From the NCBI RefSeq assembly GCF_003852425.1, contig NZ_QAJN01000018.1, forward strand, positions 47,376 to 111,375: 64,000 bases of DNA. The letters run 5' to 3'. This document shows positions 1 through 64,000 of this stretch, piece by piece; within the stretch, counting starts at the first letter, position 1, and each line of letters begins with the position of its first letter. The notes under the pieces are model-generated. The model was not told where the DNA came from, ran no database searches, and worked only from the letters and a program-made list of their open reading frames with translations. This stretch comes from Paucibacter sp. KBW04. GTDB taxonomy: Bacteria; Pseudomonadota; Gammaproteobacteria; Burkholderiales; Burkholderiaceae_C. A program made the position numbers and the translations under genes.

Positions 1-43
1 CGATACAAGCGGCTGGGCTGCCCCCGCTCTCGCGTCCGCCGAT

Positions 44-472
44 TCAGGGGGCCGTGGCGGCTGGGGTCTCGGCCACAAAAGCGATGCGGCTCAAACCCGC
101 GCTCTGGCACCAGCCGATCAGCTCGGCCACCTGGCCGTAGGGCACGCTTTGGTCAGCGCGCAACTGCACTTCCAATTCGGGGTTGGCCTTGCCCAGCTCA
201 AGCAAGCGTTGTTGCAACTGCTGTTTGTTCAGCTTGAGCTCGCCCAGAAACAGGCCACCATCGGGCTGCAGGCCAATGGCGATGAATTTGGGTGCGTCCG
301 AGGGGCGGGCGGCCTCGCTCTTGGGCAGGTCCAGATGCAGGGACGAGGTCATTAGCGGCGCGGCGATCATGAAGATCACCAAGAGCACCAACATGACGTC
401 GATCAGCGGCGTCATATTGATCTCGCCCATGGGCTTGGGGCGTTCGCTGCGTTCGAGGCGACCGAAAGCCAT
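44..472 (-). CDS. exbD: ExbD/TolR-type biopolymer transport protein
   Basis: This 142-residue inner-membrane protein is the small partner of an ExbB/TolQ proton channel, which couples the proton motive force to work at the outer membrane. It has a short basic N-terminus, the family signature around NMTPLIDVMLVLLVIFM with the conserved Asp in the single membrane helix at about residues 20-40, and a periplasmic domain with DLPKS and RADQSVPYGQV. The frame is open upstream, but the ATG at 472 starts right at the family N-terminus (MAFGRLER) and lies 4 nt past the exbB stop. It is the last gene of bamE-dapB-exbB-exbD, an order common in Burkholderiales. TolR is the alternative name; without tolA, tolB or pal nearby, ExbD is preferred. 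Confidence 0.9.
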   Translation of the reverse strand: MAFGRLERSERPKPMGEINMTPLIDVMLVLLVIFMIAAPLMTSSLHLDLPKSEAARPSDAPKFIAIGLQPDGGLFLGELKLNKQQLQQRLLELGKANPELEVQLRADQSVPYGQVAELIGWCQSAGLSRIAFVAETPAATAP

Positions 473-476
473 GGTC

Positions 477-1127
477 TCAGGCTTCTTTGGGGTCCAGCAT
501 CTCGCGCAGATCGTGGGCAAAGCCTTCCAGCTCGGCCTCACAAGCACCCAAGCGCTTGCCGAAGACGTTATAGGCCAGCACGGCGGGAATGGCCACGGCC
601 AAACCTGCAGCCGTCATGATCAAGGCCTCGCCCACCGGGCCCGCGATCTTCTCGATCGTGATGCTGCCGCCGGCACTCAGATTGACCAGGGCGTGATAGA
701 TGCCCCAGACGGTGCCGAACAGGCCCACAAAGGGGGCGATGCTGCCGATGGAGGCCAGCAAGACCTGACCCTGTTGCAGGTATTGCAGGACCTGATGCAA
801 GGCGTCACGCAGGCGGCGGGTCAGGCGCGACTCTTGTCGGCCCGAGGCTTCCAAGGTGTTGGCCGTGGTGCTGGCCGTGGCCGCATCCAGCAGGGGCAGC
901 AAGACCTGCTCCTGGTCGAAGTTTTGCAGGGCAGCGCGGCCCTCGTCCAGATTGGCGGCGGCCCAGAAGGCGGGCAGGGCACGTTGGATGCTGCGGCGGG
1001 CGCGGTGCAGCACCCAGCCCTTCCAAAGAATCACCACCCAGGCGCTCACAGACATCAGCAGTAGCAGGCACGCGACGCCGCGTGTGACCACGTCGCCAAG
1101 CGCCCATAGCTCTGCGAAGCCTGTCAT
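477..1127 (-). CDS. exbB: MotA/TolQ/ExbB proton channel family protein
   Basis: The product is 216 residues, an inner-membrane proton-channel subunit that works with the ExbD encoded just downstream. An N-terminal membrane helix lies at about residues 14-36. The MotA/TolQ/ExbB domain follows, with the two signature helices [20 protein letters not shown] (about residues 121-140) and [21 protein letters not shown]. The ATG overlaps the dapB stop by 4 nt (ATGA), so the genes are translationally coupled. The family assignment is secure; the energised partner (TonB or TolA) is not in the window. Confidence 0.93.
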
Positions 1128-1939
1128 CGGCTGAGGCCCAGCACGTCGTTCATATCGTAGAGACCTGGCGCGTGGGTGGCCAGGAAGCGGGCGGCGCGCA
1201 AGCTGCCTTGGGCGTAGGTGACGCGGCTGCTGGACTTGTGGCTGATCTCGATGCGCTCGCCAATGCCAGCGAATAGCACCGTGTGATCGCCCACGATATC
1301 GCCACCGCGCACGGTGGCGAAGCCGATGGTGGAGGGATCGCGCTCACCGGTGACGCCTTCACGGCCATACACCGCGCATTCCTTCAGATCGCGGCCCAAG
1401 GCCTGGGCGACGACCTCACCCATCTGCAAGGCCGTGCCGCTGGGGGCGTCGACCTTGTGGCGGTGGTGGGCCTCGACGATCTCGATGTCATAGCCTTCGT
1501 TGAGCGCGCGGGCGGCTTGCGCCAGCAGGCCCAGCACGACGTTGACACCGACGCTCATATTGGGCGCCATCATGATGCCGATGTGCTGGGCAAAAGCGCC
1601 GATCTGGGCCTTTTGTGCCGCGTCAAAACCGGTGGTGCCGATGACGGCCTTCACTCCCAGCTCCTGGCAGACGGCCAAGTGGGCCAGCGTGCCCTCGGGA
1701 CGGGTGAAATCGATCAAGACATCGGCGCCGGCCAGGCCTTGGCGCAGATCGGCCGTGATGGCCACGCCACTGGTCTTGCCCAGAAAAGCGGCCGGGTCGG
1801 CACCCAGGGCCGGGCTGCCGGGCTGATCCAGGGCGCCGCTGAGTTGGCAATCGGGCGCGTTCAGCACGGCCTCGATCAACATGCGGCCCATGCGGCCGGA
1901 GCTGCCGGCGATGGCGATCTTCAAAGCGGCGGTACTCAA
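1124..1939 (-). CDS. dapB: 4-hydroxy-tetrahydrodipicolinate reductase
   Basis: DapB (271 residues, the usual length) carries out the NAD(P)H-dependent reduction step of lysine and meso-diaminopimelate synthesis in the cytoplasm. The N-terminal nucleotide-binding loop is visible ([12 protein letters not shown], about residues 10-21). The catalytic and substrate-binding signature [16 protein letters not shown] is near residue 155, and the C-terminal [10 protein letters not shown] is present. It overlaps bamE upstream and exbB downstream by 4 nt each, so it sits inside one operon of cell-envelope genes, consistent with its role in peptidoglycan precursor supply. Confidence 0.97.
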
Positions 1940-2490
1940 GGCTTGCTCTCCAGCGGCGGGTAGCTGCGTTGCACGCCCATGGCCTCCGCGGCCGGCACTT
2001 CACGCTTGGGAGGAATCGGCAAGGCCTTGCGCTCAGCCTCGCTCAGCTCTAGCTTGGGCAGATCGCCGCGCTTGGAGCGGGTGTTGATGGAGGCAACAAA
2101 GTCGTTTTCTGTCGGCAGATCGTCCGGCACTTCCAGCGACTTCAGGCGCTCGCCCTCGAACCAGGCCACGACCTGGCGTTTTTGCGGCTCGGCGCCTTGG
2201 CGGCGGATGGTGAAGACATAGTCCCAACGATCCTCGTGGAAGATGTCGGTCAGCAGGGGCGAGCCCAGAAGGTCGCGCACCTGGGCGCGCGGCATGCCGG
2301 GTTTGACTCGGGCCACCAGCTCCTTGGTCAGCACATTGCCCTGCACCACTTCCAGGCGATAGGGGGTGACGATGCCCAGCACCTTGTCACCGCTGACCGA
2401 CGGCATATAGGAACAAGCGGTCATGGCGCCCGCCAGTGCGAGCAGACTCAACAGACGAGTCGGAGTAGATGAGCAAAGGTTCGGACGCAT
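1936..2490 (-). CDS. bamE: outer membrane assembly lipoprotein BamE (SmpA/OmlA)
   Basis: BamE is the small lipoprotein of the BAM complex that inserts beta-barrels into the outer membrane. The chosen ATG at 2490 gives a short basic start, a hydrophobic stretch and a lipobox ending [10 protein letters not shown], so the mature protein is lipidated on Cys. The SmpA/OmlA domain follows ([40 protein letters not shown]). The protein is 184 residues, longer than the E. coli form because of a charged C-terminal tail, which is usual in Burkholderiales. It is first in the operon with dapB and is divergent from fur, with about 100 bp between them. The longer upstream frame has no signal-peptide logic and was rejected. 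Confidence 0.93.
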
Positions 2491-2593
2491 TGGGGGCTTG
2501 TGTGGGCCTGGACGCCAAAAAGCGCCAAGCTGGCTATGATCGGGCCATTCTAGCGGCAGGCCCAGTGTGGCTTGCGCCGACCCGAATGGACAC

Positions 2594-3022
2594 ATGAACC
2601 GCACCGAAGAGATCAAAAACAGCGGCCTCAAGGCCACGCTGCCCCGCATCAAGATTCTGGAGATTTTCCAGAAGACGGCACAGCGTCATATGACGGCCGA
2701 AGACGTGTACAAGGCCTTGCTGACCGAGGACGCCGATATCGGCCTGGCCACGGTCTACCGCGTGCTGACGCAGTTCGAGCAGGCCGGCTTGCTTTCACGC
2801 AATCACTTCGAATCCGGCAAATCGGTGTTCGAGCTCAACGAAGGTCATCACCACGACCATCTGGTCTGCTTGACTTGCGGTCGGGTGGAGGAGTTCTTCG
2901 ATCCCGAGATCGAGGAGCGCCAACACGTCATCGCCCTGCAACGCGGCTTTGAGCTGCAAGAGCATTCCCTGGCCTTGTACGCAAGCTGCGTCAAGAAGGA
3001 CTGCGAGCACCGCGGCAAGTAA
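2594..3022 (+). CDS. fur: ferric uptake regulator Fur
   Basis: A 142-residue iron-responsive repressor. The winged-helix N-terminal half ([31 protein letters not shown]) is followed by the metal-binding segment [17 protein letters not shown] near residue 86 and a C-terminal Cys pair ([10 protein letters not shown]). The ATG at 2594 ([11 protein letters not shown]) matches the typical Fur start; an in-frame upstream ATG at 2567 would add nine unconserved residues. It is divergent from bamE, a fur/bamE pairing seen in many betaproteobacteria. A possible -10 (TATGAT, 2535-2540) lies upstream, but I see no convincing -35 or Fur box. Confidence 0.96.
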
Positions 3023-3031
3023 GAACGACGA

Positions 3032-3060
3032 ACGCCCGGCCCCGGGAGGGTGGCGGGCGT
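3032..3060 (+). terminator. possible hairpin terminator after fur
   Basis: ACGCCCG (3032-3038) can pair with CGGGCGT (3054-3060) around a GC-rich loop directly after the fur stop codon. There is no U-tract, so intrinsic termination is uncertain. The next bases (3063-3080) hold a second palindrome, CTGATCAGCGCTGATCAG, that runs into the hprK stop codon. The pair sits exactly at the convergent fur/hprK junction. Confidence 0.4.
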
Positions 3061-3076
3061 AGCTGATCAGCGCTGA

Positions 3077-4039
3077 TCAGTTGTCGTCATGTTGACCGGA
3101 CTCGATGGCGCGCTGATGGCGCTCCACAAATTCGCGGTAGGTGTCGATGCCGCGCAGCTGTAGCACGGTGTTGCGCACGGCGGCCTCCACCAGCACGGCC
3201 AGGTTGCGGCCGGCATCCACCGCGATGATGACCTTGCGCACCGGCATGCCCAGCACTTCCTCGTACAGGGGCTCATAGGGCAGGCGCTCAAAGTCCCGCT
3301 CCATGGTTTCCTTGCGCACCAGGTGCACGATGAGCTTGAGGCGCATCTTGCGGCGCACCGCGGTCTCGCCAAAGATGGCCTTGATGTCCAGCAGGCCGAT
3401 GCCGCGCACTTCCAGCAGATTGAGCAGCAGCTCGGGGCAGCGACCTTCGATGGAAGTTTGCGAGATGCGGAACAGATCGACCGCGTCATCGGCCACCAGG
3501 CCATGGCCGCGTGAGATCAGTTCCAGGCCGAGCTCGCTCTTGCCCAGGCCGGACTCACCGGTCAGCAGCACGCCCAGACCCAGGATGTCCATGAAGACGC
3601 CGTGGCGGGTGCTGCGGTTGGCAAAGAGATGGGCCAGATGGGCGCGCACCACGTCGATGACGTGGCCGGCCGACTCGGAGGTGACGAAGAGTGGGATCTC
3701 CGCCCGGTCGCACATGGCCACCAAACGATCCGGCGGCGTTTGCGCGTCGGCCACGATGATGACCGGCGGCTCCAGCGTGACGATGCGGGCGATGCGGCTG
3801 TCCAGCACCTCGCCGGCGGCCTGGCTTAGATAAGCCACCTCGCGGCGCCCGACGATCTGCACCCGGTAGGGGTGGATGTAGTTGAGATAGCCCACCAAGT
3901 CCGCGGCCGACTGGGCGTCGCGCACGGCGGCCTCGTCAAAGCGGCGTTCGGGGTGGGCATGCCCGGCGATCCATTCCCATCGCATGGCCTCCCGGTGTTC
4001 TTCAAAAAGCCGGTCGGCGCTGATGGAGGTGGGTTTCAC
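3077..4039 (-). CDS. hprK: HPr(Ser) kinase/phosphorylase
   Basis: HprK (320 residues) phosphorylates and dephosphorylates a serine on the phosphocarrier HPr. In proteobacteria it is thought to tune the nitrogen-type PTS and carbon signalling rather than classical catabolite repression. The sequence shows the Walker A loop [14 protein letters not shown] at about residues 157-170 and the HprK signature [20 protein letters not shown]. The acidic pair VADDAVDLF lies between them. It follows ptsN on the same strand with a gap of about 46 bp, a common proteobacterial arrangement. No HPr gene is in the window. Confidence 0.96.
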
Positions 4040-4085
4040 GGGCGGGGTGATTCCTGGCTGGAAGGGTTGCTGTGAAGGGCCCGCT

Positions 4086-4556
4086 TCAGGCGACGGATTT
4101 GAGCGGTTCCCAGTCGGCGATCAAGCGATGCAATTCACTCGCTTCGGGCTCGGTCTTGAGGCGTTCGCGCAACTCGCGGTCCGACAGCATCTCGGCGATC
4201 TCGGAGAGGATCTCCAGATGGCGCTGAGTCGCGGCTTCCGGCACCAGCAAGAAAATCAGCAAGCTGACCGGTTCATCGTCGGGGGCATCAAAGCCAATCG
4301 GCTGCTGCACCCGCAGCACGGCGGCCAGGGGATTCTTCAAGCCCTTGATACGGCCATGCGGGATGGCGACGCCGTGACCCAGACCGGTGGAGCCCAGGCG
4401 CTCGCGCGCAAACAGGTTGTCGGCCACCAGCGCTCGGGAAATCGCGTGATTGTTTTCGAACAGCAAACCGGCTTGCTCGAAAACTCGCTTCTTACTGGAC
4501 GCGTCCACATTCACCAGCACATTGCTGGCGGGGAGGATGGCTGCGAGACGATTCAT
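4086..4556 (-). CDS. ptsN: PTS IIA-like nitrogen regulatory protein PtsN (EIIA-Ntr)
   Basis: A 156-residue cytoplasmic phospho-acceptor of the nitrogen phosphotransferase system, affecting potassium transport, nitrogen metabolism and envelope stress in related bacteria. The PTS EIIA type-2 active-site motif [14 protein letters not shown] contains the phosphorylated His (about residue 67). The domain is complete, with the conserved [15 protein letters not shown]. It lies between hpf and hprK on the same strand. The 259 bp between it and hpf includes a strong terminator for hpf, so ptsN probably has its own promoter there, though none is obvious. Confidence 0.95.
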
Positions 4557-4745
4557 GGTGTCAAAGCGCTGCGTACGGCGGGGAGGCCTTGCTCAAAGCG
4601 CTTGTTCGGTGTTTAAGGGGGCGATTATAGAAACGCCAGCCTGGACTGCCGACGCCCTACGTCGCTGCGAAAGCACAAATACGCAAATGGTGCAGCGCAG
4701 CAAGGTCAGTATTGCACAGGCGGCCAAGAGCATCAAACAGGCAAG

Positions 4746-4770
4746 AAAAAGGCGACCCGATCGGTCGCCT
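4746..4770 (-). terminator. rho-independent terminator of hpf
   Basis: On the minus strand GGCGACC pairs with GGTCGCC across a five-base loop (4751-4769) and is followed directly by a run of five T's (4746-4750 on the plus strand read as AAAAA). It stands about 45 bp after the hpf stop codon in the correct orientation. Confidence 0.85.
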
Positions 4771-4778
4771 CGTTTGTG

Positions 4779-4799
4779 CGACAGGCGGATCGCCTGTCG
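4779..4799. repeat. 9-bp perfect hairpin between hpf and its terminator
   Basis: CGACAGGCG and CGCCTGTCG form a perfect nine-base stem with a three-base loop (GAT). It lies between the hpf stop and the intrinsic terminator, so the hpf transcript ends in two tandem hairpins. It may stabilise the 3' end or act as an additional terminator; there is no T-run next to it. Confidence 0.6.
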
Positions 4800-4815
4800 T
4801 CACGCGGGTCTCAGC

Positions 4816-5157
4816 TCACATCGCCGGCGTTTCCAGGCGTTTGGCTGAGGCGTGGTGATGGTCTTGCAGGCGATCCTTGTGGCGGCAGACTTGCCGGTCC
4901 AGCTTGTCCATCAGCGAATCAATGGCGGCATACAGATCTTCGGCGGACTGTTCCACGAAGATGTCTCGTCCTTTGACATGCAGGGTCACTTCAGCCTTTT
5001 GGCGCCGCTCCTTTTCCTTTTGCTTTTCAACCGTGAGTAGAACGTTCACGTCAACAACTTGATCAAAATGGCGTGTCACTCGATCCAACTTTGTAAGCAC
5101 ATACTCACGCAGAGAGGGCGTAACTTCCAAATGGTGGCCACTGATTGTCAGGTTCAT
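4816..5157 (-). CDS. hpf: ribosome hibernation promoting factor (short HPF/YfiA family)
   Basis: This 113-residue protein binds the 30S subunit in stationary phase and helps form inactive 100S ribosomes. It has the short-form fold: [20 protein letters not shown] at the start and the basic [23 protein letters not shown] core, ending with a His-rich tail. The ATG at 5157 is set by a very strong AAAGGAGG Shine-Dalgarno sequence upstream; the in-frame ATG at 5172 would place that site inside the gene. It is normally downstream of rpoN, but here the next gene upstream is divergent corA. Transcription ends at the hairpin at 4746-4770. Confidence 0.93.
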
Positions 5158-5344
5158 AAAGCCTCCTTTCACAAGGGAGATCTGGAGAAATGAAAAACGA
5201 GATTCAAAGAGCGAAGTGAAGCGATTGCTGGGGTTCTAACCTTGGACTGAGAGTGGATCGGTGAAACCAGTTTGCTCTTCTTACAAGCGTGTGACAAGCC
5301 CCTTGAAGTCAGCCTTGGGCGATAGGTGATGAGCTTTGTTCGAG

Positions 5345-5595
5345 CTGTGAATTAAGGCGCGGAATTCGAGCGCCAGCGCTTTTCTTGGCAGCCCTCTCGC
5401 GGAGGTGATAATCCGCTCCGTCCCAGCAACGGAGAAATTCTTGGATAGCGATCACCCTCGGTGACCGTCCGCTCCCGCGTCAATGGCGCCGCGCACGAAT
5501 CCTGACGATTCGCCGCCGTGCCGGTCCGGAGTGAGACGGTTGCCCCAAACAAACCCCACTCCCTGACGGCGCCCCTAGCGCTGGAGATTTTTTGC
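5345..5595 (+). promoter_or_regulatory. long structured leader upstream of corA (candidate cis-regulatory RNA)
   Basis: The 438 bp between hpf and corA holds no recognised gene. The 250 bp next to corA can fold into several hairpins: GGCGC/GCGCC (5356-5374), GCGGA/TCCGC (5399-5416), CTCCGT/ACGGAG (5416-5434) and CGAATC/GATTCG (5507-5522). It ends in GGCGC-CCCTA-GCGCT (5568-5582) followed after four bases by ATTTTTT, just before the corA ATG at 5596. This looks like an intrinsic terminator or anti-terminator switch. It does not match what I remember of the M-box or yybP-ykoY riboswitches. Regulation by Mg2+ is inference. The half nearest hpf (5158-5344) shows no clear structure. Confidence 0.4.
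5483..5566 (+). CDS. possible proline-rich leader peptide of corA
   Basis: A 27-codon ORF beginning ATG at 5483 and ending TGA at 5564-5566 encodes a peptide starting MAPRTNPDDSPPC and ending NPTP, with seven prolines. It ends immediately before the terminator-like hairpin ahead of corA, where mgtL/corL-type leader peptides of enterobacterial Mg2+ transporters sit. There is no good ribosome-binding site, so it may be a chance ORF. Confidence 0.2.
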   Translation: MAPRTNPDDSPPCRSGVRRLPQTNPTP

Positions 5596-6570
5596 ATGCT
5601 GAATGTATTCACGCTGGATAACGGCCGCTTGAAGGGCGGCTTGTTCCAGGAAGAAATTGAAACCGCCGAAGACCTGGCCCAGTCGCGCCCCGTGTGGGTG
5701 GATCTGGAGGATCCCAGTGCGCAGGAAAAGGGTTGGATCCGCGACCGCTTTGGTCTGGTGATCCCGGAAGACATCGTCGACGAAGACCTGGAAGAGTCGG
5801 CGCGTTTCTACGAAGAAGACAACGGCGAGCTGCATATTCGCTCGGACTTCTTGATTGATGACGACGAAGCGCCTCGCAATGTGCGGGTCGCCTTCATCCT
5901 CTACAACAACATCCTGTTCAGCATCCACAAGGAAGACCTGCCGGTCTTCCGCCTGCTGCGCCTGCGCGCGCGCCGCATCCCGGCCTTGATCGAAGACGCC
6001 AAGGACGTTCTGCTCAAGCTCTACGACGCCGATGCCGAGTATTCGGCCGATGTGCTGGAAGGCATTTACGACAAGCTGGAGAAGGTCAGCGCGCGGGTCT
6101 TGAAGAAGGACGTGAACGACACCGAAGCCGGTGAGGTGCTGTCGGCCATCGCGCGCGAGGAAGACTTGAACGGTCGCATCCGTCGTAACGTCATGGACAC
6201 GCGGCGCGCGCTCAGCTTCATGATGCGCAGCCGCATGCTCAACGCCGAGCAGTTCGAGGAGTCGCGCCAGATTCTGCGCGATATCGACTCGCTGGACTCG
6301 CACACGGCCTTTTTGTTCGACAAGGTCAACTTCTTGATGGACGCCACCGTGGGTTTCATCAATATCAACCAGAACAAGATCATCAAGATCTTCTCGGTGG
6401 CCAGCGTCGCCTTGCTGCCGCCCACCTTGATCGCCAGCATCTACGGCATGAACTTCAAGTACATGCCCGAGCTGGAGCAGACCTGGGGCTACCCCTTCGC
6501 CCTGGGCTTGATGCTGGCCTCGGTGGCTGCGCCCTTCATTTACTTCCGCCGCAAGGGCTGGCTGCGTTGA
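5596..6570 (+). CDS. corA: CorA family magnesium/cobalt transporter
   Basis: CorA is a homopentameric inner-membrane channel for Mg2+ (and Co2+) uptake. The product is 324 residues. It has a long acidic cytoplasmic N-terminal domain, a helical stalk (about residues 150-260), and two C-terminal membrane helices. The pore signature YGMNF follows the first of these, and the end is the usual FRRKGWLR. The ATG at 5596 gives the family start MLNVFTLDNG; an upstream GTG in frame would translate through the leader and was rejected. It is divergent from hpf and convergent with the glycosyltransferase gene, with only 10 bp between stops. Confidence 0.95.
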   Translation: MLNVFTLDNGRLKGGLFQEEIETAEDLAQSRPVWVDLEDPSAQEKGWIRDRFGLVIPEDIVDEDLEESARFYEEDNGELHIRSDFLIDDDEAPRNVRVAFILYNNILFSIHKEDLPVFRLLRLRARRIPALIEDAKDVLLKLYDADAEYSADVLEGIYDKLEKVSARVLKKDVNDTEAGEVLSAIAREEDLNGRIRRNVMDTRRALSFMMRSRMLNAEQFEESRQILRDIDSLDSHTAFLFDKVNFLMDATVGFININQNKIIKIFSVASVALLPPTLIASIYGMNFKYMPELEQTWGYPFALGLMLASVAAPFIYFRRKGWLR

Positions 6571-6580
6571 GGTCGCGCGC

Positions 6581-8080
6581 TCAGGGGCAATGCCCCTTGG
6601 CGATCCACAGATAGGCTTCCAGGCGCGGGCTGCTGGCCAGCACGGGCAGGCCCACCCGCTCTGGAATCAGCACTTGCTTGGACTGCTTGGGCACGACGAT
6701 CCAGGTGCGGGGTGCCGCACAGCGCAGGGTTTGCCAAGCTTGCGGTGCCAGCAGAATCTGGCGGCCTTTGATGCCGTCAAACTTGGCGGCTTCGACGATT
6801 TCCTTGCGCCAGCTGTCGTATTGCTGCGGGGCAAAGGGCTCGTCGAGAATCACCGGCACGGCCGGCCCGCGCTTGAGCAGCAGGGGCACGTCGAAGGTGA
6901 ACTGATCTTCGAAGACGAGCGCATCGCCCGGCTGCCACTGGGCTTGGATGCCATCCACCAGGCGTGCATTGCTCTTGGTGTCCACCCAGACGATGCCGAT
7001 CAACATGCCCACCGTCAGCACCACACCGCCCAGGGCCAGGCCCGTCGGCAGGCGGCGTTGCCAGCCGCTGCTTTGCGCGTGCCAGCGCGCCAGCTGAGGT
7101 GCCAGCAGCAAGGCCAGGGCCGGGCCGACCGGCAGGATATAGCCCAGCAGCTTGGACGAGGGCAGGCTGAAGAAGACGGTAATCGCCAGCAACCACACCA
7201 GGCCCAGCTGGCCCAAGGGCGTCGTGCGCGTCAGGCGCTGCGCCATCGTCCACAAAATGGCGGGCGACCAGGGCAAGGTCATGATGAGCAAGACGCCGGG
7301 GTAGAACCAGGCCGGCATCACATTGTTAAAGCCTTCGGCCGCGAAGCGCTTGAAGTGATGCACGACGAAGAAGTAGTGCATAAAACCGGGGTAGCGCAGC
7401 TCCATGGCCACAAACCAGGGCAGGCTGATGGCCAAGAAGATGGCCCAGCCGCGCAGCCACACCAGCTGGAACACCGCCCGCCAGCCCTGCGACCAGAACA
7501 GCCAGAGGGACAGCACCAGAATCGGCAGCACCACGCCAATCAAGCCCTTGGCCAACACGCCCAGGGCCATGGCCACAAAGCCCAGGGTGCGCAGGCCGGT
7601 GCTGGGGCGCAGGGCGTGGCTGGCCAGGGCGCAGATGGCGATGCTGATGCAGCTGGCCACCAGCATGTCCAGATTGGCGAACTGCGAACCCAGATGCCAG
7701 AAAGGCTGGGCCACCATAAAGATCAGCACCCAGGCACAGACGGCGGGGGCCTCGGCCTTGTCCATATGCCGGCGAATCAGCTGGCACAGCACAAAGATGG
7801 CGCTGAGCGCCGCAAACCAGGAAACCAGACGGGCGCCGACGGCGGTTTCGCCCGTGAGGCCGAAGCTCAGTCCGGCCAACCAATAGAACAGCGGCGGCTT
7901 GTGGAAGTAAGGCAGGCCATTGAGCTGGGGCAGCAGCCAATCGCCGCTATGCCACATCATGGCGGCCACGCCGACATAGCGGCCTTCGTCGGGGAGCGCC
8001 ACCGGGCGCCAGGGCATTGAGATCAACAGTACCAGCGCGGCCAGCGCCAAACCCCACCATTTATGCTGCAAAACCCTCAT
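6581..8080 (-). CDS. ArnT-like glycosyltransferase (GT-C, PMT/dolichol-phosphate type)
   Basis: A polytopic 499-residue inner-membrane enzyme related to ArnT and protein-O-mannosyltransferases, which move a sugar from a polyprenyl-phosphate carrier onto lipid A or another acceptor on the periplasmic side. The N-terminus has the catalytic-loop motif LPDEGRYVGVAAMM (Asp-Glu, about residue 31) and YFHKPPLFYW, followed by roughly ten hydrophobic helices and a soluble C-terminal domain. No arnBCAD genes are nearby, so aminoarabinose transfer is not supported and the substrate is unknown. It is the last gene in the minus-strand run that starts with the FAD oxidoreductase, 58 bp after the NTF2-like gene, and may be co-transcribed with it. 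Confidence 0.85.
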   Translation of the reverse strand: MRVLQHKWWGLALAALVLLISMPWRPVALPDEGRYVGVAAMMWHSGDWLLPQLNGLPYFHKPPLFYWLAGLSFGLTGETAVGARLVSWFAALSAIFVLCQLIRRHMDKAEAPAVCAWVLIFMVAQPFWHLGSQFANLDMLVASCISIAICALASHALRPSTGLRTLGFVAMALGVLAKGLIGVVLPILVLSLWLFWSQGWRAVFQLVWLRGWAIFLAISLPWFVAMELRYPGFMHYFFVVHHFKRFAAEGFNNVMPAWFYPGVLLIMTLPWSPAILWTMAQRLTRTTPLGQLGLVWLLAITVFFSLPSSKLLGYILPVGPALALLLAPQLARWHAQSSGWQRRLPTGLALGGVVLTVGMLIGIVWVDTKSNARLVDGIQAQWQPGDALVFEDQFTFDVPLLLKRGPAVPVILDEPFAPQQYDSWRKEIVEAAKFDGIKGRQILLAPQAWQTLRCAAPRTWIVVPKQSKQVLIPERVGLPVLASSPRLEAYLWIAKGHCP

Positions 8081-8138
8081 GCGTCCCCGTCAGAAGTGAG
8101 TGCGCATCCTAAGGCCTTTGCTGCGAGCAAGGCTGGCA

Positions 8139-8585
8139 TCAAGCTGTCACCTGCAGGCGTTTTTTGATCCAACGCAGCAGGCCGCCCAGCACCGGCAGCT
8201 TTTCGTAGAGCTCTTCGGCGGCGTCCCAGTAGTCGCGGTGATAGTCCACCCGGCCGTCCGGCGCAAAGCGCAGATGGCTGCTGCCATGGATGCATTGCGG
8301 GCTGTTTTTGCCCTTGAGTCGAAAGTGAACGTCCCAGCTCAGAAAGCCTTGATCGCCCTGGGCAAAGGCCTCGCGGACCTCGAACCGGGGTGCTTCCAGG
8401 GCCTCAAACATATGCGCGAAGATCGCCCGGATGGCGAGCAAGCCCCTCACCTCGTTGAAGGGGTCCTTGAAAAAAGCCTGCTCGGTGTAGAGCTGGCCCA
8501 GCCGGGCCAGGTCGCTGGGCTGCAAAGATTCGTAGAACTGGCGCAGTGCCAGCAGGCGCGGGTCGTCCGCAGCGGTGGGATTCAT
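8139..8585 (-). CDS. NTF2-like (SnoaL) family protein
   Basis: A 148-residue soluble protein with the cone-shaped NTF2/SnoaL fold pattern: an N-terminal helix pair (LLALRQFYESLQPSDLARLGQLY), then YTEQAFFKDPFNEVRGLLAI and strands ending in GRVDYHRDYWDAAEELY. No catalytic residues can be assigned with confidence. Proteins of this type recur in light-inducible LitR/ChrR clusters beside SDR, DUF3833 and cfa-like genes. The start overlaps the SDR gene stop by 4 nt. The function is unknown. Confidence 0.8.
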   Translation of the reverse strand: MNPTAADDPRLLALRQFYESLQPSDLARLGQLYTEQAFFKDPFNEVRGLLAIRAIFAHMFEALEAPRFEVREAFAQGDQGFLSWDVHFRLKGKNSPQCIHGSSHLRFAPDGRVDYHRDYWDAAEELYEKLPVLGGLLRWIKKRLQVTA

Positions 8586-9367
8586 AGGCCTGTGAAGCGT
8601 CGGATCAGGGGGAAGTACAGGCCGTCACTCAGATGGCGCAAGGCCTTGAGTACACGGGTGAAGCGTTTGGGGAAATGGATCTCGAACTGCCCCTGTGCCC
8701 AGCCCTCCAGCGTGGCCTGGGCGGCTTGCTCGGGGCTGATCAGGGCGGGCATCTTGAAATCATTCTGCGCCGTCATCGGCGTGGCCACAAAGCCGGGGTG
8801 GATGACCGAGACGCCCAGGCCCAGGCCCGAGAGCTCCAGATACAAGGCCTCGGCCAGATGCGTCAGCGCCGCCTTGCACGGCCCATAGGCCAGCGAACGC
8901 GGCAGACCCCGGTAGCCCGCCACGCTGGAGATCAGGCTCAGATGCCCGCCCTGACCCTGGGCGGCCTGCTTGCGCAGCTGCGGTAGCAGGGCGGCCAAGA
9001 GCTTGAGAGCGCCGCCGTAATTGATGTCCAGATGGCGTTGCGCCTCAAGCAGGGAAAAGTCTTGCCCCGTCATGGGCTTGAAGTAACCGGCACAGTAGAC
9101 GCATAAATCGATCTGGCCCTGGCGCTGGCCTATGGCCTCGCAAGCCTGGGCCAGCGCCTGCTCGTCCAGTACGTCCAAAGCGATGGCCTGCGCGCCGGGG
9201 TGGGCGTCGGTGAAGGCTTGCAGCAGTTCCTGCTGACGGGCACTGACGATCACCTTTGCGCCGGCTTGATGCAGTGCCACGGCCAGGGCCCGGCCGATGC
9301 CGCTGGAGGCGCCGATCAGCCAGACGGTCTTGCCCCGCCAGTCGCGCAGCTTGGGATTGAGGCTCAT
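8582..9367 (-). CDS. short-chain dehydrogenase/reductase
   Basis: A classical SDR of 261 residues. The NAD(P)-binding GASSGIGR motif is near residue 19, a Cys-Ala-Gly variant of the NNAG strand follows (YCAGYF), and the catalytic Ser (LISSVAGYRG) and YGPCK (Tyr-x3-Lys) are present. It probably acts on a lipid or other hydrophobic alcohol or ketone, judging only from the neighbouring fatty-acid-modification genes. It overlaps both neighbours by 4 nt, so it is firmly inside the photo-oxidative-stress operon. The substrate is not known. Confidence 0.88.
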   Translation of the reverse strand: MSLNPKLRDWRGKTVWLIGASSGIGRALAVALHQAGAKVIVSARQQELLQAFTDAHPGAQAIALDVLDEQALAQACEAIGQRQGQIDLCVYCAGYFKPMTGQDFSLLEAQRHLDINYGGALKLLAALLPQLRKQAAQGQGGHLSLISSVAGYRGLPRSLAYGPCKAALTHLAEALYLELSGLGLGVSVIHPGFVATPMTAQNDFKMPALISPEQAAQATLEGWAQGQFEIHFPKRFTRVLKALRHLSDGLYFPLIRRFTGL

Positions 9368-9915
9368 AGCTTTTGGAAGGACAGGGTGACCTCGCCCAGG
9401 TTGAAGCCGAACTTGCTCATGCGCGCCTTGTTGAGCAGGGTGCGCTCGTCGACCAGATACATCCAGTCATCGAAGTCCACCTCGTAGACCTTGCCGTCCA
9501 CCGGCAGCTTGAGGGTGTAGCTCCAGCGCAAGGCATTGCCGGCCGCCTGGCCTTGGGCCTCGCCCAACACATCGGCGGCCGTGCCGCTGTAGCGGCCCGC
9601 GCCTAGATGCTGCAGGGTCCAGACGCGGCGCTCTTTTTTGCCGTCGCTGTACTCAAAGTCTTCCTCCAGCACGCCGCGCTCACCCTCCCAGCGGCCCAGC
9701 AGGTGCACGATGAAGCGGCGCTGCACCCGGCCGGCGCGGTCGGTGAAGATGCCGTGGGCCAGCAGGCGTCCATCGAAGTATTTGCGCAGGTCCAGCCTTG
9801 GCGTTTCGCTGGCGTAGTCGGCCGGGGTGGGGGCGCTGGCGCAGCCGCCCAAGAGCAGGGCGCCGCCGGCCAGCAGCAGGCTGCGGCGCGGAAGAGAAGT
9901 CGTGTGGGATGGCAT
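9364..9915 (-). CDS. DUF3833 family lipoprotein
   Basis: A 183-residue lipoprotein beginning MPSHTTSLPRRSLLLAGG and ending its signal at the lipobox LLGGC. The rest matches the DUF3833 pattern: PRLDLRKYFDGRLLAHGIFTD, EEDFEYSDGK, and WSYTLKLPVDGKVYEVDFDDWMY. The ATG at 9915 was chosen because the signal peptide begins there; the long upstream frame is a shadow of the MFS gene. It is between the MFS transporter (2-nt gap) and the SDR (4-nt overlap). The fold suggests a lipid-binding or envelope role, but no activity is known to me. Confidence 0.85.
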   Translation of the reverse strand: MPSHTTSLPRRSLLLAGGALLLGGCASAPTPADYASETPRLDLRKYFDGRLLAHGIFTDRAGRVQRRFIVHLLGRWEGERGVLEEDFEYSDGKKERRVWTLQHLGAGRYSGTAADVLGEAQGQAAGNALRWSYTLKLPVDGKVYEVDFDDWMYLVDERTLLNKARMSKFGFNLGEVTLSFQKL

Positions 9916-9917
9916 GT

Positions 9918-11192
9918 TTAGAGCTCCTGCCCCGCGGGGCGACGGATGAAAAAGGTGTAGAGCAGGCCGGCGGCCCCCAGCTTCAAGAGGCAGGGCAGCA
10001 GGCAATAAACCAGGCCCAGGGCTTGCAAGCCCTGGGGCTCGCGGCGGCCCGGCGTGTAGCCCAGCAGCTCCAGCAAGGGCAGGGCCAGGCCGGCGGCCAG
10101 GGCCAGATTGAGCTTGGAGGCCGCGTTCCACCAACCGAAGAAGGAGCCCTCGGCCCGACCGCTCAAGCCCGCACGCTGGATCACCCGGGTCAGCATGGCG
10201 CTGGGGATGGCCAGATCGGCGCCCAGGGCGATGCCGGTGGCGATGCAGACGGCCACAAAGCCCGCCCGCTCACCCGCGCCCAAGCTGGCCGCGCCCACAA
10301 AACCCAGCACGGCCAACAGCATGCCCAGGGCCCAGCTGCGCGCCTGGCCCCAGCGTGCCACGGCTCGCAGCCACAGCGGCAGGGACAGAGCAGCGGCAAT
10401 GAAGTAAGCCGCTAGATACAAGCCCTCGTCCTGCGGGGTTTGCAGGCGGTCGCGCACAAAAAAGAGCAAGAGCGTGGCGGGCACCGCTGCCGCCACCCCG
10501 TTGAGCAAGAAGACCGACAACAAGCGCCGAAAGCCCGGCGTGCGCCAGGCCAGCCCAGCCTCGGTCGGCGCGCTGAGCGCATGAAGTTGGGCGGCGGCCC
10601 GGGGTGCGCGGCTGAGCAAAAGCAGGCCCAGAGCCAAGGCCAAGCCGAGCGCGATGGCCGTGGCGCTCAGGCCCAGCCAAGCGGGCAGCAGGCTGGCGCT
10701 GATCACGCCCAGCAGGGTCAGGCCTTCGCGCCAGGCCACCAGCCGGGTTTGCTGCAAGGCGTCTCCGCCAAGCCGCGCGCCCCAGGCCTGGTGCATGACG
10801 GCGAGCAAGCTGTAGGCGAAGTAGCACAGCAGCAAAAAGACGCCGCACCAGGTCAGCAAGCCGACGGGCGTCAGGGCAGCGGGGTGAAAGAGTGCGGAGA
10901 AGCTCAGGCCCAGCACCAGGGCGCCCGCAGCCATCAGCGGCAGCACCGCTGCGGGGCTGTGACACAGCAGGCGGTCGCAGAGCCGGCCTATCCAGGGGTC
11001 AACCAGGGCGTCGCTGAGCCGGGCCGCCAGCAGCAAGCCGCCCAACCAGGCCAGGGGTAGGCCGAAGTTCTGCGCGTAAAAGGCCGGCAGCGTGACGTAG
11101 AGCGGCAGGGCCACAAAGGCCAGTGCAAAGCCCAGGCTGCCGTAGTTCAAACCTGCGAGCGGGTTCGCCTTGCCAAACTCACGGCTTGGCAT
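9918..11192 (-). CDS. MFS transporter (GPH/MelB-like)
   Basis: A 424-residue inner-membrane transporter with about twelve hydrophobic helices. The N-terminus (GLNYGSLGFALAFVALPLYVTLPAFYAQ) and the DALVDPWIGRLCDR loop are typical of the glycoside-pentoside-hexuronide (MelB) branch. The ATG at 11192 overlaps the end of the chalcone-isomerase-like gene by 14 nt. Transporters of this kind occur in the same light-response clusters in other proteobacteria. Its cargo is unknown; a lipid, lysolipid or fatty-acid derivative would fit the neighbours but is inference. Confidence 0.85.
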   Translation of the reverse strand: MPSREFGKANPLAGLNYGSLGFALAFVALPLYVTLPAFYAQNFGLPLAWLGGLLLAARLSDALVDPWIGRLCDRLLCHSPAAVLPLMAAGALVLGLSFSALFHPAALTPVGLLTWCGVFLLLCYFAYSLLAVMHQAWGARLGGDALQQTRLVAWREGLTLLGVISASLLPAWLGLSATAIALGLALALGLLLLSRAPRAAAQLHALSAPTEAGLAWRTPGFRRLLSVFLLNGVAAAVPATLLLFFVRDRLQTPQDEGLYLAAYFIAAALSLPLWLRAVARWGQARSWALGMLLAVLGFVGAASLGAGERAGFVAVCIATGIALGADLAIPSAMLTRVIQRAGLSGRAEGSFFGWWNAASKLNLALAAGLALPLLELLGYTPGRREPQGLQALGLVYCLLPCLLKLGAAGLLYTFFIRRPAGQEL

Positions 11193-11715
11193 CGCCGCCA
11201 CCTGCTTCCAGCAGCCGGCGCCGCAAGTCCGGCTCCGAGGTCTGCGGCGCCAGCCAGATGCCGACGAAGAGCCGTGCGAACTCGGGGTCGGCGATGCGGC
11301 GGCACAGCTTGTCGTTGACAAAGAACTGCATGCCTTGGCCGGGCAGAAATTGCCCGCTCAGGCGCTGGCCGGCCGTGACGTCGGGGAAGGCCGCCTCCAT
11401 CTCGGCCAACCATTGCTTGGCTTTGGCTTCCGGGATCTCGGCTTGACGGCGCATCTCCACCAGGGACCGCTTGGCGATCTCGCGGCCGGAGAGGCTGCGT
11501 GCGTACAGCAGCTCCAGGCGCAGCGGCAAGTTCGCCCAGTTTTGTGTATTGACGGCCTGGCGGCTCCAGAGCCGGATGTCGTAGATCAGCAGTCCGAAAA
11601 AGCGCATCTGCGCCTGGGCCTGCAGCTTCTCGGGCGACTCCTCTTCGGCGCGCAGCGGGCTCAAGCCCAGCCCCAGGCCCAGCAGCAGGAAGAGACGACG
11701 TTGGGCCAGCGGCAT
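11179..11715 (-). CDS. chalcone-isomerase-like exported protein
   Basis: A 178-residue protein with an N-terminal signal peptide (RRLFLLLGLGLGLSPLRAEE) and the bacterial chalcone-isomerase-like fold pattern: MRFFGLLIYDIRLWS, LELLYARSLSGREIAKRS, MQFFVNDKLCRRIADPEFARLFVGIWL. True plant-type chalcone isomerase activity is unlikely. These proteins are thought to bind fatty-acid-like ligands in the periplasm (family knowledge, not shown here). It is 7 nt downstream of the cyclopropane-synthase-like gene, supporting a lipid-related role. Confidence 0.83.
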   Translation of the reverse strand: MPLAQRRLFLLLGLGLGLSPLRAEEESPEKLQAQAQMRFFGLLIYDIRLWSRQAVNTQNWANLPLRLELLYARSLSGREIAKRSLVEMRRQAEIPEAKAKQWLAEMEAAFPDVTAGQRLSGQFLPGQGMQFFVNDKLCRRIADPEFARLFVGIWLAPQTSEPDLRRRLLEAGGGDAKP

Positions 11716-11722
11716 GGCTTGC

Positions 11723-12946
11723 TCAGTCTTTCTGCAGGGTGAACTGCATTACATCGGTGCTGCCGGCCGCAAAAGCCGCTTCGCAGTAAGCCAGGTAGAA
11801 CTCCCAGAGGCGCAAGAAGCGGGTGTCAAAGCCCTGCTCGCGCACCTGCTGCTCCTGTTTCAGAAAGGCCTCGCGCCAGAGCTGCAGGGTCTGCGCATAG
11901 TCCATGCCGAAGGCCAGCTCGTTCACCACCTTCAATCCCGCCCGTTTGGCGTGGGCGCGGAACTGGCTGGGGCTGGGCAGCATGCCGCCGGGGAAGATGT
12001 ATTGCTGGATGAAGTCGCTGGAGCGGGAGTAACGGTCGAATAAATCGTCGCGTATGGTGATGGTCTGGATGCAGGCACGGCCGCCGGGCTTGAGCTTGGC
12101 GTGTACGGTCTTGAAATAACCGTCCCAGTACTCGCGGCCCACGGCCTCGAACATTTCGATGGAGACGATGGCATCGAAGGCTGGGTCTTGGATATCGCGA
12201 TAGTCCTGCAAGCGCAGATCGGCCTGCGCGGCCAGGCCGGCCTTTTGCAGACGCTCTTGCGCCCAAACCAGCTGCTCGCTGGACAGGGTCACGCCGGTCA
12301 GGTGCGCGCCAAAGTCGCGGGTGGCCGTTTCGGCCACGGCACCCCAGCCGCAGCCGATCTCCAACACGCGAGAGTCTTTGCTAATGCCGCATTCGCGCAG
12401 GGCGCGCTCCATCTTGGCGGCCTGTGCCTGCGGCAGCGTGCGGCCAGGTTGGCCCTCGAACAAGGCGCTGGAGTAGTTCATGCTCGGGTCTAACCAGAGC
12501 TTGTAGAAATCGTTGCCGATGTCGTAATGCGCGTGGATGTTTTTGCGGCTGCCCTTGCGGCTGTTGCGGCGCAAGAGATGGCGGGCGCGGTGCAGCAGCG
12601 CGCCCCACCAGCTGCCGAAGATGACCTCGTCCAAGGCCTCGCGATTGCGCACGAACAGTTCGAGCAGGGCGCGCAGATCGGGCGAACTCCAATGCCCGGC
12701 CACATAGCTTTCGGCAAAGCCGATATCGCCGGAGCGCAGGGCCGCGGCACAGACCGCCCAGTCACGGATGCGCAGGGCGGCGCGTGGGCCCTCGGCCGTG
12801 GCACCGAAATGCGCCGTGGCGCCGTCGGGCAGCTGCACATCCAGGCTGCCGTGCCGCAGCTGGCTCAGCAGGCGGAAGACGCTGCGGGCGGCGGCCGGTG
12901 CGTCGTCGGGCAGATTGAGGCGGGTCTTGAGCGTGGTGGAGTTCAT
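11723..12946 (-). CDS. cyclopropane-fatty-acyl-phospholipid synthase family methyltransferase
   Basis: A SAM-dependent enzyme of 407 residues that would methylate or cyclopropanate the double bond of membrane phospholipid acyl chains. The N-terminal CFA domain leads to the acyl-chain-site motif AHYDIGNDFYKLWLDPSMNY (about residue 140), then the SAM-binding loop VLEIGCGWGAVAE (about residue 200), SIEMFEAVG, and the late EFYLAYCEAAF. The ATG at 12946 overlaps the DUF1365 stop as ATGA. The trio FAD oxidoreductase, DUF1365 and CFA-like enzyme is the conserved core of light- and singlet-oxygen-induced loci. Related Rhodobacter proteins have been tied to methylated or furan fatty acids, so it need not make cyclopropanes. 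Confidence 0.9.
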   Translation of the reverse strand: MNSTTLKTRLNLPDDAPAAARSVFRLLSQLRHGSLDVQLPDGATAHFGATAEGPRAALRIRDWAVCAAALRSGDIGFAESYVAGHWSSPDLRALLELFVRNREALDEVIFGSWWGALLHRARHLLRRNSRKGSRKNIHAHYDIGNDFYKLWLDPSMNYSSALFEGQPGRTLPQAQAAKMERALRECGISKDSRVLEIGCGWGAVAETATRDFGAHLTGVTLSSEQLVWAQERLQKAGLAAQADLRLQDYRDIQDPAFDAIVSIEMFEAVGREYWDGYFKTVHAKLKPGGRACIQTITIRDDLFDRYSRSSDFIQQYIFPGGMLPSPSQFRAHAKRAGLKVVNELAFGMDYAQTLQLWREAFLKQEQQVREQGFDTRFLRLWEFYLAYCEAAFAAGSTDVMQFTLQKD

Positions 12947-13773
12947 GGCGTGCGCGAGACGAAGGGATGAGGGTCGGAAGTTTGGAGTGGCGCCTTGCCG
13001 AAAAAGGGCACGCGCTTGAGCAGCAGGCGCAGGGCTTGCCAGTGGATGCGGGCCATCACCATCAGGCTCAGGGCCGGCATGGCGAAGAAGGCGGCGCGGG
13101 CGCTGTGGCTGCTGAGCGGAGCCAGCTCGCCGCTGACGCTGGTCTGTAGCAAGACCTGACCCTCGGCGTCCACATGGGTGATGCGTGCGACCGTGCGCTG
13201 TTTGCCCTCTTGGCCGCTGTGCATGAAGTTGAAGCGGTAGCTGCCGCTGACCTGGCAAAAAGGCGAGACGTGAAAGCATTTGCTGGCGAGCTGTTCGCGC
13301 CCGTAGGCCACGTGCTCGCCGCGCAAGACATAGCAATGCCGCTGGCCAAAGGTGTTGTTGACCTCGACCACGATGGCGGCCAGGCTGCCATCGGCGCGCT
13401 CGCAATACCAAAAGCTCACCGGCTTGAAGGCATAGCCCAGCACCCGGGGCAGGCAGTGCAGCCAGACCTCGCCACCGCGGTCGGCGTCGCTATCGCTGAT
13501 GCCTTCGCGCGCCAGCAAATCGTCCAGCCAGGCCAGGGCATCGGGCCCGCCCGCGCCGTGGTCGGCGTCGTGAAAAGCCAGCCAGCCGCGACTGTTGCGG
13601 TTCAGCGCCGCGCAGGGCTGCTTGCGCAAGGCCCGCATGGGCAGCATCAGAAAGTAACTCTGGTAGGCGAAGGCGTGCTCGCGCGGGCGCAGGCGGCGGT
13701 GGCGCACCTGGCCTCGGCCGATCAGGGCTTGGCGCGGCCAGGCCTGGCTGCCTAGCTTGGCGGGCCTGCTCAT
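12943..13773 (-). CDS. DUF1365 family protein
   Basis: A 276-residue DUF1365 protein. Recognisable family segments are VRHRRLRPREHAFAYQSYFLMLP near the start, LPRVLGYAFKPVSFWYC (about residue 110), VVEVNNTFGQRHCYVL, and KCFHVSPFCQVSGSYRF. It overlaps the FAD oxidoreductase upstream and the CFA-like gene downstream by 4 nt each. The family is nearly always found with these two partners. Its biochemical activity is not established to my knowledge; a role in acyl-chain modification is inferred from the company it keeps. Confidence 0.9.
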   Translation of the reverse strand: MSRPAKLGSQAWPRQALIGRGQVRHRRLRPREHAFAYQSYFLMLPMRALRKQPCAALNRNSRGWLAFHDADHGAGGPDALAWLDDLLAREGISDSDADRGGEVWLHCLPRVLGYAFKPVSFWYCERADGSLAAIVVEVNNTFGQRHCYVLRGEHVAYGREQLASKCFHVSPFCQVSGSYRFNFMHSGQEGKQRTVARITHVDAEGQVLLQTSVSGELAPLSSHSARAAFFAMPALSLMVMARIHWQALRLLLKRVPFFGKAPLQTSDPHPFVSRTP

Positions 13774-15227
13774 GCGCGCTCCTGCGCCGCCCAGCTCTCA
13801 AGCAAGCGCTTGGCCACGCCCAGGCCGGAGAGCAGGCCGTCTTCGTGAAAGCCGTAGCGCGTCCAGGCACCGCAATACCAGAGCCCGCCCTGGCCTTGCA
13901 GCTCGGCGATGCGGCTTTGCGCGGCCACGGCGGCGCGGTCGAAGACGGGGTGGGCGTAGTCGTACTCACCCAGCACCGTTTGGCTGCGGGGTTCGCGCAC
14001 CGGGTTGAGCGAGACGATCACCGGCTGCTGCCAGGGCAGGGGCTGCAGCCGGTTGAGCAGATAGTGCAGGCAGACGGCCTGCTTCTCCTGGCCTTTGACC
14101 GCGCCCCCATGCTCGTAGTTCCAGGCCGCCCAGGCCAGCGGGCGCTGGGGCAGGAGTTGGCTGTCGGTATGCAGCACGGCCCGGTTGCGGTGATAGGCGA
14201 TGGCGCCCAGCACCTGGCGCTCGGCCGGGCTTGGCTGGTCGAGCAGGCGCAGGCTTTGATCGCTGTGGCAGGCCAGGATGACGGCGTCGAACTCTTCGCT
14301 GCCCTGGGCGGTTTGCACGCGCGCGCCGCCGCCGGCCAAACGGCTCACGCTCAGCACCGGGCTGTGCAGGCGGGCGTCTTTCAGCTGCGCCAGCATCTTC
14401 TGAACATAGTGCTTGGCACCGCCCTGCACTGTGAACCATTGTGGCCGGTCGGCGACCTGCAAGAGGCCGTGGTTATGGCAGAAGCGGATCAGGGTGCTGA
14501 TGGGGAAGCTCAGCATCTGCGAGGTCGGGCAGGACCAGATGCAGGCGACCATGGGCAGCAAATACCAGTCCCGGAAGGCTTCGCCAAAGCGGTTCTCCTT
14601 CAAGAACTCGCCAATCGGCTGGGCCAGGGCCGATTCCATGCCTTGCTCGGCCAGGCGGGTGCAGAGCTTGTTGAAGCGCAGCAGGTCGGCGAGCATGCCC
14701 CAGAAGGCGGGGCGCAAGAGATTGCTGCGCTGGGCAAACACGCTGTTCAGATTGCTGCCGCTCCACTCCAGGCCTTGCTGAGGCAGCTGGACAGAAAAGG
14801 ACATATCGCTGGCGGCCACGGCCACATCCAGACGCTCAAACAGCTCGATCAGCAGCGGGTAGGTGCGTTCGTTGAAGACCAGAAAGCCGGTGTCCACACC
14901 GTGGGACTGCCCAGCCAGTTCCACGTCCACCGTGTGGGTGTGGCCGCCGAAATAGTCGCCCGCCTCGAACAGCGTGACCTGGGCTTGCTCACGCAGTGCC
15001 CAGGCCGCGGACAGGCCCGAGATGCCCGAGCCGATGACGGCCACGCGGCGCTGGGGCTGGGAGGGCTTGCGATTGGAGGAGCCGGGAGCGCCCGCGCACT
15101 GGCGCAGAAAAGGCAGCAGATCGGTGGCGTGAGAGCCCGGCGCTGGCGCGCTGCCGGCCTGTCTTTGGATGGCCGGGCTGGGCTGCAAAGACAAGGGGCC
15201 TCCGCGCTTGGCGGAAGCCCCGGGCAT
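13770..15227 (-). CDS. FAD-dependent amine-oxidase-type oxidoreductase of the light-response operon
   Basis: A flavoprotein with the Rossmann FAD motif VAVIGSGISGLSAAWALRE, the flanking EAGDYFGGHTHTVD, and C-terminal ENYEH-like and WYCGAWTRYGFHEDGLLSG segments that close the FAD site. It is a candidate acyl-chain desaturase or saturase, acting with DUF1365 and the CFA-like methyltransferase. The start is uncertain. The frame is open up to 15572, but residues before the Rossmann loop are low-complexity and carry a hairpin at 15195-15221. I use ATG 15227 (485 residues); a GTG nearer the Rossmann motif would give about 420 residues, closer to relatives. It is the first gene of the nine-gene run. 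Confidence 0.88.
   Translation of the reverse strand: MPGASAKRGGPLSLQPSPAIQRQAGSAPAPGSHATDLLPFLRQCAGAPGSSNRKPSQPQRRVAVIGSGISGLSAAWALREQAQVTLFEAGDYFGGHTHTVDVELAGQSHGVDTGFLVFNERTYPLLIELFERLDVAVAASDMSFSVQLPQQGLEWSGSNLNSVFAQRSNLLRPAFWGMLADLLRFNKLCTRLAEQGMESALAQPIGEFLKENRFGEAFRDWYLLPMVACIWSCPTSQMLSFPISTLIRFCHNHGLLQVADRPQWFTVQGGAKHYVQKMLAQLKDARLHSPVLSVSRLAGGGARVQTAQGSEEFDAVILACHSDQSLRLLDQPSPAERQVLGAIAYHRNRAVLHTDSQLLPQRPLAWAAWNYEHGGAVKGQEKQAVCLHYLLNRLQPLPWQQPVIVSLNPVREPRSQTVLGEYDYAHPVFDRAAVAAQSRIAELQGQGGLWYCGAWTRYGFHEDGLLSGLGVAKRLLESWAAQERA
15195..15221 (-). terminator. hairpin at the 5' end of the FAD oxidoreductase gene
   Basis: GGGGC-C-TCCGC pairs with GCGGA-A-GCCCC around a five-base loop; read on the minus strand it is followed by the T-rich TTGTCTTTGC. 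It lies just after the ATG at 15227. It could be the terminator of gpx or an attenuator in the leader of the oxidoreductase, in which case the true start is downstream. Confidence 0.4.
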
Positions 15228-15581
15228 AAAAGTAGTCGCAAGATGCCTCGAAGCCAACGAGGGAGGGAGGGAGGAGGAGGAAAACGGCTTGGAGATTGCA
15301 CCCCCATTGCTGGGGAGACCTTGCGACTGGAACTGGTTTGATGCTAACGGAATCTCTTCCTTTGAGAAACATTTTTGGTGATTTTGCAAACCTTTACAAG
15401 TGCCTGCACGATGACGCAGGAATCCGTCGTTATTTTGTTCACAGACAGCGACAGGGGTCAGACATATGTCAGGTTGCGGAATTGCGGGTGCCGGCGCTGG
15501 CGCCCCCGTTTTCGGGGCTTGGGACCGGGTGTCGGGCGTTTGGGCCCATGGCATGGGGATGTTGAGGTTCATGGGCTGCGC
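15228..15581. other. gene-free gap between gpx and the FAD oxidoreductase gene
   Basis: About 350 bp that most likely holds the promoter of the minus-strand operon. The oxidoreductase frame happens to be open through it, but the translation is low-complexity. It is more AT-rich than its surroundings. Visible elements are a perfect palindrome GACATATGTC (15461-15470), an inverted repeat CCTGC/GCAGG (about 15402-15419), and no copy of the TTTGTC-type box found upstream of litR. I cannot assign -35 and -10 with confidence. Confidence 0.5.
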
Positions 15582-16226
15582 TCAGGGTTGGGCCAGCAGG
15601 CGTTCCAGCGCCTGGATGAAGTCGGGGCTGAGCGGATCGACCTTGGATGCAATGCTTTGCACGGCCTGGCCGTCACGCGAAATCAGGTATTTGTGAAAAT
15701 TCCATTGCGGCGTTTGGCCGGTTTTTTTACCCAGATCCGCGAACAGCGGATTGCTGTCCGGTCGACCCGGTAGCACGGCCGACTTGGCAAACATCGGGAA
15801 CTTGACGTTGAAGGTGTTCTGGCAGAACTCGGCGATCTCCTTGTTGCTGCCTGGCTCCTGGCTGCCAAAGTCATTCGAGGGGAAGCCCAGCACGACCAGA
15901 CCGGCCTTGGCATAGCGGGCCTGCAATTGCTCCAGCGCCTGGTACTGGGAGGTGTAGCCGCAGAAGCTGGCGGTGTTGACGACCAGCAGCACCCGGCCGG
16001 CGTACTGGCATAGGGCCTGGGGCTGCTCGTCTTGCAGGCGGGGCAACACGCGCTGCAGCAAGGCCGGGCATTGCGGGGTGGCCGCTTTGTCGGAGTTTTT
16101 GTCGACCTTGGCGGGGGCGGTGCTTGTCGAGGCATTGGCGGCAGCGACAACCAGACCCTGGCTCAAGCCCAGCAGCAAGGCGAGGACAATGGGCATTTGC
16201 CGAATCTTGATCAATCGAATGTCCAT
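15582..16226 (-). CDS. gpx: exported glutathione-peroxidase family protein
   Basis: A 214-residue thiol peroxidase of the GPx family with an N-terminal signal peptide (MPIVLALLLGLSQGLVVAAA), placing it in the periplasm or membrane. The peroxidatic Cys is in NTASFCGYTSQ (C89 from the first ATG). The conserved GFPSNDFGSQEPGSN (Gln) and WNFHKYLIS (Trp) complete the site. It would reduce lipid or organic hydroperoxides. The first ATG (16226) or the one at 16196 could be used. It shares a short intergenic region with divergent litR, whose symmetrical boxes lie almost on its start codon, so it is probably light or oxidant regulated. Confidence 0.9.
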   Translation of the reverse strand: MDIRLIKIRQMPIVLALLLGLSQGLVVAAANASTSTAPAKVDKNSDKAATPQCPALLQRVLPRLQDEQPQALCQYAGRVLLVVNTASFCGYTSQYQALEQLQARYAKAGLVVLGFPSNDFGSQEPGSNKEIAEFCQNTFNVKFPMFAKSAVLPGRPDSNPLFADLGKKTGQTPQWNFHKYLISRDGQAVQSIASKVDPLSPDFIQALERLLAQP

Positions 16227-16228
16227 TG

Positions 16229-16243
16229 TTTGTCTAGGTCAAA
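16229..16243. promoter_or_regulatory. candidate LitR operator next to the gpx start
   Basis: TTTGTCTAGGTCAAA is a near-palindrome that differs at two of 15 positions from the perfect box at 16292-16306. A third weaker half, TTTGTTTGGCAA, follows at 16249-16260. It overlaps the translation start region of gpx on the minus strand. Assignment to LitR rests on location and symmetry only. Confidence 0.45.
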
Positions 16244-16291
16244 ATGAATTTGTTTGGCAATATTAGGGCTTCTTTTGATTTCTGTCATATA

Positions 16292-16306
16292 TTTGTCTAC
16301 GACAAA
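16292..16306. promoter_or_regulatory. candidate LitR operator upstream of litR
   Basis: TTTGTC-TAC-GACAAA is a perfect inverted repeat with a three-base centre, 33 bp before the litR ATG. Its centre is 63 bp (six helical turns) from that of the box at 16229-16243, so both could be held by one tetrameric CarH-type regulator. The AT-rich CATATATTTG just upstream may be the -10 region of litR. Confidence 0.5.
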
Positions 16307-16338
16307 CAGTGGTCTTTGTCTTTGTTCCGAGCGCGCCG

Positions 16339-17307
16339 ATGGCTGATGAATTTGTTCCCGCTGAAGATTTGATGGGCTTGCCCGGCATTGCGTCGGTGGA
16401 GCGGGATACCGGTATTGGCAAGGACACCTTGCGGGTCTGGGAGCGCCGCTATGGTTTCCCCTGCCCCTTGCGCGACGCCCAGGGCGAACGGGCTTATCCA
16501 CTGGAACAGGTGCAGCGACTGCGTCTGCTCAAACGCCTGCTGGACCGGGGCCATAGACCTGGCCGCGTTGTGCCGGCCGGTCTGGAGGAGTTGGAGTCTC
16601 TGCTCAAGCAGCCGATGGCCAAGTCGGCCGCACCCTCGCCGCTCATGCCGGGGGCGGATCTGGAGGCCTTTGTCGACCTGCTGCGCGCGCACCGCATCGA
16701 TGCACTCAAGCACCTGCTCTCCCAGACGCTGCTGCGCTTAGGCCTGGGCGATTTCGTCATGAGCGTGGTGGCGCCGCTGACCACCCGAGTGGGCGATCTG
16801 TGGATGCAGGGCGAGTTGCAGGTGTTTGAGGAGCATGTCTACACCGAGGCCTTGCAGCAGGTGATGCGGCAGGCGGTGCAGGCCATCCCGCCGCAGGCCT
16901 TGCAGGCGCAGCCCCGGGTCTTGCTGACGACGCTGCCCGGTGAGCCGCATGGCCTGGGTTTGCTGATGGTGGAGGCCTTGCTGGCACTGGAGGGCTGCCC
17001 CTGTGTGTCCCTGGGCGTGCAGACGCCGCAGCAAGAGCTGCCGCAAGCGGCCAGAGCCCATGGGGCAGACATCGTGGCGCTGAGCTTTACCGGCCTGCTC
17101 TCCACCGGCGTGGTGCAAAAAGCCATGCGTGCCCTGCGCGCCGAACTGCCGCCTGGCATGGTCTTGTGGGCCGGCGGCAGCTCTCCCGTGCTGCGGCGCG
17201 GCTCAGGGATGGAGGGGGTGCTCTACATCACCGAGCTGGCCGATCTGGCGCCTCAGTTGCGGCAGTGGCGAAAACAGCATCTTGCCGACGCGCAGGCGGC
17301 GCCTTGA
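16339..17307 (+). CDS. litR: LitR/CarH-type MerR regulator with adenosylcobalamin photoreceptor domain
   Basis: A 322-residue light-sensing repressor. Residues 12-75 form a MerR winged helix (GIGKDTLRVWERRYGFP). Residues about 108-180 form the four-helix cap with the diagnostic W155-x9-E165-H166 motif. Residues about 190-315 form the B12-binding Rossmann domain with E202-P-H204-G-L-G207, that is ExHxxG with the cobalt-ligating His. In CarH/LitR, dark B12-bound tetramers hold the operator and light breaks them. All residues needed for that cycle are present. The ATG at 16339 is preferred over an upstream GTG that overlaps the operator. It is divergent from gpx and faces away from the lipid-modification operon it probably controls. 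Confidence 0.92.
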   Translation: MADEFVPAEDLMGLPGIASVERDTGIGKDTLRVWERRYGFPCPLRDAQGERAYPLEQVQRLRLLKRLLDRGHRPGRVVPAGLEELESLLKQPMAKSAAPSPLMPGADLEAFVDLLRAHRIDALKHLLSQTLLRLGLGDFVMSVVAPLTTRVGDLWMQGELQVFEEHVYTEALQQVMRQAVQAIPPQALQAQPRVLLTTLPGEPHGLGLLMVEALLALEGCPCVSLGVQTPQQELPQAARAHGADIVALSFTGLLSTGVVQKAMRALRAELPPGMVLWAGGSSPVLRRGSGMEGVLYITELADLAPQLRQWRKQHLADAQAAP

Positions 17308-17503
17308 ATCGACGCTGCCCAGCCTGACGCGGCCTGATTTCGCTTTGCGCGGCGGCCAAGAGGGGCGCCCGATGTGCTTTAAGTGCTGCCTAAGTCTAGG
17401 CATCCAGACTTGAAGCGCGTCATGAGCGAAGGACTCGCGTGACGCCGATCTTGGGCGCGGTCGATTCGGTTTGCGCGCCTCCATCTGTCTGAGGAGAGTC
17501 GGT

Positions 17504-17971
17504 ATGAGAAGCTTTTCCAAGCAAGCCTGTGTTGGGCTGGTGTTCAGTGCTTTGTTGCTGGCTTGTGGTTTAGCCAGGGCCGCGACGCCGCTTCCGACGC
17601 TGCAGCACAGCGCTGGGATTGAATACCTGAGCGGCGGTATTGGTAGCGATGAGGCCAAGGCCATTCAGGCGGCGGCGCCCCATTGGCCGCTCACGCTTGA
17701 GTTCGCCATCAAGGGCAAGCCGCGCGATGAATTTGCCGCCCATGTGGGGTTGCAGTTGCGCGATGCAAAGGGCGGCCTGCTGCTGAAGACCTATGCCGAG
17801 GGGCCATTCTTCCTGGCACGCCTGCCTGCCGGACGCTATGAAGTAGAGGCCCAATTTGCCGGCCAGACGCTGCGCAAGCGCGTCGATGTGAAGCAGGGCC
17901 AAGCCGCACGCGCCTTGTTTCTGTGGCCACAGGGTGCGGGAGAGTCTAGCCCTCAAGGTAGGCACGAATGA
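17504..17971 (+). CDS. exported carboxypeptidase-regulatory-like protein
   Basis: A 155-residue secreted protein, with signal peptide SKQACVGLVFSALLLACGLARA, of unknown role. The second half (LQLRDAKGGLLLKTYAEGPFFLARLPAGRYEVEAQFAGQTLRKRVDVKQGQAARALFLWP) has the spacing of an Ig-like carboxypeptidase regulatory or transthyretin-like domain. The ATG at 17504 follows a GAGGAGAG ribosome-binding site. Its end overlaps the next ORF as ATGA. The 196 bp between litR and this gene holds nothing I can name. Confidence 0.75.
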   Translation: MRSFSKQACVGLVFSALLLACGLARAATPLPTLQHSAGIEYLSGGIGSDEAKAIQAAAPHWPLTLEFAIKGKPRDEFAAHVGLQLRDAKGGLLLKTYAEGPFFLARLPAGRYEVEAQFAGQTLRKRVDVKQGQAARALFLWPQGAGESSPQGRHE

Positions 17972-18312
17972 GGCAGGCCGATGCTGAGGAGGCAGCGACA
18001 GCGTCGCTTGCATCGCCCGCAGTCGGGGCGCTGTCGGCGCACATACTGCCGGCCTCGGCCACCATGGTTGGCGTCTGCATGACCGTGCTGTCTATCGGCC
18101 ATCTGGCACCGGGAGGGCCTTGGCGCATGGTCCTGGACAAGCTGCTGGCAGTTGATGCCCTGATCTTTTTGGCCAGCGCCGGCACTTCGCTGGCCTCGAT
18201 GCGCAAGCGCCGCATCGAGGCCTCTTACGAAACCCGGGCCGAGTCCATATTTTTTGCTGGCCTGGTGCTCTTGGCCTTGATCGGTGTCGGATTGGCTTTC
18301 GCCATCAACTGA
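17968..18312 (+). CDS. small membrane protein of unknown function
   Basis: A 114-residue protein with three hydrophobic helices (ILPASATMVGVCMTVLSIGH, LLAVDALIFLASAGTSLAS, IFFAGLVLLALIGVGLAFAI) and short charged loops. It starts 4 nt before the end of the exported-protein gene, so the two form a translationally coupled pair. I do not recognise a named domain beyond resemblance to small multipass membrane proteins. Confidence 0.7.
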   Translation: MRQADAEEAATASLASPAVGALSAHILPASATMVGVCMTVLSIGHLAPGGPWRMVLDKLLAVDALIFLASAGTSLASMRKRRIEASYETRAESIFFAGLVLLALIGVGLAFAIN

Positions 18313-18341
18313 TTCGCGGCCTGCCGGGCACAAAGCCTAGC

Positions 18342-19244
18342 TCAGTGGCTGCGGCTGCGCTTGAGCACCAGCAGGCCGAAGCACAGGGCGGCAATGATCA
18401 AGCCGCCGATGAAGTGGGGCGAGGCCAGGTTCTGTATCGCCAACCAGGCATCTTGTGCGGCCAGACCGCTGGCATTGAGCGGCAGGCTGGGGTCTTCGGC
18501 CAGCTGGCCCAGGTGGCGGCCCAGGGCTTGATGATCGGCCAGCATGGCCAAGCTGGCGCCTTCAAACTGCCGCTCCAGCAGCTGTTCGACGATGGGCCAG
18601 TTGTAAAGCTTGTCCAGCGCCAAGCCGCCAAAGCCCAACACCAGGGCGACGGCCGGCACGCCCCAACGCTTCAGCCAGGCCGAGGCCGCCACCACCAGCA
18701 GGATCAGGGGCGCCAGCCACAACGTCATCAACAGCACGCCCAGAATGGCGCGCAGCACGATGGGCACGACCGCCACCAGGGCCGTGCCCCAGGACACCGT
18801 GGTCCAGGCTGCAAAACCAGCCTGCTTGATGAAGAGCCCGCTGGCCATCAGGGGGCCGGCAATCGCGCCAACCAGCAGCGCCGCCAGGGGCACCAGCACG
18901 GCGTGGGCCAAGAGGGTGGCGCCGATGCTCTCCGTGTGGCTGGCCGGCAGGGAGAGCCAGAACTCGATCGAACGATCCTGCACATCGCGCCGGGCCAGGC
19001 CCGGCATCTGGAACATGGCGCTGATCCAGGCGATACCAAACACGCCCGCCGCCGTGGCCAGCATGATGCCCACGGCCATTTGCAAGGGAAAGCGATCAAT
19101 CGGCATGCCACTGACCTGGCCAAAGGGCAGCAGGACAAAGAACAGGCCCAGGGGCAAAAACAGCGTGATCAGCCAGCCGCGCTTGTGCTGCATCCATTCG
19201 CGCAGCAAGAGGGTTGAAAAACGAGAGGATGAATTAGTGCTCAT
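18342..19244 (-). CDS. ABC-2-type transporter permease
   Basis: A 300-residue membrane protein with about six helices in ABC-2 style, starting with a cytoplasmic amphipathic segment (LLREWMQHKRGWLITLFLPLG). The motif RRDVQDRSIEFWLSLPASHTESIG resembles the coupling region of permeases in YtrA-type operons. It follows the ATPase gene by 34 bp. It probably exports or senses an envelope-active compound, but no substrate can be read from the sequence. Confidence 0.8.
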   Translation of the reverse strand: MSTNSSSRFSTLLLREWMQHKRGWLITLFLPLGLFFVLLPFGQVSGMPIDRFPLQMAVGIMLATAAGVFGIAWISAMFQMPGLARRDVQDRSIEFWLSLPASHTESIGATLLAHAVLVPLAALLVGAIAGPLMASGLFIKQAGFAAWTTVSWGTALVAVVPIVLRAILGVLLMTLWLAPLILLVVAASAWLKRWGVPAVALVLGFGGLALDKLYNWPIVEQLLERQFEGASLAMLADHQALGRHLGQLAEDPSLPLNASGLAAQDAWLAIQNLASPHFIGGLIIAALCFGLLVLKRSRSH

Positions 19245-19278
19245 GAGGCGTTCTCCGGAGGGTTCTCAGACGCGAACG

Positions 19279-20187
19279 TCAGACGTTTTTGGCTTGCAGC
19301 GCCGGATTGCGGGTCAGGGCCATGAACAGATCGACCAGGCTGGGTCGGATGCGTTCGCCCAGGGCGGCGATATCGGCCGGCGGTGCGCCGTCGAAGATGG
19401 CGGCGCTGCGGCCCCCCTGCTGGCGGTAGCGCAAAAGCGGATGCGCGCTGGCGATGGCCTCGGCCGTGGCCGGGTCGTGGCTGAGGGCGATGAAACGCTT
19501 GTCCATATCCTCCAGGCTGATATTGAGCACCAGCTTGCCCTCATCCAACATCATCACGTCGGACAGCAAGGTCTCGACCTCTTCCACCTGGTGGGTGGAG
19601 ATCAGCACGGTGCGCTCGCCATCGCACCATTCGTCAATCAGCATCTCGTAGAAATTCTTGCGCGAGAGCACGTCCAGGCCCAGCGTGGGCTCGTCCAGAA
19701 TCATCAGCTTGGCGTCAATGGCCGCGATCAGCGCTAAGTGGACTTGGGTCACCATGCCCTTGGACAAATTCTTGATCTTGTCCTTCTCGCCCACGCTGGT
19801 GCGCTTGAGCAGGGTGCGCGCCCGTTCGGCCGAGAAGCGCGGCTGCAAGCCGCTCATCAGCGTCATCAGTTCGTCCACCCGGGCCCAGCGCGGCAGCACG
19901 GCCACATCGGGGATGTAGCAAAGCTGCTCCAGCAAGGCGCCGCGCTGCTGGCGGGGCGAGAGGCCCAGCACCTGCAACTGGCCCTCGGCCGGCAGCAAAC
20001 CCACCAGGGCTTTCATCAGCGAGGTCTTGCCGGCGCCGTTATGGCCTAACAAGCCAATCACCCGGCCCTTGGGAATGGTGAAGCTGGCCCGCTCCAGGGC
20101 AGTCTTGCTGCCATAGCGCAGGGTCAGGTCTTGCGCGCTGACCAAAAAATCTTGCATGCTCTTGTTGTCGTTGGTGGTGGTGCTCAT
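19279..20187 (-). CDS. ABC transporter ATP-binding protein
   Basis: An ATPase of 302 residues for the permease downstream. Walker A is GHNGAGKTSL (about residue 50). The ABC signature region is degenerate (NLSKGMVTQVHLAL, with LSKGM in place of LSGGQ, as is common in this subfamily). Walker B is LMILDEPTLGLD, and the switch His is in ISTHQ. The ATG at 20187 overlaps the GntR stop as ATGA, so regulator, ATPase and permease form one operon. Confidence 0.92.
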   Translation of the reverse strand: MSTTTNDNKSMQDFLVSAQDLTLRYGSKTALERASFTIPKGRVIGLLGHNGAGKTSLMKALVGLLPAEGQLQVLGLSPRQQRGALLEQLCYIPDVAVLPRWARVDELMTLMSGLQPRFSAERARTLLKRTSVGEKDKIKNLSKGMVTQVHLALIAAIDAKLMILDEPTLGLDVLSRKNFYEMLIDEWCDGERTVLISTHQVEEVETLLSDVMMLDEGKLVLNISLEDMDKRFIALSHDPATAEAIASAHPLLRYRQQGGRSAAIFDGAPPADIAALGERIRPSLVDLFMALTRNPALQAKNV

Positions 20188-20537
20188 TGAGGGCTCTCCC
20201 AGTTCAGATCCTTGGCGCTCAGACCCAGGCGTTTCAGTTTGGCTCGCAGGGCGGGCCATTCTTGTTCCAGAAAACGATGGCGTTCGGCCGACAGCAGCTG
20301 CTGCCTGGCCCCGGCCATCACATACATGCCCATGCCGCGGCGGCTTTCGATCAGCTGCTGATCGACCAAGGCCTGCAAGGCCCGGCTGACGGTCAGGGGG
20401 TTGATCACATACTGGCTGGCCAGTGCGCGAACGGAGGGGAGGGCTTGACCCTCCGGGGGCGAGCCATCCAGCAGTTGCACGGCCAAGCGATCGGCCAACT
20501 GCTGGTAGATGGGCGCTGAGTCATTCCAGGTTTGCAT
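20184..20537 (-). CDS. GntR family (YtrA-like) transcriptional regulator
   Basis: A 117-residue regulator of the short YtrA type: an N-terminal GntR winged helix (APIYQQLADRLAVQLLDGSPPEGQALPSVRALASQYVINPLTVSRALQALVDQQLIESRRGMGMYV) and a short helical tail (FLEQEWPALRAKLKRLGL) for dimerisation. It is first in an operon with an ABC ATPase and permease, the classical YtrA arrangement, and probably represses its own operon through the inverted repeat at 20558-20581. The start at 20537 puts MQTWNDSAPIYQQL at the usual N-terminus. Confidence 0.9.
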   Translation of the reverse strand: MQTWNDSAPIYQQLADRLAVQLLDGSPPEGQALPSVRALASQYVINPLTVSRALQALVDQQLIESRRGMGMYVMAGARQQLLSAERHRFLEQEWPALRAKLKRLGLSAKDLNWESPQ

Positions 20538-20557
20538 ATCGAATGGGCTGGGCAGCC

Positions 20558-20581
20558 GGTGTGTTACTGATGTAGCACACC
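20558..20581. promoter_or_regulatory. inverted-repeat operator for the GntR regulator
   Basis: GGTGTGTTAC and GTAGCACACC flank a four-base centre TGAT; the two ten-base arms match at nine of ten positions as an inverted repeat. The 24-bp site lies 20 bp upstream of the regulator start, the expected place for autoregulation in YtrA-like systems. Confidence 0.75.
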
Positions 20582-20669
20582 ATAGCAAGCGAGCCGGACC
20601 GGCACCAAGGCTGGCGCGACAGTCTGCAGAAACGAGGGGGTGAACGGTCATTCGAAGGACCGCTGCAGC

Positions 20670-21140
20670 TCAGGGCTTGTACGTCCAATACGCTTGCATC
20701 AACTCGCGCGACCAAGCGGGCTGGCGCAGCGCTTGGCGCGGCAGGAATTCCGCCATCACGGGTTTGAGATCGAGCACGGGCGTGCCGTTGATGGCGTCGA
20801 GTTCGGCCAGATAGAGCCGCGTGCGTTCTACCCGGACGATGGGGCAGATCGTGCTGCCAATTCGATTGGGGCGGTTCTTGCCGCGCTGGGCGAAGATGCC
20901 TACCGAGGGCCAAGCGGGGTTGTTGCGAGGATGCCTGGCACCGCGCTCGATCTTCTCTGGCGGCACCTCGTGGAAGAGGAAGAGCACTTCCACATGGGAG
21001 AACTCCGCCAGGCCTTGCAAGGCCTCGGCGCCAAAGCCATCGACCAGGGCGATGCAGGCTTGCTCACCGCCCCAGAAATCGTCTTCTGCCTTGGGGCGAG
21101 GAGCTTCAACAAAGCCGATGGCTTCGACTTGGGCTTGCAT
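20670..21140 (-). CDS. trmO: tRNA (N6-threonylcarbamoyladenosine(37)-N6)-methyltransferase TrmO (TsaA-like)
   Basis: TrmO methylates t6A37 to m6t6A in tRNA-Thr(GGU) using SAM. The 156-residue product is a single TrmO beta-barrel domain (UPF0066). It has AEFSHVEVLFLFHEV, HPRNNPAWPSVGIFAQRGKNRPNRIG (the family signature), and LYLAELDAINGTPVLDLKPVMAEF. It lacks the C-terminal extension of E. coli TrmO, as some bacterial and archaeal members do. It is monocistronic between the ABC operon and the PLP-lyase gene. Confidence 0.9.
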   Translation of the reverse strand: MQAQVEAIGFVEAPRPKAEDDFWGGEQACIALVDGFGAEALQGLAEFSHVEVLFLFHEVPPEKIERGARHPRNNPAWPSVGIFAQRGKNRPNRIGSTICPIVRVERTRLYLAELDAINGTPVLDLKPVMAEFLPRQALRQPAWSRELMQAYWTYKP

Positions 21141-21289
21141 CGTGAGTCGTCCTTGTCATGCGCCGGAAGTTCTGAGGAGTGAGCACTGCGTGGCCGTGAT
21201 TATCCGGGGCTTGAGGGGCGAAGGCCGGGCTCAAACTCAGGCGGATGCTGAGCAGTTTAGTTGTTAGCCTGGACGGCTGAATCGGCCCC

Positions 21290-22399
21290 TCAAGCCCTTG
21301 CCAGGGCAAGCGCATGCCGCCAGGCCGCGACGGCTTCGGCGTCGCTCCAGTCGTCGGCCGCGTCGCCGATGACGATCTCGACCATGGCGCCATCCGGCAG
21401 GATTTGCGAGGCCGCTGTGCGTGCGCCCAGCCAAAAGCCCTGTGCCTCGGCAAGCGCCAGCATGGCCAGGCGCAAGCGCGCAGGGTCGACGGGCAGATGC
21501 AGCTGAAATGAGTTGGTCTGCGGGACGCTGGGCGCCACCAGCCAAGTCGGCTCGCGCAGGAGTTGTAGCGCCAAGGCCTGGGCGCGCTCCCGGTAGCCGG
21601 CCATGCGCGGCAGTTGCCGGCGCAGGCCCGCCCAGCTGCTCAGGACCAAGGGATAAAGGGTGTAGACATTGCCGGCCAAGCGCGTCTTCCAGGGCTGGAT
21701 CTCGGCCATGAAGGACTCGGGCCCCGCCAGCAGGCTGCCTGCAAGCGCGCCCATGCCTTTGTAGAAAGACACATAGACCGAATCCGCCAAGGCGCTGATC
21801 TCGGCCAGGCTGTGCCCCAAGCACGGCACCGACTCCCACAGCCTGGCCCCATCGAAATGGAGCTTCACCTGGTTTGCCCGACACCAGGCGCTGATGGCCA
21901 CCAGCTCTTCCCAGGCCGGCAGGCGAAAGCCAGCGCGCCGCAAGGGCAGCTCGATGACCAGGACGGCGGGCTTCTCCGCCAGGGCCTGCAGATCGGCCAG
22001 CGTGATGGGGGTGTCGGGCGCACCGACGAAGAGGCCTCGCAAGCCCAGCAGATGCTCAAAGGCCTCGCACTCATCAATGGCGATATGGCTTTGCGGATGC
22101 ATGGCGACCGGGCCCTGGGTGGCCTCGCCGCACCAGACCTTGAGTGCGGCCAACTGGCAGGCCATGCCTTTGTGGAAAAAGCTGCCCAGGGGTTTGCCCA
22201 GCATGCGGCTGACCTCGGTCTCCAGGGCCTGGATCACCGCGCCTTCCCCGTAAACATCCAGAGGCTGAGCGGACTCGGGGACCTCTAACAAGGCTTGCAA
22301 GGATTCGCGCATGGAGCGCCAGGGGCGGTGGCCACTCAGCCAGCGCTCGCAGCGATTGCGGAGTTCAATGTCTGAATGGGCTGAGCTGGCTGCGGGCAT
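21290..22399 (-). CDS. PLP-dependent beta-eliminating lyase/threonine-aldolase-like protein
   Basis: A fold-type I PLP enzyme of 369 residues from the beta-eliminating lyase/L-threonine aldolase group. The cofactor Lys is in VYVSFYKGMGALAGSLLAG and the Asp binding the pyridine N in VKLHFDGARLWES. The N-terminus (VPESAQPLDVYGEGAVIQALETEVSRMLG) fits threonine-aldolase-type openings, though the usual short GG motif is changed. Activity towards threonine or another hydroxy-amino acid is inferred. It stands alone on the minus strand, with about 150 bp to trmO and 67 bp to the GST gene. Confidence 0.83.
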   Translation of the reverse strand: MPAASSAHSDIELRNRCERWLSGHRPWRSMRESLQALLEVPESAQPLDVYGEGAVIQALETEVSRMLGKPLGSFFHKGMACQLAALKVWCGEATQGPVAMHPQSHIAIDECEAFEHLLGLRGLFVGAPDTPITLADLQALAEKPAVLVIELPLRRAGFRLPAWEELVAISAWCRANQVKLHFDGARLWESVPCLGHSLAEISALADSVYVSFYKGMGALAGSLLAGPESFMAEIQPWKTRLAGNVYTLYPLVLSSWAGLRRQLPRMAGYRERAQALALQLLREPTWLVAPSVPQTNSFQLHLPVDPARLRLAMLALAEAQGFWLGARTAASQILPDGAMVEIVIGDAADDWSDAEAVAAWRHALALARA

Positions 22400-22466
22400 G
22401 GTGATCTGTCCTGGCTGGCGAGGGTAGTCGCGTCAATTCATGGCGGCTGTGGCCGCCTCCGGCCTT

Positions 22467-23132
22467 CTAGGCTTTCTGCGCCTTCAGCGCCGCAATCCGC
22501 TCCTGATCGGCCTTGCGTTCCGCGGCCACTTTTTGCGCCGTGGGGCGTTCGCCGACGAGTTTGATGTAGCTCTTCCAGTCGACGCCGCCAGCGGCCAGCA
22601 GGTCTTCGCCCAGCACCAGCTTGCTGGCTTGCGCCACCAGGGGCAGGCTGGACCAAGCGGCGCAGTCGGCCATGCCGAAGGTCTCGCCGCCCACATAGGG
22701 CGCGAACTTGGCCAGGCGCTTGAAGGCGGCAATGTTCTTGGTCAAAAGCTTGCGGGCGCGCTGCTGCGTGCCTTCGCTGACCGTGCCGCCGAAGAAGGCT
22801 TGCGGGTAGAGCTCGCGCGCCACCAGTTCCAGATGCAGTTCGACAAAGGTGATCAGCTCGCGCTGCTTGGCCGCGAGATAGGGGTCGGCGGGCAGCAGCG
22901 GCACTTGCGGGTAGCTCGCCTCCAGATAGTCCAGGATCACCTGGCTTTCGCACAGCGGGCCTTGCGGCGTGCGGATGAAGGGCACCTTGCCCAGCGGCGT
23001 GCAGGCGAGCACGGCTTCCTCGGGCGAGTGGGTCATCACCAGTTCTTCCTGGAAGGGGATGCCTTTTTCCAGCAAGACGAACTTGACCTTGCAGTAATAG
23101 TTGGAAAGCGAAAAGCCGCAGAGGGTCAGCAT
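22467..23132 (-). CDS. glutathione S-transferase family protein
   Basis: A 221-residue GST. Its N-terminal thioredoxin-like domain starts LTLCGFSLSNYYCKVKFVLLEKGIPF and has the cis-Pro element GKVPFIRTPQGPLCESQVILDYLEASYP (glutathione site Glu-Ser). The all-helical C-terminal domain contains FAPYVGGETFGMADCAAW. The substrate is unknown. A decayed second copy lies at 35918-36328, so this gene was duplicated in this chromosome. The start at 23132 is preceded by AGGAGAACC. Confidence 0.9.
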   Translation of the reverse strand: MLTLCGFSLSNYYCKVKFVLLEKGIPFQEELVMTHSPEEAVLACTPLGKVPFIRTPQGPLCESQVILDYLEASYPQVPLLPADPYLAAKQRELITFVELHLELVARELYPQAFFGGTVSEGTQQRARKLLTKNIAAFKRLAKFAPYVGGETFGMADCAAWSSLPLVAQASKLVLGEDLLAAGGVDWKSYIKLVGERPTAQKVAAERKADQERIAALKAQKA

Positions 23133-23281
23133 GGTGGAGGTTCTCCTGAGATTGAGCGGGCTAATCTACTTGCAAGCTTCACCGGTAGCTGCCGCGCGGG
23201 TGACAGCGATGGTGGCCCTGGTGAGGCTGTGTGTGATTGGGCGCCTAACTTCGGTTCGTCAGGGCCAAGGTTCTCGGCTGA

Positions 23282-23301
23282 GCTAGCGAACGAGCGCTAG
23301 C
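23282..23301. repeat. perfect inverted repeat GCTAGCG-N6-CGCTAGC
   Basis: Seven-base arms around AACGAG form a stable hairpin in the gap between the GST gene and soxC. There is no T-run, so it is not a typical terminator; it could be an operator or the boundary of a transferred segment. Confidence 0.5.
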
Positions 23302-23394
23302 TTCCTATGCGCCCACGCTCCTCCTAGCTGGAGCCCCGTTCGCCTGGTGAAGGCTGATTCTGGCTAGCAAGGGAATCCACCTAGCCACACAAAC

Positions 23395-23410
23395 ATTAGT
23401 AAATCCTAAT
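23395..23410. promoter_or_regulatory. candidate SoxR/ArsR-type operator of the sox operon
   Basis: ATTAG-N6-CTAAT is an AT-rich inverted repeat about 100 bp upstream of soxC, of the size and base content bound by ArsR-family persulfide sensors such as BigR/SqrR. The locus-encoded ArsR protein (35421-35795) is the likely partner. No second copy was found in front of the regulator gene. Confidence 0.4.
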
Positions 23411-23506
23411 ATCCAAATACACAAGGTGCGGTTGGCAAAGATTGCTTGGCTGGCATCTGAAAAGGGGCTTTCGAATTCAGCCTCCAGCCAATGCTGAGGA
23501 GACCAT

Positions 23507-24886
23507 GTGAACTCTCAAGACAACGCTGCTAGTGGGCGACTCATCAAGGCGCCCGAGAACTTCATCGACTCGGCCGGCGTTCACCAAGTGTTCAGCGAGG
23601 CCAAGTCTGGGCGACGTGACTTTGTCCGCAATGCCTTTGCGGCGGCGGTGGCTGGGGCCAGCGCACCGGCGCTGATGGCCCAAGCCAGCTCAGCGTCGGC
23701 TGAGGGTGGCGATGCCAATATCTTGAACCTACCCGAACATAGCAAGGGCTTGGGCCAATCTGTGGCGAGCGATGGCTATGGCAAGCCCTCTAAATATGAG
23801 GGCAATGTGCAGCGCCGACCCAGCCCTGGCCTGACGCAAACGGCACAGGCCTCGGTGTCCTTCGCGCCTTTGCAAAGCTTGTTCGGCATCGTCACGCCCA
23901 GTGGCTTGCACTTTGAGCGCCATCACCAAGGTTGGTGGGATATTGACCCCTCCAAACATCGGCTGATGATCAATGGCTCCGATGAGACGATGGTGAAGAA
24001 GCCTTTGGTCTTCACGGTTGACGAGATCATGCGTCTGCCCTCGGTCAGCCGCTTTCACTTCATTGAATGCGGCGCCAATACCGGCATGGAGTGGGGCAAT
24101 GTGGCCGTCCCCACCTGCCAGTACACGCATGGCATGCTCAGCTGCAGCGAGTTCACCGGCGTGCCCCTGAAGACCTTGCTGGACATGGCGGGCGCGGACT
24201 ACAAGCGCTGCCGATATGTGCTGGCCGAAGGGGCGGATGGCTCCTCGATGACTCGCACCGTGCCGATGGACCTGGTGGAAAGCGGCGAGGCTTTCGTCGC
24301 CTACGGCCAAAACGGCGAGATGTTGCGGCCTGAGCAAGGCTATCCCTTGCGGCTTGTTGTGCCGGGAGTGCAGGGCGTTAGCTGGGTCAAATACCTGCGC
24401 CGCATCGAGGTGGGGGACCAGCCCTACGGCAGCAAAGATGAAGCGATTCACTACGTCGACCTGATGCCATCGGGTCTGCATCGCCAGTACAGCAGCACCC
24501 AGGAGTGCAAGAGCGTGGTCACCACACCCTCGGGGGGGCAGGTCTTGCTGGACAAGGGCTTTTATCAAATCAGCGGCCTGGCTTGGTCGGGCCGCGGCAA
24601 GGTCAAGCGGGTGGATGTGTCGGTCGACGGTGGCCGGAACTGGAAGCAGGCACGCCTTCAGGAACCCGTCATGAGCAAGTGCTTGACGCGCTTCTCTTTG
24701 GACTGGGTCTGGGACGGCAGGCCCACGCTGGTGCAAAGCCGGGCCATGGATGAGACGGGCTATGTGCAGCCCAACTACAAGCAGTTGCGCGAGGTTCGGG
24801 GCACACGTTCGATCTATCACAACAACGCGATCCAGTCTTGGCTGGTGCGGGAAAGCGGCGAGGTTGAAAATGTTCAACTCTCCTAA
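23507..24886 (+). CDS. soxC: sulfane dehydrogenase subunit SoxC (molybdenum cofactor protein)
   Basis: SoxC is the molybdopterin subunit of the SoxCD complex, which removes six electrons from the sulfane sulfur bound to SoxY. The product is 459 residues. A twin-arginine export signal lies at R36-R37 (GRRDFVRN then a hydrophobic Ala-rich run). The Mo-ligating Cys is C188 in FIECGANTG. The oxidoreductase molybdopterin domain and the dimerisation domain (SGLAWSGRGKVKRVDVSVDGGRNW) complete it. It starts with GTG at 23507 behind GAGGAG. It overlaps soxD by 17 nt. SoxCD implies full oxidation of thiosulfate to sulfate without sulfur globules. Confidence 0.96.
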   Translation: MNSQDNAASGRLIKAPENFIDSAGVHQVFSEAKSGRRDFVRNAFAAAVAGASAPALMAQASSASAEGGDANILNLPEHSKGLGQSVASDGYGKPSKYEGNVQRRPSPGLTQTAQASVSFAPLQSLFGIVTPSGLHFERHHQGWWDIDPSKHRLMINGSDETMVKKPLVFTVDEIMRLPSVSRFHFIECGANTGMEWGNVAVPTCQYTHGMLSCSEFTGVPLKTLLDMAGADYKRCRYVLAEGADGSSMTRTVPMDLVESGEAFVAYGQNGEMLRPEQGYPLRLVVPGVQGVSWVKYLRRIEVGDQPYGSKDEAIHYVDLMPSGLHRQYSSTQECKSVVTTPSGGQVLLDKGFYQISGLAWSGRGKVKRVDVSVDGGRNWKQARLQEPVMSKCLTRFSLDWVWDGRPTLVQSRAMDETGYVQPNYKQLREVRGTRSIYHNNAIQSWLVRESGEVENVQLS

Positions 24887-25958
24887 GCTCAGGATGCTGG
24901 CGCTGGTATTGAGCGCTGGGGTCACTGCCTCAATGGCCCAGCAACCTTACGCGGGTGTAGGTCGAGCGGCCACGCCCAAGGAGCTTCAGGCTTGGGACAT
25001 TGATGTCCGTCCCGATTTCAAAGGTTTGCCCAAGGGCTCGGGCTCGGTGACCAAGGGGCAGGAGGTGTGGGAAAGCAAATGCGCCTCGTGTCATGGCGTG
25101 TTTGGCGAATCCAACGAGGTGTTCTCTCCGCTTGTTGGTGGCACGACGGCTCAGGACGTCATGACCGGCCGGGTGGCGCGCCTGACCGACGCCAGCTTTC
25201 CAGGCCGCACCACCTTGATGAAAGTGCCCACCGTCTCAACGCTTTGGGACTACATCAATCGCGCCATGCCCTGGAATGCGCCCAAGTCCCTGCATGTGGA
25301 TGAGGTGTTCGGAGTCACCGCCTATCTGCTCAATATGGGCGGCATCGTGCCCGATGACTTTGTGCTCTCCAACGAGACCATGGCGCTGGCGCAAAGCCGT
25401 TTGCCTAACCGCAACGGTCATAGCACCGATCATGGGCTGTGGCCAGGCAAATCCCTGGGCAATGGTGGCAAGCCCGATGTGAAGGCGGTGGCCTGCATGA
25501 GCGACTGTGCGGCCGAGGCCAAGGTGGCCTCCTTCTTGCCCGCCTTTGCCCGCAATAACAACGGCAATCTGGCCGAGCAGCAACGTCTGGTGGGCCCGCA
25601 ACGCGGCGCGGACACGACTCAAGCGGCCCCGACCAACTTGGCTGCTGCGAGCGTAACCACTGCCGCAGTGGCCAAGCCGGCGCGCGCCAGCAAGAGTACA
25701 GAGGTGTCTGCCTACGCCCTGGCGCAGAAAAGCGGCTGCACCGCCTGCCACGGCCTGGACAACAAGATCGTCGGCCCTGGGCTGCGAGAGATCAGCGCCA
25801 AGTACTCAAAACGCGCCGATGCGCAGAGCTACCTCGCGGGCAAGATCAAAACAGGCGGGCAGGGCGTTTGGGGTGCCATTCCCATGCCACCGCAAAGCCT
25901 GCCCGAAGCCGAGATCGCCACGCTGGCTCAATGGCTGATCGAAGGCGCAAAACAGTAG
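24870..25958 (+). CDS. soxD: SoxD, diheme c-type cytochrome subunit of sulfane dehydrogenase
   Basis: SoxD takes the electrons from SoxC in the periplasm. The 362-residue protein has a signal peptide (MLALVLSAGVTASMAQQ) and two c-type heme sites: CASCH at residue 71 and CTACH in the last third, with a linker rich in Ala, Thr and Lys between the domains. The C-terminal cytochrome fits (IVGPGLREISAKY, Met in IPMPPQSLPEAEI). The ATG at 24870 lies inside soxC, so translation is coupled. Confidence 0.95.
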   Translation: MFNSPKLRMLALVLSAGVTASMAQQPYAGVGRAATPKELQAWDIDVRPDFKGLPKGSGSVTKGQEVWESKCASCHGVFGESNEVFSPLVGGTTAQDVMTGRVARLTDASFPGRTTLMKVPTVSTLWDYINRAMPWNAPKSLHVDEVFGVTAYLLNMGGIVPDDFVLSNETMALAQSRLPNRNGHSTDHGLWPGKSLGNGGKPDVKAVACMSDCAAEAKVASFLPAFARNNNGNLAEQQRLVGPQRGADTTQAAPTNLAAASVTTAAVAKPARASKSTEVSAYALAQKSGCTACHGLDNKIVGPGLREISAKYSKRADAQSYLAGKIKTGGQGVWGAIPMPPQSLPEAEIATLAQWLIEGAKQ

Positions 25959-26026
25959 TCCATCAACACGCGGCAGTTCGCCGGTCCAAATCACGACGCT
26001 CAAGGTAGCAAGAGAAGGAGTTTGAA

Positions 26027-26485
26027 ATGATGCACCGCAGAGAAATGCTCTCGCAATCCGCCAAGCTCGCGGCCTTGCTTGCCTCCGCAGGCTTGCTGCC
26101 GCAACTGGCCCACGCCCAATACAACGCGGCCGCTTTTGAGCTTAAGACCATGGCCGAGTTGGTCAAGCTGCTGGGCGCCAGCGCGCCGATGGAGAGCAAG
26201 GACGTGACCATCACTGGCCCCGACATCGCGGAGAACGGCGCTGTCGTGCCAGTCGGCGTGTCCACCGGCTTGCCGGGCGTGAAGAAACTGCTGGTCTTGG
26301 TGGAAAAGAACCCCAGCCTGGTGTCCGCTATGTTTGATGTGAGCGACGCGGTGGACGCCAATTTTTCGACCCGGGTCAAGATGGGCCAGTCCTCCAATGT
26401 GCTGGGCGTTGCACTGATGGCTGACGGCAAGGTCTTGTTTGCCCAGAAAGAGGTCAAGGTCACGCTCGGCGGCTGCGGCGGTTGA
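26027..26485 (+). CDS. soxY: SoxY, sulfur-carrier subunit
   Basis: SoxY carries the sulfur substrate on a C-terminal Cys swinging arm. The 152-residue product ends in GGCGG, the invariant carrier motif. A Tat-type signal (MHRREMLSQSAKLAALLASAG) exports it in complex with SoxZ, which has no signal. Two adjacent ATG codons (26027, 26030) follow an AGAAGGAG site. It sits between soxD and soxZ. Confidence 0.96.
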   Translation: MMHRREMLSQSAKLAALLASAGLLPQLAHAQYNAAAFELKTMAELVKLLGASAPMESKDVTITGPDIAENGAVVPVGVSTGLPGVKKLLVLVEKNPSLVSAMFDVSDAVDANFSTRVKMGQSSNVLGVALMADGKVLFAQKEVKVTLGGCGG

Positions 26486-26544
26486 GCGCCACCCAACAGT
26501 TCGGCAATGAATCAATGACTCCCCAGAGTTTCTAGGAGAACACC

Positions 26545-26856
26545 ATGGCAGATCCGATGCGTATACGTGCCCAGATGGCGGGTGATAAGGCCACCGTCCG
26601 CGTTTTGATGAGTCACGAAATGGAAACCGGTCTGCGCAAGGCAGCCGATGGCAAGCTGATCCCTGCTTGGTACATTCAAGACGTAACAGCCAAATTAAAC
26701 GGTAAGCAAGTGCTGTCTGCGCAATGGGGGCCATCGGTGTCCAAAAACCCATTTCTGCAATTCAGCGTCAAGGGTGCCAAGGCTGGCGACAAGATTGCCG
26801 TGACCTGGAAGGACAACAAAGGCGAGAGCCGTACCGACGAAGCCACAGTGTCCTGA
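26545..26856 (+). CDS. soxZ: SoxZ, partner of SoxY
   Basis: SoxZ (103 residues) forms the SoxYZ carrier heterodimer. The sequence MADPMRIRAQMAGDKATVRVLMSHEMETGLRKAADGKLIPAWYIQDV is characteristic. It has no signal peptide, as expected for a protein co-exported with SoxY. An AGGAGA site precedes the ATG. Confidence 0.96.
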   Translation: MADPMRIRAQMAGDKATVRVLMSHEMETGLRKAADGKLIPAWYIQDVTAKLNGKQVLSAQWGPSVSKNPFLQFSVKGAKAGDKIAVTWKDNKGESRTDEATVS

Positions 26857-26904
26857 GCCCACGTTCCGTCCCTCGGACAGACGCAACAAGAAGAAAGTGC
26901 AGCC

Positions 26905-27708
26905 ATGAAGCAAAAAAGCCTGATCGCCGCGACCCTGGCGCTTGCCGCCTCGGTGGGCGCTTTCGCGCAAGCAAAGTCCGCGTCGGACGGCATCGCGGAA
27001 TACCGCAAGATGCTGGAGGACGGCAATCCTGCTGAACTCTTTGAGGCCAAGGGCGAGGATCTTTGGAAAACGCCGCGTGGGCCCAAAAAGGTCTCGCTGG
27101 AGAAGTGCGATCTGGGCCTGGGGCCGGGCGTGGTCAAAGGCGCTTGGGTGCAGCTCCCGCGTTACTTCGCGGACACGCAGCGGGTACAGGATCTGGAGTC
27201 ACGCCTGCTCAGCTGCATGGAAACCTTGCAAGGCTTTAACGCCACCGAGATTGCCAAGACCGCCTTCGACAAGGGCGAGCAAGCCACGTTGGCGGCCCTG
27301 GCGGCCTGGATTTCGGCCGAGTCCAAGGGTTTGAAGATGGCCCTGCCTCAGGGCCATGCGCAGGAGAGGCGTTTTTATGAGCTGGGCAAGCGGGCCTTCT
27401 TTTTCCGTGGCGGCCCGATGGACTTCTCCTGCGCCAGCTGCCATGGCGAAAGCGGCAAACGCATACGCCTGCAGGACCTGCCGAATCTGACCGGCAACCC
27501 CGGCAATGGCGTCGGTTTCGCGGCATGGCCGGCCTACCGAGTCTCCAGCGGCGAGATGTGGAGCATGCAGCGGCGGCTGAACGACTGCTACCGCCAGCAG
27601 CGCTTCCCCTACCCAGGCTTCGCTTCAGACGTCACCATCGCCCTGGGGGTCTATATGGGCGTCAATGCCAAGGGCGCCGAATCCATCGCACCCGCGCTCA
27701 AGCGCTGA
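26905..27708 (+). CDS. soxA: SoxA, c-type cytochrome subunit of SoxAX
   Basis: SoxAX joins thiosulfate to the SoxY cysteine. The 267-residue SoxA has a signal peptide (LIAATLALAASVGAFAQA) and one heme site C176ASCH180. The position of the second, N-terminal heme of diheme SoxA is occupied by isolated cysteines (C68 and C104) with no CxxCH, so this is the monoheme type. The active-site cysteine that carries a persulfide and ligates heme is C228 in RRLNDCYRQQRFPYPG. Confidence 0.95.
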   Translation: MKQKSLIAATLALAASVGAFAQAKSASDGIAEYRKMLEDGNPAELFEAKGEDLWKTPRGPKKVSLEKCDLGLGPGVVKGAWVQLPRYFADTQRVQDLESRLLSCMETLQGFNATEIAKTAFDKGEQATLAALAAWISAESKGLKMALPQGHAQERRFYELGKRAFFFRGGPMDFSCASCHGESGKRIRLQDLPNLTGNPGNGVGFAAWPAYRVSSGEMWSMQRRLNDCYRQQRFPYPGFASDVTIALGVYMGVNAKGAESIAPALKR

Positions 27709-27729
27709 ACCGAAAAAGGCAGCCAAATC

Positions 27730-28380
27730 ATGCAAAAAAAGCACTGCACTCTCCTCGCGATCTTGGGGGCGGCCGCCCAGGTTCTGGGCTGCGCGACGCC
27801 GCCGCCTTCGCCTGCCGAGCTGGACCAGCAAGCGATGGCGATGATCAAGGCCTCCTTCCGTGAGCAGGGCATTGCCAAGCTCGACCGGCTCAAGCAGGAC
27901 CTGGGTCAGCAAGCCTGCTCCAGCGCGGAGGCCCCAGCAGAGGCGATCACCAAGCAGATCGAGGAAGAGGCCATGGCCACGGTGCGCTGGCCGAAAGGCG
28001 GCAACTATATTGGCGACTGGCGGGCGGGTGAGAAGCTGGCCCAGAATGGCCGTGGCATGACCTGGACCGATAAGAGCGCGGCACCCAGTGCCAACGGCGC
28101 GCAGTGCTACAACTGCCATCAGATCGACAAGAAGGAAATCTCCTTCGGCACCATCGGCCCCAGCTTGTGGAACTACGGCAAGCTGCGCGGCGTGAGCAAC
28201 CCGGCCGACCCCGCCTCGGCCGCCATCGTGCAATACACCTGGGGCAAGCTGTGGAATAGCAAGGCCTACTCTGCCTGCTCGAATATGCCGCGCTTTGGCC
28301 ATGCCGGCTTGTTGGATGAGCAGCAGCTGCGCGACGTGATGGCCTTGCTGCTGGACCCCAAGTCGCCGGTCAATCAATAG
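27730..28380 (+). CDS. soxX: SoxX, monoheme cytochrome c subunit of SoxAX
   Basis: A 216-residue monoheme cytochrome with CYNCH at residues 126-130, KKEISFGTIGPSLWNYGKLRG and a late Met in SNMPRFGHAG. Its N-terminus ends in VLGCATPPPSP, a plausible lipobox with Cys21, so SoxX may be lipid-anchored. An extra helical segment of about 90 residues, including a Cys at residue 63, precedes the cytochrome domain, as in longer SoxX proteins. It follows soxA by 21 nt. Confidence 0.93.
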   Translation: MQKKHCTLLAILGAAAQVLGCATPPPSPAELDQQAMAMIKASFREQGIAKLDRLKQDLGQQACSSAEAPAEAITKQIEEEAMATVRWPKGGNYIGDWRAGEKLAQNGRGMTWTDKSAAPSANGAQCYNCHQIDKKEISFGTIGPSLWNYGKLRGVSNPADPASAAIVQYTWGKLWNSKAYSACSNMPRFGHAGLLDEQQLRDVMALLLDPKSPVNQ

Positions 28381-28407
28381 ATAACGACATTCGTAGACGG
28401 ATGAATC

Positions 28408-30141
28408 ATGAATCTATCTAAGCGCGACTTCCTGCAGGTGATGGCCTCGGCCTCGGTGGCTGGCATGGCCCTGGGTTCTTATGCCGATGCCAGTGCGGAG
28501 GTCGCGGAGCAAGGGCTGTACGAGCTGCCGCCTCTTGGCAATGTGTCCTTGCTGCACATGACCGATTGCCACGCGCAGCTCAATCCGATTTACTTCCGCG
28601 AACCCAGCGTCAATCTAGGCCTGGGCCAGATGCAGGGTCAGCTGCCCCATCTGGTGGGCGAACATTTACTCAAGGCCATGGGGGTGCGACCCGGCACACC
28701 CAGCGCCTATGCCTACACATTTCTGGACTTTGACAAGGCCGCCCGCCGCTACGGCAAGGTCGGCGGCTTCGCTCATCTGGCGACCCTGGTCAAGCGCCTG
28801 AAAGCCAGTCGCCCCGGCGCCCTGCTGCTGGACGGCGGCGATACCTGGCAAGGTTCGGCTACCGCCTTGTGGACCGATGCCCAAGACATGGTCGATGCCT
28901 GCAAACTCCTTGGCGTGGATGTGATGACTGGCCACTGGGAGTTCACCTATGGCATGGAGCGGGTCAAAGAAATCGTCGAGAAGGACTTCAAGGGCAAGGT
29001 CGATTTTGTTGCTCAGAACGTCAAAACCAATGACTTCGGCGACCCGGTTTTCGCGCCCTACACCTTGCGCAATATCAATGGCATTCCGGTGGCCATCATC
29101 GGCCAGGCCTTCCCCTACACCCCGATTGCCAACCCGCGATACATGGTGGCCGATTGGGCATTCGGCATCCAAGATGAGAATATGCAGAAGATGGTGGACG
29201 AGGTGCGCGGCAAGGGGGCGCAGCTGGTGGTCGTGCTCTCGCACAACGGCATGGACGTGGACCTGAAAATGGCCAGCCGGGTGCGTGGTGTCGACGCCAT
29301 TTTTGGCGGCCATACCCACGATGGCGTGCCTCAGGCTGTGCCGGTGAAGAACGCCGGTGGCACCACCCTGGTGACCAATGCCGGCAGCAATGGCAAGTTC
29401 CTGGGGCTGATGGATTTCGAGGTCAAGGGCGGCAAGCTGGTGGACTTTCGCTACCGCCTGCTGCCCATTTTTGCCAATCAGCTCAAGCCCGACGCAGAGA
29501 TGCAGGCCCTGATCAACAAGGTGCGAGCGCCCTACGAGAGCAAGCTGGCCGAGAAGCTGGCCGTCACCGACGGACTCTTGTACAGGCGCGGCAATTTCAA
29601 TGGCAGCTGGGATCAGCTGATTTGCGACGCCATGATGGAGGTGCAGGGCGCTGAGATCGCTTTCTCGCCCGGCTTCCGGTGGGGCACCAGCTTGCTGCCC
29701 GGCGACACCATCACCCGTGAGCTGATGATGGATCAACTGGCCATCACCTATCCCTACGCCACGCTGACCGATATGAACGGCGAGAGCATCAAAACGGTGC
29801 TGGAAGACGTGGCCGACAACCTCTTCAATCCCGACCCCTACTATCAACAGGGCGGCGATATGGTACGGGTGGGTGGCTTGAGCTATCGCATGAATCCGGC
29901 CGAACGCATGGGCTCGCGCATTTCCGATATGCGCCTGGGTGGCAAGCTGATCGATGCCGGCAAAAAGTACAAGGTTGCCGGCTGGGCGCCGGTGGCCGAA
30001 GAGGCCAAGACCATGGCCGGTGTGAAGCCGGTGTGGGAGCATGTCGAGTCCTGGCTGAAGGCCCAGGGCGGGCGGGTCAAGCCGCGTCAGATCAATACGC
30101 CCTCCCTGATTTTGCCCAAGGGCAATCCGGGCATCACCTAG
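28408..30141 (+). CDS. soxB: SoxB, thiosulfohydrolase
   Basis: SoxB hydrolyses the terminal sulfone of SoxY-bound intermediates to sulfate. It is a 577-residue dinuclear Mn enzyme of the 5'-nucleotidase/metallophosphatase fold. Metal-site motifs are visible: HMTDCHAQLNP, DGGDTWQGS, GHWEFTYG, LSHNGMD and GGHTHDG. The N-terminus MNLSKRDFLQVMASASVAGMALG is a weak Tat-like signal with KR in place of RR. It closes the soxCDYZAXB core. Confidence 0.96.
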   Translation: MNLSKRDFLQVMASASVAGMALGSYADASAEVAEQGLYELPPLGNVSLLHMTDCHAQLNPIYFREPSVNLGLGQMQGQLPHLVGEHLLKAMGVRPGTPSAYAYTFLDFDKAARRYGKVGGFAHLATLVKRLKASRPGALLLDGGDTWQGSATALWTDAQDMVDACKLLGVDVMTGHWEFTYGMERVKEIVEKDFKGKVDFVAQNVKTNDFGDPVFAPYTLRNINGIPVAIIGQAFPYTPIANPRYMVADWAFGIQDENMQKMVDEVRGKGAQLVVVLSHNGMDVDLKMASRVRGVDAIFGGHTHDGVPQAVPVKNAGGTTLVTNAGSNGKFLGLMDFEVKGGKLVDFRYRLLPIFANQLKPDAEMQALINKVRAPYESKLAEKLAVTDGLLYRRGNFNGSWDQLICDAMMEVQGAEIAFSPGFRWGTSLLPGDTITRELMMDQLAITYPYATLTDMNGESIKTVLEDVADNLFNPDPYYQQGGDMVRVGGLSYRMNPAERMGSRISDMRLGGKLIDAGKKYKVAGWAPVAEEAKTMAGVKPVWEHVESWLKAQGGRVKPRQINTPSLILPKGNPGIT

Positions 30142-30161
30142 GGCTGATGAGGATGTTTGCC

Positions 30162-30668
30162 ATGCCTTTCTCTCGCCTTGCGCTTGTTTGCGCCGCACTC
30201 TTCGTGCTGCTTGGTGTTCAGGCCAATGCTGGCGAAGAAGCAAGTTATGTTGTCAGGCAGCTCACACCGGAAGCCGCCTTGGCAGCTGCCCAAGCGGCGC
30301 TGGCGCAATGCCGTACTGCGGGGCACCAAGTCACTGTGGCGGTGGTGGATAGATCGGGCCTGGTTCAGGTTTTGTTGCGGGATCGCTTTGCCGGCCCCCA
30401 TACTTTGGAAGTCGCGCCGCAAAAGGCCTGGACGGCCGCCAGTTTCCGGATCCCGACCAGCGCCTTGGGCGCCGAAACACAAGCTGGAAAGCCCATGAGC
30501 GGCATCCGCGCTGCTCGCCAGGTGATGGCCGTGGGCGGCGGCCTGGTGATTGAAGCGGGCGGTACGGTGCTGGGCGCCATCGGCGTGTCGGGCGCTCCAG
30601 GCGGCGAGGCTGACGATGCCTGTGCACTGGCAGGTATCAAGGCCATCGCCGATGCGATCGAGTTTTGA
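30162..30668 (+). CDS. exported GlcG/HbpS-like heme-binding family protein
   Basis: A 168-residue protein with a signal peptide (MPFSRLALVCAALFVLLGVQANA) and a GlcG/HbpS domain: LTPEAALAAAQAALAQCRTAGHQVTVAVVDRSGLVQVLLRD, KAWTAASFRIPTSAL, GIRAARQVMAVGGGLVIEAGG, GAIGVSGAPGGEADDACALAGI. Family members bind heme or cobalamin-like ligands or act in oxidative-stress sensing, but a Sox role has not been assigned to my knowledge. It is inside the operon between soxB and the DsrE-like gene. The ATG at 30162 has GAGG 9 nt upstream; starts at 30147 or 30153 are possible. Confidence 0.85.
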   Translation: MPFSRLALVCAALFVLLGVQANAGEEASYVVRQLTPEAALAAAQAALAQCRTAGHQVTVAVVDRSGLVQVLLRDRFAGPHTLEVAPQKAWTAASFRIPTSALGAETQAGKPMSGIRAARQVMAVGGGLVIEAGGTVLGAIGVSGAPGGEADDACALAGIKAIADAIEF

Positions 30669-30710
30669 TGGGGGTCGTTTGATTGACCGAAGTCTTGCAT
30701 GGAGAACCGC

Positions 30711-31124
30711 ATGAGCCTCAAATCTCTGCTTGTCGTTGCGCTTCTGGCGCTTTCTTCTGGCCTGGCCTTGGCGCAGGACAAGGTGGTCTACCACTTTGAC
30801 AATGCCACCGCGCAAGGGCTCAAGGGCCTGCGAAATATCCGCAATCATTTGGATGCCGACCCAGGCGTGAAGATCACGGCGGTGACGCATGCGGATGGAG
30901 TGGACATGTTGATGGAGGGGGCCAAGTCCGCCAACGGCAATGAATACGCGCCGCTCATCGCTGATCTGAAAGCGCGTGGCGTGCGCTTCGAGATTTGTGA
31001 GATCACGCTGAAGAATCGGGGCCTGAGCAAGGAGCAGTTCGTTCAGGAGGCGGACTTCACCCACTCTGGTGTGGTGCGGCTTGCCAAGCTGCAGGGGCAG
31101 GGTTTTGCTTACATCAAGCCCTGA
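30711..31124 (+). CDS. periplasmic DsrE/DsrF-like protein
   Basis: A 137-residue exported protein, with signal SLLVVALLALSSGLALAQ, carrying the DsrE/F-like fold: KVVYHFDNATAQGLKGLRNIRNHLDAD, VTHADGVDMLMEGAKSANGNEY, and a Cys in RGVRFEICEITLKNRGL at the position used for sulfur binding in the family. It may carry or relay persulfide in the periplasm, beside the Sox enzymes and the thiosulfate transporter, which is inference. The ATG at 30711 follows GGAGA; the ATG at 30699 is less likely. Confidence 0.87.
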   Translation: MSLKSLLVVALLALSSGLALAQDKVVYHFDNATAQGLKGLRNIRNHLDADPGVKITAVTHADGVDMLMEGAKSANGNEYAPLIADLKARGVRFEICEITLKNRGLSKEQFVQEADFTHSGVVRLAKLQGQGFAYIKP

Positions 31125-31159
31125 CTTGACCAGCGTTCCAGGTCACGCTCGCGGAGACC

Positions 31160-32275
31160 ATGATGGTGCTTGAAACTTTGGTGGATCGACTGGGCGAAAA
31201 CAGCAGTTTGGCGCTGGGTGCGCTGCTGATCGGCGTGGTGTTCGGTTTCATGGCGCAGCGCTCGCGCTTTTGCCTGCGCACGGCCGTGGTTGAATTTGCC
31301 AACAACCTTGGCGGCGGGCGGCTGACGGTCTGGTTGTTCGCCTTCGCCACGGCCTTGGTCTGCACGCAGGGCCTGGCGTGGTGGGCTTTGTTCGATGCCA
31401 GCAATGCGCGCCAGCTGGCCTCGCGCGGCAGCTTGTCGGGCGCCCTGGTGGGCGGCGCTCTATTTGGCATGGGCATGATCCTGGCGCGGGGCTGCTCCAG
31501 CCGCTTGTTGATACTCGCAGCACAGGGCAATCTGCGCTCCCTGATGTCGGGCCTGATCTTCGCGGTGACAGCGCAGGCCGCCTTGACCGGCGCGCTCTCG
31601 CCCTTGCGTCTGGCCATCTCGGAATGGTGGACCATCGAGGGTGGCAGCCGAGACTTGATCCAGCGCACAGGTTTGGGTCATGGTGCTGCGGTCCTGTTCG
31701 GGCTGCTTTGGTTGCTGGCCGCGATTTTTTGGGCCAGGCGGCAGCGGGTACCCTCTTGGGGCTGGGCCGGGGCTATTGGTGTGGGCCTGACCATTGCAGC
31801 TGCTTGGTGGTTCACCTACGCCATGTCATTGCTTGCCTTCGACAGTCACCCCATCCAATCGCTGAGCTTTACCGGCCCCTCCTCCGAGGTCTTGAGCCGG
31901 GTGCTCTTCGTGACCGACCGTCCTGTCACTTTTGATCTGGGTCTGGTGCCCGGGGTGTTCATCGGGGCATTTTTGGCGGCCGCGCTATTTGGGGAATTAA
32001 AGCTGGAGGGTTTTGTGGGCGGAGCCAGCATGCGCCGCTATATCGCCGGCGCGATCTGCATGGGCTTCGGCGGCATGCTGGCGGGTGGCTGCGCGGTGGG
32101 GGCGGGCCTGTCGGGCGCAGCTGTCTTCAATATCACCTCCTGGATGACCCTGCTTTCGATCTGGGCCTCCGCCGCGCTGACCGATCGTCTCATCGACCAG
32201 CGCCCCGGCAGCGCGGTGGATCCTGTCCCGCCAGCCTTCCCGAGCAGCAAGGCAGAGACCGGCAGCTTTGCATGA
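31160..32275 (+). CDS. YeeE/YedE family (TsuA-like) transporter
   Basis: A membrane protein of 371 residues with about nine helices. Members such as TsuA take up thiosulfate through a path of conserved cysteines. Three are in family positions: RFCLRTAVVEF (early), ARGCSSRLLILAAQGNLRSL (middle) and AGGCAVGAGLSGAAVF (late). It is within the Sox operon (downstream gene overlaps by 4 nt), so movement of thiosulfate or a related sulfur compound is a reasonable inference. Confidence 0.88.
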   Translation: MMVLETLVDRLGENSSLALGALLIGVVFGFMAQRSRFCLRTAVVEFANNLGGGRLTVWLFAFATALVCTQGLAWWALFDASNARQLASRGSLSGALVGGALFGMGMILARGCSSRLLILAAQGNLRSLMSGLIFAVTAQAALTGALSPLRLAISEWWTIEGGSRDLIQRTGLGHGAAVLFGLLWLLAAIFWARRQRVPSWGWAGAIGVGLTIAAAWWFTYAMSLLAFDSHPIQSLSFTGPSSEVLSRVLFVTDRPVTFDLGLVPGVFIGAFLAAALFGELKLEGFVGGASMRRYIAGAICMGFGGMLAGGCAVGAGLSGAAVFNITSWMTLLSIWASAALTDRLIDQRPGSAVDPVPPAFPSSKAETGSFA

Positions 32276-33234
32276 AGCTGGGTCGATGGCCTAAGCTCGG
32301 CCCCTTGCTGCTTTGGGCGCTAGGCTGCTTGGCCCCAAGCGCTGCCGCTGAAGCTTTGAACCTGCAGAGTGTGGCTCCCAATATCTGGTTTGTGCAGGGC
32401 GAGGCGGCCGTGGGCTCAAGCGCCAACCGCAACTTCATCTCCAACGCGGGATTTGTGATCACACCCGAGGGTGTGGTGGTGATCGACGCTCTGGGCTCCC
32501 CGGCGCTGGCGCAGGAGCTGATCGATGCAATTCGCCGCCTCACTGCGCAGCCAATCCGTTACGTCATTGTCACCCATTACCACGCTGACCATATCTATGG
32601 TCTGCAGGCCTTCAAGGCGCTGGGCGCCACTGTTATTGCTCAACAGGGCGGCAAGCAGTACCTCAATTCCGAAACCGCAAGCCTGCGCTTGAGTGCCAGC
32701 CGGGAAGAGCTCTTTCCCTGGATAGACGAAAACACCCGCCTGGTGCCCGCCGACCGCTGGCTGGCGCAAGACGGCAGCTTGGAGCTGGGTGGTGAGCGTT
32801 TTCATATCCAACATCTTGGACCCGCACATACGCACGAGGACCTGGTCGTGCAGGTCGAGAAAGCGGGTGTGGTGTTTGCGGGTGATCTGGTGTTTCGTGG
32901 ACGCATACCTTTTGTCGGCCAGGCCGATAGTGGGCAGTGGATTGCCGCGTTGGAGCGGCTGATTGAGATCAAGCCCCGCGTCCTGGTACCCGGCCATGGC
33001 GCTTTGTCCAGCGACCCCCTGGCCGACCTTCAACTCACCCGCGACTACCTCCGCTATCTGCGTCAGACCATGGCCGCAGCGGCGGCCGAATTGGAGCCCT
33101 TCGAGCAGGCTTATGCCCGGGTGGATTGGTCGCGCTTTGAGCATCTGCCGCTGTTCCGCGCAGCCAATCGTATGAACGCCTACAACATCTATCTGGCGCT
33201 GGAGCAGCAAGCGTCGCAGGGTCTCAAGCCATGA
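32272..33234 (+). CDS. exported metallo-beta-lactamase-fold hydrolase (SoxH-like)
   Basis: A 320-residue periplasmic hydrolase with signal peptide LGPLLLWALGCLAPSAAAEA and a metallo-beta-lactamase domain: THYHADHIYGLQAFK (HxHxDH), HLGPAHTHEDLVV, AGDLVFRGRIPF and LVPGHGALS. These match zinc hydrolases called SoxH in Sox loci; their natural substrate is not settled. It overlaps both neighbours by 4 nt, so it belongs to the operon. Confidence 0.88.
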   Translation: MKLGRWPKLGPLLLWALGCLAPSAAAEALNLQSVAPNIWFVQGEAAVGSSANRNFISNAGFVITPEGVVVIDALGSPALAQELIDAIRRLTAQPIRYVIVTHYHADHIYGLQAFKALGATVIAQQGGKQYLNSETASLRLSASREELFPWIDENTRLVPADRWLAQDGSLELGGERFHIQHLGPAHTHEDLVVQVEKAGVVFAGDLVFRGRIPFVGQADSGQWIAALERLIEIKPRVLVPGHGALSSDPLADLQLTRDYLRYLRQTMAAAAAELEPFEQAYARVDWSRFEHLPLFRAANRMNAYNIYLALEQQASQGLKP

Positions 33235-33728
33235 GGCGTCGTGAGCTCTTGCTAGGTGGTGCTTTAGCACCTGTGCTGGGCCATCGCCCGGCTTGGGGCG
33301 ATGCGCTCAGGTCAGGCTGGGAGTGGCCGCAGATCCAGCTGCTCGACGGTCCTAGGCTCGACCCAGAGTCCTGGCATGGCGTGGCTGCTGTGCTGGTGTT
33401 CTGGGCCACCAACTGCCCCTATTGCAAACGGCACAACGCGCATATCGACAAACTGCATCGGGCCACGCGAGGTAGGCCGTTGCGGGTGCTGGGCGCGGCG
33501 CTGGACACCGACGCCCGGGCAGTGCGGCAATACATGGCGACGAATGGGTATGCATTCGCGGTGACACTGGACGGCGCAGGTCTGCGTCAAGGCCGGGGGC
33601 TCAAACGAGTGATTCCGCTCACTTGTTTGATCGACCCTCAAGGCCGTCTGCTACAGGCCATCCCTGGCGAGATGTTTGAAGAGGATGTGCTGGTGCTGGC
33701 CGATGAATTGCTGAGCCCGCGCCGCTGA
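33231..33728 (+). CDS. soxW: exported thioredoxin-like protein (SoxW type)
   Basis: A 165-residue protein with a Tat-like or Sec signal (MRRRELLLGGALAPVLG) and a thioredoxin-fold domain with the redox pair CPYC in VLVFWATNCPYCKRH, and a cis-Pro region VIPLTCLIDPQGRLL. SoxW with a CcdA-type donor is thought to keep SoxY or SoxA cysteines reduced; no SoxV/CcdA is seen here. It is the last gene of the plus-strand sox run and converges with the second YeeE gene, with 7 bp between them. Confidence 0.85.
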   Translation: MRRRELLLGGALAPVLGHRPAWGDALRSGWEWPQIQLLDGPRLDPESWHGVAAVLVFWATNCPYCKRHNAHIDKLHRATRGRPLRVLGAALDTDARAVRQYMATNGYAFAVTLDGAGLRQGRGLKRVIPLTCLIDPQGRLLQAIPGEMFEEDVLVLADELLSPRR

Positions 33729-33735
33729 GCCCGCT

Positions 33736-34848
33736 TCAGATCGATTCCATGCGCCAGTACTGATAGCGCAAGGCCGCCAGCGCGCCGCTGACAATGCCCA
33801 GCAAGGCCAGCATGCTGCCCAGCGACAGGGTCGAAATACCCGACAAACCCTGCCCCACGGTGCAGCCCAAGGCCACCACGCCGCCAAAGCCCATCAAGAC
33901 TGCCCCGAGTAGATGCTGGGCCAGGTCCTCGGCATTGGCGAATCCTTCCCAGCGAAAGCTGTGGCTGAGTTTGGCTGTGATGAAAGAACCCGCGAGCACT
34001 CCTGGCACACTGACCATGCCCATGCTCAGGACTTTGGAGCTATCGCTGAAGTACAGCAGCCAGTCCAGCACATAACCTAGCGGGGCGACGGTGCTCAGCG
34101 CCTCCATGCGATGGGAGTTGGTGGCCAAAAAGGTCTCTTCCAGCGTCAGAGGATGTTCCAGCACATGGCCGACTTGCCCCGACAAGTACCACAGCGCCAC
34201 GATCACGCCGCCGATTCCCAGCCCGCCCAGCCAGACCTCGGCGCGCCGCCCCTCGGCTTGGCGCAAGACCCAGGCCATCAAGCCCAGGCCACTGGCCAGG
34301 CCTAGGCAGAGAGCCGTGCTGGGCACTGGCAGTGCCAGCCAGTTAGCCAGCAGGCTGGGCAGGTCCTGGCCGCTGGGCAGCGCCAGCGTAAGGCGATCGA
34401 CGGTGGCCACGCGCAGCACGGCACCGATGCCGCGCAGGGTAGCCAAGGCGCTTACCCCCAATGCCAGCACCACCACCAAGGACTTCAAGCTGCCAGCGCC
34501 TAGCCGAACCAGGTTTTTGCTGCCGCAGCCCGAAGCCAGCACCATGCCGAAGCCAAACAGCGCCCCGCCCAATAGCGAAGACAGCCATAGCAGCTGCGAG
34601 CTGGCGTAGATGCTGCGCTGGGCCTGTACCCACCCCAAGCCCACCATGCTGCTAAAGCCGATTTGCGCCACTGCAATGGCCAGCACCCACATGCGCATGC
34701 GCGACCAGTCACCCATAGTGACCACATCGGCAATCGCACCCATGGTGCAGAAATGAAAGCGCTGGGCCAGCGCGCCGAAGGCCACCGAGAGTGCAAAAGC
34801 ACCCAAAAGCAAAAGGTGGGTGAGGGACTGGAGTTCCGTTTCTTGCAT
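33736..34848 (-). CDS. YeeE/YedE family transporter (second copy)
   Basis: A 370-residue membrane protein related to the transporter at 31160-32275 but divergent. It keeps the conserved cysteines: RFHFCTMGAIADVV, ASGCGSKNLVRLGAGSLKS, ALGCTVGQGLSG. It is on the opposite strand, facing the sox operon and divergent from the small cytochrome gene. The ATG at 34848 (MQETELQSL) is preferred over one at 34872. The presence of two such genes suggests import and efflux, or different sulfur species. Confidence 0.87.
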   Translation of the reverse strand: MQETELQSLTHLLLLGAFALSVAFGALAQRFHFCTMGAIADVVTMGDWSRMRMWVLAIAVAQIGFSSMVGLGWVQAQRSIYASSQLLWLSSLLGGALFGFGMVLASGCGSKNLVRLGAGSLKSLVVVLALGVSALATLRGIGAVLRVATVDRLTLALPSGQDLPSLLANWLALPVPSTALCLGLASGLGLMAWVLRQAEGRRAEVWLGGLGIGGVIVALWYLSGQVGHVLEHPLTLEETFLATNSHRMEALSTVAPLGYVLDWLLYFSDSSKVLSMGMVSVPGVLAGSFITAKLSHSFRWEGFANAEDLAQHLLGAVLMGFGGVVALGCTVGQGLSGISTLSLGSMLALLGIVSGALAALRYQYWRMESI

Positions 34849-35009
34849 ACGCACATTGTGAACCGTGGACACAGGCGTCGAGCTCGGCCGGTGCCCGTCC
34901 GGACAGGGGATTTCCCCCGGTGTGCCGGCGCTGGCAGCACCTAGGATGGATGCAGCGGCGTTCCGCCGCTTGCTGTCTAAGATTGCCCCAAACTAACAGG
35001 TCTCAGCCT

Positions 35010-35357
35010 ATGTCTGCTCTTGCAATCAATCAGCGAAAGCTGGTCGGGCTCCTGGCGCTGGTTGCCTGCTTGGGCGTGGCGAGCGCGAGGGCAGAGACTG
35101 CCGCCCAACTGTATGCCGGCGCGGACAAAGTCTTGGGCGAGAAGCTGCTGGCTGAGCATCGCTGTGCGCAGTGCCATGTCCGCAAAGTAGGCGGGGATGG
35201 GGCGGCCATCTACCGTCCCAAGGGGCGCATCAACAGCCCTGCGGCCCTGCGGGGCATGGTCGAGCAATGCAATCTGGAGCTCAATCTCATCCTCTTTCCC
35301 GAAGAGGTCACATCCATAGCGGCCGTGCTCAATCGTGATCACTACAAGTTCAAGTAG
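35010..35357 (+). CDS. small monoheme c-type cytochrome
   Basis: A 115-residue periplasmic cytochrome with signal peptide LVGLLALVACLGVASARA and a single heme site CAQCH at about residue 52. A second Cys lies in MVEQCNLELNLILFPEEVTSIAAVLNRDHYKFK, a C-terminus without an obvious Met ligand. It may accept electrons from SoxAX or SoxCD. It is divergent from the second YeeE gene and about 60 bp upstream of the ArsR regulator. Confidence 0.82.
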   Translation: MSALAINQRKLVGLLALVACLGVASARAETAAQLYAGADKVLGEKLLAEHRCAQCHVRKVGGDGAAIYRPKGRINSPAALRGMVEQCNLELNLILFPEEVTSIAAVLNRDHYKFK

Positions 35358-35420
35358 GGGTACAGCGGCATACATTGTCGGTCGCTGATATAGTTGAAGC
35401 CTGTTGAGTGGGAGGCTTCC

Positions 35421-35795
35421 GTGGTGTCTAAGTCGGTCGAGGAAGACCAAGTCTTTGAGACAGCGGCGGAGCTATTTGGCCTGCTGTCGACCCCCGTGCG
35501 ACTGAAAATCATCAGTGCGGTCTGCAATGAAGAGCGCAATGTCTCCGAACTGCTGGCGATGATAGATACCACCCAGCCCAATATGTCGCAGCACCTCTCA
35601 ACTCTCTATCGAGCCGGTGTGCTAGGCAAACGTCGCGAAGGCACGCAGGTTTTTTATCGCTTGCAAGACGAAAGAGTCGCTTCGCTTTGCCGTGCCGTGT
35701 GTACCCAGGTCGCCATGGATTTGGATGTCGACCCGATACACCCCGGGGGTAAGAAACCGGCAGCTGGCCGTGAGCTTGGTTTGAAACTGGGCTGA
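35421..35795 (+). CDS. soxR: ArsR family regulator, SoxR/SqrR-like
   Basis: A 124-residue winged-helix repressor (LFGLLSTPVRLKIISAVC, ISELLAMIDT-like helix, QPNMSQHLSTLYRAGVLGKRREGTQVFYRL). Cysteines at about residue 35 (end of helix alpha2/3) and 90/94 (last helix, SLCRAVC) are placed as in persulfide-sensing members such as SqrR and BigR, which form a tetrasulfide bridge and release DNA. It lies at the end of the Sox locus and probably represses it. The start is a GTG (35421 or 35424) after GGGAGG; an upstream TTG is less likely. Confidence 0.85.
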   Translation: MVSKSVEEDQVFETAAELFGLLSTPVRLKIISAVCNEERNVSELLAMIDTTQPNMSQHLSTLYRAGVLGKRREGTQVFYRLQDERVASLCRAVCTQVAMDLDVDPIHPGGKKPAAGRELGLKLG

Positions 35796-35917
35796 TCACC
35801 ACAAGGTGCTCTCGTCCTCAGCAGCGCGTGGTCTTCAGCTTTAGCACGCCCCCTGGCCCTCGCTTTGGCGCACCAGCAAATGGCCTTCGACCGTTGTCCG
35901 GGCCTGACTCAGGCCCG
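35796..35917. other. short gap downstream of soxR bordering the GST remnant
   Basis: No gene is visible. Its right end is a perfect 19-base palindrome (35899-35917) that marks the exact point where similarity to the glutathione S-transferase gene stops. Confidence 0.4.
35899..35917. repeat. perfect 19-nt palindrome at the pseudogene breakpoint
   Basis: CGGGCCTGACTCAGGCCCG has nine-base arms and a one-base centre. It lies at the junction between the truncated GST copy and unrelated sequence, so it may have caused the rearrangement or be the footprint of a lost element. It could also act as a bidirectional hairpin. Confidence 0.7.
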
Positions 35918-36328
35918 AAGGTCTCGCCGCCGACATAGGGCGCGAACTTGGCCATGCGTTTGAAGGCGGGGAGGTTTTTGGCCAGCAACTTGCGTGCCTT
36001 CGCTGACCGTGCCGCCGAAGAAGGCCTGCGGGTAGAGCTCGCGCGTCACCAACTTCAGATGCAGTTCGACAAAGGTGATCAGCTCGCGCTGCTTGGCCGT
36101 GAGATAGGGGGCGGCGGGCAGTAGCGGCACTTGCGGGTAGCTGGCTTCCAGATAGTCCAGGATCACCTGGCTCTCGCACAGCGGGCCTTGAGGCGTGCAG
36201 GCGAGCACGGCCTCTTCGGGCGAGTGGGTCATCACCAGTTCTTCCTGGAAGGGGATGCCTTTTTCCAGCAAGACGAACTTGACCTTGCAGTCGTAGTTAG
36301 AGAGTGAAAAGCCGCAGAGCGTGATCAT
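35918..36328 (-). pseudogene. decayed duplicate of the glutathione S-transferase gene
   Basis: This is a second copy of the gene at 22467-23132. It starts with ATG at 36328 and matches closely (for example KVKFVLLEKGIPFQEELVMT). It has lost ten codons in frame (LGKVPFIRTP, removing the cis-Pro glutathione-site loop) and then 14 nt after GTVSEGT, causing a frameshift. The true frame can be followed in another phase to GGETFG, after which all similarity ends at the palindrome. About 70 C-terminal residues are missing, so it cannot encode an active enzyme. Confidence 0.9.
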
Positions 36329-36415
36329 GGTGGGGTCTCCGGTGGGTGTGGCAGGGAGTCTACGCGGCAGAGTTGCTGGCGCTTGGCGCGCGGGTGACAG
36401 GGCGGGCGCCGGCCC

Positions 36416-37237
36416 TCAGAACCCATCCAGGCGCAGCTCGCGGCGGCCGCGGCCCACCTCGATCTGCTCGCCGAAATACTGCGCATGCAGGCGCTCAAAC
36501 TCACCGTTGGCCTTCAGGGTTTGCAGGCCGCGCAAGAGGCGCTGGGCCAGGGCCCGGCCCTCGGCCGTGGGGGCGGTGTAGAACTGCTGCTTGGCGGGCA
36601 GGATCAGCAGCAGGCTGGGCTCCCACTCCAACTCACTCGGTTCGGCCAGATAGGCCTGCACCTGCTGCACATTCAGCACGCCGGTCAGGATGGCGTCGCT
36701 GCGACCCAGGGCCAGCATCTTGAACAGACCGGAGAAAGACTCGGTCACCTCCACCTGGTAGCCGAGACTCTGCAAGGCCTTGCGGTCACTCCAACTGCCC
36801 AAAACGCCGAAGCGCAGCGTGCGCAATTCCTCGGTCTTGCGCAAGGCTTTCAAGCGGGGCAGCAGGTCTTTGCGGGTCAGCAGGATGCGCTGGCTGTTCA
36901 AGCCCTTGTCGATGGCGAAGCGCACCGGCGTCAGCTGTCTATCCAATTCCGGCGTGGCCACGCTGTGAACCACCGAGAGCTTGCCCGCCGCGACCTCCAG
37001 GCGCGCACGCGCTTGACTCATGGTCTGGGCCGACCATTGCAGGCGCTCGCTCGGCGAGTTTTGCGTCTTCTGGCTGGCCGGGCGACTGGCCGCCAGGGCG
37101 GCCTCCAGCAGGGCGAACTCAAAGCCGTAGCGGCTGCGATCGCCATCGGCCGGTTGGGGGAAGCTCAGCGTGGCGGCGTAGGTGGGAGTGGCCAGGCAGG
37201 CGAGCAGGAACAGCGACAGGAACTGAGAGCGGAACAT
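36416..37237 (-). CDS. periplasmic solute-binding-protein-like (SBP family 3 fold)
   Basis: A 273-residue exported protein (signal FLSLFLLACLATPTYA) with the two-lobed pattern of family-3 solute-binding proteins: YGFEFALLEAALAASR, LRFGVLGSWSDRKALQSLGYQVEVTESFSGLFKMLALGRSDAILTG, RALAQRLLRGLQTLKANGEFERLHAQYF. No ABC permease or ATPase is next to it, and it lacks the usual amino-acid-site Arg signature, so it may be an orphan sensor-type protein. ATG 37237 starts just before the signal peptide; 37264 is the alternative. Confidence 0.75.
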   Translation of the reverse strand: MFRSQFLSLFLLACLATPTYAATLSFPQPADGDRSRYGFEFALLEAALAASRPASQKTQNSPSERLQWSAQTMSQARARLEVAAGKLSVVHSVATPELDRQLTPVRFAIDKGLNSQRILLTRKDLLPRLKALRKTEELRTLRFGVLGSWSDRKALQSLGYQVEVTESFSGLFKMLALGRSDAILTGVLNVQQVQAYLAEPSELEWEPSLLLILPAKQQFYTAPTAEGRALAQRLLRGLQTLKANGEFERLHAQYFGEQIEVGRGRRELRLDGF

Positions 37238-37469
37238 GAGATCGCGGGAGGGCGCGCTGGGCATGCGCGGGGATACGCAGAGACGTATCGGCTCATGCTA
37301 ACAGTCAGCCTTCACGGCAATATCTGCAAAGCTGCGTTTGAGGGACCCCGGCCTTTGCTCAAGCCCGCCGATTCATGAACCGTAAACAAGACGCGCCCTA
37401 TCGCGCGCGAAGTAGGAAAATCGAGGCTCAAGTTTGAGTTTCCCGTCGCCGCTCCTTCCTCTCCCCCTT

Positions 37470-38228
37470 ATGCCAACAGAAATCGGTCTCTCAAATGAAC
37501 TGAGCGAGCAGAACGCTCGGCAGACATGGCGGGCAGCGGCGCGCAAGCACCTTGCCGCCTCCGTGGGCTTTTGTGAGTGTTCGGCCGGCTCTTTGGATGC
37601 CCTGGTCGAAGGCGCGAGCTTGCGCAGCCTGAGCAAGGATGAGCACCTGATCCGCAGCGGGGATAGTTTCGATATGTTGGCCCTGGTGCTGGAGGGCTCC
37701 CTGGGTTTCAGCCAGACGCGCGCCGATGGGCAGCGCTATTTGCTGGGCCTGCAATGCGTCGGCGACACCATAGGCTATGTGCCCATGGTCAATGGCTCGG
37801 CCTACCCTTACGACACGTTCGCGCGGGGCGATGGCGCCCAGGTCTGCCTGATCCCTGGGGACTTGTTCCGTCAGCTGCGCTTGCGCGACCCCAGCGTGGG
37901 CCGCGCCATCGAAATGCAGCTGGCCTACCGCATGCAAGCGGCTTACGCCAAGATGAACCGCGACGCGGGCCAGACGATTGAGGTGCGCCTGGCCCACACC
38001 CTGGTGCTGTGGGCTCAGCGATATGGCAAAGAAAGCGCTGATGGGGTTTGCATTGAAGAGCGGGTCTCGCAAGAAGACCTGTCAGATGTGCTGGGCGCCA
38101 GCCGTCAGCGGGTCAACTTCGCCTTGCGTCGGCTCAAGCTGGCCGGCCTGGTCGAGATGCGCTATTCGCAGATCCGCATCCGCGATGTCGCGCAGCTCTT
38201 GCAGTTTGCCAACGACAACACTCTCTAA
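37470..38228 (+). CDS. Crp/Fnr family transcriptional regulator
   Basis: A 252-residue regulator with an N-terminal cyclic-nucleotide-like beta-roll (LIRSGDSFDMLALVLEGSLGFSQTRADGQRYLLGLQCVGDTIGY) and a C-terminal winged helix (VSQEDLSDVLGASRQRVNFALRRLKLAGLVEMRYSQIRI). The four Fe-S cysteines of Fnr are absent, although FCEC occurs near the N-terminus, and the cAMP-site Arg/Ser pattern is not clear, so the signal is unknown. It is divergent from the SBP-like gene. The ATG at 37470 is preferred over an upstream TTG. Confidence 0.88.
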   Translation: MPTEIGLSNELSEQNARQTWRAAARKHLAASVGFCECSAGSLDALVEGASLRSLSKDEHLIRSGDSFDMLALVLEGSLGFSQTRADGQRYLLGLQCVGDTIGYVPMVNGSAYPYDTFARGDGAQVCLIPGDLFRQLRLRDPSVGRAIEMQLAYRMQAAYAKMNRDAGQTIEVRLAHTLVLWAQRYGKESADGVCIEERVSQEDLSDVLGASRQRVNFALRRLKLAGLVEMRYSQIRIRDVAQLLQFANDNTL

Positions 38229-38238
38229 GCGTCCGGGC

Positions 38239-39444
38239 TCAGACCCCGGTCTGGCGCCGACGGCGTGCCAGTTGGCCCAAAGCGGCCAGGCCGCCGAGTA
38301 GCAGGGCATAGCTGGCGGGCTCGGGCACGGCCGAGGTCAGGACCATGGCATAGCCGTGAGCCGCACCGTTGAAAATGCCGGTGCCTACAAAAGTGCCGTT
38401 ATCAGCAATACCGGTCGCGGAGGCAAAGGTGCGCAGCACGCCATCGCTGGGCATGAAGTCCCAGCCGCTGCCGGCGGCCAGCTCGGCCACGGAGTAGGTG
38501 TTCTGGCCATCAAACAACCAGGGCATGGAGTTGACCCCAAAAGAGCTGCTGCCCACCACCCAGCCGCTGCTATTGACGCTGCGGGCCGCAAACTCGCTCG
38601 TGCCCGCCAGTTGATCAATCATGCGGGTGCCGAGGTCGCTGCGCCAAATAAAGGCACCCAGAGGGCCTTGGTTCATGGTCACACTGCCGGTCACATAGCC
38701 TGAATTGCTGATGTCGGTGACCAGACCGCCATTGCCACCGCCGCCCAGAGCGATCTCGGTGTTCACCCCCGTCTTCAGGTCATAGACCATGGCCACATTG
38801 CGCGCCCCATTGCTCGGGTCAATACCTTGACCGGCGATCAGGCCGGCGTCGTTGATGGCAACCGCCGTGGCCATGTAATTGCCCTCGGCCGTCAGGGGCA
38901 CGCTGGAGGCGGCGCCAGTTTGGGTGTCCCAAATCTGCGCGCGGCGCAAATTGCCGCCGTTGATGCCGCCCACCGCGATGCCCGATGCATTCAGGTCATA
39001 GGCGCTGCCGGTGTTGCCGGCGGCGGCCGTCAGTTGCAGGCGGGTGGCATGGCCCTGGCTGTCCCACACCACCGGCACCGCGCCGCTGAGCCGGCCGTTG
39101 GAAAACGAGGCACCCACGGCGACGCCAGAGCTGTTGGCGCTGTAGGCAATGGCGTGGTTGCGGTTCAGGGGGGTCCCGCCGGGCACGGCGATGGTGTTGG
39201 ACAAGGCCGTTAGGCTGCCGCCCGGTGTCAGGGAAGTGAAGGCGACCGAGGCGCCGGTTTGGCCGTTCAAGGTGCGGCCCACGATGATGCCGCTGGCCGA
39301 GATATTGACGCCTTGGGTGGCGTAGGCGGTCTCGGGGTTGATCTGGCCCAGGTCGATGATGGTGTATTTGGGGGCGGCGGCCAGCACCACGCCATTGCCG
39401 GCAACCAGCAGCAGGGCGGCCACGAGGGAGGTAGAAGTCTTCAT
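38239..39444 (-). CDS. PEP-CTERM protein with HAF-type extracellular repeats
   Basis: A 401-residue secreted protein with signal peptide SLVAALLLVAGNGVVLAA. A series of HAF-like repeats of about 45 residues follows, with IDLG, IAYSANSSGVAVG, YDLNASGIAVGG, AINDAGLIAG and SVNSSGWVVGSS, giving a propeller-like body. The C-terminus is a PEP-CTERM sorting tail: VPEPASYALLLGGLAALG followed by RRRR. Such proteins are processed by an exosortase (EpsH) that is not in the window. It has an AAAGGAACT ribosome site before ATG 39444. Its target is the cell surface or exopolysaccharide matrix. Confidence 0.88.
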   Translation of the reverse strand: MKTSTSLVAALLLVAGNGVVLAAAPKYTIIDLGQINPETAYATQGVNISASGIIVGRTLNGQTGASVAFTSLTPGGSLTALSNTIAVPGGTPLNRNHAIAYSANSSGVAVGASFSNGRLSGAVPVVWDSQGHATRLQLTAAAGNTGSAYDLNASGIAVGGINGGNLRRAQIWDTQTGAASSVPLTAEGNYMATAVAINDAGLIAGQGIDPSNGARNVAMVYDLKTGVNTEIALGGGGNGGLVTDISNSGYVTGSVTMNQGPLGAFIWRSDLGTRMIDQLAGTSEFAARSVNSSGWVVGSSSFGVNSMPWLFDGQNTYSVAELAAGSGWDFMPSDGVLRTFASATGIADNGTFVGTGIFNGAAHGYAMVLTSAVPEPASYALLLGGLAALGQLARRRRQTGV

Positions 39445-39594
39445 GCGAGTTCCTTTGACGAGTCGAACTTGGCCCTGGCTTTTGCGACCGAGACCCGGCT
39501 GGGAGCCTGGGCTTGGGCAGGGTTGCAGCCGCGATTCTGTGAATTTCGCACGCGCAAGAATGTCAAACTTTGGACACACAAGGGTGTATCCCGA

Positions 39595-40500
39595 TCAAGT
39601 CCTCCGATTCACCAGTGCCACCCCCGCCGCCAGGGCCAGCAAGGCAATCCCCAGGCGCAGCGTGATGGGCTCGCCCAGCAGCAAGGCGCCGGCCAGCAGG
39701 CCGAACAAGGGCGTGGCCAGGGTGAAGGCCGCCAGCCGGGTGGCGGGGTAGTGGCGGATCATCCAGAACCAGAGCAGATAGCTGGCAAAGCTGATGATCA
39801 CAGTCTGGAAGAACAGCAGGCCCGTGAGGCGCAGGCTCCAGACCTGGGGCAGGCTCTCGCCCATGGCCCAAGCCGCCGCGCATAGGCCCAAGCCTGAGAC
39901 GCCCAACTGGTAGAGCAGGGTTTTTTCGGCGCTCGCGCTGGCTAGGCGACTGGCGCGTATGGTCAAAGTGGTGCCGGCCCAGAGCACGGCAGCCAGCACG
40001 CCCAAGGCGTCACCCAACCATTGCAAGGGCTGGCCGCTGCTCTGGCCAAAACCCTCGGCGAAGGCCCAGGCCACGGCCGCAAACGCTAGCAGCAGGCCGC
40101 CGGTCTGGCGCAGATTCAGGCGCTCGGAGCGGGCGATGAAGGGCATGCCCAAGGCCACGACAAAGGGGCTGAGATAGAGAAACACCACCATGCGCGAGGC
40201 GCTGGTGTATTGCAGGCCGATGAAGATGCAGGCGAACTCCGCGCCAAAGATCAGACCGGCCAGCAGGCCGCCGCGCAACGTGCCGTCGCGCTGCCAGAGC
40301 TTGATGCCGCGCACAGAAGCCCACAGCCACACCAGCAGGGCCGCGCCCAGGGAGCGCAGGCCCGCCTGCCACAGCGGGGTCATCTCCTTCAGCCCCGCTT
40401 TGGCCGCCACTTGGTTGAGGCCCCAGAGCAGGCAGCACAGCAAGAGGCAGACGACGGCGAGGCGGTCGAGTTCGGTCTTTCGGGTGGGGCTGGACGTCAT
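39595..40500 (-). CDS. EamA/DMT family transporter
   Basis: A 301-residue inner-membrane protein with ten predicted helices arranged as two EamA halves (LLCCLLWGLNQVAAKAGLKEMTP; GVLAAVLWAGTTLTIRASRL). It belongs to the drug/metabolite exporter superfamily; the substrate is unknown. Its ATG overlaps the end of the rhombosortase-like gene by 4 nt, so glnE, the protease and this exporter are co-transcribed. Confidence 0.9.
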   Translation of the reverse strand: MTSSPTRKTELDRLAVVCLLLCCLLWGLNQVAAKAGLKEMTPLWQAGLRSLGAALLVWLWASVRGIKLWQRDGTLRGGLLAGLIFGAEFACIFIGLQYTSASRMVVFLYLSPFVVALGMPFIARSERLNLRQTGGLLLAFAAVAWAFAEGFGQSSGQPLQWLGDALGVLAAVLWAGTTLTIRASRLASASAEKTLLYQLGVSGLGLCAAAWAMGESLPQVWSLRLTGLLFFQTVIISFASYLLWFWMIRHYPATRLAAFTLATPLFGLLAGALLLGEPITLRLGIALLALAAGVALVNRRT

Positions 40501-41084
40501 CGGGGGCGAGCGGAAGAAAGAAGAAGTAAGAGACCGGCGGTGAACGCGCCGGCCAGGGCCCCGGTCAGATGGGAGAGCGGCGCCACGGCAATGTCCCAGC
40601 CGCTGATCACCCGCATGGGCGGGCCCAAGGGCTCCTCACTCCATAGCTTGATGACCAGCCCCAGGCTCACGGCCAGGCCGACGCGGCGCTGGCGCGGCGT
40701 GCTCGCGGGGCCGAACACCAACTCGACCAGCACCACGGCCACCCCGGCATGCAAGTAGCCCGACAAGCCGCCAAAGTGCAGCAGCTCGGGTTTGATCAAC
40801 AAGCCCCACTGCGTCAGCGGCCAGGCCAGGGCGAAGGCCTGGGCGGCGCGCGGCGGCACGCGCGCGGCCCAGCCAAACCAGCTCACGACCGCGCAGGCGC
40901 CCAGATTGGCCAGCAGATGCTGCTGGCTCCAGTGCACAAAGACGGCGCTGCAAGCGCGCCAGGGCTCAGCCCAAACCAGTTGCGGCTGCCAGTCCAGCCA
41001 GGCGCTGCTGCCTGGGCTGAACCAGGCCAGGACCGAGCCCAGGCCCAGCAGGGCGCCCAGGGCGAGCCAAGGCGATAACTTCAA
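40497..41084 (-). CDS. rhombosortase-like rhomboid intramembrane serine protease
   Basis: A 195-residue integral membrane protein of the small rhomboid type that processes GlyGly-CTERM proteins. Catalytic-site motifs are H51WSQQHLLAN60, GGLSGYLHA (Ser108, His112) and PLSHLTGA (His172), on about six helices. The frame is open further upstream, but that part is antisense to or inside glnE. A TTG codon at 41084 overlaps the glnE stop (TTGA) and gives MKLSPWLALG, the natural start. No GlyGly-CTERM substrate is visible nearby. Plain rhomboid protease is the alternative call. Confidence 0.72.
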   Translation of the reverse strand: MKLSPWLALGALLGLGSVLAWFSPGSSAWLDWQPQLVWAEPWRACSAVFVHWSQQHLLANLGACAVVSWFGWAARVPPRAAQAFALAWPLTQWGLLIKPELLHFGGLSGYLHAGVAVVLVELVFGPASTPRQRRVGLAVSLGLVIKLWSEEPLGPPMRVISGWDIAVAPLSHLTGALAGAFTAGLLLLLSSARPR

Positions 41085-43888
41085 GAAAACACGGCTCGCC
41101 ACAGGGCCAGCACGGCGGCGCGCTGCGGCTCCAGGCCAAGGCTGGCGATGGCCTCCAGATCCACCGCCGTGGGCTGCTCGTCCAGGCGGGCGCGGTGCTG
41201 GGCGCGGCGCAGTTCGCGGTAGGCATCGGCGGCCTGGTGGCCCACGCCCTCGGGCAAGAGCCCGGCGGCTTCGGCCCGCTGCAGCAAGGCGATGACGCCC
41301 AGATTGCCGATCAACTCCGGGTGCGCGCCGGCATGGGCCAGCACCAGGTATTGCAGGGCAAACTCGGCGTCCATCATGCCGCCGGGGCTGTGCTTGATGT
41401 CGAATTTGCCGGCCCGCACCGGATGCGCCTGGCGCACCTTGTCGCGCATGGCTTGCACCTCGCTGCGCAAGGCCGCGTGGTCGCGCGGGGCGGTCAGCAC
41501 GGCGCTGCGCACGGCCTCGAAGCCCGCCGCCAGCTCGGGGTCGCCGGCGCACCAGCGCGCGCGGGTGATGGCTTGGTGCTCCCAGGTCCAGGCGGTGTTG
41601 CTGCCGCGACCGGTCTGGTATTTTTCAAACGAGGCCAGCGAGGTCACCAGCAGGCCGGAATTGCCATTCGGCCGCAAGGCGGTGTCGATGTCGAACAGCT
41701 CCCCGGCCGAGGTGCGCACCGTCAGCCAGGTGATGAGTTTGCGCACAAATGCGCCGTAGACCTCATGGGCGCGCTCGTCCTCGTCGTCGAAGAGGAAGAC
41801 CACGTCCAGGTCGCCGCCATAGCCCAGCTCCTTGCCCCCTAACTTGCCATAGGCGATGACCGCAAAACGGGGGCTCTCCCGGTGCGCCTGTTTGAGGCGG
41901 GCCCAGGCCCAGTGGATGGTGCATTGCAGAATCGCGTCGGCCAGGGCGGAGAGTTCATCGGCCACCTGCTCGACCGTGATCTTCTGCTCCACATCGCGCA
42001 CCAGGGTGCGGAACACCTCGGCATGGTGGGCGCGCCGCAAGGTGTCGAGCAGGGCTTCTTCTTGCGCCTCGCCGGAGCGGTCCCAGGCCAGGAAGCGCTC
42101 TTGCATGTCCTGCACAAAAGCCTTGCCGTCGAAGCGTTCGTTCAGCAGGCGGTTGTCGGCCAACTCGTCGATCACGCCAGGGTGCAGCATCAAGTAGCGC
42201 ATGGGCCAGCGCGCCAGGCCCAGCAGGCGCAGCAAACGGCTTTGCACCGAGGGCCGCTCCACCATCAGGGCCAGATAGCTTTCGCGCCGCAGCAAGGGCT
42301 CCATCCAATCGACAAAGCGCAGGGCCGCGTCCAGGGTGCAGCCCCCGTCACGCACCGCCAAAGCCGCGCGACCCACCAGTTTGGCCAGGCGCAGGCGCGA
42401 TTCTTCGCGCAGGTTCTGCACCCGGTCTTGCGAGGCCCAGCGGCGCACGGCCGTGGCCAGCTCGGGCTGCAGCTTGGCTAGGAATTCATCGCTGTCTACC
42501 GCCAGGGCCGGGCCGCCGCAGCCGCGGCAGCCGTTCGTGCCCACGGGGGCATGGCCGTCGTGCAGCAAGGCGTCGAACTCGGTGGCGACGATCTCGCGCA
42601 CCTCGCAGAGCTGATCCAGCAAGGCACAGCTGCCCGGTGTGCCGTCGGGTTTGCAAGTTAAGCCGAGGCTGCGGGCGATCCAGGCCAGGTCTTCATCACC
42701 GGCGGGCAGGCAATGGGTTTGCTGGTCGTCCAGAAACTGGATGCGGTGCTCCACCCGGCGCAGGAAGACATAGGCCTGCGCCAGCTTGGCGGCGGTCTCG
42801 GCCTTCATCAGGCCGCCGGCGGCCAAGCGCTCCAGGGCCTTGAGGGTGGAGCGGGTGCGGATCTCCGGGAACTGCCCGCCGCGCACCACCTGCAGCAGCT
42901 GCACGGTGAACTCAATCTCGCGGATGCCGCCGCGTGAGAGCTTGACGTCATTGGCCCGCTCGGGCCGGCCGGCGGCGCGGCGCTGGGCTTCTTCGCGGAT
43001 CTTGCGATGCAATTGCCGCAAGCCCTCGAACACCCCGTAATCCAGATAGCGGCGGTAGACGAAGGGTGTGACCAGCGAGCGCAGCACCAGGGCGCGGCCG
43101 TTTTGCACGCTGGCACGCGGTGCCACCACCCGGCTCTTGAGCCAGGCAAAGCGCTCCCACTCGCGGCCTTGCACCAGGAAATACTCTTCCAGCATGGCCA
43201 TGCTCACAGCCGCCGGGCCGGAGTTGCCGTTGGGCCGCAGGGCCAGGTCCACGCGGAAGACCTGGCCGTCGTCCGTCACCTCGCCGATCAGGGCGTAGAG
43301 ACGTTTGGCGACGCGGGCGAAGTATTCGTGGGCGCTGATGGGCGAGCTTCCGTCCGTTTGGCCTTCGTCTTCGTAGACGTAGATCAGGTCGATGTCAGAG
43401 GACACATTGAGTTCTCGGGCGCCCAGCTTGCCCATGCCCAGTACCCAGAACTCGATCACCTCACCCTGTTCGTTGCGCGGCGCGCCGTTGAGGGCGTCTT
43501 GCTCGGCGCGGGCGGCGTCCAGGGCCAGGCAGAGCGTCACCTCGGCCAGCACCGTCATCACCTCGGTGATGGCCTCCATCGGCGCCTGCGCTTCCACATC
43601 CAGCACGGCCAGGCGTTCCAGCACCAGGTGGCGGGCCACCCGCAGGGCGGCGGCCAAGGGTTTGCCCTGGGTTTGCAAATGGGCGATCAGGGCCTCGATC
43701 GCCTCGCGCGTCGGCTGGCCGGGCGGCAGCAGGCCCAGCTCGGCGGCGTAGCGGCGGCGCACGCGCTGCACAAAGCGGCTGTGATCCGCCCGCGCGGGCA
43801 GGGGGCTGAAGACGGCGGCTTCGCAGGCCTGGCTGGCGGAAGTGCCCGGGGTGGGGGTTTGAGAAGCGTTGGCGCTGGGGGCTGTCAT
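41081..43888 (-). CDS. glnE: bifunctional glutamine synthetase adenylyltransferase/deadenylase
   Basis: GlnE adds AMP to, and removes it from, glutamine synthetase in response to nitrogen status signalled by PII. The 935-residue product has two nucleotidyltransferase domains: the N-terminal one with GMGKLGARELNVSSDIDLIYVYE and the C-terminal one with AYGKLGGKELGYGGDLDVVFLFDDE, each followed by a helical PII-uridylyltransferase-associated domain (GGIREIEFTVQLLQ; GGMMDAEFALQYL). The ATG at 43888 gives a short Ala/Thr-rich lead-in before the conserved core; the ATG upstream is not conserved. It is divergent from yhdP with about 250 bp between. Confidence 0.96.
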   Translation of the reverse strand: MTAPSANASQTPTPGTSASQACEAAVFSPLPARADHSRFVQRVRRRYAAELGLLPPGQPTREAIEALIAHLQTQGKPLAAALRVARHLVLERLAVLDVEAQAPMEAITEVMTVLAEVTLCLALDAARAEQDALNGAPRNEQGEVIEFWVLGMGKLGARELNVSSDIDLIYVYEDEGQTDGSSPISAHEYFARVAKRLYALIGEVTDDGQVFRVDLALRPNGNSGPAAVSMAMLEEYFLVQGREWERFAWLKSRVVAPRASVQNGRALVLRSLVTPFVYRRYLDYGVFEGLRQLHRKIREEAQRRAAGRPERANDVKLSRGGIREIEFTVQLLQVVRGGQFPEIRTRSTLKALERLAAGGLMKAETAAKLAQAYVFLRRVEHRIQFLDDQQTHCLPAGDEDLAWIARSLGLTCKPDGTPGSCALLDQLCEVREIVATEFDALLHDGHAPVGTNGCRGCGGPALAVDSDEFLAKLQPELATAVRRWASQDRVQNLREESRLRLAKLVGRAALAVRDGGCTLDAALRFVDWMEPLLRRESYLALMVERPSVQSRLLRLLGLARWPMRYLMLHPGVIDELADNRLLNERFDGKAFVQDMQERFLAWDRSGEAQEEALLDTLRRAHHAEVFRTLVRDVEQKITVEQVADELSALADAILQCTIHWAWARLKQAHRESPRFAVIAYGKLGGKELGYGGDLDVVFLFDDEDERAHEVYGAFVRKLITWLTVRTSAGELFDIDTALRPNGNSGLLVTSLASFEKYQTGRGSNTAWTWEHQAITRARWCAGDPELAAGFEAVRSAVLTAPRDHAALRSEVQAMRDKVRQAHPVRAGKFDIKHSPGGMMDAEFALQYLVLAHAGAHPELIGNLGVIALLQRAEAAGLLPEGVGHQAADAYRELRRAQHRARLDEQPTAVDLEAIASLGLEPQRAAVLALWRAVFS

Positions 43889-44141
43889 GGCGTGAATCTC
43901 GCCTTTTTGATCTGCAACTTTGTCACACCGTGTTTCGGTGGCGGCTCTGGCGGAGCGGGAGGGGGCTTGGGGCGCTAAAAACAGGGCGGCGCCTGTGCTA
44001 GATTCGCTGCGGCTCGCAGCGTTCCAGCAAGACACGTTGCGGCAGCCCCTCGATTCCTTGACGAGAGCGCCGGCCCCGGACAGCGGACTTCACTATTACT
44101 ACAACAATGGCAATCGGCTCCACGGTGGGCGCTCCCCTTCA

Positions 44142-47100
44142 ATGGCAATTCTTGCAAACCTGAAGCTCAGCGCGGCCAGACGGGCCACGCGCCCCGCCCG
44201 CATCGCCCTGCGTTGCCTGCGCTGGCTGATGGCCTTGGTGCTGGCCTTGTGGGGCTTGCTGTTGCTGGCGTGGCTGGTTTTGCACTGGGCGATTCTGCCG
44301 CACATCGATGAATGGCGTCCGGCCCTGGAGCGAAGAGCCTCGGCCCAGCTTGGGGTTGATTTGCGCATCGGCAGCATCACCGTCACTTCCGGGGGCTGGA
44401 TTCCGGCGGTGGAGATGCGCGAGGTGGTCTTGCTGGACCCGCGCGGCCGCGAGGCCTTGCGCCTGCCCAAGGTGGCGGCGGCGCTGTCGGCGCGCTCCCT
44501 GCTGTCCTTGCAGCCGCGCTTTGAGCAATTGCTGATCGACGCCCCGCAGATGGAGGTGCGGCGCGACGCCCAGGGCCATATCTTTGTGGCGGGGCTCAAT
44601 GTGGACGCGGTGCAGCGGCCTGAGACTGCCGATCTGGCCGACGACTGGCTGGACTGGCTGCTGGTGCAGCGCGAGTTCGTCATTTTGAACGGCCGTGTGC
44701 GCTGGGTGGACGAGAGCCGCGCCGCGCCGCCGCTGGAGCTGTCCGCCCTGAATCTGGTGCTGCGCAACCGCCTGGGCAAGCACGATGTGCGCCTGGACGC
44801 CACGCCGCCGGCCGACTGGGGCCAGCGCTTCAGCCTGCAAGGGCGCTTCAGCCAGGCCCTGCTGAAACGGCCGGGTGAGCTCAAGTTCTGGAGCGGCCAG
44901 CTCTTTGCCGATCTGCCCCAGGCCGATCTGCGCCAGCTGCGCCGCCACGTCAACCTGCCTTTTGAGCTGAGCGAGGGCGATGGTGGCCTGCGCGCCTGGG
45001 TCGACATCGATAAGGGCCTGCCGCAATCGGTGACGGCCGATGTGGGCCTGCGCCGCGTCAAGCTGCGCCTGAGCCCCGCCGCCGGCATGCTGGATCTGAC
45101 CCAGATCGAAGGCCGCCTGCAGCTGCAGCGGCAGAAGAATCGCCTCAGCCTAGCCGCCACCCAGCTGGGTTTTGTGGCCGGGGATGGGGTGGTCTGGCCG
45201 CGTTCCGACTGGTCCATCGCCCTGGACCTGGCACCCGCCAAGCCGCAGCGCGTGCAGCAGCAGATGTTGCAAGCCAGCCAGCCCGACGAGATCAGCAGCC
45301 TGGACCCGGCGCAATACGAGTTGAACGGCGGCGAGCTGAATGCCCAACGCCTGGACTTCGCCCTGATGGCCCAGCTGGCCCAGCGCCTGCCCATGGGCCC
45401 GCAGGCCCGCGCCTGGCTGGCCGATGTGGCGCCGCGCGGTGTGCTCAGCGGCCTGAAGCTGCATTGGGAGGGCGCGGTGGACGCGCCCAAACGCTATTCG
45501 CTCAAGGGCCGCATCGAGGGCCTGAGCCTCAGCGCCGGCGAGCTGGACCCGCAAGCCGGCGCCCACCCCCTGGGCCGCCCCGGCGTGCGCGGTGCCAGCC
45601 TGGAGTTGGAGGCGACGGAGCGTGGCGGCAAGGCTCAGCTGCTGATCGAAGACGGTGTACTGGAGATGCCCGGCCTGTTCGAGTCGGCCCAAACCCCCAT
45701 CCGCCATCTGAGCACAGCGCTGGACTGGCGCATCGAGCCTCGGCTCGCACCGCAGCCGGCCCATATCGAGATCCGCTTCAACAAGCTCAAGCTGGCCACG
45801 CCGGATGCGCAAGGCGAGTTCAAGGGCGTTTGGCAGACGAGCAAGGACGAGGGCAATCGCCTGCCCGGTCATCTGGAGCTGACGGGTTCGGTCGAGCGTA
45901 TCGCCGCCGCGCGGGTGCGAGCTTATATGCCGCTGGCGGCGGGCGAAGCCACGCGCGGCTATCTGCTGGGCGCGATCCGCGGTGGCGAGGCCCGTAATGT
46001 GCAAGTGCGCTTGCGCGGCGCGCTGCAGGACTTCCCTTTTGATGCGGGCCGCTCCGGCGTCTTCCGCATCACCGCCCAGGCCCAGGATGTGGACTTCGCC
46101 TATGTGCCGCCCGAGCCGGGTCAGCCGCTGGGCTGGCCGGCCCTGCAACATGCCCAGGCCGAGCTGATCTTTGACCGCGGCGGCATGGCCTTCCGCAGCG
46201 GCCGCGCCCAGGTGCTGGGCTATGAGGTCAGCGGCGTCAACGGCAGCATCAAGGACCTGGCCCATGCCCGGGTGCTGGAGCTGGAAGGCCAGGGCCGCGG
46301 CCCGGCCGCCGAGCTGCTGCGTTATCTGCACCTCACCCCCATCGAAGGCTGGACGGGCGGGGTGCTGGCGCAGGCCCAGGCCACGGGCCCGGCCAGCTTG
46401 AAGCTGGCGCTCAAGCTGCCCTTGCTGGCGCTGGAGAAGGTGGAGGTCAAGGGCCAGGTGGGCTTGAGCGGCAATGATTTGCGAGTGCGGCCCGAGATCC
46501 CGCTGCTGGCCAATGCCCGCGGCCGGGTCGAGTTTGATCAAAAGAGCGTGCATGTCGTGGGCGCGCAGGCTCGCGCTCTGGGCGGCGACCTGACGGTGGA
46601 GGGCGGCACCTTGCCCGGCGGCGCCATGAGCTTCACGATGCAAGGCCTGGCCACGGCCGAGGGCCTGCGCCGCAGCGAGCTGCCGGCCCTGCAGCGCCTG
46701 GCCCAGCTGGCCAGCGGCCAAGCCAATTACCGCCTGCAGCTGGGCGTGCAACAGGGGCATGCCGACATCAAGATCAACAGCACGCTGCAAGGCCTGGCCC
46801 TGGATCTGCCCGCGCCCTTGCGCAAGGAGGCCGAGACTGCCTTGCCCCTGCTTTACCAAACCAGCACCCAAGCCAATCGCGAGGAACTGCGCCTGGAACT
46901 GGGCAGCACCTTGCAGGCGCTATACCAGCGTGATGTCAGCGGCGAGAGCCCGCGCGTGCTGCGCGGCGCCATCAATCTGCAAGACAGCAAGCCGCAAGCA
47001 CCCCTGACCCTGGCTGCTTTGCCCAGCAGCGGTGTGCAGATGACGGCCACGGTGGACAAGCTCAATCTGGACGCTTGGCGCGAGCTGGGTAATCGCTTGG

Positions 47101-48320
47101 AGAGCAGCAAGAACGCGCCCGCCTCGGCCGATGCCGGCTTGGCTTACCAGCCCAACCAGATCGCCCTGCGCGCCCAGCAGCTGCTCTTGAGCGGGCGCAC
47201 ACTGAGCAAGGTGGTGGCCGGCATCAGCCGTTCGCCCGCCGGCGAGCCCGAGAGCTGGCGCGCCACCCTGGACGCCGAGCAGCTCAGTGGCTTTGTGGAG
47301 TTACGCCCGCCGCAGGGCGTGCAAGGCGCCAAGGACGTGGGCCGGGTCTATGCCCGCCTGGCGCGCTTGTCCCTGCCCAAGCAGGAGGCCGACTCGGTCA
47401 CTCAATTGCTGGACAAGGGCGCGCTGGACAAGCAGCCCGGCAGCGTGCCGGCGCTGGACATCGTGGTCGAGCAGTTCGAGCTGCGCGGCAAGCAGCTGGG
47501 CCGCTTGGAGGTGCAGGCCCAGGCCAGCGGCCCGCAGCGCGACTGGCGCCTGACCAAGCTGCAGCTCAAGGCCCCCGACGCCGTGCTCAACGCCACCGGC
47601 CATTGGCTGAACGAGCCCGGCCAGCCCCTGCGCCGCACCGAGCTGGACTGGCGCCTGGACATTGTGGATGCCGGTGCCACCCTGGAACGCCTGGGCCAGG
47701 GCCGAGTCTTGCGCGGCGGCAAAGGCCATATGGAAGGCCAGCTGGGCTGGCAGGGCTCGCCCCTCTCGCCCGACTACGCCAGCATGAACGGCGCGCTCAA
47801 GCTGACGCTGGAGTCCGGCCAGTTCCTCAATGCCGAGCCCGGCGTGGGGCGCTTGCTGGGCGTGCTGAGCCTGCAGTCGCTGCCACGGCGTTTTCTGCTG
47901 GACTTCCGCGATGTGTTCTCCGAGGGTTTCACCTTCGACGGCGTGACGGGCGATGTGAAGATCGCCCAAGGCCTGGCCAGCAGCAGCAATCTGCGCATGC
48001 GCGGCCTGCAAGCCACGGTGGCGCTGGAGGGCGAGGCCGATCTGGCGACCGAGACGCAGAATCTGCGCGTGCTGGTCGTGCCCGAGTTCAGCATGGGCGG
48101 CGCCTCGCTGGCCTATGCCGCTATCAATCCGGCGATAGGCCTGGGCGCGTTTCTGGCCCAATTGCTTTTGAGCCGCCCGGTCGAAGCGGCCGGCACGCGC
48201 GAGTTCCATATCACGGGGACCTGGGTCGAACCCAAGGTCGAAGAACGCGGGCAGCCGGTGAAGAAACCGGCGCCCGTCGCGGGCCCTGCCTCTGGCCCCG
48301 CATCCGGTGCTCAGCCCTGA
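44142..48320 (+). CDS. yhdP: YhdP family protein (AsmA-like, very large inner-membrane protein)
   Basis: YhdP and its relatives are AsmA-like proteins thought to carry phospholipids across the periplasm to the outer membrane. The product is 1392 residues: an N-terminal transmembrane helix (LMALVLALWGLLLLAWLVLHW), a DUF3971 region, a long repeat-rich beta body with many VDxxL-type strands, and the AsmA-like C-terminal domain (LRMRGLQATVALEGEADLATETQNLRVLVVPEFSMGGASLAYAAINPAIG). The tail is Pro/Ala-rich. The start at 44142 was picked because the helix begins there. It is next to a nitrilase-family gene, a usual arrangement in betaproteobacteria. Confidence 0.92.
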   Translation: MAILANLKLSAARRATRPARIALRCLRWLMALVLALWGLLLLAWLVLHWAILPHIDEWRPALERRASAQLGVDLRIGSITVTSGGWIPAVEMREVVLLDPRGREALRLPKVAAALSARSLLSLQPRFEQLLIDAPQMEVRRDAQGHIFVAGLNVDAVQRPETADLADDWLDWLLVQREFVILNGRVRWVDESRAAPPLELSALNLVLRNRLGKHDVRLDATPPADWGQRFSLQGRFSQALLKRPGELKFWSGQLFADLPQADLRQLRRHVNLPFELSEGDGGLRAWVDIDKGLPQSVTADVGLRRVKLRLSPAAGMLDLTQIEGRLQLQRQKNRLSLAATQLGFVAGDGVVWPRSDWSIALDLAPAKPQRVQQQMLQASQPDEISSLDPAQYELNGGELNAQRLDFALMAQLAQRLPMGPQARAWLADVAPRGVLSGLKLHWEGAVDAPKRYSLKGRIEGLSLSAGELDPQAGAHPLGRPGVRGASLELEATERGGKAQLLIEDGVLEMPGLFESAQTPIRHLSTALDWRIEPRLAPQPAHIEIRFNKLKLATPDAQGEFKGVWQTSKDEGNRLPGHLELTGSVERIAAARVRAYMPLAAGEATRGYLLGAIRGGEARNVQVRLRGALQDFPFDAGRSGVFRITAQAQDVDFAYVPPEPGQPLGWPALQHAQAELIFDRGGMAFRSGRAQVLGYEVSGVNGSIKDLAHARVLELEGQGRGPAAELLRYLHLTPIEGWTGGVLAQAQATGPASLKLALKLPLLALEKVEVKGQVGLSGNDLRVRPEIPLLANARGRVEFDQKSVHVVGAQARALGGDLTVEGGTLPGGAMSFTMQGLATAEGLRRSELPALQRLAQLASGQANYRLQLGVQQGHADIKINSTLQGLALDLPAPLRKEAETALPLLYQTSTQANREELRLELGSTLQALYQRDVSGESPRVLRGAINLQDSKPQAPLTLAALPSSGVQMTATVDKLNLDAWRELGNRLESSKNAPASADAGLAYQPNQIALRAQQLLLSGRTLSKVVAGISRSPAGEPESWRATLDAEQLSGFVELRPPQGVQGAKDVGRVYARLARLSLPKQEADSVTQLLDKGALDKQPGSVPALDIVVEQFELRGKQLGRLEVQAQASGPQRDWRLTKLQLKAPDAVLNATGHWLNEPGQPLRRTELDWRLDIVDAGATLERLGQGRVLRGGKGHMEGQLGWQGSPLSPDYASMNGALKLTLESGQFLNAEPGVGRLLGVLSLQSLPRRFLLDFRDVFSEGFTFDGVTGDVKIAQGLASSSNLRMRGLQATVALEGEADLATETQNLRVLVVPEFSMGGASLAYAAINPAIGLGAFLAQLLLSRPVEAAGTREFHITGTWVEPKVEERGQPVKKPAPVAGPASGPASGAQP

Positions 48321-48357
48321 GCTGCCGCTGAAGCGCTTAGTTTGGAGTGAATAAAGC

Positions 48358-49203
48358 ATGAAAGTCGCCGCCATCCAGATGGTCTCCACGCCCGATGTGG
48401 CCGAGAACCTCGCCCGCGCCCGCCACTGGCTGCACGAGGCCGCCGCCCAAGGCGCGCAAGTGGCCGCCTTGCCCGAGTACTTCTGCCTGATGGGCTTGAA
48501 GGACAGCGACAAGCTGGCCATTGCCGAGCCCGACCTGAACGCAGCGGGTTCTGCTGCTCCTGCCCAGGCCCCCATGCAAGCCATGCTGAGCGAAACCGCT
48601 GCCGCACTCGGCATCACCGTGATCGGCGGCACCCTGCCGATCAAGGCCGCCGTGCCTGAGCGGGTGCGCAATGCCTGCTGCGTCTACGGGCCGGACGGCC
48701 AGCGCCTGGCGCGTTACGACAAGATCCACCTCTTCCGCTTCGACAACGGCCGCGAGAGCTATGACGAGGGCCGTGTGCTGGAGGCGGGCGAGCAGCCCGT
48801 CACCTTCAAGACCGAGGGTCTCAAAGTGGGCCTGAGCGTCTGCTACGACATGCGCTTCCCCGAGCTCTACCGCGCCATGAGCTTCGCAAGCCCCGATCAG
48901 CCCGAGCCCTGCGACCTCTTCGCCGTGCCCGCCGCCTTCACCTACACCACGGGCCAAGCGCATTGGGAGCTGCTCTTGCGCGCACGAGCGGTCGAAAACC
49001 AGGCCTTTGTCATCGCACCGGCCCAAGGCGGCAAGCATCAGAATGGCCGCAGAACTTGGGGCCACAGCATGGTCATCGATCCCTGGGGTGAGGTCTTGGC
49101 CTGCGTGCCCGAGGGCGAGGGCCTGGCCGTGGCCACCCTGGACCTGGAACGCCTCAAAGCCGTGCGCCAGCAATTGCCGGCGCTGCGGCATCGCCGCCTG
49201 TGA
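48358..49203 (+). CDS. carbon-nitrogen hydrolase (Nit1/deaminated-glutathione amidase type)
   Basis: A 281-residue nitrilase-superfamily enzyme. The Glu-Lys-Cys triad is visible: ALPEYFCLMG (Glu), RYDKIHLF (Lys) and GLSVCYDMRFPELYRAM (Cys). This branch repairs deaminated glutathione, fitting a housekeeping metabolite-repair role. It lies 37 nt after yhdP and is followed by a lipoprotein gene. Confidence 0.9.
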   Translation: MKVAAIQMVSTPDVAENLARARHWLHEAAAQGAQVAALPEYFCLMGLKDSDKLAIAEPDLNAAGSAAPAQAPMQAMLSETAAALGITVIGGTLPIKAAVPERVRNACCVYGPDGQRLARYDKIHLFRFDNGRESYDEGRVLEAGEQPVTFKTEGLKVGLSVCYDMRFPELYRAMSFASPDQPEPCDLFAVPAAFTYTTGQAHWELLLRARAVENQAFVIAPAQGGKHQNGRRTWGHSMVIDPWGEVLACVPEGEGLAVATLDLERLKAVRQQLPALRHRRL

Positions 49204-49237
49204 GGACAGCACTTTTGTAAGAGGAAGGATCGCCGCG

Positions 49238-49822
49238 ATGAAGACCGCCGCCCGTCGTTGGAGCACCTTGCCGCCGCTCGCTGCGCTGATCAGCCTGCTC
49301 GCCTTGAGCGGCTGCGGCACGCCCACCGACTCCCCCGGCATGCGCCTCGATGCCGTCGAAACCCTGCAGCTGCGCAGCTGGGTGCCGCCAGCCTTGAAGG
49401 GTCAGGTCTTGCTCGCGTCTGTTAGCGGCGGCCAGCCCACCGGCATGTTCTGGGGTTCCAAAATCAGCAACCCGGCGTTGCAGGAGGCGATTGATGAATC
49501 CCTGCGCGGCCTGGGCCTGGTGCCTTACAGCCCAGGCATGCCGGGCACCGGTCGCTACCAGCTGAACGTCAAGTTAGTGGAGCTGGAGCAGCCCATGGTC
49601 GGCCTCGACATCAAGGTCGCCGTCACCCTGGAATACAGCCTGCTCGACAAAGAAACCGAGGGCAAGGTCGCCTACCAACGCCGCCTGCGCACCCTGCACA
49701 CCGCCAACTTCAGCGAAGCCGTGTTTGACCAAAACACCCGCACCCGCATCGCCAGCGAGGCGGCGGTGCGCAAGAACGTCAACACCATGGTGCGGGAGTG
49801 GATGGCGATGAGTTGGAATTGA
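49238..49822 (+). CDS. putative lipoprotein of unknown function
   Basis: A 194-residue protein with a lipobox (LSLLALSGCGTP) and a soluble domain containing GLGLVPYSPGMPGTGRYQLNVKLVELEQPMVGLDIKVAVTLEYSLLDKETE. It is compact and strand-rich, like small outer-membrane lipoproteins (LptE or Lpp20-like in size only). The ATG at 49238 has GAGGAAGG upstream. I do not recognise a named family. Confidence 0.72.
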   Translation: MKTAARRWSTLPPLAALISLLALSGCGTPTDSPGMRLDAVETLQLRSWVPPALKGQVLLASVSGGQPTGMFWGSKISNPALQEAIDESLRGLGLVPYSPGMPGTGRYQLNVKLVELEQPMVGLDIKVAVTLEYSLLDKETEGKVAYQRRLRTLHTANFSEAVFDQNTRTRIASEAAVRKNVNTMVREWMAMSWN

Positions 49823-49899
49823 GATGCTGTATTTGTGACGCGTGAATTTGGCGTTATGGTTGAGTCTCGCGCCAGCTGACTCACGGGGTTTTGTCGAGC

Positions 49900-50880
49900 A
49901 TGATTGTTCCGGACTTTTGGGCCGAAGCCCGCAAACTGCACCGTTTCGAGGGCCGGCAGATTGCCGTCAGGCGCCTGGGTTGGTCCGAGACCAGCCAGGC
50001 CGATGCCGCCGACATGGCCGAGCAAAGAGCCTCACAGGCGCTCGATCGCCTCCTGGCCGGTGAAAAGCTGGAGCGCTTAGAGCGCAAAGTGGCTTACAAC
50101 GGGGCAGAGGGCGTGCCCATACGCGAGGAGGTGCTGGCTCGGCATGGCGAGGACGTCATCACCCGCAACGCCTACGGCGCGCATTGCCTGAACAGCCCCC
50201 ACGCCTTGTTTGCCGACATCGACTTCGCGCCGCAACGCAGCCTGCGCTGGGGCTTTGCCAGCTTTGGCGTGCTGATGCTGCTCTCCGCTCTGATTGCCCT
50301 GATCTTCCGTCGCCCTGGGGTGTTCGTCTTGCTGCTCCTGCCCGCCATGCTCCTGGCTGCGCCCTTGCGAAATTGGCTGCAAGACGGCTGGACGCGCTTG
50401 CGCGGCGGCCCCGAAGGCATTGCTCGTGCACGCATCCGGCGCTTTCTGGTCGGCCAGCCCGACTGGAGTCTGCGGCTCTACCGCACGCCGGCCGGGCTGC
50501 GCCTCTTGGCAACGCACAAGACCTTCGAGGCCGACTCAGCCGAGGCGCAAGCCTTCTTCGTCGCCGTGGGCGCCGACCCACTTTATGCACGCATGTGCCG
50601 CCGCCAAGGCTGCTTCCGCGCGCGGCTCACAGCCAAGCCTTGGCGCGCCGGTGTTGCCGGGCATATGCGGCCTCGCCCCGGCGTCTGGCCCGTCAGCCCA
50701 GAGCGCTTGCCTCTCCGTGCGGCCTGGGTGGCCGGCTATGAACAAGCCGCCGCCAAGTTCGCCGCCTGCCACTACATCGAGACCCTGGGCGGTGGCGGCA
50801 TAGACCCGCAGGTTTGGGCCACGGTGGGCCTGCACGATAGCGAGGCCAGGGCTTTGAGGACTGAATTGAAGCTGGCTTGA
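49900..50880 (+). CDS. membrane protein of unknown function
   Basis: A 326-residue protein with a central pair of helices (WGFASFGVLMLLSALIALIF; GVFVLLLLPAMLLAAPLRNWL) between two cytoplasmic-looking domains: a charged N-terminus (WAEARKLHRFEGRQIAVRRLGWS, AEQRASQALDRLLAGEKLERLERKVAYNGAEG) and a C-terminal part (GQPDWSLRLYRTPAGLRLLATHKTFEADSAEAQAFFVAVGADPLYARMCRRQGCFRARLTAKPWRAG). ATG 49900 or TTG 49891 could start it. No family is recognised. Confidence 0.75.
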   Translation: MIVPDFWAEARKLHRFEGRQIAVRRLGWSETSQADAADMAEQRASQALDRLLAGEKLERLERKVAYNGAEGVPIREEVLARHGEDVITRNAYGAHCLNSPHALFADIDFAPQRSLRWGFASFGVLMLLSALIALIFRRPGVFVLLLLPAMLLAAPLRNWLQDGWTRLRGGPEGIARARIRRFLVGQPDWSLRLYRTPAGLRLLATHKTFEADSAEAQAFFVAVGADPLYARMCRRQGCFRARLTAKPWRAGVAGHMRPRPGVWPVSPERLPLRAAWVAGYEQAAAKFAACHYIETLGGGGIDPQVWATVGLHDSEARALRTELKLA

Positions 50881-50910
50881 GCGTGCCGGGCAGTGCCAGA
50901 AATCCAAAGA

Positions 50911-51399
50911 ATGAACATCAACGCATCCCCCCAAATCCTGAGTTTGCTGCTCCTGCTGAACCTTGCCAGTGCCTCGGCTTGGGCTCAAACAGGCGGCCTA
51001 CCGCCTGCCAGCCGTACGGCCTACAAATGTGAGAACGGCGGCAAGATCAGTTATTCGGACGCACCTTGCGTGGGTGCAAAGCGCGTCGATCTGGAGCCGA
51101 CTCGCGGCCTGAATAAATCAAGCGGCACTGAGCGCCTGGGGCGCGACGTCGTTCAGGAACGGCAGAACGAAATGCTCGCCGAGGCGGTCAAGCCCATCAC
51201 TGGCATGAACCCGGCGCAGTTTGAAGTTGAGAAACGGAGGGTCTATTTGCCGGCGGCGGTGAAGGCGGAATGCAAAGGCTTAGACCGCCGCATGGCCGAA
51301 GCTGAGGGCCTGGAGCGCGGGTCGAGTGGCCAGAACAGGGTCAATGTCCAAATCGCTCTTTTCAAGATGCGCGCGCGGTTTCAAGAGCTTCGTTGCTAG
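50911..51399 (+). CDS. DUF4124-type exported protein
   Basis: A 162-residue secreted protein with signal peptide ILSLLLLLNLASASAWAQ and a DUF4124-like motif YKCENGGKISYSDAPCVGAK near residue 40. Its C-terminal half is charged and helical (FEVEKRRVYLPAAVKAECKGLDRRMAEAEGLE, IALFKMRARFQELRC). Such proteins are common in betaproteobacteria; the function is unknown. It follows the membrane-protein gene by 30 nt. Confidence 0.8.
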   Translation: MNINASPQILSLLLLLNLASASAWAQTGGLPPASRTAYKCENGGKISYSDAPCVGAKRVDLEPTRGLNKSSGTERLGRDVVQERQNEMLAEAVKPITGMNPAQFEVEKRRVYLPAAVKAECKGLDRRMAEAEGLERGSSGQNRVNVQIALFKMRARFQELRC

Positions 51400-51419
51400 C
51401 GCGGCCGTGCAAAGTTGAC

Positions 51420-52706
51420 TCAGCGCCGCCCAAACATCATCCCCTTCGCCAGCGCCTTCTTCACCGGCGGCATCGCCTGCAAAGCGGCAAGGGCTAGGCC
51501 ACGGGCCATGGGCAATCCAGGCCAGCGCCAGGCGAAGGTCTTGGCGAGGAAATCGGTGGCGACTATCGTGCTCCAGCGGTCGGGGGCGCGGCTCCATTCC
51601 ACGCGCTTGAGCGCGGCTTTGACCAGGGCGGCCTTGTTTTGAATGGCCTCTCCGTTCATGCCGCTTTCGCTGGCGCGGCGCAGTGCGTCCACCAGCGCAA
51701 ACGCGTCGCGCAGGCCGAGGTTGAGGCCTTGGCCGGCCACCGGGTGCAGGGTCTGCGCGGCGTTGCCAATGCGCACGGTGCAGCCGTCCACCAGGGTGCG
51801 CTCGGCGTTCAGGCCCAGGGCAAAGCATTTGAGCGGGCTGATGGCTTGCAGCGGGCCGACCGCTGCGGGCAGCAGTTGTTGGATCACCAGCAGGCGTTGC
51901 GCATCCGTCAGGCCGGCTACTTCGTCCTCGGCCTGCGGCACACACCAGACCAGGGCTGCGCGCCGCTGCAGTTTGCCGTTAGCGTCGGCTTGCGGGCGCA
52001 GAGGCAGCAGGGCCAGCGGGCCGTTGCGGGTGAAGCGCTCATAGGCCACGCCGGCCGGGCTGTCCTCTGCCAGGGTGAGGGTGCCGACCCAGGCGTTCTG
52101 TTGGTAGTCTTGCGTGATGGCCTTGCGGGCTTGGGTCGCGAAGACGCCGCCCTCGGCCACCACGGCGAGGTCATAGCGTTCGGCGATGCCTGCATCCACT
52201 TCGACCCCGGCCTCGCCCAGGGGCTTGATGGCCTGCACCGGCGCGCCGAACCGGTTCGTTAGGCGCTGCGGCTCGGCCGCCACGCGGGCGAGCCAGGCGG
52301 CTTGCAGCGGAGCGACCAGCTGGCCGTAGCTGAGCACGGCGCCCAGCTGGGGCACGCCTTGCTCGGCCGCGCTGATGCGCACCTCGGGCTCTTGGCTGGC
52401 GCCGAAGACCGGGTGCTGCAAGGTGGGCGGGGCCTGGCTGACGCTGACTTGCTGAATCGGCTGGGCCAGGTTGGCGTCCCATAGCCCCAAGCGTTGCAGC
52501 AGTTGCACGCTGCCCAGCGAAAGCGCCAGGGTGCGTGGGTCACCCGAAACATCGCGTTCCAGCGGGCGGGCGTCAAACAGGCTGATGCGTGCCTGCGGCA
52601 GCAATTGGGCGGCCAGCAGGGCCAGGGCGAGGCCGGCGGGGCCGGCGCCGACGACGGCCAGATTCAGCTCTGAGGCATTGGCGTCGGTGTCGTGCAGGGT
52701 GAACAT
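51420..52706 (-). CDS. UbiH/UbiF/Coq6-type FAD-dependent monooxygenase
   Basis: A 428-residue flavin hydroxylase of the ubiquinone-biosynthesis group. The FAD Rossmann motif LAVVGAGPAGLALALLAAQL is at the start, and GDPRTLALSLGSVQLLQRLGLWD and the DxxHxxxPxxGQGLNLGLRDAFALVD-like segment (IGNAAQTLHPVAGQGLNLGL) are near residue 325. It would hydroxylate the aromatic ring of a ubiquinone precursor; which ring position cannot be read from the sequence. It is single, convergent with the DUF4124 gene. Confidence 0.87.
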   Translation of the reverse strand: MFTLHDTDANASELNLAVVGAGPAGLALALLAAQLLPQARISLFDARPLERDVSGDPRTLALSLGSVQLLQRLGLWDANLAQPIQQVSVSQAPPTLQHPVFGASQEPEVRISAAEQGVPQLGAVLSYGQLVAPLQAAWLARVAAEPQRLTNRFGAPVQAIKPLGEAGVEVDAGIAERYDLAVVAEGGVFATQARKAITQDYQQNAWVGTLTLAEDSPAGVAYERFTRNGPLALLPLRPQADANGKLQRRAALVWCVPQAEDEVAGLTDAQRLLVIQQLLPAAVGPLQAISPLKCFALGLNAERTLVDGCTVRIGNAAQTLHPVAGQGLNLGLRDAFALVDALRRASESGMNGEAIQNKAALVKAALKRVEWSRAPDRWSTIVATDFLAKTFAWRWPGLPMARGLALAALQAMPPVKKALAKGMMFGRR

Positions 52707-52796
52707 GGGCGAAGGAAGAGGGCGACTGCAAAAAAGTGCAGGCCCGCCGTGGCGGGCTTGCTCGTCCTTCACTATAGCGGCCAAGGCCTTGGGGGC

Positions 52797-54365
52797 TCAG
52801 GGGCTGCAGTTGCCCCAGTTCACGCCGTCCTTCGAGCATTCCTTGATCGTGGTGCCGTCGGTTTGTGTGCGCGTCTTGACCCAGTTGTTGGCAGAGTCTT
52901 TTTCGAGGATGACGCGCAGCTGGCTGTCGTCGGTTGAGCGCTTGTACCAGCTGTAGGTGTCGATCTTGACGGGCTCCTCGAAGCGGTAGCCGCTGGCGGC
53001 GATGCGTTCCAGCACGGGGCTGAAGTCGAGTTGCCCGCTCTTGCCCTGCAGGTGGTGCCAGTCCTTGAGCCACTGGTGCTCGGCATGCTGCGGCTCAAAG
53101 CGCAGATTGCTGGTGTAGGACACCATGCCCACGCGGTAGTTCACGTAGTACTCGCGCGAGGTGGTGCTGCCGGGTTGGGCATGGGTGGCGCCCATGCAGG
53201 CCAGGGGGTCGGTCTCGGTCTTGGGGTCGTCGTAGTGAACCACCAGCTCAAAGCTGGCGCCGTCTTTCTCCTGCTCCACCGCCTCGTCCAACACGCAGAG
53301 GTAGGGTCGCTCGGCCTCGCCCCAGTTGTAGGCGGTGCGTGTGGTCTTGAGCTTGGCCTTGCCCCAGGCTTGTTCGTCCTGGCTGCGCAGCATCAACACG
53401 CGGGCGGTTTTGCTGAGGTCATCCGCCAGGATCACGCGCTCATGGGTGTAGCCCGAGGGCCGCCACACCGAGGAGGATCGATACCAGGTGCCGGGCAGAT
53501 CGGTTGGGCCGGTGCCTCGGCCACGGTAGACCTCGGAGCGCACAAAGCTGGCGTCGGGGTAGAGGGCATGCAGGGTCTGCTTGTGGGCATAGCCGGCTTT
53601 CAGGCCTTTGACGATGTCCTGGGCCACTTGGTAGCTTTGGCTGTCTTTGGCCTGAATGAAGTCGGCGTAGATGCGAGCCTCAGACAAATTGTGTCGCAGC
53701 ACCAATTCACCCATCACGGTCTTGATTTCATAGACCATGTTCTCGCGCAGGCGCTGATCGGCCTTGAGCTGCTCGCAGCTGTTCATTTGCCCGGAAGCAT
53801 CGCTCAAACGGCTGCGCACCTGGTCCCAGATGGCGGTGGTCAGCGGCGAGATGTGCAGCACCTGGTCGACGCTGAGGGTCTGCAGCTGTGGCGGGACAGC
53901 CATTTGATAGGCCTCTTTGACGGGGCCGCTGTCCTCGTCCACCGCGCCGACGGGAACGTCCACATACAGCGTTGCATAGGGCAGGCAGGCGCGCTGCGCC
54001 TCGTTCAATTCAAGCTGGTAGGCGCCGGCGGCTTTGGACAAGGTGGAGGGCTCGTCCGCATCCTTGCGGTGGTTGCCGTTAATGTCCAGCCACACGGTGG
54101 CGCCGCTGACATAACCGTCAATGACCTTGCCGTTTTGCACGCTAAGCGGTGCAGGCGATGGCGGCGGAGGCGGTGGCGGTGGGGCCGGAGCAGGGATGGG
54201 GGCGGGTGTGGGTGCGGGGCTGGCGCTCGAACTTCCGCCGCCGCCTCCTCCGCAGCCCGTCAGGGCGAGGCTGAGTGCAGCGCTGATCCACAAGGGGGCT
54301 GCACGCATTGCCGTGAGTCCGCCCGTTTGCCCGGTGCCCGGGCCCGCTTCGATCGCCTGATTCAT
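52797..54365 (-). CDS. large lipoprotein with Gly-rich and Pro-rich tether
   Basis: A 522-residue lipoprotein with an unusually long N-region of 20 residues before the hydrophobic core (LWISAALSLALTGC). After the Cys come six Gly, then Ser, then a Pro/Ala-rich tether, followed by a calcium-loop-like segment (VWLDINGNHRKDADEPS) and a large domain of unknown family (QVLHISPLTTAIWDQVRSRL, GLKAGYAHKQTLHALYPDASFVRSEVYRGRGTGPTD, TIKECSKDGVNWGNCSP at the end). It is monocistronic. GGAAGG 6 nt upstream supports the ATG at 54365. Confidence 0.8.
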   Translation of the reverse strand: MNQAIEAGPGTGQTGGLTAMRAAPLWISAALSLALTGCGGGGGGSSSASPAPTPAPIPAPAPPPPPPPPSPAPLSVQNGKVIDGYVSGATVWLDINGNHRKDADEPSTLSKAAGAYQLELNEAQRACLPYATLYVDVPVGAVDEDSGPVKEAYQMAVPPQLQTLSVDQVLHISPLTTAIWDQVRSRLSDASGQMNSCEQLKADQRLRENMVYEIKTVMGELVLRHNLSEARIYADFIQAKDSQSYQVAQDIVKGLKAGYAHKQTLHALYPDASFVRSEVYRGRGTGPTDLPGTWYRSSSVWRPSGYTHERVILADDLSKTARVLMLRSQDEQAWGKAKLKTTRTAYNWGEAERPYLCVLDEAVEQEKDGASFELVVHYDDPKTETDPLACMGATHAQPGSTTSREYYVNYRVGMVSYTSNLRFEPQHAEHQWLKDWHHLQGKSGQLDFSPVLERIAASGYRFEEPVKIDTYSWYKRSTDDSQLRVILEKDSANNWVKTRTQTDGTTIKECSKDGVNWGNCSP

Positions 54366-54599
54366 TCTTGCCTTCCAGCCTTTCTCTGATGACGAAAGCG
54401 CGGGATTCTAGGAAGCGGCCTTGTCTGGACTTCAGGGGTTTGCCCTGAATTCGGCATTGACGCAGCAGTGAAAATTTGCTCGTGCGATGTGCGCACACAT
54501 TGCCGGGGCGCTGGGAACGGTCTTGTCGCGGCGGCGCCAGCGCAGCGCAGCTCACTCGGTTAGGCTTATGAATTGCCAAGCCACAAGAGGATGCCTCCT

Positions 54600-55583
54600 A
54601 TGCAATACCGTCGTTTGGGCCGCAGCGGCCTGCAAGTCTCCGAGCTGTCGCTGGGCTCCTGGATCACGTATCACAACCAGGTGGACACCCGGGCCGCCAC
54701 CGAGATGCTGGCCCAGGCCTTCGATGCCGGCGTGAACTTCTTCGACAACGCCGAGGTCTATGCCAACGGCCACAGCGAGCTGGTGATGGGCGAGGCCTTC
54801 AAGGCCTTGAAGTGGCCGCGCCTGAACTACATCGTCTCCACCAAGTTTTACTGGGGCCTGGCCTTTGAGGGCAATCGCGTCAATCGCAAGGACACGCTGA
54901 ACCGCAAATACCTGATGCAGGCCATCGACGGCTCGCTCTCGCGCCTGCAGCTGGACTTCATCGACCTCGTCTACTGCCACCGCCCCGACCCGCATACGCC
55001 GATTGAAGAAACCGTGCGCGCGATGAGCGACATGATCACCCAGGGCAAGGCGCTGTACTGGGGCACCAGCGAATGGTCGGCCGCTGACATCCGCGCCGCC
55101 TGGGAGATTGCCGAGCGCCACCACCTGCACAAGCCCGTGATGGAGCAGCCGCAGTACAACCTGCTGCACCGCCGCCGCGTCGAGAACGAATACGCCCGCC
55201 TGTACGAAGACATCGGCCTGGGTCTGACGACCTGGAGCCCGCTGGCCTCCGGCCTGCTGACCGGCAAGTACAAGAGCGGCCAGGCCCCGGCCGGCAGCCG
55301 TGGCGCGATGGAAAACATGGCCTTCCTGCGCGACGGCCTGCTGGACCCCGCCCGCAACGCGGCCGTGGCCAAGCTGGAAGGCATCGCCGCTGAGCTGGGC
55401 GGTAATGTGGCGCAGCTGGCGATTGCCTGGGCCAATAAGAACCCGCATGTGTCCACCGTGATCCTGGGCGCCAGCAAGGCGGCTCAGCTGACGGACAACC
55501 TGGGCGCCCTGGCCCTGACGCCCAAGCTGACGCCCGAGGTGTTGGAACGGATTGATGCGGCGACGCAGGGTTTGGTGAAGTAA
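54600..55583 (+). CDS. aldo/keto reductase (voltage-gated K+ channel beta-subunit type)
   Basis: A 327-residue NADPH-dependent TIM-barrel reductase. Visible are [35 protein letters not shown] (catalytic Asp/Tyr region), [24 protein letters not shown] (His) and the cofactor loop [20 protein letters not shown]. This subfamily (KCAB/YghZ-like) reduces aldehydes, including methylglyoxal-type compounds. The ATG at 54600 has AGAGG 9 nt upstream; the ATG at 54591 would leave no spacing. Confidence 0.92.
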
Positions 55584-55827
55584 GCGAGGTGCGGCCTGAG
55601 TACAGCTCGGGCCGCTTGATTTGAAGAGGCGGGGATGACTTCATCGGAAGCGCTGGCGCTTCGTGTTGAGTAACCCGCTTCAGGAGTTCTCGCGTCGGGC
55701 CTTGGACGAACTGGTTCGACTGCAGGATGTTGGGAACCCATCCCAAGTTTGTGCGTAGATCAGACCCAGAGTGCGGGGGCAGAATCTATTCCTTCAGTTG
55801 GGCTCAACAAGAGAAGAGGCTCCCCCC

Positions 55828-56235
55828 ATGGCCGAGAACAAAACCCAAGCCACCGCCGCCGACCCCCAGGCCTATCTGGCCACGATTGCCGATGAAGCAA
55901 GGCGCCAAGATTGCGCCGCCTTGCTCGCGCTGATGAGCAAGGCGACGAAGGCGCCTGCCGTGATGTGGGGCTCGGCCATCGTGGGTTTCGGCCTGCACAA
56001 ATACCCGCTTGCCGGTGGCAAGCAGGGTGAGATTTGCGCGGTGGGTTTTTCCTCCCGCAAATCGGACATCTCGATTTACGGCGTGGCCGACAGCGAGCAG
56101 GCCGAGGCCTTGCTCGCTCAGCTGGGCTATCACAAGCGCGGCAAGGGCTGCCTCTATATCCGCCGCCTGGCGGAGGTGGACCTCAAGGTGCTGGAGCAGT
56201 TGCTGGCCCAGGCCTTCAAGCGCAAGAGCAACTGA
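55828..56235 (+). CDS. DUF1801 domain protein
   Basis: A 135-residue soluble protein of the DUF1801 fold (LALMSKATKAPAVMWGSAIVGFGLHKYPLAGGKQGEICAVGFSSRKSDISIYG, LAQLGYHKRGKGCLYIRRLAEVDLKVLEQLLAQAF). The function is unknown; related proteins resemble YdhG/frataxin-like iron-binding folds. The ATG at 55828 starts MAENKTQA. Its last 75 bp and a little downstream sequence recur as a truncated copy at 58227-58310. Confidence 0.85.
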   Translation: MAENKTQATAADPQAYLATIADEARRQDCAALLALMSKATKAPAVMWGSAIVGFGLHKYPLAGGKQGEICAVGFSSRKSDISIYGVADSEQAEALLAQLGYHKRGKGCLYIRRLAEVDLKVLEQLLAQAFKRKSN

Positions 56236-56363
56236 GGCCGACTCCGGGCTGCAGGGCATCGTCCACAGCCGGGTTTGAGGCAAACAGCTTCATCCGCACG
56301 CACTTTCTGGGCGAGGCTGCCGTTAGGATGGCCCGCCACACCACGCTTAGCGCCACCCACCCC

Positions 56364-57596
56364 ATGTCCATTGCCGCCCTGCCGACCCTGCTTGTTTTTT
56401 CCGCGGCCGCTGTGGCCCCTGTTCTGGGCATGCGGCTGCGCAAACTGGGTCTGCCAGCGGTCGTGATCGAGTTGGCCTTGGGTGTCTTGCTCGGCCCGCA
56501 GGTGCTGGCCTGGGTGGAGATCAACAGCACCCTCGAAGCCATGGCAGGACTGGGGATGGCCATGCTGTTCTTCCTGGCCGGCTGCGAGATCGATCTGCCC
56601 GCCATTCAGGGCCGGCCTTTGCGCGGGGCGCTCTCGGCCTGGCTGCTGAGCTTGGGGCTGGGCATGGGCCTGGCCTGGCTGGGCTTGCAAGAGGGCTGGC
56701 TCTCGGGCAGCACCGCGGCCCTGGTGGTCGGCCTTGCGTTTTCCAGCACGGCCTTGGGCATTCTGGTGCCCATGCTGCGCGATGCCGAGGTGCTGGACAG
56801 CTTCTTCGGCCGGCAGGTCATGGCCGCTGGCGTGGTGGGGGAGCTGGGGCCCATCTTGTTGATGTCGGTGCTGCTCTCGACCCGCTTTGGCGCCGGCCAG
56901 CAAAGCCTGCTGGTGCTGGCCTTCTTGCTGCTGGTCTTGCTGCTGGCCTGGGCGCTGGCGCGGCGCGTGCGCATACCGCGTTATCTCCAGGCCTTGCAAC
57001 GCGCGCTCACGCAGTCCAGTCAATTGCCTGTGCGCATCGCCATGCTGCTGCTGTGCTTGCTGGCCTATCTGGCCGAGTCCTTTGAAATCGATTTGGCCCT
57101 GGGGGCGTTGGCGGCGGGCATGATTGTTCGGGTGTTGACCCAGGACTCGCCGACGCATCTTTTGCAGGAGAAGCTCGATGGCATCGGCTTTGGCTTCTTG
57201 GTGCCGATCTTCTTCGTCTGCAGCGGGGTCAAGCTGGATGTTGCCGCCGTTCTCGGCAGTGCTTCCGGTTGGCGCTTGACCGGCCTGTGCCTGGCCGGCT
57301 TGTTGCTGGCCCATCTGCCCATGTTTTTGCTTGGGCTGCGCCGCATGCCTGCGCGCGAGGCCTTGGGCTTGAGCTTGTTGTCCGCCACCACGCTGTCCCT
57401 GATCGTGGCCATGACCGGCATCGCGCGCGAGAGCGGGCGCATGAATTCCGCTGAGGCGGGGGCGCTCGTTATGGCGGGGGTGCTGTCCGTGGTCTTGCTG
57501 CCCCGCCTGGCTTCGTTTGCCTTGCGCAAGGTCTTTAAGCAGCCCCAGCCTGTGGCCAAGCATGCCTCTCCCTACACCGACCAGGACGGTTTGTAG
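56364..57596 (+). CDS. Kef-type cation:proton antiporter
   Basis: A 410-residue membrane protein of the CPA2 group with about twelve helices. Typical segments are VIELALGVLLGPQVLAWV, GMAMLFFLAGCEIDLPAI, LVVGLAFSSTALGILVPMLRDAEV, FEIDLALGALAAGMIV and GFGFLVPIFFVCSGVKLDVAAVL. No KTN/TrkA-N nucleotide-binding domain is attached, so regulation differs from KefB/C. The ATG at 56364 begins the first helix; the frame upstream overlaps the DUF1801 gene and is noise. Confidence 0.9.
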   Translation: MSIAALPTLLVFSAAAVAPVLGMRLRKLGLPAVVIELALGVLLGPQVLAWVEINSTLEAMAGLGMAMLFFLAGCEIDLPAIQGRPLRGALSAWLLSLGLGMGLAWLGLQEGWLSGSTAALVVGLAFSSTALGILVPMLRDAEVLDSFFGRQVMAAGVVGELGPILLMSVLLSTRFGAGQQSLLVLAFLLLVLLLAWALARRVRIPRYLQALQRALTQSSQLPVRIAMLLLCLLAYLAESFEIDLALGALAAGMIVRVLTQDSPTHLLQEKLDGIGFGFLVPIFFVCSGVKLDVAAVLGSASGWRLTGLCLAGLLLAHLPMFLLGLRRMPAREALGLSLLSATTLSLIVAMTGIARESGRMNSAEAGALVMAGVLSVVLLPRLASFALRKVFKQPQPVAKHASPYTDQDGL

Positions 57597-57634
57597 GCGC
57601 CCGCAGACGAGCGCCTTGCCCGGCCGGAGGGTTC

Positions 57635-57943
57635 TCAGTCTTTCTTATCCTTCTTCGCGTTTTTCTTCTTGCCTTGCCGCAAATCGGCCTTGGCCTTTCT
57701 AACCATGGCGTAGCAGTCCATATCGGGCAGGGGGTTGAGGTCGACCAACTTGGCCTCGGCCTGCACGAGGTGGGCCAAGGCTTTGTTGCGCGCCCCCAGG
57801 GTGTAGTCGTCCTTGTGATCTTGAATGGTTTGGCGCGTCTCTTCGATTTCTTCCTTGCAACTCTTGGCGGCCGCGGCTGTGGACCCGAGGGTCAGCAGCG
57901 CGAGCAGGCCAGCTAAAACAGTTCGTTCAAAGGCAGTGTGCAT
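57635..57943 (-). CDS. small exported lysine-rich protein
   Basis: A 102-residue protein with signal peptide TVLAGLLALLTLGSTAAAA and a helical mature part (KSCKEEIEETRQTIQDHKDDYTLGARNKALAHLVQAEAKLVDLNPLPDMDCYAMVRKAKADL) ending in a run of Lys. Two Cys may form a disulfide. The periplasmic role is unknown. GGGAGA precedes the ATG at 57943. Confidence 0.7.
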   Translation of the reverse strand: MHTAFERTVLAGLLALLTLGSTAAAAKSCKEEIEETRQTIQDHKDDYTLGARNKALAHLVQAEAKLVDLNPLPDMDCYAMVRKAKADLRQGKKKNAKKDKKD

Positions 57944-58006
57944 CGCAGATTCTCCCAATCGTGGATTGAAACAAGGGTGGGCCAAACGGCTGGCGGGTGG
58001 CGGGGC

Positions 58007-58226
58007 TCAGAAGGGGTGGCCGAAGCGCAGATAGAAGCCGCGATTGCCGCTCTTGCCCTGGGCAAATTCTGCGCTGACCAAAAAGGTTTTCCTTGGGTTT
58101 AATCATCGGATACAGATGCTCTGCATTTCAGGCTTGGCCGTCACCAAACCGGCAGCTCAATCCGGCGAAGGCTTTGAGGCCCCATTGGGGGCGGAGCATG
58201 TAGCGATCTTCCAGCTCGAAGCTGAG
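58007..58226 (-). pseudogene. remnant of an outer-membrane beta-barrel gene (3' end)
   Basis: On the minus strand, 58007-58102 reads ...KTFLVSAEFAQGKSGNRGFY, then LRFGHPF and a stop: the last strands of a BamA/D15-type barrel with the C-terminal Phe used for membrane insertion. Further upstream in another frame is ALSFELEDRYMLRPQWGLKA, then FAGLSCRFGDGQA and a stop. The two pieces are out of frame and there is no start or POTRA region, so this is a decayed fragment. It abuts a second copy of the DUF1801 3' end at 58227. The exact barrel family is uncertain. Confidence 0.55.
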
Positions 58227-58310
58227 GGCGTGGCGGAGGTGGATCTCAAGGTGTTGGAGCAGTTGCTGGCCCAGGCCTTCAAGCGCAAGAGCGCGTGAGG
58301 CCTACTCCTT
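58227..58310 (+). pseudogene. duplicated 3' fragment of the DUF1801 gene
   Basis: About 75 bp that match the end of the gene at 55828-56235 nearly base for base (AEVDLKVLEQLLAQAFKRKS then stop) and continue through GAGGCC-ACTCC past the stop. It has no start or body. It is joined to barrel-gene debris on its left and overlaps the stop of the next minus-strand gene on its right. The apparent 84-residue plus-strand ORF at 58044-58298 is a chimera of both fragments. Confidence 0.85.
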
Positions 58311-59051
58311 GCTATACGTCATCGGAAACCCGAGGCTTTCCGTGCGCAAGGTCTTGGGCCCAACAGGCCGCAGTTCCATGCGTTCAAAGCCCACGGGGAT
58401 GATGTAGCGCTCGTCGTCGATGGCGAAGGCGGCGATGCGAGCTTGCGCGCGTTGGGCGGGCACATCCAGCCATTGCCAGTCGCTCTGCTGGCCCTTGGGG
58501 CGCAGGCCGACGCGAACCCAGGCTTCATCCGCCGCCATGGCCACGGTGGCGTCACCACGGCGGTCGGTCACGGCCGTGGCTGTCTTGCCGGAGCGAGCCT
58601 GAAACATCACCTCCATATTCGCGGCCGGGCCGACCTGGGGTTTGCCGACGATAGCGACCCAAGTCCCCTCGGCGGCAGGTTTGCGAATTCTCAGCTCGTC
58701 TTCCTCGAACAGACGGAACTTCGGCGCTTGGCTGGGCTTGGCGCTGGTCAGGGTGATGGTTTGATCTTTGAGCGTCCAGCGGCCCTGGGCTTGTTGGTCC
58801 ATCGCGCCGTAGCTGATCATCCAGGCAAAGCTTCCGTCGGCGCGCAAGAGCAGCTCGGAGCCCATCTCCATCTGGCCTTTCAAATAGTAGTGCCCCACCC
58901 ACTCCGCAGCGGGCTCGGCTGCTTTGGGCTTGAGGGTGGCGCTCTGGTTTGCGGTGTTCTGGGCCTGGCTGCTGCCGGAAGAGAGGATCAGCAGTGCGGC
59001 AAGCGCATTGAGCAGACTTGCTTTGGTTTTGACTTGAGTAAGGGATTTCAT
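58302..59051 (-). CDS. exported protein of unknown function
   Basis: A 249-residue secreted protein (signal SLLNALAALLILSSGSSQAQ). The N-terminal part WVGHYYLKGQMEMGSELLLRADGSFAWMISYGAMDQQAQGRWTLKDQTITLTS looks like a small lipocalin- or Ig-like strand domain that appears in many uncharacterised betaproteobacterial proteins. Its stop codon lies inside the duplicated DUF1801 fragment, so its last residues may have been created by that rearrangement. ATG 59051 is used. Confidence 0.75.
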   Translation of the reverse strand: MKSLTQVKTKASLLNALAALLILSSGSSQAQNTANQSATLKPKAAEPAAEWVGHYYLKGQMEMGSELLLRADGSFAWMISYGAMDQQAQGRWTLKDQTITLTSAKPSQAPKFRLFEEDELRIRKPAAEGTWVAIVGKPQVGPAANMEVMFQARSGKTATAVTDRRGDATVAMAADEAWVRVGLRPKGQQSDWQWLDVPAQRAQARIAAFAIDDERYIIPVGFERMELRPVGPKTLRTESLGFPMTYSKE

Positions 59052-59090
59052 GTGCCCATCATGGCGCAAATTTGCCGCCTAATTGCGACG

Positions 59091-61076
59091 TTAGCTTTCT
59101 TCTTGATCGTGCATCAAATCCAGCGCCGAGACGGCGCGGTCCCTGCCCTGGGCCTTGGCCTGGTAGAGCGCACGGTCGGCCAGGGCCAGCCATTGCGAGG
59201 AGAAGGTGCCTGGGGTGGGCGGGCAGCTGCACATGCCGATGCTGGCGGTGACGCTGGGGCGCAAGGGAGAGCCCTTGTGCTCGATATTGGCCGCGGCCAA
59301 TAACTCGCGAAAGCGCGCCGCCACGGCCTGCATGCCTTGCTCGTCGGTCTGGGCCAGCAGGATGACGAACTCCTCGCCGCCGTAGCGGGCCACCAGATCG
59401 CCGGGCCGGTTGGCGGCATTGCGCAAGACATGGGCGACGGTCAGCAAACAGGTGTCGCCGGCCTGGTGGCCGTAGTGGTCGTTGTAGAGCTTGAAGTAGT
59501 CCACATCGATCAGCAGCAGGCTCAGCGGCTGATTGCTGCGCAGGCCGCGCCGCCACTCTTCCTCCAGGCGCTGCATCAGCAGGCGGCGGTTGGCCAGCTC
59601 GGTGAGGGCATCGGTGGTGGACAGGCGCAGCAGCTGCTCGTTGACGCGTTGCAACTCCTGCTCGAACTGCTTGCGATCGGTCAGGTCCGAGATCACGCCG
59701 ACAAACAGCTTTTCCGCCTGCTCCGGCACTTCGGAGACGGACAGCTGCACCGTCAGGATCAGGCCATTGCGATGCCGTGCCTGCAGCTCGCGCGGCTGGC
59801 CCATCAGGCGGCCGCCTTGGCCATGGGCAAAGCGGCGCAGGTATTCGTCGTGACCCTGGCGTTCTTTCTCGGGCATCAGCATGCTGACGTTGTGGCCCAG
59901 CATCTCGGCGCGGGCATAGCCGAACAGCCGCTCCACCGCCAGATTGCAGCTGAGGATGCGGCCGCCGCCGTCTATGGTCAGTATGGCCACGCCCGCCGTG
60001 CCGATGATGGCTTGCAGCTGGGCCTGGCTGGCTTTGAGTGCCTGCTCCTTGTGGATCAGATCGCTGACGTCTTGATGCACCATCAGCACAAAACCCTCGG
60101 GCGTGCGGGTCTGCGAGGTCTTGAGCCAGAGGCCGCCGGGCATCTGGCTGAGCAGGGTCAGGTCTTGCCTATCACCGTTTTGTGCGCGAAGGGCGAGGCG
60201 CTGGGTCAGCCACTCGTCCTCGCGGCCCAGGGCCTCCTGGGGCAGCTGGTCGGCCTGCTGGGCCGAGCGCTGCAAGGACTCAAAGGTCTGGCCGTAGGCG
60301 CCCGCCCGGTACAGATGCGGCTGCCAGTTGGCCAGGCGTTGGTTGACCATCACCAGGCGGTCGTGTTCGTCGTAGATCTCGATGCCGGCGGGCATGGCGT
60401 CGATGGCCCGCTCCAGCAGCTGGCGGTCGTGCTGGGCCTGGGCCTTGGCCTCGGCCAGGGCTTGCTGGGTTTGGATCAGCTCGGTCACATCCAGACGTAT
60501 GCCCACGGTGAAGCCCGAGGGGGTGCGGCGTTCGTGGATATGGGTCCAGCGGCCGCCGTACTCCTCCACCACGGGCTGCTCCTGGTGGCCGCGGCGGGCC
60601 AGGCGCTGCTCTAACCAGCTGGTTTCATTGCCGATGGCGGCCTGGATGGCGCCGCTTTGCAGGGATTGACGCAGCAGATCTTCCAGCTTGGCGCCGGGCA
60701 GCAATTGATCGGCCAGGCTGGGGTATTGCTCGCGCAGGCGCTGGTTGCAGATGACCAGGCGGTCGCGCTTGTCCCAGAGTTCAAAGCCGGCCGGCATGGC
60801 CTCGATGGCTTCGCCCAGGATTTGTTGCACGCCTTGCTGGTAGCGCTCGGAGGCTGCCAGCTTCTGCCGCCAGGCTTGCCACAGACCGCCGAGGCTGAGG
60901 CAGAGGCCGCCCAGCAGCAGGACTTGCAGCCCGGCGGCATAGGGCGGCAGTTTGGCCGTGGCAATGGCTTGCCAGCCCGCCAGGCCCAAGGCCATCAAAC
61001 CGAATGCGGCGGCCAGCCCAAGCCAACGCGGGACCGCGCGAAGAGTCTTCTTGCGAGGAGGAAGAACTGCCGCCAT
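59091..61076 (-). CDS. PAS-domain diguanylate cyclase
   Basis: A 661-residue membrane-linked enzyme that makes cyclic-di-GMP. Two N-terminal helices (LGLAAAFGLMALGLAGWQAI; GLQVLLLGGLCLSLGGLW) are followed by three PAS domains (AMPAGFELWDKRDRLVICNQ; AMPAGIEIYDEHDRLVMVNQ; GVAILTIDGGGRILSCNLAVERLFGY), the last of which is FixL-like. The GGDEF domain follows with LLIDVDYFKLYNDHYGHQAGD and the active loop GGEEF (signature intact). No EAL domain is present. A start at 61106 is possible; ATG 61076 is chosen with modest confidence. Confidence 0.92.
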   Translation of the reverse strand: MAAVLPPRKKTLRAVPRWLGLAAAFGLMALGLAGWQAIATAKLPPYAAGLQVLLLGGLCLSLGGLWQAWRQKLAASERYQQGVQQILGEAIEAMPAGFELWDKRDRLVICNQRLREQYPSLADQLLPGAKLEDLLRQSLQSGAIQAAIGNETSWLEQRLARRGHQEQPVVEEYGGRWTHIHERRTPSGFTVGIRLDVTELIQTQQALAEAKAQAQHDRQLLERAIDAMPAGIEIYDEHDRLVMVNQRLANWQPHLYRAGAYGQTFESLQRSAQQADQLPQEALGREDEWLTQRLALRAQNGDRQDLTLLSQMPGGLWLKTSQTRTPEGFVLMVHQDVSDLIHKEQALKASQAQLQAIIGTAGVAILTIDGGGRILSCNLAVERLFGYARAEMLGHNVSMLMPEKERQGHDEYLRRFAHGQGGRLMGQPRELQARHRNGLILTVQLSVSEVPEQAEKLFVGVISDLTDRKQFEQELQRVNEQLLRLSTTDALTELANRRLLMQRLEEEWRRGLRSNQPLSLLLIDVDYFKLYNDHYGHQAGDTCLLTVAHVLRNAANRPGDLVARYGGEEFVILLAQTDEQGMQAVAARFRELLAAANIEHKGSPLRPSVTASIGMCSCPPTPGTFSSQWLALADRALYQAKAQGRDRAVSALDLMHDQEES

Positions 61077-61138
61077 GGACGCCCATTCATGAGGATGCGC
61101 GCCCATTCTGGCCGAGCCGAGGCCGATGGCGAGGCCGA

Positions 61139-61864
61139 CTAATCCGATTTGTCAGCAGATGGCCCCTGCAAGGCGGCCCAGCGTTGCGGGGTGCCGACAT
61201 CGACCCAGGTTCCGAGGTAGAGGCTGGCGGAGATGGACTGGCGGCGGATGCCGTCTTCCAGCAGGGGCCGCAGCGCGGCCTTCTGGCCCAGGGGCAGGCC
61301 GGCGAAGGGGGCGGCCTTGAACAGGCCGACGCTGGCCCAGGTGTAGCGCGGCTCCGTGTCATTGCTGGCCAGGCCCGCCGGGCTGATGCCGAAGTCGCCC
61401 TTGGGGTGGTGGGGGCTGTTGGGCGCCAGCCAGAGCTGGGCATCCAGCGGCCCTTGGGCAAAGGCCTGGGCTTGATCTGGGTCAAAGCGGAAGTCGGGGA
61501 TGTAAACGTCGCCGGACACCACCCAGAAGGCGCCGTCGCCCTCGGCCGTCAGCAAATCGAGCGCACGGCGGATGCCGCCGGCGGTTTCCAGCGCCCCGGC
61601 CGGTTCGCCCGATTCATCGCTGTAATGCAGGCGCAGGCCCGGCCAGCGGGCGGCGAAGCGGCTGCCGTCGCCCAGGGCCAGCGGAAACTGCTCGCTGAGC
61701 CAGGCGGTGTTGATGACGATGTCGCGCACGCCAGCGGCGGCCAGGGCCTCGATATGCCATTCGATCAAGGGCCGGCCGTGCACGGGCAGCAGGGGTTTGG
61801 GGGTGTGGTCGGTGAGCGGCCGCATGCGCTCACCGCGCCCGGCCGCGAGGATGATGGCTCGCAT
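61139..61864 (-). CDS. murU: N-acetylmuramate alpha-1-phosphate uridylyltransferase
   Basis: MurU activates recycled MurNAc-1-phosphate with UTP in peptidoglycan recycling. The 241-residue product is a nucleotidyltransferase with the pyrophosphorylase loop MRAIILAAGRGERMRPLTDHTPKPLLPVHGRPLIEWHIE, the VSGDVYIP metal site and a C-terminal GTWVDVGTPQRWAAL. It lacks the left-handed helix domain of GlmU, as MurU does. No amgK or other recycling gene is adjacent in this window. ATG 61864 fits the conserved start. Confidence 0.9.
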   Translation of the reverse strand: MRAIILAAGRGERMRPLTDHTPKPLLPVHGRPLIEWHIEALAAAGVRDIVINTAWLSEQFPLALGDGSRFAARWPGLRLHYSDESGEPAGALETAGGIRRALDLLTAEGDGAFWVVSGDVYIPDFRFDPDQAQAFAQGPLDAQLWLAPNSPHHPKGDFGISPAGLASNDTEPRYTWASVGLFKAAPFAGLPLGQKAALRPLLEDGIRRQSISASLYLGTWVDVGTPQRWAALQGPSADKSD

Positions 61865-61899
61865 GGCGCCAGTGTAAAAGGCGCGAGCGCCATGCCTAG

Positions 61900-62060
61900 G
61901 GAAGCTCTGCATAAATCGGGGCGAGGTCGGGTTTGCGGATCGGGATGGGATGCAAGGCGCAGTCTGAAGCCAATGGCCCTAGCTATTGGCGAGAACTGCA
62001 ACGCAGCAGACCGCCCGAGTCCGCGCTATCCCGGGCCGGCCTGATTTGTGCAGAGCTTCC
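61900..62060. mobile_element. MITE-like element, 161 bp, with terminal inverted repeats and CTAG target duplication
   Basis: The ends are GGAAGCTCTGCA(T/C)AAATC in inverted orientation, 17 of 18 positions matching. The element is flanked directly by CTAG on both sides (61896-61899 and 62061-62064), a four-base duplication of the kind IS5-family transposases make. It has no coding capacity, so it needs a transposase in trans. It sits between murU and the histidine kinase. Confidence 0.75.
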
Positions 62061-62069
62061 CTAGGTTTT

Positions 62070-62183
62070 AGAGCGGCTAACAAAGCTCAGCGAAGCGGTC
62101 CTGGCAAGGCGTGTTGTCGCAGACAGTACAAAAAGTAGGGCAAGGCAACACAACGCAGCCAGGAGAGTTTTGTTAGCCGCTCT
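62070..62183. mobile_element. palindromic MITE-like element, 114 bp, overlapping the kinase 3' end
   Basis: Perfect 15-base terminal inverted repeats (AGAGCGGCTAACAAA) bound a second partly self-complementary core (CCTGGC/GCCAGG, GTGTTG/CAACAC), so the RNA or single-stranded DNA would fold into one long hairpin. Its right arm contains the stop codon and last codons of the histidine kinase gene. It starts 5 bp after the first element's target duplication. A transcriptional terminator function is also possible. Confidence 0.7.
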
Positions 62184-63996
62184 TGGCTTCGCCGGCCTCC
62201 GGCCCGCGCACCGGGATCCATACCTTGAAGCAAGTGCCTTTGCCGGGGGTGGACTCCACCTCGATACGGCCGCCATGTTTTTTGACGATGGAGAAGGACA
62301 GGGACAGGCCCAGGCCCGTGCCCTTGCCCACCGCCTTGGTGGTGAAGAAGGGGTCGAAGATGCGACGCTGCACCTCGGGCGGCATGCCGCTGCCGTTGTC
62401 GATGACGCTGATGCAGACCCAGTCGCCGCCCTCGCAGCGGGTTTGCAAGGTGATTTCGCCGCGCTGCTCGATGGCGTGACTGGCGTTGACGATCAGGTTC
62501 ATAAAGACCTGGTTGAGCTGGGCCGCCAGGCAGCGCACCGCCGGCAGCTGGCCGTAGTCGCGCTTGATCTCGGCCTTGTACTTGACCTCGTTCATCACGA
62601 CGTTGAGGGTGGACTCCAGGCCCTTGTTGATGTCGGCGTCCTGCCAGTCGCTTTGGTCTACGCGGCTGAAGTCCTTCAAATCCTGCACGATCTTTTTGAC
62701 GCGGTTCAGCCCGTCTTCGCTCTCCTGCAGCAGCAGGGGCAGGTCTTCGTGGATGAAGTCGAAGTCGGCGGCCTTGCGCAGCTGCTTGATCTGGCCGTGG
62801 ACTTGCGGCGGTAGCTGCTCGATGGTGACGCATTCAAACAGACCGATCAGCTGCAGCATGGACTCCATATAGCGCCGCATGGTGCTGAGGTTGGAGGACA
62901 CAAAGCCCACCGGATTGTTGATCTCATGCGCCACACCGGCCGCCAGCTGGCCGATGGAGGCCAGCTTCTCGGACTGCAGCAGCTGGCTTTGCGCCTCGGC
63001 CAGGCGGGCATTGGCCTGCTTCATTTCGCCGTAATTGCGCACCAGCTCCATCTGCGCGCGCATCACATCGCTGCGGTCTTGCAGCAGCCACCAGATGCAG
63101 GCGGTGGGGTCTTGGGTGTCTGAGGTGTAGGCGATCATCTGCACCCAGATCTCGTTGCCGTTGGCGGTGGTCAAACTCATCTCATGCGCCAGAGACTCAC
63201 CGCGCTTGAGCACGGGAATCGTCTGGCGGATCAAATCGGTATAGGCCTTGCGATCGGGGAAGAAGCGCCGGGTGTATTCGCCCACGGCCGAACCGTCGTC
63301 CAACTCAAAGACCTCGGCGAACTTTTTGTTGGCGCGCAGGATCTGCCGCCCGCTGGTGCAGAGAATGCCCACCGAGGCGTTCTCCATAAAGGCGTCCAGC
63401 TCCAGATGGCTTTTCAGCGCATCGGCCGTGCGTATGGCTACCAGGCGCTCCAGCTCCTGCTGGTGGCGCTTGAGGGCGTCCTCGGCGCCGCGTCTTTCGG
63501 TCACATCCTGCATGGAGGCGATGGCGCCCACCGTCTTGCCCTGCACATCAAAGAGCGGCACGGCGGTGCAGAAGATCCAGCGCCCAGTGCCGCGCAGATG
63601 GGGGTAGAACTGCTCCATCTCAAAAGCCTTGGGCACCAGGCTGGAGGGCTTGAGCGCATCGCCGTACAAGGCTTGCAGCTGCGGGCGCAACTCCTCGTGG
63701 ATCAGCATCTCGGCCAGCAAGGGGCGGGGTTCGGGATAGAAGGCGCGCCAGGCTTCGGTGCTGCCGATGATGTCAAAGGCCTCAATACCGGTCAGCTGAA
63801 CGCAGCCGCTATTCCAGTGGGTGACCCGGCAGTTGGCGTCCAGCACCAAAGTGGGCACGGGGTTGTTCTCCAGGATCTGCTGCATCACCCGGCCTACATC
63901 CAGCAAGCTCATCTGCACATGGCGGATATCGCTCAAGTCCATGCAGGTCAGCAGCACCAGGGGGCCTTGAGCACTCTCGTTATGGCGGGCCGTCAC
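62173..63996 (-). CDS. PAS-containing sensor histidine kinase (5' end may lie beyond the window)
   Basis: A hybrid-type sensor of at least 607 residues. PAS domains occur at about residues 40-175 (NPVPTLVLDANCRVTHWNSGC ... GAIASMQDVTERRGAED) and 200-320 (ENASVGILCTSGRQILRANKKFAEVF). A HisKA-like dimerisation segment follows with ASIGQLAAGVAHEINNPVGFV (phospho-His in HEINNP). The HATPase lobe has NLIVNASHAIE, DNGSGMP, FDPFFTTKAVGKGTGLGLSLS and GKGTCFKVWIP. The frame is still open at the window edge, so the start (GTG 63996 or ATG 63942) is uncertain. Its stop is inside the palindromic element. No response regulator is visible. Confidence 0.88.
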   Translation of the reverse strand: MTARHNESAQGPLVLLTCMDLSDIRHVQMSLLDVGRVMQQILENNPVPTLVLDANCRVTHWNSGCVQLTGIEAFDIIGSTEAWRAFYPEPRPLLAEMLIHEELRPQLQALYGDALKPSSLVPKAFEMEQFYPHLRGTGRWIFCTAVPLFDVQGKTVGAIASMQDVTERRGAEDALKRHQQELERLVAIRTADALKSHLELDAFMENASVGILCTSGRQILRANKKFAEVFELDDGSAVGEYTRRFFPDRKAYTDLIRQTIPVLKRGESLAHEMSLTTANGNEIWVQMIAYTSDTQDPTACIWWLLQDRSDVMRAQMELVRNYGEMKQANARLAEAQSQLLQSEKLASIGQLAAGVAHEINNPVGFVSSNLSTMRRYMESMLQLIGLFECVTIEQLPPQVHGQIKQLRKAADFDFIHEDLPLLLQESEDGLNRVKKIVQDLKDFSRVDQSDWQDADINKGLESTLNVVMNEVKYKAEIKRDYGQLPAVRCLAAQLNQVFMNLIVNASHAIEQRGEITLQTRCEGGDWVCISVIDNGSGMPPEVQRRIFDPFFTTKAVGKGTGLGLSLSFSIVKKHGGRIEVESTPGKGTCFKVWIPVRGPEAGEAKSG

Positions 63997-64000
63997 CTCC

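Follow-up and report, generated by a model that had tools for sequence, protein, structure and literature searches.

Gene content and organization of the locus

Open reading frames were identified by Pfam scans in the window, the whole stretch of 64,000 nucleotides analysed here, and all genes named in the original prediction were found in their places. Features are compiled in Table 1. The starts of the DUF3833, MFS and CFA-like genes were chosen within longer open frames, and the upstream end of the FAD gene (about 15120) marks the onset of its conserved part and not a called start codon. Two features were found beyond the original prediction, a structured RNA between gpx and the FAD gene and a pair of palindromes in the litR/gpx gap. 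The operon starts behind the structured RNA and then the terminator; the candidate operators are located at litR/gpx instead. In several relatives of the same genus, the dyad upstream of the RNA reads TTTGYAA-N4-TTGCAAA in the aligned upstream regions.

Table 1. Genes and other features assigned at the locus (positions refer to the window)
Feature	Position	Strand	Basis
SnoaL_2/NTF2-like protein	8139..8585	-	Pfam
Short-chain dehydrogenase (SDR)	8582..9367	-	Pfam
DUF3833 protein, apparent lipoprotein	9364..9915	-	Pfam; G-C at lipobox position invariant in 9 aligned sequences
MFS_2/GPH-type transporter	9918..11192	-	Profile matches
Chalcone-isomerase-like protein (Chalcone_3), apparent signal peptide read from sequence	11179..11715	-	Profile match and alignment
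CFA-like SAM methyltransferase, UfaM candidate, altered bicarbonate site	11723..12946	-	Pfam CMAS, PDB alignments, column counts
DUF1365 protein, UfaO candidate	12943..13773	-	Pfam DUF1365 (2.6e-72)
FAD amine-oxidase-type enzyme, UfaD candidate	13770..15120	-	Pfam Amino_oxidase/NAD_binding_8, alignment
Intrinsic terminator directly after RNA core	15195..15221	-	Terminator scan, fold
Structured RNA core: closing stem P1, hairpin P2, hairpin P3 with CU-rich loop UUUUCCUCCUCCUCCCUCCCUCCCUCGUU	15224..15335	-	Fold, covariation, model matches
Dyad CTTGTAAAGGTTTGCAAA upstream of RNA	15383..15400	-	Aligned upstream regions
Glutathione peroxidase gpx, apparent signal peptide read from sequence	15582..16226	-	Pfam GSHPx
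LitR operator candidate 2, TTTGTCTAGGTCAAA, gpx side	16229..16243	.	Conservation; exactly 63 bp from candidate 1
Sigma-70-like promoter ATGACA-N17-TAATAT towards gpx, between both operators	16260..16288	-	Consensus scan, 9/12 positions
LitR operator candidate 1, TTTGTCTACGACAAA, litR side	16292..16306	.	Conserved across LitR upstream regions
LitR/CarH-type MerR regulator, motifs W-x9-EH and E-x-H-x-x-G	16339..17307	+	Pfam MerR_1, B12-binding_2, B12-binding

LitR and its putative operators

The key residues of CarH, i.e., Trp, Glu-His and the lower-ligand His, are named in PMC11796333. Both predicted photoreceptor motifs are present in the LitR translation, where they line up with these residues of Thermus CarH; all four key residues were matched in alignments to CarH 3whp and 5c8d (E about 1e-24). 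The domain set of class I LitR/CarH proteins, a MerR helix-turn-helix and both B12-binding domains, was recovered by Pfam, and the score of 117.3 against the NCBIfam CarH model lies below its cut-off of 400. Both motifs occur in 69 of 80 LitR homologues of the compared loci, and the adenosyltransferase CobA/BtuR is encoded in the genome. As proposed originally, a LitR with class I (B12) features adjoins gpx and an operon of the furan fatty acid type. The proposed absence of ChrR was confirmed for the whole genome, in which no ChrR anti-sigma match was obtained at E<=0.001. In line with the proposed absence of photolyase, none was found among the genes scanned at the locus; elsewhere in the genome, contig C32 carries one, the window itself being part of C10. 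When LitR was run against PADLOC, a single weak match was returned (mad1, 2.4e-4), covering the HTH part.

The palindrome TTTGTCnnnGACAAA, new here, is probably the LitR operator. When as many as 3 mismatches are allowed, it occurs in 62 of 71 distinct LitR upstream regions, compared to 5.6% of base-shuffled regions. Pairs spaced 62-64 bp were present in 37 of the 71 regions (31 at exactly 63 bp) and in 0/3550 shuffled ones; in the window, both palindromes are located inside the litR/gpx gap. Nine of the 71 regions had no site within 3 mismatches and 34 had no pair, part of the missing pairs being due to clipping of the region by the assumed gene start (L043 and L044 have pairs otherwise). Within one mismatch, the pattern was detected at neither the operon promoter nor the RNA promoter of the window. 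Two more one-mismatch places in the genome were not retained as operators; one (C8) lies inside a long open frame and the other (C1) near a frame boundary.

In the dark, LitR with adenosylcobalamin probably binds the two palindromes, which are six helical turns apart in the divergent litR/gpx gap and would flank the gpx promoter on either side. Light would release LitR from the DNA; binding and light response are proposed by analogy to CarH/LitR.

The proposed furan fatty acid operon

The gene order FAD enzyme, DUF1365, CFA-like protein is the same as that of RPA2571 (UfaD), RPA2570 (UfaO) and RPA2569 (UfaM) in Rhodopseudomonas palustris, and the three genes are candidate counterparts of this triad, which makes furan fatty acids. 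UfaD (RSP1091) is taken here to be a FAD amine-oxidase type protein and RSP1088 is presumably a DUF3833 protein. The protein part of the locus is a known kind of cluster. The UfaM-UfaD-UfaO pathway of Rhodobacter sphaeroides and R. palustris (PMC7380195) likewise has a DUF1365 gene (UfaO domain), an oxidoreductase and a SAM fatty-acyl methylase-like gene, which here follow the order of RPA2571-2569; as in R. palustris, the ufaM-like gene lies inside the operon here.

The chalcone-isomerase-like, SDR, NTF2-like and MFS genes had been regarded as added partners that suggest a longer pathway. According to PMC7074977, R. sphaeroides RSP_1089 is a GPH-family symporter and RSP_1087 an SDR, both in one operon, and PMC7380195 reports unchanged furan fatty acid profiles after single deletions of RSP1087, 1088 and 1089. 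A transporter and an SDR thus belong to Rhodobacter RSP1087-1091 already and are dispensable there, so that they give no evidence of a longer pathway, and the view of these two as added partners is not supported. The Chalcone_3 and SnoaL genes are indeed extra in the window. The adjoining regulator also differs from the Rhodobacter furan pathway, being a B12 LitR and not RpoE/ChrR.

LitR-linked light control of such genes is already known from Pseudomonas, in which light induces the SDR, FAD oxidoreductase and ufaM genes of the PplR/PmlR clusters, likewise next to a LitR-family repressor (PMC9758184). Pseudomonas LitR belongs to class II, having a single B12-type domain, no B12 and a LOV partner, and its sites are of the TGTACA type (PMC9758184), whereas the window has class I LitR features, TTTGTCnnnGACAAA sites and a photolyase outside the cluster.

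The CFA-like protein matches CMAS/CFA models and solved CFA synthases, as would be expected if the operon yielded ordinary cyclopropane (or 10-methyl) fatty acids instead of furan fatty acids. Such a product is quite unlikely. The protein scored far under the CFA equivalog cut-offs (273.6 vs 600 and 253.2 vs 400), and the DUF1365 gene (UfaO domain) adjoins the CFA-like gene in these loci. The bicarbonate site of E. coli CFA synthase is taken here to consist of Cys/Glu/His/Tyr, including Cys139 and His266, with a catalytic His. This full set was not found in the operon CFA-like proteins: in PDB alignments and column counts, the His266 position was Gln in 60/60 and the Cys139 position Ser in 56/60, two changes that also argue against a cyclopropane product, while Glu was kept in 60/60 and Tyr in 59/60 (one gap). 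Not counted among the 60 were five low-scoring proteins, a fragment from the broken L045 frame and the second CFA-like protein of each of L074-L077; at the positions compared, these four all have His.

Furan fatty acid synthesis is retained as the candidate function. Judging from families, gene order and the roles of the Ufa proteins, UfaD would desaturate phospholipid acyl chains, UfaM would methylate them, and UfaO would oxidise them; envelope accessory proteins would accompany these candidate enzymes.

Structure of the RNA

The window RNA folds with z=-3.48. Among 45 distinct sequences, whose alignment was fitted to the model, 21 of 26 base pairs showed two-sided compensatory changes, 94.2% of 1161 cells were paired (39-47% when slid), and covariation was 0.541 vs 0.269 shuffled. 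A MAFFT alignment of 13 sequences gave two-sided changes at 17 of the 26 pairs. The CU-rich loop (CCUCC-type) is near-invariant and is conserved whatever the neighbour gene.

Coding readings were rejected. Many relatives keep the FAD frame open in front of the FAD gene, yet the conserved DNA there is not in the same frame in all of them (L045 vs the others). Length varies among the 40 model-located cores, the 80 pattern-located ones being of fixed length by construction; counted from the core start, even the best frame stays open in only 94 of the 120 cores.

The near-invariant purine/pyrimidine tract would also fit a conserved DNA element, as GGGAGGGAGGGAGG on the strand complementary to the loop is a possible G-quadruplex. 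This is highly improbable, since compensatory changes on the stems and terminators at the RNA point to a transcript. A terminator was detected behind the core in 23 of 55 loci, compared to 1.4% in base-shuffled sequence; the same test found none at the other 32.

When the window and 17 relatives were searched with Rfam covariance models, nothing matched the RNA at E<=1. Two sub-threshold matches were obtained in the scan of the 17 relatives, neither at the RNA. No description of the RNA was found in the open-access literature, with subscription journals mostly outside the scope of the search, which is weak evidence of novelty. The RNA appears to constitute a new, strongly structured and apparently undescribed family.

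Distribution and genomic context of the RNA

The RNA was found in 243 of 349 sampled genomes of one beta-proteobacterial family (about 70%), among them that of the phototroph Rubrivivax, and each of the listed positive genomes had a single match. Of 300 genomes of the order, model R1 matched 8, the window's own among them, and every one belongs to this family. Six weak matches of model R2 outside the family (20-29 bits) were taken as chance; a phmmer search with 12 window proteins revealed nothing related beside them.

FAD homology starts within <=700 nt of the RNA in 20/40 and 38/71 loci, and in the window and relatives a terminator separates the RNA core from the FAD gene. Both observations would suit a cis-acting leader or attenuator of the furan operon, which senses a signal and sets terminator read-through before the FAD gene. 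This reading is unlikely, and as sole function it was set aside because the RNA persists without the operon. The RNA is kept in two genomes (G009, G010) in which the DUF1365 search found nothing, and in a third (G015) RNA and operon are on different contigs. At 20 of 40 RNA loci no FAD gene was scored downstream, and 12 of these lead into arnT/corA-like genes; the loop is conserved regardless of neighbour. Its persistence without the operon therefore indicates that it is probably a free-standing sRNA gene.

The sigma-E (ECF) consensus consists of a GGAAC(T/C)-type -35 element with a spaced -10 element. GGAAC[TC] was present in 27 of 55 RNA upstream regions (shuffled mean 3.0, maximum 10) and the full -35/-10 pattern of this type in 17. 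GGAAC[TC] was absent from all 12 RNA upstream regions of the window's genus, window included, and the sigma-E link was therefore not extended to the window. An origin as a 3'-UTR product cut from gpx mRNA would be in line with gpx ending <=400 nt upstream of the RNA in 20/40 and 25/75 loci, but is very unlikely, as no gpx is there in the other 20/40 and 50/75 loci and in 27 of 55 loci the core is closely preceded by these ECF-type -35 elements.

None of gpx, LitR and FAD was scored near the RNA in 11/40 and 22/80 loci, an upper bound, as some loci are incomplete and L190, scored as having none, has gpx and FAD. The link of the RNA to photo-oxidative genes may therefore be only positional. Also counting against the overall proposal, only 14 of 39 operon loci of relatives have the RNA. 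A 14-nt target search in five genomes returned the RNA gene in all five and only five one-mismatch sites in three genomes; beyond these scattered sites, long complementary targets were not found.

Proposed function of the sRNA

CcsR1-4 of Rhodobacter are stress sRNAs and presumably carry the CU-rich anti-Shine-Dalgarno-like motif CCUCCUCCC, for which text searches returned nothing. The window RNA resembles them in such a motif and in its presumed stress setting. PMC10253847 describes four CcsR copies that are expressed from an RpoH promoter together with a DUF1127 gene; the window RNA, in contrast, has no Rfam match and is single copy, several tandem copies not being found in the listed positive genomes. 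The Burkholderia double-hairpin sRNAs RF02278 likewise have CU-rich unpaired stretches complementary to ribosome binding sites, and PMC5688073 gives two hairpins and three to five copies per genome for them. The window RNA differs by its closed multibranch fold, its single copy and the lack of an RF02278 match in the window and 17 relatives.

It is likely that the locus consists of three layers, a class I LitR repressor, a furan fatty acid operon and, between them, a free-standing trans-acting sRNA. The sRNA, of about 110-190 nt by estimate, would present a single-stranded CCUCC-type loop on a closed multibranch fold and most likely base-pairs in trans with the Shine-Dalgarno regions of mRNAs. 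It may be expressed and induced under stress as part of an envelope/oxidative stress response. A wider reading is possible, though tentative: a family-wide stress sRNA whose tandem anti-Shine-Dalgarno loop throttles many mRNAs under envelope, light or singlet-oxygen stress, and around which LitR, a periplasmic peroxidase and furan-lipid synthesis were assembled.

The paired LitR operators provide a testable picture of a tetrameric B12 photoreceptor holding a divergent promoter region. The covariation of the RNA is strong enough for a ready structural model, and a single-copy sRNA with an extreme anti-Shine-Dalgarno loop becomes usable for study. If the wider reading is true, one chromosomal site would join photoreception, membrane lipid protection and riboregulation.

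Gene content of the cluster

The protein-coding cluster is a further member of an already known type; what appears new at the locus is the structured RNA embedded in it, together with a pair of candidate LitR operators. All eight operon genes, gpx and litR were recovered at the coordinates named in the original prediction. Contig C10 of the 5.6 Mb genome carries the window; the genome holds a single DUF1365 gene and a single full-length LitR, besides one partial LitR match of 27.9 bits; ChrR, predicted to be absent, was not found in the genome search.

Features of the locus
Feature	Position	Strand	Remark
Eight-gene operon	8139 to about 15120	-	SnoaL_2/NTF2-like, SDR, DUF3833, MFS_2/GPH, Chalcone_3, CFA-like, DUF1365, FAD
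Intrinsic terminator	15195-15221		after the RNA
RNA core	15224-15335	-	between gpx and the FAD gene
gpx	15582-16226	-	
Candidate LitR operator palindrome, gpx side	16229-16243		TTTGTCTAGGTCAAA; litR-gpx gap
Sigma-70-like promoter			towards gpx; between the two candidate operators
Candidate LitR operator palindrome, litR side	16292-16306		TTTGTCTACGACAAA; litR-gpx gap
litR	16339-17307	+	MerR and B12-binding domains
Three genes reading like membrane protein, ABC ATPase and GntR-type regulator	18342-20651	-	read from translation

A DUF1365 homologue was present in 40 of the 59 genomes searched (own genome and relatives), and the corresponding loci of 39 relatives (L039-L077) were fetched. DUF1365 was flanked by FAD and CFA-like genes in all of them except L051 (no FAD) and L050 (no CFA), both at contig ends. 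SDR was found beside DUF1365 in 32 loci, DUF3833 in 31, Chalcone_3 in 30, divergent LitR in 22 and gpx in 18, contig ends being counted as misses and distant SDRs (L075, L076) and weak LitR-like matches (L075-L077) being excluded. The operon is thus ordinary for its kind.

The CFA-like protein was aligned with E. coli CFA synthase (6bqc), whose Cys139 and His266 are bicarbonate-site residues. Among 60 operon homologues, the Cys139 position was occupied by Ser in 56 and the His266 position by Gln in all 60; five low-scoring proteins, namely four second CFA-like proteins, which retain His, and one fragment, were kept out of this set. Judged on these replacements, the protein fits a UfaM-type methyltransferase of furan fatty acid synthesis rather than a CFA synthase.

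A longer pathway had been proposed from added genes, SDR and MFS among them. For these two the claim fails, because the R. sphaeroides cluster RSP1087-1091, according to PMC7074977 and PMC7380195, already comprises an SDR, a hypothetical protein, a GPH symporter, UfaO (the DUF1365 protein) and UfaD, and deleting RSP1087, 1088 or 1089 singly did not change the fatty acid profile (PMC7380195). Compared with RSP1087-1091 as published there, the operon has Chalcone_3 and SnoaL in addition. Apparent signal sequences suggest that the Chalcone_3 and DUF3833 proteins may be an envelope accessory arm.

LitR and candidate operators

Both photoreceptor motifs ascribed to LitR were borne out by a near full-length alignment to Thermus CarH, in which Trp, Glu-His and His, which PMC11796333 names, are retained. 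A cobalamin adenosyltransferase is encoded in the genome.

The exact pattern derived from the two palindromes occurred at no further place in the genome; with one mismatch, two more places were found versus one for the reversed control. The sole photolyase gene found lies on another contig than LitR (C32:53738-54214), and none of the four matches to the LitR pattern is on C32. Among 71 distinct LitR upstream regions (80 before deduplication; only loci with enough upstream DNA counted), many of them from related species and hence not independent, a predicted TTTGTCnnnGACAAA site with up to 3 mismatches was present in 62 (base-shuffled regions, 5.6%). Two predicted sites were spaced 62-64 bp apart in 37 of the 71 regions, and exactly 63 bp in 31 (shuffled, 0/3550). 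Since 63 bp corresponds to six turns of B-DNA, a LitR tetramer could span the two sites from a single face of the DNA. No litR promoter was identified.

The gpx-side candidate operator stops 2 nt short of the listed gpx ATG and so leaves no space for a ribosome-binding site; gpx translation may instead begin at an ATG further downstream (about 16196), or the message may be leaderless. In P. mendocina, a LitR homologue adjoins a light-induced set with SDR, FAD and ufaM genes, whose promoter is bound by the LitR-family protein PmlR2 (PMC9758184), and a CFA-like gene of V. cholerae is induced by blue light (PMC5241685).

Fold and conservation of the structured RNA

A DNA block between gpx and the FAD gene is common to the aligned relatives, and its protein reading is not conserved. 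The window strand of this region folded with z=-3.48 relative to dinucleotide shuffles. From 13 sequences aligned with MAFFT, RNAalifold derived 26 pairs, 17 of them with two-sided compensatory changes. In a model-aligned set of 47 sequences (45 distinct), whose alignment was fitted to the model and is therefore biased towards it, 94.2% of cells were paired, falling to 39-47% when partners were slid; two-sided changes occurred at 21 of the 26 pairs (205 cells versus 58 in shuffles), and the last P3 pair was open in 24 of 45 sequences. The fold comprises the closing stem P1, the short hairpin P2, and P3, which ends in a loop of about 28 nt; P1 and P3 have 11 pairs each. The P3 loop, UUUUCCUCCUCCUCCCUCCCUCCCUCGUU, is near-invariant, being shortened or slightly altered in some genera. 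A terminator follows the RNA in 23 of 55 loci by the same test as in the window (base-shuffled, 1.4%). Rfam gave no match on the RNA.

Distribution and neighbours of the RNA

The RNA was present in 14 of the 39 relatives' operon loci, plus the window. Search model R1 detected it order-wide in 8 of 300 genomes, all of the same family and including the own genome, and family-wide in 243 of 349 genomes and 106 of 141 genera, with a single match per positive genome among the matches listed. The broader model R2 matched 17 of 399 genomes: 11 in the family and six outside with weak matches of 20-29 bits, beside which nothing related was found. The stricter filters of these large searches can miss weak matches. 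An exact loop-based pattern yielded 99 stretches in named genomes; the record titles of the 80 listed include Roseateles, Paucibacter, Pelomonas, Mitsuaria, Rubrivivax gelatinosus and benzoatilyticus, Ideonella, Aquabacterium, Hydrogenophaga and Polaromonas.

Neighbours of the RNA; some genomes are in both sets, and the gpx, LitR and FAD counts are lower bounds (L190 scored none, though gpx and FAD are present)
Neighbour	40 loci, mostly one per genus	80 pattern-found loci
gpx within 400 nt upstream	20/40	25/75
Divergent LitR	16/38	38/65
FAD homology within 700 nt downstream	20/40	38/71
Any of gpx, LitR, FAD	29/40	58/80
Loci without FAD leading into arnT/corA-like genes	12/20	23/25

The arnT/corA-like genes are homologues of those following the operon in the window. 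Two genomes (G009, G010) carry the RNA and gave no match in the DUF1365 search, and in G015 operon and RNA are on separate contigs. In three Rubrivivax loci (L197, L238, L256) LitR is followed by the RNA and then by the FAD operon, and no gpx was detected in between. Two relatives of the window's genus (L046, L050) have operon, gpx and LitR, yet only 160-166 nt separate the gpx stop from the FAD motif, and no RNA was found at that place. The membrane-protein-like gene beyond litR has a homologue close to the RNA even in relatives that lack the operon at that site (L146, L147), consistent with a single ancestral neighbourhood. In L146, L149, L150, L153 and L158, a gene starting MLYPELFKQLEAVRWNMDTDIPWD (or nearly) is repeatedly found immediately ahead of the RNA or of gpx.

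Promoter and proposed action of the RNA

GGAAC[TC] was found upstream of the RNA core in 27 of 55 sequences (shuffled mean 3.0, maximum 10), and the full GGAAC[TC]-N14-19-TCNNA, presumably a sigma-E/ECF-like promoter, in 17 (shuffled mean 0.2). The GGAAC[TC] element is absent in the window and its 11 same-genus relatives examined; the window and several of these relatives have instead, as read by eye, a TTTGYAA-N4-TTGCAAA dyad and a TAGCAT-like -10. A periplasmic glutathione peroxidase of Shewanella is described as ECF-dependent in PMC4336711.

In the preferred reading, the RNA would act in trans as an sRNA via its tandem anti-SD loop. CU-rich sRNAs of Burkholderia are predicted to cover ribosome-binding sites (PMC5688073), and CcsR-group stress sRNAs are active in Rhodobacter under photo-oxidative stress (PMC7074977, PMC10253847). 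When the 14-nt complement was searched in five genomes, the RNA gene was its sole exact occurrence, and three genomes held five more sites with one mismatch; this argues against a long perfect target. Alternatively, the pyrimidine loop may be a decoy that binds Rho or a protein. Both this RNA and the pair of candidate LitR operators make the locus worth experimental work.
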